Assembly: GCF_021917145.1 (NCBI RefSeq) | Contig: NC_061074.1 | Coordinates: 8,247,485-8,311,484 of the forward strand | DNA length: 64,000 nucleotides | Origin: Hypomesus transpacificus | Lineage: Eukaryota > Chordata > Actinopteri > Osmeriformes > Osmeridae | Direction: 5' to 3' | In this document: positions 1 through 64,000 of the stretch, piece by piece | How positions within the stretch are numbered: position 1 is the stretch's first letter | How the letters are laid out: each line of letters opens with the position of its first letter | Notes under the pieces: generated by a model | The model's input: the letters and a program-made list of their open reading frames with translations, nothing else | Told to the model about the DNA's origin: nothing | Database searches by the model: none | Made by a program: the position numbers and the translations under genes

Positions 1-943
1 AGCTTGAGTTAAATCCATACTGGATCTCTAACAATACCCAAGATTCTCCATTTGAGACGGTCTCTCGCAATTCTACACCTATGAGGAGAACATTAACGGT
101 TACAGAGAGCTTCATAAAAAGGGTGCTATTACCCTCTCTCTGCAAAGAACGATAACAAAAGCAGAAACCCCAGCTGCACAATGGAGAATGCCCAGGAAAA
201 CACCGCGGACTGCTCCTTTAGCTAGGTCAGCAGTCACACCATCACAGCTTTTCATCCACCCTGAATTGAGGGATAGCTAATAATTGGATTCCAAAGATGA
301 AAACTTTCTGATGTGTCACGGTAACTTAGTTCTTTGATTCAGGGGGAAGGTAAAGAGAGGATTGTGTTGTTTTTACAATGTGGCCCACCGATCATTCTGT
401 GACCTTCTCATTCAAATCGTACACAGTGGTCATAAGATTCAAATTCAACGTGAAGCAGTGTACAGCATACAGTGCACCAACAACGAGCATGCAAAAGTGA
501 CATTGCATGTACATGACATTGCTCCTACATCTGGCATCCATTTACTGCTATGTCAGCCAGCTGGGGCTCAGAGAACAACAATGTCATACAGATGGGGCCA
601 TTTTGCCATTCCCCGGGACATTTTAAAAACGCTCCTAAGCCAAATGAAACACATCATGCCAGATGTCTTTCGCCCTGGGCTCCTTGGCCTCCTAAACACT
701 AATTAGGGAGATGAGTCTCAGCCTCCCCTACGCCTGCCATCCTCCATGTCATGTGACCACCTGGGACTGTCAAGGAACATCAGCGAATCAGTGGAGAGCT
801 TCACTAGCATTCGGTCGAATACCTCACGGATTGTGACTGTGGTCCAGATCTGTGTAATTACAGTGCATGTGCTGGGAGGAGCCCAGTGGGTCTGTATACA
901 TTGTGACAAAAAAACATCCAATGCATTTTGTATGTCTGTTCAC
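1..943. other. atg16l2 3' intron, no exon recognised
   Basis: The last recognised atg16l2 exon (944-991) ends in a good donor and an incomplete codon, so this stretch is read as the following intron on the minus strand. I looked for the final WD40 blade and the terminal VLW-type ending in all minus-strand frames and did not find them. The open frames at 362-706 and 718-921 resemble nothing I know. Confidence 0.5.
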
Positions 944-9197
<8,254 letters not shown>

Positions 9198-10292
9198 GAC
9201 TGACACTTCGTTTCAGTTGAATTTACCGACATTGGAACTATTAACCACACATCTATATGTAGGCATTTAGTAATGTGTCCATTTCTATTCTTGTGTCTGC
9301 GCACTGAAGCACTAGTGCCAGTAGAATAACAAGTTTTTCAGCCAATCAGATACAACTTTCCATTCTTTCCTCACTCCCGTCTGCATAGTCCTCGACGTCA
9401 TTAAAACACATGTTGAGGTTGAGCAGACACGCCCGTGCTGAAGTACAATGAATAATAAAACTACTCAAATGTAATGTGAAATTGCATCTCAGCGCATCCA
9501 CAATCGACAGTAATCCATAACTAACTGGGTAGTTTCTCAATAGCATTGTTACAATACAATTTGATATTATTCAATTCGTTCCTTTAATGAAAACAAACAT
9601 TGTACACATATTTACAATAAAACCGTACACTTAAATGCACATGGTGAAACAAAAGGGCAACTGGAAATTGAAAATATTGCAGGACTTACAATGATAAATA
9701 TACTATTATCCTGATGAGTAAACATAATACTGAACTCCAATTGAGTGCCTAATCGAATGAAAAATTCAGTATCAAAACTCCCAACAAAATGAAATGTTTT
9801 AAATAACACTGACATTTGTCATTTTTAAGTGGTAGCAGACACTACAACTTAAAAGAAGACATTTTACTGATTTATTACAAGACAATGTCCTGTTAGTGTA
9901 CACAACATTTCAGAATGCAACTTAAGACAGTTGCCATAGTGATGGCAAGGGTAAGAACAAGCCCCATTAGACAGGAGAGAAAAGAACACAAACATGAAAA
10001 AAAAGAAAAATAGTTTAACATTTATAAAATAAATCAAAGATATAATTAAATATCATACACAAATTAAAAATAGTGTGAAAAGAAAGAAATTGCACTTGAA
10101 TGGTGACGATCAGACTAAATGCATTTCGTTTGCTCTAAAATAAAATAAAAACAACTAATCTAATGAGGATCAGTGTGGAAAAGGTGCCATTCATAAAAGC
10201 GTTCTTTGTGGAATTCTGTTTGGAAAGCGAAACATATTTCAGCGTAAACAACGGTGTCAGAAGCAGAACTTCCAAGGCAGGTACAGGACATA
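9198..10292. other. atg16l2 promoter side and wdr62 3' UTR
   Basis: Spacer of 1.1 kb between the atg16l2 start codon and the wdr62 stop, both genes on the minus strand. The half next to wdr62 is AT-rich and probably its 3' UTR. No further ORF of note, and no TATA box I would defend for atg16l2. Confidence 0.55.
9871..9876 (-). terminator. possible wdr62 polyadenylation signal
   Basis: TTTATT on the plus strand gives AATAAA on the minus strand, about 420 bp past the wdr62 stop codon. A canonical hexamer alone is weak evidence; the position fits a modest 3' UTR. Confidence 0.4.
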
Positions 10293-13200
10293 TCAGTGAC
10301 TGTCCATCTTTCTCTCTGCGATCTGAAGCAACATTTCAGAGTACTTTTCCAACAGAGCCACAGTCCTGTCGTCTCTCAGCTGGCGGCCAGGGGAGTCCTC
10401 CACAGGGGCGGGGCCAGGACGCCTGTCCTCCACAGGGGCGGGGCCAGGACGCCTGTCCTCCACAGGGGCGGGGCCAGGACGCCTGTCCTCCACAGGGGCG
10501 GGGCCAGGACGCCTGTCCTCCACAGGGGCGGGGCCAGGATGCCTGACCTCCACAGGGGCGGGGCCAGGATGCCTGTCCTCCACGGGGGAGGGGCCAGGAC
10601 GCCTGTCCTCCAAATACAGGGAGTCCAGCTCGCTCTGGACCGATGTAAAGGCCCCCTTCAGGAAGCCCAGCATCTGCGCCTGCTGATCTAGACCGTCTGA
10701 CATGGAACACACCTGCAGGAACACAGGTTCAGACAGAAACCTCAGCACTGGTTGAGAAAACATGAAAACAAATTATACTCAAATATAAACAGATTTTGCA
10801 CTTTACTGATAGCATCGGCTTCACCTTATTATAAAAGTTGACTGTTCTTCTCATGGTGTTGCCCAGTTCTTCAACAATCTGGTTACACATCTGGACGTTC
10901 ACAGTTTCCTCCACAGAATCTGTGATGGGAAGAGCATAAGGCAAAGTGAGGTTGAAAGAAATGACCTAAAAATCATACATAACGTAAAACGTACAGGTGA
11001 CCTCACCTGAGCCTGAGTTGGAGGAGTTTGAACGCTCTTCTGAACTTTCTGACGGTGGCATGCTGTGCCCAGGTGGAGGGCTGGCTGAGGGATCAAAGGT
11101 GGGACTGGACTGCTGGGGTACACTGGACCGCAGCCCTTCCTCCTCCTGGCGCCTGGGGCCACACGGGGACTGAGACCTGGCTGGGCTCTCTGTCCGGGTG
11201 GTGGGGCCCAGGCTGCGTGCCTGATGCCCTCTCCTGGGCGTCAGGGTCTGCTCGATGTTGCTGATGCGCTTCTTGGCCTCTTTGCCCAGAGAGCGCATCT
11301 CCGTGGGGGTCACCAGGGCCGGGCGCCGGGGCGAGTCCACAGTGCGCCGCCGTGTCTTGTAGGACAAGGGCGACATGCAGGACGGAGCCGGGGCCTCGGG
11401 CATGGCCAGGTCCAGGTGGAGGAAAGCTCTCGCACTGTGATTTCCAGGAGCAGGAGAGGGAAGATGAGGCTGGCTGGCAGGAGCAGAATACACCAGCGAG
11501 GAGGGCAAGGTTGTGGTGGTCGGGGCCACAGGAGGGGGTGCCGAGGAAGAAAGGTTCTCTTTCCACTCCTGCGCCGTCAAATCTGGGATGGATGAAGACT
11601 TCCCCTCCATGGGGTCACCAGGCTGCTCGTCTGTGGGGGAGATGTTCAGACCCTCGCCTGCCGTGTGGCCCTGGGAGATCTTGGCCCTGGAGCTGGCTGT
11701 GGTGCCCATGTAGCTCTGGCGGCAAGGCCGGGAGAGGAGGTCCTTATCCAGGGCAGCGAGGGAGCCTTTCTGGCCTGAACTACCAGGTGGGGCCAGGAGC
11801 TCTACCGGGGCAGTGTTCTGAGAGAAAGACTGTGATGCCAGAGTCTTGTTTGTAATATCTGAAAGGGAGACCATTTCAAAGCATGAGGAGGTGATGCATG
11901 TACAACCAAAACGCAAACCTGGGGCCCAAACTTTGATCAGCACCTGCTGTAAAACCGACACCATAGATGAGAAAGAAGCCAAAACATGAATCCAGTGTCG
12001 TTTTAGAAGATACGAGTTGAAAAGAAGAAAAGGCCTGTTTCATTTAGATAGAGTGAATTCCAAATCATATTCCCATGTGAATCCCCTGGCAAGGTAGATA
12101 GTTTGACCCACACACACACACCAGGGAGTCTCTCATTAATCACCATGTGGACCACGTGGCAGGGTAGATGGGTTCACACACACACACACACACACACACA
12201 CCTCCCAGGGAGTCTCTCCAGTGGATGACAGCTATGGTGTTGCGGCTGCGTAGGGGCCGAGGGCGAGGATGAGGGCAGCACTGGGCTTTGACGGAGCAGC
12301 CCCGTCTCTTTAGCGCCACAGGATGACACCTTAGCGCTCTGTCTGGATGAGCCAGCAGCAAAAGCCATATCAGGCCACTGTCACACATGCCACATCAGTC
12401 CAAAGCCACAGGCTCTCCTGTCACTACATGTCGCAGTGGATTAAGTGATACGGCCAGGGTTTGTTTTCCCCCCCACATGAGCATGGAGATGAGAGTGACC
12501 TCAGTTGTGTTGAATCCTTCAGCTGAAGCAGAGGATGCGTGAAGGTTAGCTGTCTGCAGATATGACTCATGTAGCCCTGTAAACTCACCACTGTCTGGGT
12601 TACCCGCTTCAGAAAGTTCCGTGGCACACGGCTCAGGACACAGCTTTGAGTCGACCTGAAAACACAAAACAAATCTGTCCAACTGATTTGACACAGAATA
12701 TGACTTCAAAAGCGGCTCTTTATTGGTTTTACAAGTGTGGGCATGTTGGTCATCTGGTGTGTTACTGTGTGTGTGTGGCTGGAAGGTCCCGGTACCTCGG
12801 GGGTGCTGGGGGCCTGGTCGCTGGCCTCCTCAGAGATCCTGGGGTGGAGTCGGGCATGACGTGGGGCAGGAAGGAGTCCTGGGCTGGAACAGTACAACAG
12901 AAAGTTAATTTGGAGCTAATGGAGCATGACTATAGGTCAGAAACATTAGGTCTTTTTAGGTACTATAAATGAAATAAAAAAATATAAAAATAAATATATA
13001 TAAATATATAAATGTTCTTAAGACAGGGAGAAAGTTAAGTGTGCACTGCAAAAAGTTTTAAAATGATTCATCCCACACAGGGGGCTCGATTCAGGGCTTC
13101 TTCCCCGCTGAGGGTCTAAGGCCAACAGCAGCCGTGAGACAGGAAGTGAGACAGGAAGTGCCCGGCACGTGCGCTGCACCGAGCTGGACGAAGGTGAGGA

Positions 13201-16200
13201 GCGACTGACCGGACGCGGCTCTGGAAGTGAGACAGGAAGCGGGTGGAGATGCTGAGTCGCGGGTTCAGGAAGTGGCTCTCGGCCGGCTGCTGCAGGCTGC
13301 GGGGGTCTGTGTCAAACTTCTCTGCAAGGGGGGGGGGGGGGGTCAGAGGGCAGGAGAGCACGTCCGTGTCAAGACACGCGGGGAAAAGGTGAGCCGGCAG
13401 CACACGGCATTCATGTTTTCATCAGAGAAAGCGAGGTCTGCTATATCATGGCCAGTGAAGAATGACCTCCAGGAAGACAGGCATACTTGACATCCCAGTA
13501 GCACTGCATGATTCCCTACCTTCACTGGGCAGATTGTTGGCCAGAGTGTCAAAGTGTTGGTGCAGCAGTGTCTCCCGCTGCTCTTCCTCCTCCTCCTCTT
13601 CCTCCACCCCTGAGCTGCCCGTGGAGCTCACCTGACTCAGCGAGTCTGTGTCTACAGGGGATACAGAATGTAAGGCAGGGCCAAAAGCATCATGGGTTAC
13701 AGGTCACAGACAAAACAACCCCCAAGATCAGTGTAGTTAACAAAGCCCTGATATAGAGGGCCTTGCAGCCCAAACACAATGACCAGAATCAGAATGGGAT
13801 TTATGCGCCATGAAAGTTTGCACTGACAAGTCCAGGTAGTTTAGGATCTGTTGGGGTTCTTACCGTCCTGGTGCTGGTCTTGGCTCCCAGCAGAGCCGAC
13901 ACAGCAGGCGCTGTCTGGACTCAGCTCCTCCCCAGCCCACACCTGCCTCCGCTCCTGCTTCTGGTCCCGCACGTCAAACTCTCTACACACACACACACAA
14001 AATACACTGTAAGGCACCATGACAACACAGGACTGTGGGGTTAACAGACACATTGAATGTGGACCTCACCCCTCTCCGCTTGTGGACAGGGTGGTGCTGT
14101 TGGCAGGGTAGAGCACAAAGTCACTCCGCTCCAGGGAGCTGAGGCCCGGATCAAACATCTCCTCACTATCTTGCAGGGCCAGGAAGTCAGGCCCCTCTGG
14201 ATGGGACCCAAATGTTGCACTTGACCCCTGTACACAACACAGAGGGACAGGCCACAGTTAAAGGGGGTGGAGGAAATCACATGAGACAGCATCCACATCT
14301 CCAGTCCTCATATGAATGTCTAACCTCTCCTTTAGGGGAACACCACCCGATTCATGTAGGATAAATAATGATCCTCACCTTTTCATCTTCCTCTTCATCC
14401 ACCTCCTCTGGCTCCTCCTCGTCTCCTCCTAGAAGACTATCCAGGCTCTGAGGGTGGAAGTAAGGATCATCCTCCTGCTCCTCCTCCTCGTCCTCCTGGC
14501 CCTCGGGCCGCCTGGGGCTGGGGGACAGGGCGAGCTGAAGGCTCCTGGTGTCGAGGACCGAGCGGAGGGCCTGGGGGTCCAGCTGCTCTGCCCAGCGGCC
14601 CCGGGGCTGCTGGGGCCCCAGCTTCACCTCAGGTGCCGGAGGGATGGTGGTCCCCATGGCCGAACCCTGCAACACACACACACAGTGAGAGGAGAGTTAA
14701 CATCAGTAACATAACAGTAAACATGAGACTTGTCTACTCTGGGCTTCAGCTGAGTGTTACCAGTTTGCGGGCCCACATGGGCAGTTTGCCGTTAGTTAGA
14801 ACCATGGGATCCAGATCTGGAAAGTCTGGGGAAGAAACACAAATAGATTAATACATTAATGGAAATAAAATGTTTAAAAAAAATACAAGATCCAAGAGAC
14901 CTGACTGAATCCCTTCTCTTTAGCTGATTCAAGTCCTCTGACCGTAAGTGACGTCAAATCTAGCAGGGGTCTGAGGGTCCTCTTCTTCCTCCTCGACCAA
15001 ACCCTTCTCCTCCTCTTCCTCCTCCTGGGGCAGCAGGCTGGGTCCTGTGATGAAGGTCTCTCTCCTGGGCAAACACACACACACAAAACGTTCTATACAG
15101 CAGTGCCCTGTTCTGCTCAGCTGAGTGCGTCAGCGTCGGGGGTCGCCTGAGGGAGGGCTGGTGGTGGCGAGGCGTCTCCTACCTGATGGCCTGCTGTTGG
15201 GTGGCGGGTTGGGCAGAAGGCTTCAGTCCTGCTCTCTGCTTTACCTCAGCCAGCCTCTTCCTCATGGAGACAGTCATGTGGGAGTCCAGCTTCCACACAA
15301 ACACACAGCTGGGGAGAGACACACACACACACACACACGCTCAGCTCAGCTGAACTGAACACAGAGCAGAGAGGGGGCCAGAGTCTTGCTGCAGAGATGC
15401 TTACCTGTCTCCAGATACCGTGATGAGGTGTCGGCAGTCCTGGCTGAATCTCATACACGTCACAATCTCTATGGGGAGGGGATTCAAAGTGAAGAAGACA
15501 CCACATGATGAGAGAAAATAAATACATCAATAAAGTCATGAGTCAAAAAGGCAGGAAGAAAGCAGAGAGCATACCCGAGTGTCCAAACAGGGTGGCCACA
15601 CATTCCCCTGACTCGTAGTCGAAGATGCAGATGTTCTTGTCAGAGCAGCTTGTGGCTAGGTATGTGCCTGAAGGGTCCAGCTGAACCTGTTTCCATAGAG
15701 ACGCACTCGTGAGCACAGCAGGAAAAGAACACGGTCATTCAGATCATATCTGAAAGGCCTTACCTTGAGGAGGGTGCCCTCATCACTGGTTGAGCCCTTG
15801 AAGCACTTTTTCATTTTTCCACTCTTCACATTGTACACTCTGCAACAGAAAGGGAATTTCTGCCGAGAAAGTGGCACGAACAAGGTGTTCCACACAGTCT
15901 GAACTTTAGGAAATGGGTAACCACTGTGTTTGTAAGTGGCGGTACCTGATGTTCCTGTCCTGGCAGGCAATGGTGGTGTGCGCGCGAGTGGCGTCAAGGT
16001 CCATATCGTACAAGGTGGTCTTCTCTACCACGTGGTGCGTGCGGGAGAAGTTTAAACCTTCCGGCGTCTGGAGAGCAAAGAAGATATTGAAAAAGCTTCC
16101 CATAGGGCGGCCATGTTTACGGCTGAGGGAGACGTGGCGCTGTGGTCGCTGTGGCGCGGAGAGGGAGGGGCCTCACCTGTTCCGCTGTGCGGAAATAGAT

Positions 16201-19200
16201 ACTCTTGTCAGCTCCACAGCTCACCATCCGCACCTCCGGGCTCACACCTGCAAACGCATCCACACCGCGGCGCTCAGCAGGGGGTCGTGACGGAACGTCA
16301 CAACACATTACCCTGGACACTTCTCAGAATACGATTCAGACGACCTCATGTGGCTCGGCACCTTTCAAGGACAACCACTGGGCAAGCGAGGGGGGGCGGG
16401 GGGGGGGACTACCGATCTCCACAGACCTGTGAACTTAATGGCGGTGATGGAGGCCGAGTGGTCGTAGACAGTCTGCTGTAGGGTGTAGTTCTTCTCCATG
16501 TTGAAGATGTGAATGAGGCGATCTCTGCTTGCGGACGCCAGCAGGCCGAGGCCTGGGAGAGGGGGGGGGGAAAAGCAGTCAGAACTTCCTTCAGGACTCT
16601 TCCTGGCCTACTGTTTCTACGGAAGCTGTTCCCCAAGGACCTCTCACCGGTGTGTGTCGGGGAGAACTCCAGGCACAGCACCTCGGAGTCGTGAGCCTCG
16701 ATCTTCTGGAGCTCGTCCATGAACTGCAGACCGAAGATCCTGTGGACGGAGGAGATCACCGTTTGAGACCGTCCGCCTTCTGCACGCGAGTGCCAGAGCT
16801 AGACCCTGAGTGGGGGGGGCCGCCTGAAATCCACGTGAAAGAGAATCACGCACGTTTACCCGTGTTCTGTCGGGGTCTTACCGGAGGTTGCCGCTGCGAT
16901 CTCCCACAGCGAGGTGTTGTCCATCAGGGCTGACGCTGAGCACACGGACACCAGCCTTGCCGTCCATCCCAGCGCCATCTCCTCGCCCGCCCTCCGCCCG
17001 CAGATGCTGGGTGTCCTCCCCGACGTAGACTATCCTCATCAGATCCTGCCGCAGCCAGCAAACGGGAGGGAGGAACCCCAGTGGGAACACACAGAAAAAC
17101 GACATGTAAAAACAGAGCCCCCCAGAGCACCGTGGTTGTGATCCAGGGTGAGAGGTGTCGTGGGGGGGCTGGCGGGGGGGGGGACGGGGGACGTACGTTG
17201 CTGTAGAAGTTGCGCAGGCAGCCGGGGCCCGGGGCGCTGGACTGAGCCTGACCCTGCAGGGGGTCGCCGTGCCACAGGCGGATGGTGTTGTCGGAGGAGC
17301 AGGTGAGGAAGGCCCCCGCAGGAAGACAGGCCAGCGATGGCTCTCCCATGTCAGGGTAGGTCTGACACAGAGAGATGACAAGACAAAACCAGGTTGCTTT
17401 TGTTATTGGGTGTCGTCGTTGACTACAGACCAGTGTCTGGACGTCTAGACTTTGTATGCGACAAGTAATAATATGAATCTTAGAACTGTGCTTTTCTGAC
17501 CCCTGAACCATATTTACATTTAGTCATTTAGTAGACGCTCTTATCCAGAGCGACTTACAGAAAGTACAGGGACATTCCCCCGAGGCAAGTGGGGTGAAGT
17601 GCCTTGCCCAAGAATCGAACTGGCAAACTTCTGATTAATATTCGTATGTCGTTTTGGACAAAAGCATATGCCAAGTAACTGTGAAAGCTGCCCAAAGGAA
17701 ATGTAGACGGCATCTACCTCCACACTCCAGACACAGCCGCTGTGGTAGAGGGCAGAGTAGACCTTCCCCACGTTCCTGACGTCACGCACGTCCCACACAT
17801 ACACACTGTGGTCATTGTACACACAGGTCAGGTGCCTTGTCACAGGGTCAAAGGTCAGTGCCAGGGAGTCTGGGTACTCTGCCTCTTGTTTGGCCGAGAA
17901 CAGGTGCCTGTGGAGGTAACCAGACAAGAGGATATGAAAGGACACGTTAAACCTTGGGATGTCTTGTGTTTTTTGGACAATAATCCCCTTTGTTTAAGAG
18001 TTTCTCGCCCCAGGCTTCGGAGCCTTCAGTTTCACATGACTATGACTCAGTAGACGCACGGCTGTGTGTGTGTGTGTGTGCATTTGTTCTGTCCCAGGAA
18101 GCTCTCATGGAGCAGATTTCTTACTCTGGCAGGATGCCCTGGGTGATATCCACCCCCAGGCAGTGAGGTCGGTGCAGGGTGGCGATGTAATGAAGGGTCT
18201 GGGGGCTAAAGACACGAACGGTGCCGTCAGCACAGCCACAGAAGATGTAGACCTCGCTCACAGACAGGCAGCGGGCTGAGGTCGTCTGTGAAGAGGTGGC
18301 AACAAACACCCAAGGATTGGATCGACAGGAACATCAGACCCAACTATTTGAAACTCGAGTCATTCAGGGAGAATTTTTTTCAAGCTGACATCTGACCTTG
18401 AGGTCGACCCAGGTGTCCAGCATCCTGTTGCTGTTGAACTGACACAGCAGCCCCGAGCTGGTGATGCAGTAGGTACTGCTAGCCATCTTTCCCCGCCCAC
18501 AAGCCAATCCACAGAACATGCTGTTCCGCTGTTCCCCTAGTAACCCCGACCGGCCAATTAAGGGCACCGTGCTGTTAACCTAGGCGGGGACATACCACAA
18601 CAAGTAGTCATCATCACAGTCATTACAGACGGGTGATAACACTACTGGCACAGGGCGTCCCCTGGGCATGTGTCCTGGTCCTCACCCGTCTCTCCTTGGA
18701 AGCATCCAGGTACCAGAACCTGATGTGACGGTTTCCCGCAGTGACAAAGTAGCTGTTGTCCTCAGAGAAGGACACTGACTGGACCTTGCTGGATACCTTG
18801 TTGGATGCGATCACAGTGCCTTTCTAAAGTCAAGACAAAAAGTAATAAATTAAAATCTGACCAAATGTATGTGCAATTAGACCATATAATCTCTGATCTG
18901 TTGAAAAAAATTTTTTGTCATGAGCTTTGACAATCCCTGTGCCCAGCCATATCACATTACACAAACATATGTAGTTCACTGTCTACGTCTGCCAAAGGCA
19001 CAAGCTACTGCGCATGTGCAGGCCCCTCTGTATGAACGACTCACCCTCCACTCCACACTGCCCATGTGCAGGCCCCTCTGTATGAACGACTCACCCTCCA
19101 CCCCTTACTGCCCATGTGCAGGCCCCTCTGTATGAACGACTCACCCTCCACTCCCTACTGCCCATGTGCAGGCCCCCTGTATGAACGACTCACCCTCCAC

Positions 19201-21346
19201 CCCTTACTGCCCATGTGCAGGCCCCTCTGTATGAACGACTCACCCTCCACCCCTTACTGCCCATGTGCAGGCCCCTCTGTATGAACGACTCACCCTCCAC
19301 CCCTTACTGCCCATGTGCAGGCCCCCTGTATGAACGACTCACCCTCCACTCCCTACTGCCCATGTGCAGGCCCCTCTGTATGAACGACTCACCCTCCACT
19401 ACCTACTGCCCATGTGCAGGCCCTCTATATGAACGACTCACTCACCCTCCACTCCCAGACACTGACGGTCATGTCATGCTGATAGCCCACAGACACGATG
19501 TAGCTGCTGTTGGTGGAGAAGGCCACACAAGCCACCCCATACTTGTGGCTCTGGACCTCTGCCACCTGGGTCCTGTCAGCCACGTCCCACACTCGCACAC
19601 AGGGCATGTGACCACTCTGCCCAGAGACAAGGATCGAGTTAGAAGCAGAGTGAATTGGCGGAGACAAGTGGGGTGAAACTGGAAGCCATGTCAATTCTTC
19701 TGACATGACGGGAGCTTGAGGGTGACAAACAGCTTTCGAAAGGCAAAGTTGATACCAGAATAATCTGTGCAAAGTTAAGAAATCGCAAAGTGAATTATTA
19801 CATACATCTAGAAATAGAATTGGTTAATGGTAAGTCAATTGACAGAAACGCTGAGGGGATTTCTCCTTTGTACTAAGATCCTAAATTACCTATTTGTTAT
19901 AAGGATTCATTTGTATCCTACAGTTGTAGGCTAGTGCCTATAACAGTGTACACAACAAATAGAGGCTATAATTGTTCAAGTAGTGCAAACTCAACCAGGC
20001 AGAGAAATAACATCACGTTAGTGATTCTTACTTTTAAAAACATTGAGGACCATTACCTAATTTCTAACAAGCACACCAGTTCTATTTACATAACATTTAA
20101 AATACAACCTAACAGCGAGACACACAACATGCATCATACAGCTAAATTGTCTTGAGGCGCCAACATTTAAATAGGTACAGCAAAGTGCACATCCACCAAA
20201 CAAATCCTTCTCTTTTTTTCTTCTTACATGAACATATCCAAGTACTTACCTCACCAGTGACCAAATATTTTCCATCTTGAGAGAATGCCAGGGCAGTGAA
20301 GGTTTTTCTGGGAAACACAAACACAGAACAGGCTTAATGAGAGTGCAGGTCAGTATTACACTGGAAGAAAATCGCATTTAGCAGTAGCTACTCCAATAAG
20401 ATTTATTCTGACTTCAAATAAAATAAAGTAATTTCCCTTTTATCATTTTGGTTGGCTGTTGCCATTAAATTTTAAGGTGTTGTTGGAGTGAGCAGATACA
20501 GAAATATTCATTATTTTGAAGCCTTTCAACTTGCACTAGCGTTCAACTAGTTTTGATGACTAGTTTTAAGTACTGGGATCAGGAGAGAGCATAAACGCAC
20601 ACCTTGATGTATTGAGGATGTGAAACTGTTTGTTTTTCTTTGGATGAAGTATCACAATAACACACCTGAAACAGAAGACAAGTGGATTAGTCAATTTAAC
20701 AAAAGCGTAAAGTAGTGTTCAAAACTAATTCTATCGTCAGCCCAGTCCACTTACCCTGCAGGGTAGGCAACTAATCCCGTGTTCGGGTCACAGGCCAGGC
20801 CACTACCGTTGGAGGTGGTGATTCCAAGCACTCTTTCAAGAACAACCTGTGAAAACATAGCAGTTAGCACTCCAATCACATACTCACCGAGACTTGAAGT
20901 GCAGTATGCCGTGTCGTATTTTAGCATTTAAATCAACTGCAATTCTGAGGCGAGATGTAACCTAACATGGCAATGCAGTCCAGAGGCAATACCAAGCCTT
21001 TAAAGAGGACTAGAAGCGAGCTAGCTCACAACATCAACTACCCAAAAACTTGATCAAAGGCCGTGACTCAACTGTACTGCTTGTATCTAACGTTAAATCT
21101 GAACTAGCTAGTACCAGGGTGTCACACAACAAGTGACTAGCTACTAAGCTAGAGCTAGCTAAATTGCCCTCCAAAAATGGGTATGATTGGTTAGTTACAT
21201 AGTATTACCCGATTGTGAGTAGTCCGTCTTTGGTTTTGTCGACTTCTTCGCCGCATATTTGTGGCAGCAGACGCATTGCTCATCACTTTCCTATTTCTCG
21301 ATGGAAATGAAGTTATATTGGCACCTCCGTATGATCCCTCAGCCAT
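10293..21346 (-). CDS. wdr62: WDR62, centrosomal WD40-repeat scaffold
   Basis: WDR62 is a spindle-pole/centrosome scaffold that also binds JNK-pathway kinases; loss causes human microcephaly. Exons (gene order): 21209-21346, 20755-20846, 20603-20665, 20250-20307, 19446-19616, 18686-18823, 18397-18579, 18125-18285, 17718-17907, 17197-17361, 16882-17045, 16648-16739, 16427-16552, 16177-16247, 15946-16067, 15764-15839, 15575-15686, 15405-15468, 15183-15308, 14943-15064, 14761-14825, 14379-14666, 14070-14227, 13864-13982, 13520-13651, 13210-13321, 12796-12883, 12589-12655, 12202-12342, 11007-11858, 10825-10919, 10293-10712. All phases agree, giving 1656 residues (human about 1520). The first about 770 residues are WD40 repeats ([44 protein letters not shown]). 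The rest is acidic and Ser/Pro-rich, ending in a helical segment ([18 protein letters not shown]). The paralogue MAPKBP1 is disfavoured by QFMDEL.KIEAHD, DRSGNLR and [13 protein letters not shown], which follow WDR62. A coding minisatellite expands the C-terminus. Confidence 0.95.
10395..10604 (-). repeat. 30-bp coding minisatellite in wdr62 last exon (7 units)
   Basis: Seven head-to-tail 30-bp units containing CCACAGGGGCGGGGCCAGGA, with a few substitutions in the last two. On the minus strand each unit encodes a decapeptide of the type [10 protein letters not shown], in frame with wdr62, between the SELDSLYL helix and the final RTVALLEKY helix. It is GC-rich and free of stops, so it also opens meaningless frames on both strands. 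Confidence 0.95.
12171..12201. repeat. (CA)n microsatellite abutting a wdr62 splice donor
   Basis: Pure CA tract. On the minus strand it is a (GT)n run whose first GT is the donor of wdr62 exon 12202-12342, so the exon ends directly in the repeat. The phase of the next exon (11007-11858) requires this donor. Confidence 0.8.
17512..17642 (-). mobile_element. tRNA-derived SINE, 5'-truncated antisense copy
   Basis: Tail (TTTACATTTAGTCATTTAGT) and body match the family at 6646. The tRNA-like head breaks off shortly after the B-box region (AATCGAACTGGCAAACTTCT). Lies in the wdr62 intron between exons 17718-17907 and 17197-17361. Confidence 0.8.
19013..19455 (-). repeat. 50-bp tandem array copying a wdr62 exon/intron junction
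   Basis: Nine units of 49-50 bp, each with CATGTGCAGGCCCC followed by CGACTCACCCTCCA. On the minus strand every unit carries GGAGGGTGAGTCG, the same as the true donor of wdr62 exon 19446-19616 (GGAGG then GTGAGTGAGTCG). The last unit is the genuine junction; the other eight lie downstream in the intron as decoys. The array makes long periodic open frames on the plus strand that are not genes. Confidence 0.92.
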
Positions 21347-22575
21347 AGCGAGATGAATTCACGCCGCTGAAATAGTTGTCTGTTTTTGTTAGCGTTCAGA
21401 TATTCGCCACTGTGATGTTCTTGATAACTAACGTTACGGTCGGTGTTTAAAGTTAGCTGGTGGAAGCCAACTTGGTTCATCAGGCTAGCAATACTAGTAG
21501 TCCTAACTTATTTAAGCAAGCTAACTTAACTTAGCACAAACGTTAGAGACATTTCGTAAAGTTATAAAATAATGCCAATATAGTACTCGGTCATGTCAAA
21601 TATAATTCACACTGCAAAACATACTTCCTCCGCAAACACAAGTTTCTATGTCAAATACTTCAATCGACTTCGCTCAGTACGGAAAGTTAGAGATGAAACC
21701 TGAAACTTTTGCCTACAACGTATTTGTAGTCTTTAAACGGAACGCGCGACTTTAATTCAAACATACACTGCCCCCGTTGATTGCGCGAACAATGTCGACC
21801 CGACCATCAATTCTACTCCATGATTGGTCTTCAACTGAAGTGACGATTTATTGTCCGTCATTGGGTACACTCGTTTTGCACATAGGGTGATGGACCGTGT
21901 GAGACGGGCGGTAGCAAGTTAATTAGAGCGCAGCTTCTTGCCTGCCTTAATAGAATGATGAGTTCCGTGTCATATTGGAGATCGTAACATGGGGCAAAGT
22001 CTCATCTGATGCACCACGATTCACCAGTCCTATGTTACTCAAACACTCACTGCAAATCTAAATAGTAGGAACTTGGTTCACCGTGGCGTCACTCGAGTAC
22101 ATGAAATCTTTTTTAAATATTAGGCCCCACCCAGAACGGCTCAATGGATCTCCCGCGTCCAACCCAGAGCCATAGAAAATGTTCTTGGCTCTGGTCCAAC
22201 CTTTTGACCCCTCTCCCAAATACACATTGTTTCTACGTCCGTTTGGTTTTAATGGGGTTTCAACATTTTTTATGGTAAAATAACAACCCTACAGGCTATT
22301 GGAAATGAATTGTACTTTCTTTATCTTAGCACACAAAACCAATATTGGAAAAAAACATCTGAAAAACAAACCGTTGTTATATAACAGATCCTCAAAATTA
22401 TTCTCAAATTCAGAATTATGTCAGTACATTGAAATCCCCATAGGAATAGAAAATAGAACTTGTGTGACATATGCATTTTCTGATATAAAAAAGTAAAGAT
22501 GGTTTTCTCTTAAATTCAAGATTGCAGCACTGTACACCTCGGTAATGAGTCACAGGGATCTCTCAGAGTTGGGAG
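21347..22575. other. wdr62 promoter side and THAP gene 3' flank
   Basis: Spacer of 1.2 kb. The half next to wdr62 is rich in TTAGCTAGC-like words and holds the wdr62 5' UTR/promoter, with no clear TATA box. The half next to the THAP gene is AT-rich and probably its 3' UTR. The frame at 22299-22496 has no recognisable homology. Confidence 0.5.
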
Positions 22576-24758
22576 TTAGAATCTGCAATCCCATCCTCTC
22601 ATTTCATCCTCTTCATCATTTGACAGGGTATACAAGTAAGCAGTGTTGTCTTCATAGATGATAGCCACAGTTTCACCAGCATCTGTTACTGCTGCACTGG
22701 TCTGTAAGTAGGCCTGGAAGGAGAAGCAGAATAGACAAAGAACATGAATATATAATACGCATGTCTCAATAAGTAATACTAGTCAGGATTACCTAGTCAA
22801 ACATTCTTTTTGATTCCATTACCCTCTCAAGAAGCTGTAGTCGTTCCTCGTTCAGGATGTTATTTTGTCTCAGTTGACTGACTGTCGCCTCCAACCCCAG
22901 AAGTTTGTCCAAATGTCGGCGATGTCTCTGTTGTAGAATTTTCACTTTTTTCTGGAGTTCGATAACTATTGCTTCAAGCTGTTCCTTGCTCAGGCTATTC
23001 TTGTGATAGCTACAACGCAAAACACATGGCAAACACACACCTAAGTAAGAAGAGTTACACGGGGCAAGAATGACTAATATCAAATACATCTGTATTCATT
23101 TACATTGAGTCATTTAGCAGACGCTCTTACCCAGAGCGACTTACAGTAAGTACAGGGACATCCCCCCCCCGAGGCAAGTAGGGTGAAGTGCCTTGCCCAA
23201 GGACACGTCATTTGTAGGGCCGGGAATCGAACTAGCAACCATCTTATTAATAGCCCGATTCCCTAACCGCTCAGCCATCTGACCCCCTATTCATATAACA
23301 ATAAATCAACAACCATACCGGTGCTCTTCCAGCTGGCTTCCCTGCTGCTCAGTGTCATCATCATCATCCAGAGCATCCCCCTCTCCTTCCTCCCCGACGG
23401 TCTCAATTCTTTCCAGGGTCAGGATCAGGGAGGTGGGGGAAGGTGGCGTGTGTTTGGACACTATGGGGAGCGTGGACACGATGGGTCTGGAGCTGAGAGC
23501 GGACGACAGCACCGTGTCCGGGGAGATGCGCAACTCTGCGGACGATCCGCCGCACAAAACGTTGGGTATGGTTTCAAAGTACGCAATCACCTGAGCACCG
23601 TGGTCGTCGAGGGGCACAAGTGGATCTTTGGTCTCCGAGACAACGTTTTCAACGGCCAAAGAAGCCACAGCCTCCGCTGAGGAGCCTGTATACTCAGACA
23701 CGAACAAGTCTTTATCTGCAGTGTGAATGGCGGTATGGATCCCACTCAGCCCCTCCTCTTCCCCATCAGTATATGGCCCTTCTGATACGACCACAACTTC
23801 AGCATGCTCCCCACAGTCCAGCCCACCAAGATCCTCCACAGTCTGGAACAAGGCTAGAGGGTAATCAGCTTCAGTCCCTCCTGACAGAGGGAGAAGGGAA
23901 ACTACAGAGGGCCTTGATTCTAAGGACACTGGTTCTCCAAACTGCGTGGGGTCAACTGTTATCTCGTAGAGTTGCACTGTAGCATCACTGTCCAGGTCAA
24001 GGGTCTCCCTTAATGACGACCCGTCGTCAGAGGAGGTCATGTTTACTGTGCTGCTATACCGACGCCTTTTGTATTTCTCAAAATGATCCATGCCTTTCCT
24101 TTTCTATCAAACACAAATTGAGAAATAACAGTTTTAAACTCATATCAATGGAACCAGACACTCAATTGTAAACAATATATGTAATGTTCATAATAAAATA
24201 TGGCATGGGCATAAGAAAAGTAATAATTGAAAAAAAAAATCTACGATCACATATTGCCTATGCTTCATACCTCAGGTTTCTGGAAGACCGTGGGCACCGC
24301 GTCATTTTCAAGATAACGAATTCCCCAACGCAACTTGAAGCAAGAAGACGTGAAATGATCGTGGCAAATGTACTGGTGACGGGACGGGATCCAGTCTTCA
24401 CGGCCCATATTCTTCAACCACTGCTCCAACCGCTCTGGGTCATGTAGTGGAAACCTGTCGGAGCATGCAGAGCAGGGCACTGTCACACATAGTTTTATCT
24501 CATTTGATTTAGGCACAGAAACGACTAAACAACCGAAACACAACTTAATTTATAAAACACGCAATCACTAAGTGACTCATCATTATGGCAGTTCACAAAC
24601 TCTCAGACAACACAATCGAAAGACTGGCTGACAACAACATTAATGGGAATACCCTTAGATCACATATCCATGCACGCTTACTTGTAAAAACTCTTCCTAT
24701 CCGAATTCGTATTTCCCGAGTCATTTTTACAATTAGGTGCGGTACAATACTTGGGCAT
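22576..24758 (-). CDS. THAP-domain zinc-finger protein (THAP5/THAP8-like)
   Basis: THAP proteins bind DNA through a C2CH zinc finger and usually act as transcription regulators. Exons: 24682-24758, 24271-24454, 23319-24103, 22823-23009, 22576-22713; they sum to 456 residues in one frame. Zinc ligands C5, C10, C56 and H59 are present, with W38, P28 and the AVPTVF box (78-83) that closes the domain. A long acidic, Ser/Thr-rich middle follows. E347-H-R-Y350 fits the HCF-1-binding motif [D/E]HxY and sits, as in other THAP proteins, directly before a coiled coil (about 355-410). The finger's HQ.C..HFT.SCF recalls THAP8, and the neighbour WDR62 supports THAP8. The EHxY motif plus LEA..RQL.Q.N coiled coil is closer to THAP5. 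I therefore give no symbol. A roughly 45-residue tail (ETVAIIYEDNTAYLYTL) ends the protein. Confidence 0.88.
23096..23287 (-). mobile_element. tRNA-derived SINE, full-length antisense copy
   Basis: Runs from tail CATTTACATTGAGTCATTTA through body CAAGTAGGGTGAAGTGCC to head CCGCTCAGCCATCTGACCCC. Lies in the THAP gene's intron between exons 23319-24103 and 22823-23009, ending about 30 bases from the larger exon's donor. Confidence 0.85.
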
Positions 24759-25275
24759 CTTGGTAAGGAGAACTTGAAGGCCGACGATTGATATTGCAAG
24801 GTGAGTCGTAAGATCAACCTGTGGCGGTGCGTCAGCTGTTAGATGTGTAGGATGACGCTAGAAACATGCGACTTGCGTCACGCATGCGGCACACTCCATT
24901 CCTGAAAAATCTAGAGGGTGAACTTTCTCGTGTCCCGCCACTTCGTAGCAGTATGTCAATGGCATAAATGCAAAAGTAAAGTGTATGACAAGCTCAGTAA
25001 TTACTCAAAAAATGTTCTCCAGTTAATCAAGTAGCAGTATCCTATTTTAATTCATGGCTCATTTTGTATGTTTGTTTATGCCGAGCTAGGGCTGTTACCA
25101 TGCATATAAAAAATGCTGCCGTCTTGTGGTCACGACAAACCTCTGGGAAAAGGAGCAAGTAGACTGATCAGCACCAAAGTTATGGCTTTAACTTTCATCA
25201 GATTAGAACATAAAACTTAGAAAAAATGCATATGAACAAAGGATATTCTTTGAAAGAACATGAGTGGATTTTTTT
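24759..25275. other. intergenic between THAP gene and ppp5c 3' end
   Basis: Short spacer holding the THAP gene's 5' flank. GC content falls from the start codon outward. No TATA box or ORF that I can support. Confidence 0.5.
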
Positions 25276-25281
25276 TTTATT
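25276..25281 (-). terminator. possible ppp5c polyadenylation signal
   Basis: AATAAA on the minus strand about 1.1 kb past the ppp5c stop, at the edge of a T-run. The intervening 25282-26384 has no ORF and reads as an AT-rich 3' UTR. Confidence 0.45.
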
Positions 25282-26384
25282 CAATAACTTTCTCCAAACA
25301 TGTACACAGATTTTTTTTAAATGATACAGTATTTATATACATACACATCAGTGTATTTCATTTAAAAAGTTGAGGGCCATAGGACACTGCAGCTGTGCGT
25401 ATAAGAGGAGAGGATCGGTTTGGTGGACATCTGTGCGCAAGTCCACACATGGGCTAAGTCACCAGGAAACAAACATACACTTGAGACTGGCATTACCAGT
25501 GACTGCCTTGTAGCAAAGCAGGCTGTGTGAGGGCTGTGCAGACTCAGCCGGATGAGTGGCATGGTGACAAATGAGACATATGAGAGTGGCAGTATCTTTC
25601 CCGATAGGGAAAGACCTACAGAAGTGCAAAATTAAGTGATCTATGTGTTTTTGAACATGGTATGTGAAGAACCGTTGTCACAATGTCTACCAGTCAACAG
25701 CACCTTCCTGGGAGAGAGTGGACAGCATCAATATTAGTCTCAGACATTTCTCCTTCCTAAATGGGACATACATGTTCATATCACTTTTGGAATACAGTTA
25801 AAAGAAAAAACAATTTTTTTTTTGTATCATTACTTGAAAAATACTGATGTGCAGGAACAGGCTTGTCTCACCCCTATCAGACCTGCTCTTAGTTGTGTCC
25901 AAAGGCCAACAGTACAATTTCACAGGTTGTTATCATGTAAAATCAAACATTATCTGATATATTCCATAACAGATCTTTGGTACATACCAGCTCCTTGATC
26001 ACATGAGTTAGCTGCTTATCTATACAGCCAAATTCTTAAAACCAAGCAACTCCGAATGGCTGCATAAACTTTCAAGGTCATTTTCTATACCCAGGAATGG
26101 TACCCATGTGTGGCAACAGAAATTAGGATTTTTTTTTTTCTTCCAGTTTTTTTCCAATACATGAATGGCATGCCCAATTCTTGAGTTGGCTGGTCTAAGT
26201 AATCTCTTCCTGCCTGAACTACACCACATGTACTCTGAATACAACAAGGGAAAGTATTGAGGAGAAGGATCCCTTAGGCAGAACATGAACAGGGACATGT
26301 CTAAGCGCTGGAGGGAGTGATGTGGCTGAGATGGTTCAGGTCAGAGGGGAGGTCGTCGGTGCCTCTAGCAGAAGAGCATGTCCT

Positions 26385-29300
26385 CTACATCATCCCCATC
26401 TGCATCAAGGTGTTGGCGTACGCCATAGGCTTCACATTCGGATGAAGCTGCAGATCGTGAGACAGATACACAAAGGAATAAATTACAGCTAACTATTTTC
26501 CCTTTCGTAATCGTTTTATTTCCCCCCCCCCTTTAACTGCTTAATTGAAAAGGAAAAGAAACGTCGTCAGAAATGACAAGAGATGTACTCACCACAGCAG
26601 TGAACTGGTGAAATTCTGGCTTTAGGTCGGATCCCCTGAGATGAATGTAGGCTCCTTTGTTTGCCATCTGATCACTGAAGAAGTAGAACAAGACAATACT
26701 GTTACAGTACATCTCAAGTCTGTGTGTGTGTGTGGTTCCCGACAGGGTTCAAGGGAGATCCAAAGCAAGCAGATGACCTGGTATGTGCCAGATGAACCAG
26801 CAAATCATGAGAATCGGTTAATCAGGGCGACAGGTGAATTGCAGACAGGCTAGTGAGGCCAGGTGCTCTGAGGACACCCAAATCCTCTGGCTGCCATCAG
26901 TACACAGAACAGCAGCCTGGGGGACCTACCAGTAGTTGGGAGCCGAGAACACGGTGATGCACTTCCCTGAGTGAGTGATCTCGTAGCCTTCGCCCTTCAC
27001 TTCGTGGCTGCGCACTATGTAATCAAGCTTGTTCTGGTCCAAGAAACGCTCCGTTACGTCCGGCCCAAACTGACAGCTCACTCCTCGCTTACTGACCGAC
27101 CGTCCATTCTAAGAGGGAAGAGAGGCAAAGGACACTGTTAGGAAAAACAAAATCGACACAAGAAGTGTCCTTACATGCCGAGTTGCTATCAGACTGTGGA
27201 TCAAAATGTATAAAACAGGTACTCACCTGAGGCTGTGGGTCTGACCACAGGAGATCACACATGGGACCTAAAAAGGGTAACAGACAAAGAAGAGAGTTCT
27301 CATAAGACAACCCTCACACACACGAGCGCACACACACACGAGCGCACACACACACACACCAGAGTCTGGTGGCTGTCTGTTCCTCTCAATCTTCCTGAGG
27401 TCTTCCAACGTCACTCCATCCTCACTGAAAAGTCCCCCGTGCATCACCTGAGACCAAACACACAGTATTCATTACATCAACACTTTCTTCAACTTAAAAG
27501 CGGCCATTTTATTTGGTGTGCGTGGCAGTACTGACCAGAACTTTGCTGTTGATGCACTGTGCAAGAGGCAGCCACTGGAAGACCTCACTGAACAGCTGGA
27601 ACATCTGGGCTGTGTACTTGGCCTTGACCTCGCCCTCAAAGCCATACATCTGGTTCATGTTGTCCGTCTCATGGTTACCTGATGGGACAGATTTTCCATC
27701 AACACGACAGCATCAGAATGCAGGTACTTTGCACTGAAGCCACACACCACGACTTACTCACAAGACAGGACTTACCCCTAAGCAGGTAGAAGGAGTCAGG
27801 CAACAGCAGCTTGAAGCCAAACAGAGTGAGAATGACCTCAACAGAAAATGAGCCGCGGTCCACAAAGTCTCCGTTGAACAGCTGAGTTCCACAGTTAAGG
27901 CTCATCGTCCTTTGGCATTCCGTGATGCATCTAACAATAAATCCAGGAATATCAATGCACTAAGCAACGGAGCCCTGCACGAGCATTTGCTACAGAGACT
28001 GCACTATTACGAAAAAACTCTACCTGCGTTGCAAAACGAGCCCCTTTAATGCAAACATTCATAAACTCGAAGTCAACACCAAATCAACTAACTGACCTCT
28101 TTATCACCAGCTGCATCACGGGCACTGCGCTCGTTTAAATCAATACGGAAGAGCAGAGTATAAAATATTTTTTAGAAACTGGCCTGAGTTTGAATCCAGC
28201 CTTAGCCCTTTGCTGCATGTCTTCCTTCCCCTCTCTCCCCTGCCTTTCCTGTCACACTTCACTTACTAACTGTCCAATAAAGCATGAAAAAATGCAAAAT
28301 AATAATAATAATATATCTTTAAAGAAACTGGTGCATGAAGTCAAAAGCGATGACTAGATGATTCAAAAGGAAAGGATACGTAAGGATTGGTCTGTGAGGG
28401 CAAGCCATTCAACTCAAAGATGTTGAGGAGGTCGTAGTACTGTCCATGCGTATCCCCACAAATGGATATCTTTTCAGTCTGTTAGGGGGGACAAGATAAC
28501 CATTCATCATTGTGCTGCGCAGAGACGTATATTAATGTTTCCACAGAAAACACAACAAATATTAGCCACTAAGTGAAAACGTGTTTACCTCTTTAAGTGT
28601 TATTTCTACAAGACTTGGGAGTTTGGATAGAAGATCTTTTACTTGGATCAAAATCTGCAAAAACAAACAAAAACATTTATTTACAGTACTTGTACCGTAC
28701 TGGTTAACACTTAAGATAATCACAAGAAATATCTTTCCCACCAAAAGGCTATACCTGATAAGCACACTTCCTATGCAGTTTCTTCTGATCCTTGAACCAT
28801 TCCATCATCTCATTCATGAATTTCATAGTAACCTTCCCCTCTTCCAATTTGGGACCTGTGTAATCGTCCTCGATCACTGCATTGTGGGAAGACAATTATT
28901 CAAAAGGACAAATGTTCACTCAATATGTATGTATATATATATATATATATATTAGTGCTGTCAGTTTAACGCGTTATTAACGGCGTTAACGCAAACCCAA
29001 ATTAACGGCGTCAATTTTTTTATTGCGCGATTAACGCTCTTTTTGGCCTAGCAAACTCTGTAGTTTTTTTTTCACATGCTGTTGCAACAACTACCGAAGT
29101 TAGAAAAACTACAATACCACACCGGATCTAGCTAGACCGGAAACAAAACAACAGGCACGCCACACACTTGTTTGGCTTGCGATCCGGCTAAAGCGTAGTA
29201 GCAGAGCCCGTTTACGGATATGAGACATTCTCTGGTAGTAGGTTAACGTTACGTTTTGAGTTGATGGCGAGCGCGAGACGCCGAAATGGATGCCAATAAG

Positions 29301-32300
29301 ATTCTGAATGGAAAGTTTACTTTTAAAAAGTTGCCAAATGGTTCCATTGACAAGACCAAAGTGATCTGTGTGTTTTGTCGTTGTAAACTGAGCTATCATC
29401 GCAGCACGTCCAGTCTGAAATACCACTTGATGGCCAAGCACACAGATGATGCGAATTCTCCGCCCCCTCGTCAAAGCCAGGCGATTGCAATGTTGTTTTC
29501 AATAACAAAAAATATTTGCACGAAGCAATCCGAACCACTTTTCCATGTTGATAAGAGCATTACAATTTGAAAAAAGAATGGGACAAAAAGAAATCAAGGG
29601 ACATTTAGAATAGATAAAAATGTGCGATTAATTGTGATTAATCGCGAGTTAACTATGACATTAATGCGATTAATCGCGATTAAACATTTTAATCGTTTGA
29701 CTGCACTAATATATATATATAGTTATCTTCTCTGTTAATGCATTTAATAATACATGAACTAAAATGTTACAAAACACTCACTCATGTTTTCAATGTCTAG
29801 AGAGTCTACGACCGATCTTTTGATCTCATCGCTGGCGATGGCTCTCTCGAAGGCCTTCTGCTTCACAATCTTGTTGCACTCCTGGTACTTCATCTTTGCA
29901 TCCTTGTCATTGGGCCTCACCTTGACCACCTACCAGCAGGCCACAAGGAAACACATTTACATTTGGCCATTTAGCAGACGCTCTTATCCAGAGCAACTTA
30001 CAGTAAGTACAGGGACATTCTCCCCCGAGGCAAGTAGGGTGATGTGCCTTGCCCAAGGACACAACTTATTTTTTCACGGACAGGAATCGAACCAGCAACC
30101 TTCTGATTAATAGCCCAACTCCCTAACCTCTTAGCCATCTGACCCCCTGTACACATCCGTGGACATATGTTACCTCTAGCAAAAGTCATACGTGTGCACA
30201 CTGACATGGAAATATATTGAAGGCATGTCAGAACGGAAAAGAGAAATCTCTCACAACAGTATTCGAAATCTTCCCAAAAAAACTCAGGTCAGATTCCTGT
30301 AAATTCATACAGTGCCCTCCAAAAGTATTGGAACAGTGAGGCGAATTCCTTTATTTTTGCTGTAGACTGAAAACATTTGGGCTTGACATCAAATAATGAA
30401 CGTGAGACCAGAGATCAACGTTTCAGCTTTTATTTCCAGGTATTTACATCAGGATCTGATGCACAACTAAGAAAATATCACATTTTGTTTGAATCCACCC
30501 ATTTGTCATGTGATCAAAAGTATTGGAACAGATATACTTAAAACATATTTAAGTGAATAAGACTTAATATTTAGTTGCAAATCCTTTGCTTTCAATAACT
30601 GCAGCAAGTCTGTGACCCATTGACGTCACCAAACTTTTGCATTCTTCCTTTTTGATGCTTTCCCAGGCTTTCACTGCAGCCTCTTTCAGTTGTTGTTTGT
30701 TTTGTGGGGTTCCTCCCTTCAGTCTCCTCTTAAGCAGGTAAAATGCATGCTCTATAGGGTTTAAGTCTGGAGATTGACTTGGCCAGTCTAATACCTTTCA
30801 TTTCTTGCCCCTGATGAACTCCTTTGTTGTTTTGGCAGTGTGTTTTGGGTCGTTATCTTGCTGCATGATGAAGGCTCTGCCAATCAGTTTGGTTGCATCT
30901 TTCCTTAAATTGGCAGACAAAATGTTTCTGTAGACTTCCGAGTTCATTTTGCTGCTGCCATCATGTGTTACATCCTCAATGAAGATTAATGAGCCCGTCC
31001 CAGAAGAAGCCATGCAAGCCCAAGCCATGACATTACCTCCACCGTGTTTCACAGATGAGCTTGTGTGTTTGGGATCATGAGCAGTTCCTTTCTTTCTCCA
31101 AACTTTAGCCTTTCCATCACTTTGGTAAAAGTTAATCTTTGTCTCATCAGTCCATAAAACTTTGTCCCAGAATTTTTGAGGTTCATCTCTGTACTTTTTG
31201 GCAAATTCCAGCCTGGCCTTCCTATTCTTCTTGCTAATGAGTGGTTTGCATCTTCTGGTGTAGCCCTTGTACTTTTGTTCATGAAGTCTTCTGCGAACAG
31301 TAGATAGTGATACCTTCACTCCTGCCATCTGGAGGTTGTTGCTGATCTCACTAACAGTTGTTTTAGGGTCTTTCTTTACAGCTCTCACAATGTTTCTGTC
31401 ATCAACTGCTGATGTTTTCCTTGGTCTACCTGTTCGACGTCTGTTACTTAGTACACCAGTAGTTTTCTTCTTCTTCAGGACATTCCAAATGGTTGTACTG
31501 GCTATGGCCAATGTTTCTGCAATGGCTCTGATTGATTTTCCATCTTCTCTAAGACTCACAATTGCTTGTTTTTCACCCAAAGACAGCGCTCTGGTTTTCA
31601 TGTTGTTTTCACCTCTGAATACAGTCTGCATAGACAAAACCTATCTTACCCAATCTGAACCTGAGTGTAGACATTCAGTGGTGTTTATTGATTGAATAAT
31701 GTATGTAATAGGACACACCTGGGCAACAAAACACACCTGTCAGTCACATGTTCCAATACTTTTGCTCACGTGACAAATGGGTGGGTTCGAACAAAAAGGT
31801 GATATTTTCTAATTTGTGCATCAGATCCTGATGTAAATACCTGGAAATAAAAGCTGAAACGTTGATCTCTGGTTTCACATTCATCGTTTGATGTCAAGCC
31901 CAAATGTTTTCAGTCTACAGCAAAAATAAAGGAATTGGCCTCACTGTTCCAATACTTTTGGAGGGCACTGTATGTACAGTGAGTATTGTCTATGGAGTTC
32001 ATGAATAGCCATAACAGCTACCACCTTTACTGACAGTGAGGCTATCCAGCACTGATCCTTGTTGCCGCAGCTTTGTTGTTTATGCTTCATATGCCGTCAA
32101 AATAGCTTGGAAGACAATAGGCTGTAAATCAACAGCGGTATGCACCATGCAATATGCTTTCACATTGGGATTTAATTGGCATCTTCAGTGGATTAAGGAA
32201 TAATCCCTGTGGAACTCATGGAACCAATGCACTGAAGATAATATGGGGTGTCAAATTTACAACTCAAATATTTTCTACGGGATGTTAAATTGTACATTTG

Positions 32301-33908
32301 GTTTTAAACTGAACTGCTCAAAGTCAATACAGGGAGATCAGTTTATACAGCTCAGACCCAGGTCTGTCTGAAATTGTCTACGATTTAACATACCTATTCC
32401 TGCACATGCCTAATGATAATTACTTACAGTCTCATAGTCTTTGAGTGCAGCCTTGAACTTGCCCAGAGCCATGTTGGAGGTGGCCCGGCGATAGTAACCC
32501 TTGATGTAATTCTTGTCTATCTCCAGGGCGCGTGTGGCGTCAGCCAGGGCATAGCCATAGCACTCAGTGCGTAGGTATGCCAGGCTTCGGTTACTGAAGT
32601 AGATGGCATTGCCTGGATTAAGCTCCAGGGCCTCTGAGTAATATTTGATGGCGTTGTCATAGTCTTTCTCTGAAAGAAAAACAAACATCCATTTCGATCA
32701 CAAACTGATTCAGATTACAAACGCAGAAACAGAGGAATGTTGTACTTCCCGTTGTGCATATATCGCTCGGCACACATAGAACCCGCGCGGGGACAACAAC
32801 ACACATGCTTCCATAGAAACTCAACCCCAGTGTACACAAATCAAAACGATACGCTTGCAACGACATCCACCGTTCGCAATTTATTTTCTTCAGTGACTGT
32901 CCTATTACACCTACTGCATCTCTCAAAGCCTCACGAAATACTCAAATATAAGGTTAATAAACAAGGGGTGCAAAGTATGTGTCCAATTTATTGGATCGAG
33001 CGTCGTGCCGCTTTTCTTTACAGCTTAGTCAGCAGTAACAGACGTTAAGCTAGCTAATGGAAGTAGGATACCGTGTGGTGTAATGTTAAATTGCCACGCG
33101 CTGCAAGCTGTCTAGCTAGCTATAGTAGCCCAACACCATTAGTTCTACAAGTTAGTTACAGTCGCTATAGCACTAGCTTTCAAAACGTTTCATATGTAGC
33201 TAGTCACGGGCCTCAGACACGTTACATTCCGTAAAACGCCCATTAGTGATTTGACATGGCTATTCCATTTGTTATAAACGAACTACTGTAGTTTTGAACT
33301 CACTGGGTGAAAAAGCTTGTCAAATAGGTAGAAAGCCCAGATAACTTAAATGAATGACTTGACAAAGCTATCTAGTTAGCTAGTTTTAGCTAACATGCCT
33401 GACAGCACGCACATTGGCGACTATGCCAGCGAGTTGATTAGCTAACAAGCTAGCTAGCGTCAACTAGCGATGCAGCGCGCGCGTAGAAAATTAAAGCTAG
33501 CTAGTAGCTAATTACTTCACATGCCGTTTGTCGTCAGCTAACAACAACGGTGTACTGCCTTTCAATCTAGCTCGATAATGTTTTGATGATGAGTATCTAG
33601 TTGGTAAATTCAGTGATTCAATTACCACAACTAAAGTTATCCCAATGTCCAGATGAATGGTGATGGCTCGGTAGCAACCGGCTCATGTGCTAGAAATATT
33701 TACCTCTGACATCCCATTGAAGGGCACTGTATTCATTTAATAGCATGTTGCGTCCCAGTTAACTGCCTGCATTAGGATATACACACAACACAAACAAAAT
33801 AAAAAAAAATGTACCTTTAAAGTAAGTATTCGCCTTCTCCTTGAGTTTCTCTGCATTATTATCTCCCTCCGCCATCTTCTCTCTGCCACTTTCCGTGTCG
33901 TGCGCCAT
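26385..33908 (-). CDS. ppp5c: PPP5C, serine/threonine-protein phosphatase 5
   Basis: PP5 is a PPP-family phosphatase that docks on Hsp90 through its own TPR domain and acts on client kinases and steroid-receptor complexes. Exons: 33815-33908, 32428-32669, 29782-29929, 28755-28876, 28589-28654, 28380-28478, 27776-27881, 27536-27678, 27360-27447, 27227-27267, 26930-27108, 26593-26674, 26385-26447. They close to 490 residues (human 499). The TPR domain fills about 15-125 ([20 protein letters not shown]). Metal-binding motifs are intact: GDTHG (232-236), GDFVDRG (261-267) and GNHE (293-296), with later RSHE and APNYCDQ. The C-terminal autoinhibitory helix ends NTLMQMGMM. The start gives [16 protein letters not shown]; the second Met (33875) is also plausible and would resemble human MAEGE. 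The large introns 2 and 3 hold a hAT element, a SINE and a Tc1-like element. Confidence 0.96.
27333..27359. repeat. (CA)n microsatellite abutting a ppp5c splice donor
   Basis: CA tract broken by GAGCG. On the minus strand the first GT of the (GT)n run is the donor of ppp5c exon 27360-27447, and the next exon's phase requires this position. Confidence 0.8.
28160..28290 (+). mobile_element. probable degraded SINE fragment
   Basis: Holds a B-box-like GAGTTTGAATCCAGCC, then CCTTTGCTGCATGTCTTCC, a C/T-rich body and a tail with CCAATAAAGCATGAAAAAAT. I recall this layout from a widespread teleost tRNA-derived repeat, distinct from the SINE at 5572. Intron of ppp5c. Family name uncertain. Confidence 0.5.
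28953..29708 (+). mobile_element. hAT-type DNA element, internally deleted, with BED-finger ORF
   Basis: The ends are imperfect inverted repeats: TAGTGCTGTCAG at the left and CTGCACTA at the right (TAGTGCAGTCAAACG in reverse). Subterminal regions are packed with GCGTTAACG and ATTAATCGCGATTAA words. Flanks are ATATATAT on both sides, which fits an 8-bp target duplication but cannot be told apart from the surrounding AT microsatellite. At about 756 bp it lacks room for a full transposase. Lies in ppp5c intron 3. Confidence 0.75.
29286..29570 (+). pseudogene. hAT transposase N-terminal remnant with BED zinc finger
   Basis: 94-codon ORF starting [13 protein letters not shown]. It has a BED-type finger: [11 protein letters not shown], then LKYHLMAKH (C-x2-C, H-x4-H), which in ZBED/hAT transposases binds the element ends. 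Nothing of the RNase-H-like catalytic region or the hAT dimerisation domain follows before the right end, so it cannot be a working transposase. Possible remaining roles are none, or a DNA-binding fragment. Confidence 0.7.
29953..30147 (-). mobile_element. tRNA-derived SINE, full-length antisense copy
   Basis: Reads tail (ACATTTACATTTGGCCATTT), body (CAAGTAGGGTGATGTGCC), head (TTAGCCATCTGACCCCCTG). Slightly diverged from the copy at 23096. Lies in ppp5c intron 2, about 25 bases upstream (gene sense) of exon 29782-29929's acceptor. Confidence 0.85.
30310..30531 (+). repeat. Tc1-like element, left terminal inverted repeat
   Basis: Pairs with 31749-31970. Contains repeated outer and inner copies of AAAAGTATTGGAACA (at about 30322 and 30518), an arrangement like the IR/DR type in which transposase binds twice per repeat. 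Confidence 0.85.
30564..31637 (-). pseudogene. Tc1-like transposase, one in-frame stop
   Basis: Frame opens at 31637 (MSMQTVF; the family-like start MKTRALSL is at codon 13). It has a paired-type helix-turn-helix ([20 protein letters not shown]), the GRPR hook and the first two catalytic aspartates in WTDETK and [13 protein letters not shown] at 30798-30800 falls where the family normally has Trp. The same frame then continues open to a natural TAA at 30564 and includes the third acidic residue in PDLNPIEH. As it stands, translation stops before that catalytic Glu, so the product should be inactive. Confidence 0.9.
31749..31970 (-). repeat. Tc1-like element, right terminal inverted repeat
   Basis: Reverse complement of 30310-30531 with scattered differences. 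Also carries two copies of TGTTCCAATACTTTTG, one at each end of the repeat. Confidence 0.85.
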
Positions 33909-34748
33909 AGACTGTACAGTCGCAAAGCTTCCAGAAAGTCGCAAATCGAATCTCTCTCAAACGAGCGATTTGCTTTAGCGCTGATCAGTCCAGATCATTG
34001 GTTAACGCGGCATTCCCTAGCTCATCCCATTTTACTGGATTTTTCCTAAATGTTCAGTAGCTAGCTATATATGTTTGTCTCGGAATTCACGATACCATAT
34101 TATTTTATGAATTAACACAATCTGTAATTAAATCATGTAATATTTTGCACACCAGTCTGATTTTAAAAACATTGAAAAGTTCTAATCAACCCCCAGGGGG
34201 CGCCACAGCTATATAGCCAGAAGAAGTTTATTGGTTTTACAAGCTTGACACACATACTAGAGAGCAGGGACCCGCAACACTGGGAAACACACACACTAAA
34301 TAAACTCATGCTCTTTATTTATCCCATCCTGCTGTCCTTCCTCCAGGGAAGCAGTTGTCAGCAACATCAATGGCGACCGTGGGCCAAGTCCACCCATGTC
34401 GAAGAGTGATGCCAACAGCCCTTGATGGTAGTGTCTCGCCTGAAGTGTTTTGGTTCAAGTGGATGTCTCATGATTATGGGAATGCATAACCAACATTTTA
34501 CTACTCTTAAATCAGTTTGATGAGGCCTTTAAACCTCTAAACAAATATGTCCAGTCAGTACCCCTAAGCCCTTGTGATCAGTAATATCTTATATAAGGAT
34601 GTGGTCATTTTCTTTCCAGCTGAATTCAGCATGTGGACCTCTCATGGACCCCGAAGTAGAGGGTCTTATTACATGACAACCATTCAGACACCTATTTAGT
34701 GGAAACATTGCTTTTCTACATGTGTTACACAACACACACAAACTCAGA

Positions 34749-34772
34749 AACACACACACACACACACACACT
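34749..34772. repeat. (CA)n microsatellite
   Basis: Short pure CA run within the ppp5c-tgfb1 spacer. Confidence 0.75.
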
Positions 34773-35759
34773 GTAATATGTTCCTGTGGGGGCCAGATCA
34801 AATGAAAAAATACACTCACAGAAAAGCGAGACAGATTTTCAGTCATATATTTGTAGGGACTGGTATGTGTCTGACTATGAGGATATATCTCAGTCCAGTC
34901 TGACTCACAAGGGACACCCCACAATGTAGAGGAACAAGCCAAGCAGTCCACTGACTCACTTTCCTCTAAAAACACTTACACAGAATGAGCACAAGTGAGT
35001 TCACTTTCTATTGGTGAGTTTATCAACTACTCGTCACTCCTTACTAACTTCCACCTCTCTAATAGCTTTGTTTGAAGAGGGAACTCGATAAAAGTAGAAT
35101 GTAAGACTGAGGTTACAGTCAAAGCCCCAGACGAAAAGAGAGTCAATTCAGACAGTGAGTGGGAGAGACTGTGTGGGAGGTAAAGGTAGAAGAATGATGA
35201 GCGGTGGGGTGGAAGAGGGATATGGCTTTCGTTCTGGGTGGAAGATGACTGAGTTGAGATTGTGGGGTCCTGAGAAAGTTTAAATAAACATAAAGAGAGA
35301 GATACCAGATTTATTAGCAACATGAGAAAAAGGAAGATGAGGGTGTTCGTGTGCCTGGGTTAAAAGACACAGTGAATGATAAACCGTCAGTTAGACGTTG
35401 AGCCGCTGCAGTCAGCATCCAGTCGTGGATGTCGACTCAACAAGTCTTTCCACGCAAGCACGTTGGAAAGTGAGTGCCGACGTTCCTCCTCTCCTACTCA
35501 GATCTTCTGCCCTGCTGTACCCCCCACCATCTTCCATTCTTTTGGGGCAGTAGGTAGAGTAGTGCTTTACATTACTTCCATCCTGTCTGTATCTCATTCT
35601 CCACTCCACTAATGAGAACATCACTTCAGGGGGCCTACGGGGGGCCTGGCAGGACTTGCCATTTGAACCACATGTTTTTCTAACGGGTAGGGCAACAGAC
35701 TTCAAACAAAATTAAAGATAATTTGCCAATGCAGCGGTTCTATTCTCTCCAGCTCCACC

Positions 35760-35873
35760 CTTCCGTGTGTTCTCCCCCCTTCTGTGTGTTCTCCCCCCTT
35801 CCGTGTGTTCTCCCCCCTTCCGTGTGTTCTCCCCCTTCCGTGTGTTCTCCCCCCTTCCGTGTGTTCTCCCCCC
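35760..35873. repeat. 19-bp minisatellite (about 6 units)
   Basis: Tandem CCGTGTGTTCTCCCCCCTT units with one- or two-base length changes in the C run. Gives a spurious periodic frame on the minus strand. Confidence 0.85.
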
Positions 35874-36856
35874 TGTGGTCAGACACCAGTGTACGGGACA
35901 CGTGATTCGCTTAATGATCTGGTGAGTTATTAAATCAGTGACTATCACTGACTCATTGTGAATGGAGGAGTGTGTGGTGAACACTGATCTTTCCAAACCT
36001 CAACGGAATTTAGGACAGAGTGGAATCAGGCGGCCAGTGTCGGCCAGAGTGTAAATCAGCATCCGAAAATGACACTTTACAAGTTCACTGGGGTTTTTGC
36101 AATTTTGAGAATGAGGACTTGTAAATTTGATGTAGTGGAAAAAGAACACGAAAAAACACATACCTGACTAAAAACACTACTGCTGCCTCTACCTTTTCAC
36201 TTTTAATTCCAACTTCTCTGCTTCGACTTCACTTAATTCCTCAGAGGGCATTGGCGATGAGAAAATAGACAAGGATAGAAAAAGATCTTGTGTTTATATT
36301 TGTGCGAGCGTCTGCTTACATTTATTCCGGAGTTGTTTGAAATATAAACTACGGTCCTTATTCCCAATGCTTCCATGAGTCTCCTGATGATAAAGCAATT
36401 CCGAGTCCACAGCAAATTCCAACAGAAACCTTTTGACCCTCTGTGGATGCACCAACAAACAGCGTTCGATTCCACAGGGTGACAGTAGTGGAGAAACGGC
36501 AACACTGCGAACAGAGTGGCTTGACAAAAACATGGTACCTGTACCTGATAAAAAAGACACAGATGTTGTCACGAGTCCAGAGGCCCAGAGTGCTTGTGTG
36601 TTTGTAACACACTGGCTGTGGATCCACTTTACCTAAAGTTGAATCATGCTTATGCCTTGACCCACTCCAGGGCCAAAACGTGTTGCTGAGTCTCCCAAAT
36701 AAGTCCCTTGTTAGATCTAAAATGCTGATGAATGTCTTCAGAGTGCGAATTATACAATGACAATCGGGGGGTCAACTTCTTCTCCAGGGCGTGTATCGAC
36801 CCTCCCGACCTGTTGTTTTGACCTCTTTTGGGGGGGTCCAAGTCTTAATTAGGGGG

Positions 36857-36891
36857 GTCACACCCCCCCAACCCCCCCCCCCCCCCCCCCG
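36857..36891. repeat. poly-C tract
   Basis: Long C run (G run on the other strand) following CACCCCCCCAACC. Its length in an assembly is unreliable. Confidence 0.8.
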
Positions 36892-37626
36892 TAATTCGCA
36901 CCCTGAATGTCTTAAGCTTCCCGAGTCTCACCTCTGAGAGCATTGTCCAATGAAACTATCCAACACAATTTATGTACCCAATCCAGCTAAGGCAATGTGG
37001 AATGTGACTACTTTTATTGGATAATACTAAGCAGACCATCCCGACAGAGAGGCACCACAGCCTAGTTAAAAGGTATTAAGTAAATAGCCACCTAAATACA
37101 TAATTGACTTAAATAATAACAAATGATTCCATGGGAAATAAACATTACTGGGTTGTCAAAACTAGGAGGAAGTGAGTCTGAAAGATTCATTGTTGTCACT
37201 CCCAGTGTTTAGAATAGCTAGTCTGGATGTCTACTTGGGAATTACCAAGAATGCTACAAGATAAATAATCAATCCCATTATCCCAGTGTCTGTCCGTTTT
37301 AGTTTTTTAACCTTTGTCTATCCTTTCCCATTCTCCTCCACCTCTCCCATTCACATGGCCTTCTTCATTTAAAAGTCAGCACCCGTTTTCCCTTTTACTA
37401 TCCTCCTCATCCATTGACCAAATGAGTCTCTCCAGAGCTCCTTTCCCTCATCCTCTCCCATTCCCTTTCTCCATCATTCTGTCCGCCATTGCCTGTCTGT
37501 CCCATTTTTTCCTCTTTTTGAGCGGAAGAGGGTTTGATGTGTGTTGGGCAAAAGAACAAGGGATCGGATACACACCCCAAACAGGAAATGAGAAATTCAA
37601 GCAAGTAGTCTGTGTGACTTACAGAG

Positions 37627-37700
37627 AGAGAGGGAGTGTGTGTCTGTGTGTGTGTGTGTGTGCGTGCGTGTGTGAGAGAGAGACAGAGAGAAGGAAAGAG
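37627..37700. repeat. (GT)n-(GA)n compound microsatellite
   Basis: TG repeats followed by GAGAGA and GAAA-rich sequence in the spacer; no coding signal. Confidence 0.75.
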
Positions 37701-40700
37701 AGAGGTAGAAAGAGCAAAGATTTTTTTGAGAAAAGAGAAATGGAAATGAGATCCAAACACAGCAGCAAAATAGAAGCAATTGTGGGTGAGTTAAAACAAT
37801 TTGAAAGAAGAGGGAGTCATCTGGGAGGAACACCCAAAGTTTCCCTGGGATATATTTAAATCCAGTGACCTCCTACTTTTCCCTTTCGGTGACATCAGCC
37901 ATTCAATACGTTTATCCACCACAGAGTGAAAACGTTCCTCTTTAAAAGTGTCTCAAGGACGACCCACCCATGTCACAGCTTAGGAAGCATAGGATTCTTT
38001 CAGTCCTTACATGGCAAGAGCCACCATCCTGCCAACAGACACCGACGTGTTTGTGTGCGCACTTTGTGGACAGACCCACATACCCACACCCTGACAGCAA
38101 TGCTAATGTGTTAGCCGGCAACACGAGAGCGGTTTCTGCACGCAGCTCATAAAAGGCTCTGTCCTTCTGTCACTTTGCCTGCAGTGGAGAGCGGGATACT
38201 TAAGAGCCACAGTTATCCTTTCATCTGGCAGTGTGGTTGTTATTTTCGCGCCCGTTTACGGTAGCGACGTTGTGTTGTGGCGTGGAGTTTGTTTTACTTA
38301 GCCGGCACTGTTCCTACTGTTTATGAGCAATGAATGGTGGAGCAACGCACATATGGTCACCCTTCCCCACAAATAGGAACCCACATCATAAGTGACTCAG
38401 GATGTGTGGGAAAGCAAGTCTCCTGACCAACGTATGACCATGGTGCATGATAGGAAAGATAGGCTTTGAAAGCTTTCAACAGTCCAGGTGGTCATGAAAA
38501 AGCCTCGACACCAAACTATTTTGTTATTCCTCCAGAGACGACTCCAAAAGATGGAATAGGAGGGAATAGACAGGGAATCAGACGTAGAGACAGACACATG
38601 GCAACATGCTCTTTCCACAAGCAAACAAGACAGGCCAGCTGAAGTAAATGTCATTTGTGACGTACAAACATTTTTTAATACAGAGAGGACTCTCAAAACA
38701 TCCAGGATGTTGTGGGAAGCATTTCCACTTCCTGGTCCTCCTACAGTTGGACCTCACTTCCTATCAATTCCTCTGACTTCCTGTCACATCTAATCATATA
38801 AATTCGAACACAACTTTGGGCGCATTCCAAACTCATCTTTGGGCCCCTTTCTCTCCAAGGAGCTGTAAGTTTTTTTTTATGACATCACATCCTGTGCTCC
38901 TGGGTGGCCTCGTGGATAAGGCTGAAGGAGTTTCAGAAGGAACCGGTGGAAATAAAAATGCTTTAGATTATCCTTGTCCACAGCACACACTGTGGTCAAA
39001 GAGACGGGCAAGGGTCCAAGTGCAAATCAGCCTCTCACGTGTACTCACTCACCCACTTACTCACACATACCCATCAAGGTGAGGTTGAAAAAAACAAACA
39101 TTTTGTATTAATTCAGGACCACAATCCTTGAAAAACATCAAAGATTTCCTAGGATGTATTCAGTGTCATTCCCTCTCTTAATCTTGTATGTTGAAATAGG
39201 CGATTTTAATGCCCTTGACAGGAGATGTTGGACATAGTGTGCCATATATGTCTGTCTGCCATCCCAGTCTGCTGCTCTAGTCTTGATGATTCACCATCGC
39301 TCGAGGGGCTGGTCTGCACTGCCAGTGCTGAAGCAAACTGGCTTGAATTAGTGGTCAGCTATGAAGGACAGTGTGTTTGCTTAACCACCATTCTCCCTTC
39401 CTCTGCCTTTCTGTCCACGTGAGTGTGTGTGTGTACATGATAGCGTGATAGCATGTGAAATCATGTGAGCCCATGGAAGACTAAGGGAGAAGTAACTGTA
39501 AACACACCATACTGCATGACAAAGCCCCCCCCCCCCCCTCCCCCGGCACAGGAAGTGGATCTAAAAGAGTGAATCAGATTCTGACCCTAGCCCCTCTCTC
39601 ACCTCTCCAGCGCTGCCCTGATTAGAACACCAACTTATTTCTTTTTCTGTCTCAACACTCAGCCCCCCCCCCCCCTTCCTCTCTCTCACCCCCCTCCCAC
39701 CCCCCAGTCTCTGTTCTAAACACACGTATCCCAAGTTTGGTTATGACTCATGGCTTTCTCCTCCACCCATCTCTCTCACACACTCTCCCTCTCCTTTATT
39801 CAATCGGTCTGTAATCCCCCCCTCCACCCCGCTTTGGGAAATGATGTGAACCAGCTGTCACACAGATGTGTACCCACATCTTACCTGCTCAGGTGTACAA
39901 AACCTCCCACACGGCAGAGAATCAAAGAGCCTGGATGCAAAGAGAAGACCGCCTCCCCCTATCTCTCATTCTCTCTCCAAAGTGCTGTGTACACACAATT
40001 TACTTCCAAATATTGAAATGAAATCACACAAACTTCAATAACACGTGTACACTCAAAAAGAAACACACACACACACCCAACCAACAAACACATATGCATG
40101 CTGTCCACAGTTCAAAGGATGGCGTGTCATAAACAGAGGGACTGGGAGAGAGGAATGTGTTGTTCAGAACCAAGCGGGAGAAGAGGAAGGGGGGGGGGGG
40201 GCTGTAGGAAGAGGGGGGGCTTTCTGACCTCATGTCCTTCTCTCTGGATGTCTATAATAGTTTGGAGGAAAGGGCTGCATACCCTCTCTTTTTGCTGACA
40301 TAAACCTTGCACGCCCATCAATATGGCCCCACTGACAGGGTAGGCCGTGGATCCCGGTTGCCTAATCAAAAACAGAGCTGAGAGGGACACCCCACCTCCA
40401 CTACTGCTAGTCCCAGGGCCCATGAGGAGAGTTATGTTACTTTTCTCTACTTTCAGATGAGGTGTGCGAGTGTGTGTATGTGTGCTTAAGTAGCACTCTC
40501 ACTCTCTCTTACGCACACACACACACACATACACACACACAGGTTTAAAGTGCCACATGAGTTGTGGCTTCAGTCACACCTCTCTTAAAGGGAGTCAGCA
40601 CGCGGTGACTCATTAGAAGTGAGAGGACATCCAAGACAGACGGATGAGTAAGAGAGTGTGGTTGAGGTCCCCTCCCAGTGGCAAGGTCGCAGGCTGGGGA

Positions 40701-40887
40701 GAAAGATCTGACCTTCTGACACCCCATACTCACCTACACCACCAACCCCACCACTGTGTTCCGGCCCTCTGGGGTAGTGGGGCTGGGCTATTTAGGGGTC
40801 CGCTTGGCCTCTGGATAACTGGAAATTTCTGATGATTGGTTCCACTCCTCTGACCTCTAGACTATGAGGACTGGTCCTCTTTCTTCA

Positions 40888-41105
40888 GAGAGAGAGAGAC
40901 AGAGAGAGATAAAGAGAGATAAAGAGAGAGTGAGGGAGAGAGAGAGAGAGAGAGAGGGGGAGAGAGAGAGAGGGGGGAAAGAAGTACAGAGGAAAATGAA
41001 AAAATAACTGAGCCAGGAGAGACAGACCATGACAGAGACAGAAAAAGAAAGGGAGAGAAAGACAGAAAGAAAGAAAGAAAGAAGGAGAGAGAAAGACAGG
41101 AAAGG
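40888..41105. repeat. GA/GAAA-rich purine tract
   Basis: About 200 bases dominated by GAGAGA, GATAAAGA, GAAAGAAA and GGGA words on the plus strand. Open frames through it are low complexity. Confidence 0.75.
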
Positions 41106-41268
41106 AAGGGAGGGACAACTGTCCTGAGATGTAATTGGTACCTTTCCTTTTTTATTATTTATCTCACTTTTTTCCAGCAAATGACTCAGTGCACAACATG
41201 CTTTACAACAACTCTGAAACACCGGAGTCAGACACACTCATACGCTCTCAAACACATCATACACACAT

Positions 41269-41270
<2 letters not shown>

Positions 41271-41343
<73 letters not shown>

Positions 41344-41348
41344 TCTCT
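41271..41348. repeat. (CT)n microsatellite
   Basis: Nearly pure CT run directly preceding the SINE at 41349. Confidence 0.9.
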
Positions 41349-41548
41349 ACATTTACATTTCTATATTTAGTCATTTAGCAGACGCTCTTATCCAGAGCGA
41401 CTTACAGTAAGTACAGGGACATTCCCCCGAGGCAAGTAGGGTGAAGTGCCTTGCCCAAGGACACAACGTCATCTGGCACGGCCGGGAATCGATCTGGCAA
41501 CCTTCAGATGACTAGCCCGATTCCCCACACCGTTCAGCCACCAGACTG
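41349..41548 (-). mobile_element. tRNA-derived SINE, full-length antisense copy
   Basis: Starts at tail TACATTTACATTTCTATATT and ends at head CCGTTCAGCCACCAGACTGA. It is embedded between two (CT)n blocks, as if inserted into or seeding them. Confidence 0.85.
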
Positions 41549-41554
41549 ACCAAA

Positions 41555-41561
41555 CTCTCTC

Positions 41562-41646
<85 letters not shown>

Positions 41647-41702
41647 CCTCCCTCCCTCCCCTCCCTCCCTCCCTCCCTCCCTCCCTCCCTCCCTCCCTCC
41701 CT

Positions 41703-41741
<39 letters not shown>

Positions 41742-41772
41742 CCTCCCTCCCTCCCTCCCTCCCTCCCTCCCT

Positions 41773-41817
<45 letters not shown>

Positions 41818-41846
41818 CCTCCCTCCCTCCCTCCCTCCCTCCCTCC

Positions 41847-41912
<66 letters not shown>
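41555..41912. repeat. alternating (CT)n and (CCCT)n array
   Basis: About 360 bases made only of C and T on the plus strand, switching three times between CT dinucleotides and CCCT (CCTCC) tetranucleotides, then passing into (CA)n. A long homopurine-homopyrimidine stretch. Confidence 0.92.
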
Positions 41913-41926
<14 letters not shown>

Positions 41927-43100
41927 TCACTCACTTATCATAGTTTCCTTCAGAAGTTTCCCCTTTGAAGAAGGCTTATGTTTCTCTTTCTTGCTTTGAT
42001 CTATCTCATAACTGTAAATGGATCACAGTTTCCTCAGACATTTTGCTGCTACCAAAAATGATGTAACATTGAAAGTTAAAGTGTAATCGTAAAACCAACA
42101 TATCCATTGTTTTTTTTACATTTTCTTACGGTGTATTGTGTTGGTGTGTGTTCTCTCTTCCTCTCCCGTATAAAAAAGCTCAGAAAGCGTTCTCAAAGAC
42201 CTGTCCAAGTAGGGCAGGGCAGAGACATGGAGAGGGGAGAGGATGAGAGAGGATAACAAAGAGTTTGAAAGGCATGGTTCCAACTCAGGCAGCGATAACC
42301 ATCTGCTTTATCGTTGCAGGTGTGAAGAAAAGGGATGACAAGCAGATAACTCCGGGGGGAGAATCTAAAACATTACAATAAAGGCTTTTTGTTACAAAAT
42401 TTGCTCTCTTTTTTTTGGGAGGGGGGGGATCAACTGAGCTTTAATCCATATCCTTAAATCCTTGGCCAAAAATATTTTTTGTGTCTGTGTTCATGTGTGT
42501 GTGTTTACACGTGTGTGTGTGTGTGTTTGTTTGTGTGGTAGGAGCAGAGCAGCACCTGGGGCAACAGAGGGCCATGGCAGCTGTGTCTCTGGAGGGCAGC
42601 AGGGTGTGTTATTAAGGTCACAGGAATTACACCAGCTCACTTTACTGCTCCGTGTTTAATGAGTAGTTGTGGCAGAGGATCTGTGGACACATAATTGCCA
42701 ATGTCGTAGTTGTTCAAATGAGAAGAATTACAAACGCTCTCTCACAAAAAGTGTCAGGGTGACATGTCTTGCATTTTGTATGATCACTTTTCATTGTTTG
42801 CCAGTAAAAAAGGGAGCAAATGTAATAGGCAGTATAAGTTGAGTCGACATCGTCTTAAAGACTCTTAACTGGAGAAGTGGTGGAGCACAGCACATGGATG
42901 CAATTAGGGAGAGGTTTTGTCAACATTGACTCACATTCACTCAATGTGTTTTGATGAAATCAAACTTCAAAGGACAATGTTTGGAATCAAAATAGTAGTA
43001 AAATGACACCTGTTTGGACTTGATATCAGTCTCCTGGACACAAAGCAAACACATTAGCATTTAATGGCAAAATTATATATTTGATCTTTGATAAGGCTCT

Positions 43101-43101
43101 T

Positions 43102-43149
<48 letters not shown>

Positions 43150-43292
43150 TCCCTCTCCGTCTCCGTCTCCGTCTCCGTCTCCGTCTCCGTCTCCCTCTCC
43201 CTCTCCCTCTCCCTCTCCCTCTCCCTCTCCCTCTCCCTCTCCCTCTCCCTCTCCCTCTCCCTCTCCCTCCCTCCCTCTTCCTCTCTCCTTCT
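43101..43292. repeat. (CT)n followed by CTCCGT/CTCCCT hexamer array
   Basis: CT dinucleotides pass into six CTCCGT hexamers flanked by many CTCCCT hexamers. Long frames in several registers encode SLSLS or SPSPS and are artefacts. Confidence 0.92.
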
Positions 43293-44665
43293 CCACGGCT
43301 GTGGCGATGAGCCCAGGTCTGTGCTATCCAGTGGCAGGATGTTTCAGCACTGTGAGTGTCTGTCCTCTGGGGAGGCAGCAGCTGCTCAGAGGTGAAGGTT
43401 GTCGTTAGGTAGAACGATGGACAGACGCTAAACCTCCCTTAAACCTCCCCTCCTGGACTCTAATATCCCCTCCCTGATAGATTTATGTGACACTTAACAA
43501 TCGCACTGTTTTGTTTTGCTTATTCCCGTGAAAATAAAACAGGTGGAGTCACGGAAAGCTGTTTAATGATCTAATCTCGTCCACCAACACTTTGTTTTTC
43601 TGTGGATAATCACTCAGTTTTTCTAATAATTTTGTACTTGAAACATTTCTAGAACACAAAGTTTGCCAAATAAAACAGCACACTTTGTACTTTGGCATTA
43701 TTAGACAGCTAAGCCTGGCAAGGACTCTAGCCCTGTGGTGTTGGTGGGGGGGGGGGAATTGCATTTCAGGTTATTGTGATTTTCTACTGGCATTCAAACA
43801 CAAGCCTGCAAGGAAGACATTCCTTTGCTTTTTGAAAAAGCCTTGTGTAACATGAATAAACCAGGAACAAGATAGCACAGATCACTGTCACTTTGCTCGA
43901 GTACCATCGCGCCTCTTCGCTCACTCCACCGAGTTGGTTTACAGCTTATGCAAAACAACTAACACTGATCCATTTGGGCCCAGGTCGTGTGTCAGTGAGT
44001 TCAGTGTTTGCATGTGCATGTGTACAGAATGTGTTTAATTTTCCATGCTGTCACTGGCCTTAAGTCTGGAACTAACCAACATGTCTAAACCTGCTCTTCT
44101 CATTCCCAATTCTAATGAGCTGTCAGAGTCTTGAGACTGAGAAGGAGAGAAAAAAGGAGAGGAGAGACAGAAAGAGAGAGAGAGGTAGAGAGAGAGAGAC
44201 AGAGAGAATGAGAGGATTAGAGAAAGAGAGATCGAGAGAGAGATATAGACAGTAAATAGGCCTACCCCTTGAGGGAGAAAGTGCCAGGAATGAGGCTGTG
44301 TGTCTGGGAATATGGCAGTCTGGGCCCCTCAACCACCTGTGAATCCCAGCTCCACTTCCAGCTCTGCTCGGGCTCCTGTTCTGTCAGGTGCTGTTCAGAC
44401 CAGGGCAAATAGGAGTGCACTGTTTACCTTACTGTGGGGGAGACCAGGTATACACAGGCCCCTTGCCACCTGCAGATGTTGGCAGGCCATCACTAAGCCC
44501 ACTTCCACACGCACACACACACACACACACACACGTATACGTTCACACATAACACAAACACATACACACAGAAAGGCATCTCTACATTTAGGAAATACTT
44601 GCCTATACTACATTTTCCGTTGCCCTCCAGAAATCTTCCACAATAATGCAATAAATTAACAACAT

Positions 44666-44671
44666 TAATGT
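44666..44671 (-). terminator. possible tgfb1 polyadenylation signal
   Basis: AATAAA on the minus strand about 1.3 kb past the tgfb1 stop. Position is compatible with a long, AT-rich 3' UTR. Other hexamers nearer the stop could be used instead. Confidence 0.3.
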
Positions 44672-45994
44672 TTATTTCAAGTTGCCAAAAAATATATTTA
44701 CAGTGAAATGAGAATGACAAAATAAGTGCAAATTTAAAGACAGAATTGTGTAAGCTCATTGCTGAAAGTGAAATATTGAAGAAGCTGTTTTCACCTTCTC
44801 TTGTGCAAAGAGAACCAATCTAAAAACAAGGAATTAAGACATAAAAAGTCCACTTTGTACTTAAATAAATTGCCAATAAATTGTTCCTAATTTACAACAG
44901 CAATGAAAAACAAAAAACAATTGTGTACATAAAGTCAATGGTGCTCCCTTAACATCAACACCACAACCACATCCCCCCTATCCCTCTAAAACATAAACAG
45001 ACTGAACCAGAGGGGAAAAAACATGGTGCCACCACTAAAACAACCACCGATATTACTCACGGTTTCAACAGCGCACAACCTCTCCAGAGAACACGCCAGC
45101 AGACAGAGATGTGACACAGGCTCGCAGACAAAACAGCTTTTTGGAAGGCATGTTGGCTAATACTGGTCTAAGTGATGGACGGTTCGAATGAGACCAAAGG
45201 ACAATGAGCTGGTCACCAGCGTTAGCCTCTCAAGGAGTCGCCTCAGCACAGGGACAGTCTCTGTGGGCGGCTGGTGATGGATCTCTTCCACAGGAACACC
45301 TGGTGCAGCGGAGGAGGCAGGGACGGAGAGCAGGAAAGGACCTAGGAAAGGAAACCACCACCCTTCTGTCCTGTGACTCACCACCACCTTCAGCAAATGT
45401 CCTGCGTCTTTCATACGAACGTGTGGTTTGGTGTCCTCTCACGCATGGGCGGCACAACAGGGCTTTGTGGTGACAGTTCGTCTGTTGGTTTGAGAATCCT
45501 GAACAGACAGCTGTGGGTAAGGTCCTTGGGGTTACATTTTGGTCCTGTTGGCTCCTACGCCAGTCCTCTTCCCAGCCCCTTGTTCTAAAGGTAGTCTAAA
45601 CCCTAGCTGTCCTCGCTCACACGTTGCTACATCACAACAAATCAAGATCTGTCCAAAGTAACAAATAAATAAATTCAGTCAATGAAATATATTTTGTATT
45701 TTAAAAGCATATATTCATGATATTTCATATGTAAACATACAAAATATCTGTGTAAAAGTCTCTGTCCTTTCTTCGTCCAAAAAAAGCTGAATAAATAAGT
45801 CTGGTCTACTGCAGGTAGGGCAGGTCTACTAAGACCTAGATGATGACAGTTGATGTCCACCCATTTCCGTCTTCACTCCACATCCATCCTTCCTCTCTCG
45901 CTCCTCTTCCTCTCTGCATTCTCCCACATGAGGTCCTCCACGCGTGTTTGTGTTCAGGAGACAGAGAGCTTGTGAAGGACATCTCCCAAGGCTT

Positions 45995-48900
45995 CTAGCT
46001 GCACTTGCAAGACCTCACAATCATGTTGGACAGCTGTTCCACCTGCGGTGTTCGAAAAAATAAATACGGTGTGATCAGTACCAAAGCATCAATGGCCAAA
46101 ATTGCGAAGAGTCACAAGCGCACTCAACATCTGTTGTAACACTTGGTCAGCACACAGAGCCAGCGGGTCAGGGTGTACCTTGTGCTGTCTCCCCACGTAG
46201 TAGAGAATTGGCAGTGGGTCCAGAACCTGAGGGACACAACAGGGCTGGGCAGATGCTCCAGGATTGTGGTGTTTATACAAGGCCAAGATCTTCAGGAGGA
46301 GGAGAAGAACACAGACGTGTCAGCACATCAGTCAGCAAAGCAGCCTGGCCACATCAGCAAGGCCCCTGCCAGGGTAATAGTAACATACAAGGGCTACATT
46401 GCAGAGGGTGACTATCATGCCTGTGTGTTAGAGAGAGAGGGAGAGGGGGAGAGAGAGGGAGAGGGGGAGAGAGAGGCATGTGTTTTGTTTGCTCACATTG
46501 CTGAGACGATGTGACTACGGTTTAACCTCTTCTACAGCTTATAGAGTGGAGAGGTCACCGGCTACGATATAAAGGGGCACAGTCTGACAATATCAACTTG
46601 GCAGATGTGGAGAGGAGAGGTGTTTTGTACCTGAGAATATTTGTTTTCAGCATTCCAGATGTAGGTGCATGACCCCATGCAGTAGTTGGCATGGTAACCC
46701 TTTGGTTTATGAATCCACTTCCAGCCCAGATCTTTCCGGAAGTCAATATACAGCTTCCTTACGCAACAGTTCTCTGTCCTTCTGGAACAAAAAGATAAAT
46801 GTTAAAATGTGCTTAAAGATGTAAAAAAAAAACGAATAAATGAATTTAACAGCACTAGGTAAAATAAAGGGGTAAAAGCTCATGTTTTAGAGGAGAGGTA
46901 GGATTGGTTGTTACTCTGTGCAGGTGTCTTCTGCTGTGGTGGCTCGTTTCTTGCGCGAGGTGAGATGACTGCTGCTGTTCAGTGGAATGGACATGGTCAG
47001 GATGTGTGGTTTTTGCATGCGTTTGGCAATGGGGGCCAGGTCTCCTCTGTCGTTCTCTGTCAGGCCAGAGATGATGAATTGGAAGTTGTCCACCGGCTTC
47101 CCACATTCGCAGTACAATTTCAGCAGTAAGCCCTCCTCCTCCGCTATTAAACACACACACGTACACGTGTCACACCACTACAGTTCTGTTCGGCCCAATA
47201 GCAGGGGTTAACCTTGTCGAGGAGCCAGGCGTTGGTACCACCCACTCACCAGAGCCCTGCAGCCAGTCCTTGAGGGTCTGTGTGACATCGAAGGACAGCC
47301 AGCGTTCCGCCGAGGAGCTGTAGACAAAGCGTGAGCCGATGTAGCGGGCGTCGGGTCCCAGGCCCTGGTACAGCTCCAGCCTCTGCTCTTTCTCGATGTT
47401 AGGCTTCCTGATGAACAGACGGAGCTCAGCGCTGGACAGCAGGTCGGAGTCGCCCACGTTCGCACGCATGTCGGTGATGTTGAACAGCAACTGGTGTTGC
47501 TGCTGCGTGCTTCCGCCTGGTGAGGGTGGGACGGTGACAGAGTTATTGACTCAGTTTCCATGAGGGAACTGGAGAGCGCAGGGGATTTATGGTGTGGAAA
47601 GCACCTGTAGACTTAGAAGCTGGTGTTTACATTGCACCATTAGACCAAAGCTATCAAACAACCGGGCATTTTACCTGTTTGCACACAACGCTGGCCTTGC
47701 CTGATCATGACTCTCAGCTGTGTGTCTGTGTTTTATTAGTGCTCTCATGCAACGTTTGTTTCACAGTTTGTCCGCGACAACACAGTGGAGTCGTTTACCC
47801 ACTAAAGAAACCGGGCCGCAAGCAAAGCCGACCCACGGATGGAACGTTCCGGCATGTACCTGGAGTTTCATCACCCAGAACCAAGTCGGACAGAAACAGA
47901 AACAGGCTGCGATAAGGAGAGAAGGGAGAGAGATAAGACATAAAGAGAGGAAGGGAGCGAGCGAGGCAGGAAGAGAGTAGTTACAGAGGCAGCAAAAGAG
48001 AGGGGAAGGTGAAAGAGTTCACATCGTAGTGAGAATATACAGTAAGGCTGTTTAACGCACCACCATGTGAAAACACGCACTGTAGACATGTGTGTTTGCG
48101 TGAGTGTGTGGGTGTGTGCATGTATGTTTGTGTGTGTGTGTGTGTGTGCGTGTGCATGGAGACCAAGGTCTGGCCCAGGCCCAAACACTCTGCCCCAGCT
48201 TGTCAGGATGAATGATCTAGCGCTCAGCTCCACCACAGCTTCAGTTCTCCCACTCTGGCAACAGAGACTTGGCTCTTCGACAGAACCAGCTGGTACCTGG
48301 CTGGACCATGCCGTTTCAGGGCTCAGGGCAGAACTATGTTTGATAGAATCATATTCATCATTGTAAACGTAGGCAGAGTTCTCATACCATATGATATAAA
48401 CGTGTCAAATAACTTCAAACTTAAAGAAGAAAGAAGGCATTTGTATGGGGCCGAAGCAAACCAGGAGAGCTTTACTCCCTTTGGCAGGCTATGCAAAGCA
48501 AAGGGAAGACAGATAATTGCACACCACAGAAGAAGAAGACAAGCAGAGACACACCATGTAATACACCTGCAAGGAAGCCATTGCCTCTGGGTGGAGTGGA
48601 TAAACCGTTGTTGAACAAGATGAGGGTGGGCCCGTGTTTAAGAAACAGGAAATTACTAAGCCATTTCCCCTATCTGAAGACCTTATCAGTTGTGACATTT
48701 ATAATAACATTATATTACTCACATCTAGCACCTTAACACATTGTAAGAGATCTACCTCTGAGCTTCAGGGATGTGAAACAGTATAAAAAATGTTGGCAGA
48801 TGTGACGTATAGGGGAGCATCCCATAACTCTGCATGCCATGCTAACCTGGCGGTAAGGAGCATGGAGTCCTAGCCTGGCGTGTTGCCTGGGTGAGGAGCA

Positions 48901-51585
48901 TGGAGTCCTAGCCTGGCGTGTTGCCTGGGTGAGGAGTATGGAGTCCTAGCCTGGCGTGTTGCCTGGGTGAGGAGTATGGAGTCCTAGCCTGGCGTGTTGC
49001 CTAGGTGAGGAGTATGGAGTCCTAGCCTGGCGTGTTGCCTGGGTGAGGAGTATGGAGTCCTAGCCTGGCGTGTTGCCTGGGTGAGGAGTATGGAGTCCTA
49101 GCCTGGCGTGTTGCCTGGGTGAGGAGTATGGAGTCCTAGCCTGGCGTGTTGCCTGGGTGAGGAGTATGGAGTCCTAGCCTGGCGTGTTGCCTAGGTGAGG
49201 AGTATGGAGTCCTAGTTCTGTGTGCAAGCCTGGGTGTATGAGAGGATTTGTGTGTTCAATGGAAGCCTCTCCCCAGTTAAGCCAGGGACAGCTGTTGTGA
49301 CAGGTAGAGAGACAGCTCTGTAATTACCTCTGGGAGGAACCAGGATTCCTGCAACAGGCTAAATACTTGCGTCCTCAGTAGGCTTAGGGGCCACCCTCCA
49401 ACAGCCCCCTCAGCTCCACTGTTCCCTATGCCATCCTCCATCTCTCCCAGAAATAACCTCCCCCCCCTCTCTCCCACTGCACTTTTGCATCAACTTTGCA
49501 ACCCGGTAAAGGAAGTCTTGGGATCTTTAATCTCCAAATAACCCCTGGCATTGCCACTAGCATGGGCTATTTACCCCTAAACCCTGGTTTGGGCACGTAG
49601 CTCCACTCTCACAGTGCTGTCTGGCCTCTTTAATAACTCTCCCGTGTCCTAGCAACATTTTATATGTATGTGAATAGTGAATGCACATGTCTTTCTTTGA
49701 ATAGTGCTATTACATAGCCTGTAGGCTAGGAGGGAGATGGCATCATTTCAAATTACAGTGGGAACCGAAAGGCACCAAGGCCCCTCAGTGTTATGCACAC
49801 AAATATGCCTCCCTGAAGGCACCGAAAATGTTCAGAAAACACGTGGTATTCATCGAATGAAAGATCCGCGTGTTGAAATGGTTGAAGGGCATGTTTGTTA
49901 AAAAAAATTGTGCCATCATGTCATTAAATCCTTTGTAACTTTACTTGTGATTTATTTTGTAGGAGATGACTCTTAGCAAGGTACAACATACTGATTAGCT
50001 AAGGCAGTTATTACCCTTTTCTCTCATTCCTTGCCTAAAACACACACATTTCCGTATGTATACATCCACACACAAACACATACGCACACACACATAATGA
50101 ATTAGGCATCCTCTCCAAGTTATGTGGAGGACAAAGGTGCTGTCGACGGGCATAGCTGAGGGATAAATAAATGAAGGGATGTTCTGTGCCTTTGCCCGTC
50201 CACAGAGGTAGGAAACCTCAGCAGCTTCCCCCCCCCTGGGCATCATGTCCACCGGACCTGAGTCACACACAGACCCGGGTGTATCAGCCTTCCTTCCTGC
50301 CAAGCTGCCCAGTCACAAACACACTGATAATAAATCCTGGGAGAGGGGCAGCAGCAAGGAGGAGGAAAGGGAGTACGGGGGGTGGGGGGGGGGCGGTTGG
50401 GTGGACGAAAGAGAGAAGGGAGGGGGTTTGTATGGTGGTGGGGAGAAAGCGTGAGAGGGGGAAGAGAGATAAGGAAGGGGGGGGGGGGGGGGGGGGGGGG
50501 TAGGGTGGGGGGGTGACAGAGTAGGGAGAACCCAGTGCTCATGTTACAGGAAACCCCCAGAAGATATCCCAAGTGGGGAGAGGGGATAGAAAGAGAAAGA
50601 GAGAATTACATGTCCTCTCTCTCACTGAATTCGAACCATACCCCCCCCCCCGTTTGTTGTCTGTTCTTTTGACATTCGTCTTAGCAGAACTAAATCATGG
50701 CTTTGTTCTTCTTTGGTCTTAGACATGGTCTTAGACATCATTGCACATTTATGCTGTTTTTTTTTTCTTCCTGTTCGAAAGGGCGGATTGAAAGGAGGAC
50801 GGTTGCCCGGAGCGTGATTGGGGGTGCAAGAACGGAAAGTAGCAGATGACTTTGCTTACACACACATGAAGCCAACAAAACAAACAATACGACTGTAAAA
50901 ATGCCAAGAATACCAAGAGAACAACATCATAACAGATGGAATACCCGGTCTTGTAAACGTATTTCTCGCCTGATCTCTAAACCTTTCAAACTGCCTAAAG
51001 ATGTCTGAGAGGGAGCAGAAGGGGGTACACATGTTAAGGGAATTTATGGGTATTTAAGTTCCAAAAGGCAATCAATCACTTTACCGGTGAAGTCTGCTAC
51101 GCATTACATATTAGGTTTCTACATTTTGTTCAGACAGGGATTCAACCATGACCAGCCTCCTTCTCAAAGACCCAGTGTGTGTCTGTGTGTGTGTGTTCGC
51201 GCTCACGTGTCTGTACGTATAATGAAGTTAGTGTGTATAAACAGTCTCTCCACTCGCCTGTTTTCATGAAGAACTTGTGAGGTTGCTTGGCGAAGTACTC
51301 TTCCTCCTCCAGCTGGGGCGAGAAGGTTTGGGCCTGGTGCTCCTTGATCATGTCCTCCGTGCTGTTGTAAAGGGAGACCAGCGAGGCTGGGATCTCCTCC
51401 CCCTCCGCCTCCTTATCCACCTCGGGCTCCTTGGGCAGCCGCAGCTTGCTGAGGATCTGGCCCCTGATGGCCTCGATCCGCTTCTTCTTCACCAGCTCCA
51501 GGTCCAGGGTCTTACAGGTGGACATGCTGCCAACGCTGCCTACTACCGAACACAGCGCCATCAACGCTAAGCTTGCCAGCCTCAT
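45995..51585 (-). CDS. tgfb1a: TGF-beta-1 precursor (tgfb1a-like)
   Basis: Secreted cytokine made as a latent precursor. Exons: 51258-51585, 47250-47516, 46915-47143, 46631-46781, 46179-46289, 45995-46042, giving 377 residues. A signal peptide ([14 protein letters not shown]) is followed by the latency peptide start [20 protein letters not shown]. An RGD integrin site lies at 231-233, the furin site RKKR at 262-265, and the mature chain is 112 residues with nine cysteines in the family pattern ([18 protein letters not shown] to SCKCS). Intron 1 appears to use a GC donor: only ACAG followed by GCGAGT joins exon 1 to exon 2 in phase. Six exons are seen instead of the seven in mammals. An upstream Met (51609) is open but the start at 51585 matches the fish family. 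A TATA-like box and a (GA)n tract lie upstream. Suffix a is by similarity to zebrafish tgfb1a. Confidence 0.94.
48863..49230. repeat. 38-bp minisatellite in tgfb1 intron 1 (about 9.5 units)
   Basis: Units begin TGGAGTCCTAGCCTGGCGTG and continue TTGCCTGGGTGAGGAGTA, with single-base variants (CATGG, CTAGG). Period is exactly 38 bp at 48863, 48901, 48939 and onward to 49205. Confidence 0.93.
50477..50517. repeat. poly-G tract
   Basis: G-run with few interruptions in tgfb1 intron 1, within a 200-base G-rich stretch. Could form G-quadruplex on the plus strand; length is assembly-sensitive. Confidence 0.8.
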
Positions 51586-51640
51586 GGTCGATCCGTATCT
51601 GCTTGTCAACTCAGTGGCTCTGTGCTTCAGTGGTCAACAG

Positions 51641-51766
<126 letters not shown>

Positions 51767-51830
51767 GTCCAAGTGCTCTGGAGGGAACAGTGAATCACTC
51801 AGGAGAGAGAGGTGCGACTGACGCAAGGTG

Positions 51831-51836
51831 TTTATA
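51831..51836 (-). promoter_or_regulatory. TATA-like box of tgfb1
   Basis: Minus strand reads GGGCTATAAACACC, 246-251 bp upstream of the start codon, which would put transcription start near 51800. Proposed from sequence only. Mammalian TGFB1 promoters are TATA-less, so other starts are possible. Confidence 0.4.
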
Positions 51837-58760
<6,924 letters not shown>

Positions 58761-59401
58761 CACGGAGACCGGGGAAACACGAAACTCTGAATTCCAAAAG
58801 AAAAAAAGAGTGACCATATGAGAGAATAGTTGTTGTGCACTGTCAGGCCTTGGGTAGCGATGTGTGTGTGTGTGTGTATGACAGAGTGAGTAGTTTTGGG
58901 GGTAAAGAGTGTTTAATCTTTAAATGGGAAGACTGCACTTTAGATAAATAAGTTAATGTGTTACGGTTTAAAGGACGTTGATTAGTTGTTGTCGGGTAAC
59001 TACTCGATTAACAAAAGTAAAGCTGCAGAAAATGTGTTAGATTAGTGAGTAGAAAGGAGAAGTTAGTAGCCTGTTATGCTCAGAATGTTGCTTAAGCCAG
59101 GCTATAGTGTCACTACAAAAAAACATTGTTTTTTTTCAACAAATATCACTGGTGTGCCAACATCTCTGGGAGAAATGCACTATATATATATATATCATTA
59201 TAATTTAAACCGATACTTTCTTCTTCCAGTTGGACATTATATAGACAGTCTTTTAAATAATTGATTTAATCCCCATCAATTAAGTTAGTAATTGATGTAT
59301 CTTATTAATAGTGGATAGTTAGGAAAATATACAACAATTTTGACAAATGTACATTATATTTCAAAAACATTCCCTTTTTCTTAATAATATCCATTCTGTG
59401 T

Positions 59402-59407
59402 AATAAA
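59402..59407 (+). terminator. possible cdkl1 polyadenylation signal
   Basis: AATAAA on the plus strand 640 bp past the cdkl1 stop, followed by a GT-containing AT-rich stretch. A second one lies near 59455. Confidence 0.45.
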
Positions 59408-59646
59408 GTTCATATTGACATCAATAGACAAGTAGGAAAATTGTATAATATTTAATAAAATCTATGATGAAAGTATATATATTGTGTTGGGGGCATGCTG
59501 GGTTTAAAATCACCCAGAGACATTTACATTTAGAAAACAAAGATACTCATACAGTCTAGATACACTGCTACATGGGGCCCCCGTCCCACGACTCCCCAGC
59601 ACACACCACAAACCCTTTCACCCACTGACAGTCCACCACTCTATGG

Positions 59647-59876
59647 AGGGGAGTCAGGTGGCTGAGCGGTTAGAGCTACGGGCTAGTAATCTGAAGGTTG
59701 GCTGTTGGATTCCCGTCCGGTGCACATGACTTGTGTCCTTGTGCAAGGCACTTCACCCTGCTTGCCTCGGGGAGAATGTCCCTGTACTTACTGTAAGTCT
59801 CTCGACTTACAGTAAGTACAGGTACATTCTCCTAGAGGCTAAATGCTAAATAACTAAATGTAAAATGTAAATGTAA
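59647..59876 (+). mobile_element. tRNA-derived SINE with internal inverted duplication
   Basis: Head GGCTGAGCGGTTAGAGCTAC and body TTGTGCAAGGCACTTCACCC match the family. The 3' part then folds back on itself (arms 59771-59799 and 59804-59832) before resuming with CTAAATAACTAAATGTAA. Lies between the cdkl1 and CYP2 3' ends. Confidence 0.85.
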
Positions 59877-59940
59877 GCCATCACTACAATCTCAAGTCTC
59901 TTGGAGTTTTAGTACAGCCCTCTTGCAGTTCCTGCACTTC

Positions 59941-62910
59941 TCACCGGGGGGTAGCAATGAGCTGGTAACTGTGGGGCAGATTGGCAAAACTGCTGTACTC
60001 TGGGGCAAGGTTCATGCTGTCTGGCCCGCTCGGGCTGGAGAAAGTGAAGCGCTGGATTAGAGACACCAGGAAGAGGAAGATCTCCATTCGAGCCAAGGAC
60101 TCCCCGACACAGGCTCTCTTTCCTGAAGGGGGGTGGGGGCAGAGATTATAAACAGCATGGTTGATCAGAGTGAAATATTTGAATAAGAATGAGCTTAAAA
60201 CTAGTGTTTTGCTTTTGGGGGGGGGGAGCTGGATACATGATACCATTTACATGTATATTGTTTTCATGACTGCTTTTTGAACTACAGGCCAAAGTCTGCA
60301 AAGAGAATGTTGTCTTTGGTGTTGTAATCTACTAACTAAACAATACGTGCTTGCACTCTCTGTGGTGTTGCAGTGTACTACACAAAACTGTAGATATCAG
60401 CGTTTGCAGCCACCAGACAAGCACAGACACGCTGGGGTTTAGACGTTTTGAGAGACTGCCTGGGAGAAGGACAGTAGATGTTACCTGCAGAGAAAGGCAT
60501 GAACGACGGGTTCTTCTTAAAGTTGCTGTTCTTGTCCAGGAAATGTTGGGGGTTAAACGATGTGGGTGTTTCCCAGTGTGTCTCCTCTTTGAGTACAGAG
60601 TGCAGCAGGGGAATGATTAAAGTTCCCTGGGAGGCAAATACAAAAGGTCACAGTGGCACACATACTCACTGTCTGACATCGCTCTGTTGATAAGAATTGT
60701 TTACTTGTGTGTGATAAATGCATGCTTAGTAAAAAAATTGCATTGCACCTTGGGAATTTCATAGCCTTGGAACTGGATGTCTTTTAAGGCATAGTGAGGA
60801 AGGCTTAAGGGCACTAAGTCCATAAAACGCTGCGATTCATGGATCACTGCATCCGTGAAGGGGAGGGACATCCTGTCTTCCATGAATGGACAGCGCTGTT
60901 GTCCAATCACAGAGTCAATCTCCTGCTGCATGCGCTCTAAGACAACAAGACAGACAGGAAGCTTCAACAGAAAGTTACAGACAGCAAAAATTCTCAGTCT
61001 TTCTGAGCAATACAGGGTTTTGAGAGACTCTGGCTATAATACCTTGTATTTGGGGGTATTTGATGAGTACCATAATGATGTATCTGAGGGTGGTGCTGGT
61101 GGTCTCAGTTCCTGCTATGAACAGGTTTAACACTGTGGATACCAGGTTATTCAGATGAAACTCAGAGTTAGGATTGTCCTTTTCCTGTGGATCCACAAAA
61201 GGAACATGACATGCCACGTTTTTGTTGAAATGTTCTTCCCACAAGCACTGGAGAAAATCCCAAACTTGGGAAAACTTTCCTCTTTTCAGATGCAAAACAC
61301 ACAGAGGTCTTTGGGATCTGAAGTTTAGACTGTACCGCAAATCACATCATCACTAGATTGTCTGAATGGCCACTGATTGGTTATTTTGAGTAAACAGTCA
61401 AACCTGATTGATCCTGGTGAGGAAACAGTCAATGTAATCCCTCGGTGCCCCCGGGTTCAAAGTGTCCCTGTGCTCATTGATCTTCTTTGTAATAAAGTCT
61501 CTTATCTCTTCTATTTTGGCAAAGGCGTCGTGGTGTTTCCCCGGCAGCCACTCCATCACCTTGGGGAACACGTTGTAGAGCTGGGGGGGGGGGAGACCAG
61601 CGTGAGAGGTCAAGGGTCAACCTTTCCCGCCCTCGCCTGAACCCTCTGTGCGGTTCCATTTTCTCTGTTCATACCTGCCCCAGGGGGCTGCTTCCAAACC
61701 GCACAAACTCAGAGAAGAACTTCAGCAGCCGCAGGAAGCTTGGGTCCTTGTAGCTGAAGCGTTGACCGTACACCAGGCAGCAGATCACGTTGGACACGGT
61801 GCAGCTCAGGAAGAAGCTGGGGTCAAAGGGCACGGCTATGGGGAGAAAAGGGTCGGCGCCTCTCATGAGAAAACAAACCATGTATGCACACCCATACCAA
61901 ATGTTTTCCTGTGTATCCAAACACTCGTACATCGAGACAATGCCAGGCGTTACCTCAGTGAATCTGAGGTAAACTTTCTACTGTGATTTCCGCAGACATG
62001 AACACACTGTGTTGAATGGGCCCCCAGCTGCAGATTTGTGTACAACTTCCGAGGCGTGCACACCTTTGGTGCCTTCCATGCGGGCTACGAGATGTTGGCT
62101 CTCCTCCTGTATCCACTGCTCCATGCCCTTGCGGCCCATTCCAAAGTCTCTGAGGGTGGTCAGGGTGAAGCGGCGAAGCTGGCGCCAACGTTCGCCGTTG
62201 CTGATTGCCAAGCCTGAGAGGGAGGGAGAGCGGGAGGGAGGGGAGGAGCAGAACATCCTTTATACCTTACATTCCCACGCAATTTGAAGAGCAACAGGAA
62301 ACTCAAACACACCCCTTGAAACCATTAAAGAATCAGTCACGTGCAATGAGAGACTACAAACAAATTGGTAGAACGTAGTCATTGTTGAGGGCTTTTTGTT
62401 TCGCAGTGACACCAGCTCTATTACCGTAGCCCCTGGTAGCTTTGAATAGGAACGGAATGGGCCCTCTGCCCGTGAAGTCATCAGTCTGGTCGACCAGGGC
62501 CTCCTTCACTGCCTCGTAACCCACCAGAACCACCACCCGCTGGGGGCCCAGGTACACGGTGATGACCGGCCCGTAACTTTCACTCCACTATACAAGAAAA
62601 AACAAACACAAAGAGAGAGTTAGTCACTGTGTGTCAGCGACTAACTCTGAGTGCCAATAATCCCAGTTGAATATTCAACTACTTATTATCAAAGACAAGT
62701 ACTGTCATGAGGGTGTCATGGTCATTCCAGAATGCTCACCTTTAGGAAGCTCTTGAAGGGGACTCGTTTGTCCACCTGGGCCAGGTTGCCTATGAGGGGG
62801 AGGGTTCTGGGTCCTGGGGGCAGACAGTATTGTCTTCGGCCACTCGTGGTCAACAATGACACCAGAGCCAGCACCAGCACTGCCAACAGCAGGAAGCTGA
62901 ACAAATCCAT
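59941..62910 (-). CDS. cytochrome P450 family 2 (CYP2) monooxygenase
   Basis: Microsomal haem-thiolate monooxygenase using NADPH-P450 reductase; substrate unknown. Nine exons: 62740-62910, 62425-62587, 62064-62213, 61675-61835, 61404-61580, 61043-61184, 60749-60936, 60485-60626, 59941-60122, in one frame of 491 residues, the usual CYP2 count and length. An N-terminal membrane anchor ([20 protein letters not shown]) is followed by the proline hinge [13 protein letters not shown]. The C-helix has WRQLR, the I-helix AGTETT (298-303), the K-helix E354-S-Q-R357, and the haem loop [11 protein letters not shown] has the ligand C436. TGFB1 sits beside the CYP2A/B/F/S cluster in human, so this may belong to that lineage (fish CYP2Y-like). 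I cannot settle the subfamily by eye and give no symbol. Confidence 0.95.
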
Positions 62911-63039
62911 AGCTCTGGAAAACAAATATATCCTTCAATGTCCCTCGATTAGCTCCTCTACCTGGTTCTCAGCAGTTGTTTTGACCAGATCTGGAGCACG
63001 TCTGTGTGTCTGTGTGCTTGCACAACGTCAGCACTGATG

Positions 63040-63047
63040 CTTTTATA
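63040..63047 (-). promoter_or_regulatory. TATA box of the CYP2 gene
   Basis: Minus strand TATAAAAG, 130 bp upstream of the start codon, predicting transcription start near 63010-63015. Good consensus and spacing. Confidence 0.6.
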
Positions 63048-63064
63048 GATACCGGTAGAATTTC

Positions 63065-63183
63065 ACTGGGACAGATGTCAACCCTGTGATTTATGACTTT
63101 CACCCACTAAGTGAGGTTTTTATTGACATGAGTGGAATGCGACTGGGACAGAAGTCAATGACAAGATTTATTACTTTCACCCA
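63065..63183. repeat. duplicated 42-bp block upstream of the CYP2 TATA box
   Basis: Blocks 63065-63106 and 63142-63183 share ACTGGGACAGA at one end and ACTTTCACCCA at the other, with diverged middles. They lie 20-140 bp upstream of the TATA box, where P450 control elements are common. Confidence 0.7.
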
Positions 63184-64000
63184 GTTACCTGTGTGTTGAC
63201 ACACTGCATTATCTCAGAGCCAAAACACAAATAAAAAAGTTAGATGACAAAGCGAAAACCAATGCTGACCCCTAAAATACAAAAAAAAGAATTCTAAAGA
63301 GGTAATTCTTAAGATAATTTTTACTAGGGTTAACATGCTCCATACTAACCCTAACCCTAAAATGTTTTTTTTTTTTGTGAGTTTGTTTTTATTGAAAAAT
63401 TGTGTATATTCTTGTGTATGTATACTTATTTCATTCAACCTCAAACTGTCATACGACCGCTTAGTGCATGCAATGGAAATTATCCCAGTGGATATCAGTC
63501 AGATAGCCATTTGGCCCCAGAGTGATCAATCTAGATGAAATACCATGTCAGGTAACACAACCCAAATTAACTCAGAAAGGTATTATCCATGGGCCACTGA
63601 CACCATTGAGGCCCTCCTCTTTGGGTTAACAGAGTCACCTCATGTCTCCAGCTCTGTTTCCTTGTGTCTGGGTCACCACGTCACAGACAGGCAAAGTGTT
63701 CACGCTGTCACGGGCTTCAGAGGAAGCCCACAGTGAGAGACAAGGTTAGTGTTGGCTTCACACACTGATCAGGGTGACCTGCTGTGTGTACACTACATCA
63801 GTACATCTGATTTTCCAGATGTTCCAAAATGTACAAAAACACATTCAGTCTAACCCCACATACAAATGCGGAATAATGCCAACATGCTTTATGCTTTAAA
63901 AACACATCTCTGAGCATTTTACATCAAAATGACACGTTTGATCTTTAATAAAGCTCCTCTCTCTCTCTCTATCTCGCTCTCTCGCTCTCTCGCTCTCTCG
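63184..64000. other. CYP2 upstream region, no gene recognised
   Basis: AT-rich sequence with no exon I can support, ending in a CT/CTCG microsatellite from about 63957 to the window edge. A short CCCTAACCCTAA at 63348 is telomere-like but only about two units. Confidence 0.5.

Follow-up and report, generated by a model that had tools for sequence, protein, structure and literature searches.

Minisatellites whose units repeat the 5′ splice site of the adjoining exon are a kind already known, from human ABCA7, CBS and IFI6. The 31-bp VNTR of CBS has a splicing consequence and, according to Lievers in 2001, is reportedly associated with lower CBS activity; the minisatellite of IFI6 (6-16, G1P3) is said to have been reported by Turri in 1995. 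For ABCA7, an intron 18 VNTR has been described with a 25-bp unit in about 12 to 427 copies (alleles of 298–10678 bp), at which retention of one unit amounts to 2 ± 1%, is independent of array length and is subject to NMD, and at which longer alleles show more skipping of the 44-residue exon 19 (PMC5954066). The CBS repeat is named c.1444_1467+7(16_21), with 16–21 copies (PMC2630376), and at IFI6 downstream units serve as donors and three mRNA species result (PMC4526556). Also described are delta-4 tandem donors, which shift the frame (PMC2423196), and intron gain through tandem duplication of AGGT-bearing segments, sometimes with several copies of an exonic segment (PMC4974935). Among titles and abstract openings in the literature we recognised no general account of splice-junction minisatellites, and one may exist.

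A donor-bearing minisatellite at a wdr62-like exon

In the window, the whole 64,000-nt stretch of DNA analysed here, the preliminary description had placed nine donor-bearing units in a row at a wdr62-like exon, probably in a fish genome, and an exact string count together with a TRF array bore this out. The features of the locus are as follows.

19446..19616, minus strand, wdr62-like WD40 exon, 171 nt, phase 0, in frame at both ends (tblastn, PDB relatives, translation)
18824..19445, minus strand, host intron, 622 nt, 3′ end TTTTTGTCTTGACTTTAG
18686..18823, minus strand, next wdr62-like exon, 138 nt (46 codons), frame kept if skipped
19006..19456, minus strand, minisatellite of 49–53-nt units, plus the final 11 nt of the exon, 19446–19456 (TRF and unit listing)
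19440..19448, minus strand, true donor AGG/GTGAGT, first intron base 19445, followed by GAGT (sequence, donor scoring)
19436..19444, minus strand, delta-4 tandem donor TGA/GTGAGT, first intron base 19441, score 5.34 against 10.18
19387..19395, minus strand, decoy donor 1, first intron base 19392
19337..19345, minus strand, decoy donor 2, first intron base 19342
19288..19296, minus strand, decoy donor 3, first intron base 19293
19238..19246, minus strand, decoy donor 4, first intron base 19243
19188..19196, minus strand, decoy donor 5, first intron base 19193
19139..19147, minus strand, decoy donor 6, first intron base 19144
19089..19097, minus strand, decoy donor 7, first intron base 19094
19039..19047, minus strand, decoy donor 8, first intron base 19044
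19425..19427, minus strand, in-frame TAG for transcripts spliced at any of the eight decoys

An exact search of the window returned nine copies of GGAGGGTGAGT on the minus strand and none on the plus strand, all inside the array and successively spaced by 53, 50, 49, 50, 50, 49, 50 and 50 nt. TRF calls the array at 19006–19441 (8.8 copies, 95% matches, score 767), and the final 11 nt of the exon are the exonic portion of the repeat unit. The bounds first assigned to the array, 19013..19455, locate it correctly and fall slightly short of its extent, which is 19006–19456 once the exonic stub is included. The motif then quoted as copying the exon end and donor fits the eight decoys and fails at the real junction, which reads GGAGG/GTGAGTGAGTCG and carries an additional GTGA that breaks the 13-mer; the string common to all nine sites is an 11-mer. 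With up to one mismatch, the 13-mer GGAGGGTGAGTCG has eight matches against 0.05 expected, and 0 of 100 shuffles reach eight. It is the array that is special and not the 13-mer itself, because the exact 13-mer occurs at 21 places in the whole genome (8 in the array and 13 elsewhere) and its reversed string at 39. A 210-base piece of the array matched solely its own locus in the 437-Mb genome, in a search that passes over simple repeats and very frequent words. Some 70% of the intron consists of the array, and units u2–u8 share a mean identity of 96%, which makes copy-number polymorphism plausible. A ninth, partial unit follows decoy 8, decays past about 40 nt and has no further donor at its end.

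The host gene was tentatively placed by tblastn with human WDR62 and MAPKBP1 sequences, the latter a fragment. Exon 19446–19616 and the donor at 19445 are consistent with both queries, and WD40 relatives of this exon were found in the PDB. The three exons covered by the MAPKBP1 fragment match it at 73, 74 and 69% identity and match WDR62 at 55, 64 and 46%, two of the latter over longer alignments that extend into intron. The remaining exons match WDR62, the sole reference there, with weak matches at the C-terminal exons (E up to 0.17). An adjoining ORF is THAP-like, and in human the gene next to WDR62 is THAP8.

In structure the array fits the kind known from ABCA7, CBS and IFI6: it is built of near-identical units longer than 10 bp, begins at and contains the exon's own donor, and presents donors as strong as that one. 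The ABCA7 repeat likewise starts where the upstream exon's donor has its GT, its unit starts with a donor and retention of one unit leads to a premature stop; its units, however, are 25 bp long and its high variability has been measured, whereas the wdr62 array has units of 49–53 bp and nine donors. The CBS unit, by its name, also crosses the exon–intron junction (24 coding and 7 intronic nt), so each copy should hold a donor start, but that unit is shorter, present in 16–21 copies and a known human polymorphism. The IFI6 minisatellite similarly provides several donors in a row, with three mRNA species there, whereas the wdr62 decoys reach a stop. A further GT follows the true wdr62 donor, GTGAGTGAGT, at a distance of 4 nt, as in the delta-4 tandem donors cited above, a likeness confined at wdr62 to the true donor and a side feature of the array. 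Intron gain through AGGT duplication shares the tandem duplication of splice-signal-bearing sequence; it differs in that a new intron arises there, whereas at wdr62 the donor of an existing intron is multiplied.

Choice among the donors and its consequence

The claim of one true and eight near-identical donors held: AGG/GTGAGT is present at 9/9 sites with a score of 10.18 each, and the nine sites score equally in any 9-mer model because the 9-mer is identical. The true donor has a slight sequence advantage over the decoys, with a U1 duplex of −10.9 against −10.1 kcal/mol. When used, the delta-4 donor at 19441 causes a frameshift. RNA structure was considered as a means of silencing the decoys and rejected, since predicted pairing leaves the decoys slightly more accessible (mean unpaired 0.50–0.57 for the eight of them against 0.40 for the true donor). 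Across eight further sites of the gene that resemble donors and were taken as real, the mean unpaired values are 0.21–0.46, so openness is no marker of used donors. The array contains no G-quadruplex motifs with loops of 1–7 and six with loops of up to 12. SRSF1 reportedly promotes intron-proximal donors (PMC5585400), which here would mean the decoys.

Decoy use had been expected to end in an early stop, and the translation agrees: TAG is the seventh codon past the exon end, preceded by six sense codons. Because all eight decoys run into this same TAG, their products should be non-productive. Selective retention of the decoys left no sign, with 0/4 variable columns of u2–u8 inside the 11-column donor core (chance 0.36), a weak test given four variable columns.

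These observations are probably best accommodated, with moderate confidence, by a tolerated minisatellite seeded at the junction, in which the first donor dominates and the decoys leak at a low level, and which does not act as a dose controller. Most likely the array arose through duplication of the exon–intron junction, with a presumed direction and mechanism; this origin is favoured because the sole genome match is the array's own locus and because the unit holds the final 11 exonic nt. Its source was probably the copy in the exon, since the exonic portion codes for the last part of WEWR, which aligns to a conserved position of WDR62 and MAPKBP1. The array would have been seeded when a segment across the junction of this coding exon, with 11 or more terminal exon nt, the donor and some 39 nt of intron, was duplicated in tandem, and slippage or unequal exchange would later have expanded and homogenised it. 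We looked for exon capture beyond the 11 nt by aligning the 25 nt preceding each donor and comparing them with 2000 shuffles; outside the 11-nt core the last decoy (19044) and the exon have CAGTGT in common, but 129 of the 2000 shuffles score at least as high, and this candidate was discarded.

U1 can pair with all nine sites of the transcript about equally well. Only splicing at the first of them, the intron-distal donor, would be productive, and this donor is presumably used for most transcripts. Exon definition and co-transcriptional order favour an exon-bounded donor. We infer from these two principles, and from a flank that permits one extra U1 pair, that the first donor is dominant. Some low-level leakage from the decoys into TAG-bearing transcripts is probable; NMD should remove these, and the array would be a tolerated by-product. 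The low unit retention at ABCA7 and the like arrays at a man1a1-like and a prpf39-like exon of this genome speak for this reading, whereas the greater predicted openness of the decoys and the preference ascribed to SRSF1 speak against it.

Competing readings of the array

Array length or motifs might instead drive skipping of the 138-nt next exon and so partial loss of the WD40 propeller, without decoy use, as at ABCA7. The position is the same, directly past an exon and including that exon's donor, and the next exon is in frame, as is ABCA7 exon 19. We nevertheless consider this unlikely, as the array, at about 440 nt, lies near the bottom of the ABCA7 allele range, 298–10678 bp.

It was first proposed that the decoys divert a regulated, copy-number-dependent share of splicing into NMD and thereby tune the level of wdr62. 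Identity of the decoy and true 9-mers, an early stop from every decoy, the slightly greater predicted openness of the decoys, an array homogeneous enough for polymorphism and the 16–21 copies of the junction-spanning CBS repeat, with its reported association with lower CBS activity, would all suit such a role. Set against these are the weak test that found no selection on the decoys and the ABCA7 result that unit retention is unchanged with array length; we judge dose tuning improbable.

That the decoys form a U1 landing strip aiding expression, either by suppressing premature polyadenylation or by intron-mediated enhancement, is very improbable: nine strong U1 sites are indeed packed into some 400 nt close to the 5′ part of the gene, but AATAAA and ATTAAA are absent from the transcribed sense of the intron and the reading is purely inferred. 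An assembly artefact, with the repeat collapsed, inflated or false, is equally far-fetched, since tandem repeats are error-prone in general but these units carry distinct variants and the window lies more than 8 Mb into contig C15 with no N, although the copy number may still err.

Junction repeats elsewhere in the genome

A second array in the window, at 48852–49215, has a 38-bp unit with GGTGAG. It was rejected as a donor array of the flanking gene, whose ORFs, which we take to be TGF-beta-like, lie on the minus strand whereas GGTGAG lies on the plus strand.

Across the whole genome, a pattern of three AGGTRAGT spaced 20–50 nt, outside which the wdr62 array falls with its AGGGTGAGT, occurs at 661 places against 463 for the pattern read backward; places are not arrays, because a single array yields many places. 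Grouping the first 100 of the 661 places by eye gave 20 donor-bearing arrays on contigs C1–C7. Two of the 20 (L033 and L016, man1a1-like and prpf39-like) lie at exon ends confirmed by homology, a count taken among donor-bearing arrays only. Two more (L046, L054) resemble them: their unit reproduces the final part of a stretch that is open or has an acceptor before it, with no homology found. L043 has an exon-like frame and three donors with no exon sequence in the unit, and was dropped as an exon-derived array on a shared end of 2 nt. L048, judged by eye, lies at the acceptor of an opposite-strand exon. No exon was identified at the other 14 of the 20. A Pfam search of 10 of the 28 listed upstream frames gave one match, and in a PDB search of three loci L046 reached no better than E = 0.082.

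The man1a1-like exon array has 20 donors, of which decoy 1 shifts the frame and decoys 2 and 3 lead to a stop after 9 codons; upstream of the same exon lies an acceptor array. The prpf39-like array has three donors, with a stop after one codon. At wdr62, man1a1-like and prpf39-like alike, the frame was found to be kept only by the exon-adjacent donor. With donor and acceptor arrays exactly on exon edges, we tentatively suggest that splice junctions may be a recurrent minisatellite seed in this genome.

Minigenes with two sites are the usual means of studying how the spliceosome chooses when donors are identical. The wdr62 array is a natural test of that choice, and the genome has already built longer series, here and at the man1a1-like exon with its twenty donors, in which the first choice keeps the frame; junction reads at such arrays would directly yield the position rule. 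Were leakage high, such repeats at junctions would let gene dose be altered through readily mutable sequence, something already suspected of ABCA7 and CBS. If junction seeding is true, the arrays would be natural experiments in which 3 to 20 identical 5′ splice sites compete, and repeats would have to be biased either in their origin, towards exon–intron junctions, or in what is tolerated.

Host gene and its row of donors

The window spans C15:8247485-8311484 in a 437-Mb assembly whose gene content and size suggest a fish. A human WDR62 query gives mostly ordered minus-strand tblastn matches running from 20846 to 10296, strong in the WD40 region, weak towards the C-terminal end (E up to 0.17) and accompanied by a few stray ones. 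The three exons covered by a MAPKBP1 fragment are nearer to MAPKBP1 (73, 74 and 69% identity by tblastn) than to WDR62, so the gene, here called wdr62-like, may be either wdr62 or its paralogue mapkbp1. A THAP-like ORF adjoins it, consistent with the human order, in which WDR62 neighbours THAP8. Near the C-terminus lies a second minisatellite (10395-10612, minus strand, 30 bp, 7.3 copies) that is in frame as a 10-residue repeat; this is probably a coding repeat, possibly of variable length. Elsewhere the window contains:

30798-31640, minus strand: ORF that we take to be a Tc1/mariner-like transposase
48852-49215: 38-bp minisatellite, 9.6 copies, 98% matches, between minus-strand ORFs that resemble a TGF-beta-like gene

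Exon 19446-19616 ends in ...TCTGGGAGTGGAGG/GTGAGTGAGTCG (slash, splice junction), and eight more GGAGG/GTGAGTCG copies follow at successive spacings of 53, 50, 49, 50, 50, 49, 50 and 50 nt. All nine sites share the 9-mer AGGGTGAGT and score 10.18 with a frequency table, against at most 5.41 for the best non-array GT in the 622-nt intron, bearing out the minus-strand row of nine donors reported in the preliminary description. Between 10 and 21 kb on this strand, 17 GT sites reach 10.18 or above (nine in the array, eight outside), and several of the eight lie within a few bases of tblastn match ends. Since nine sites share 9-mer and score and equal-scoring GTs lie near match ends, the decoys look by sequence like real donors. 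The true donor differs solely in an additional GTGA, which gives it one more U1 pair (computed, -10.9 versus -10.1 kcal/mol) and creates a weaker donor (score 5.34) 4 nt downstream. Openness in RNA structure prediction runs in the opposite direction, at 0.40 for the true donor and 0.50-0.57 for the decoys.

Translation of the predicted transcripts brings all eight decoy-extended forms to one TAG after six codons, so the early in-frame stop described for any decoy holds. Decoy use would lengthen the exon by 53 to 401 nt and leave an intron of 569 to 221 nt. The lengths of this exon, 171 nt, and of the following one, 138 nt, are both divisible by three, so an mRNA that lacked either exon would stay in frame.

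Origin of the array

A 210-base piece matches its own genome at its own locus only, in a search that skips very common words, so the array appears not to be a dispersed element; the decoys' exact 13-mer by itself also occurs at 13 places outside it. The exon is the likelier source of the repeat unit, because its last 11 nt are part of that unit and encode a piece of a segment conserved in the human proteins (tblastn). Units u2-u8 average 96% identity, with four variable columns combined variously among them, as expected of slippage or exchange. Of these four columns, 0 lie in the donor core (chance, 0.36), and nothing here points to maintenance of the decoys.

Splice-site arrays elsewhere in the genome

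Three AGGTRAGT motifs at 20-50-nt spacing occur at 661 places in the same genome, compared with 463 for the reversed pattern. We grouped 20 arrays from 100 listed of the 661 places, a sample from which we claim no excess at exon edges; no exon was identified at 14 of the 20.

L033, G000:C2, about 170.8-171.3 kb: donors at a man1a1-like exon (Pfam, PDB matches)
L016, G000:C1:5978723: prpf39-like, three donors, stop after one codon (PDB match)
L046, G000:C3:1550843-1551282: nine donors, 48-nt unit, an open frame that encodes a 16-residue repeat
L054: three donors, 48-nt unit
L048, G000:C4, about 9505.7 kb, minus strand: row of three acceptors, 45-nt units, the last at a coiled-coil-like exon start (judged by eye)

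The prpf39-like array begins at the exon end, the PDB match (6g70, 2.4e-8) extending to residue 89 of 90. PRPF39 is a U1-associated splicing factor. The man1a1-like array likewise begins at its exon end (Pfam PF01532, 9.7e-19; PDB 1nxc, 1e-29), the 1nxc alignment reaching the last exon residue. It has 20 donors, spaced 26 nt apart in 18 of 19 intervals, with a unit of 20 exon nt plus GTGAGT; the first decoy gives a frameshift, the second and third a stop nine codons on. This exon carries splice-site minisatellites on both flanks, the upstream one made up of acceptor-like units, each about 30 nt long, and reaching the true acceptor. As far as read, the first, intron-distal donor keeps the frame in all three homology-supported cases (wdr62-like, man1a1-like and prpf39-like).

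L046 and L054 look like further exon-end arrays; where searched, Pfam and PDB gave neither a family nor a solid PDB match. L043 has three donors behind an exon-like frame, its exon end not repeated in the unit. L048 would be an acceptor counterpart of the wdr62-like array, its exon, judged by eye, lying on the other strand from the sampled donor pattern.

Precedents and the proposed dose control

Repeats at splice donors are known from ABCA7, CBS and IFI6, and the wdr62-like array adds another member to this group. In ABCA7, a 25-bp VNTR starts at the exon 18 donor, one-unit retention affects 2 +/- 1% of transcripts regardless of VNTR length, and longer VNTRs go with more exon 19 skipping and lower expression (PMC5954066). 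The CBS repeat, 31 bp in 16-21 copies, is named c.1444_1467+7, which implies 24 coding and 7 intronic nt (PMC2630376). For IFI6, a minisatellite is described as supplying several splice donors, with downstream units used (PMC4526556); by analogy, the downstream donors of L046 could yield length isoforms.

The preliminary description's observation of the array as a whole stands. Its proposal that the decoys could tune wdr62 dose, similar to ideas raised for CBS and ABCA7, is possible and no more than plausible, and ABCA7, the best-measured precedent, argues for decoy use that is low and independent of length. The likeliest reading is a minisatellite that was seeded by the junction and is tolerated. 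It is of value as a test of donor choice, with nine near-equal donors here and twenty at the man1a1-like exon, both arrays sitting in real genes where one donor, the first, keeps the frame.
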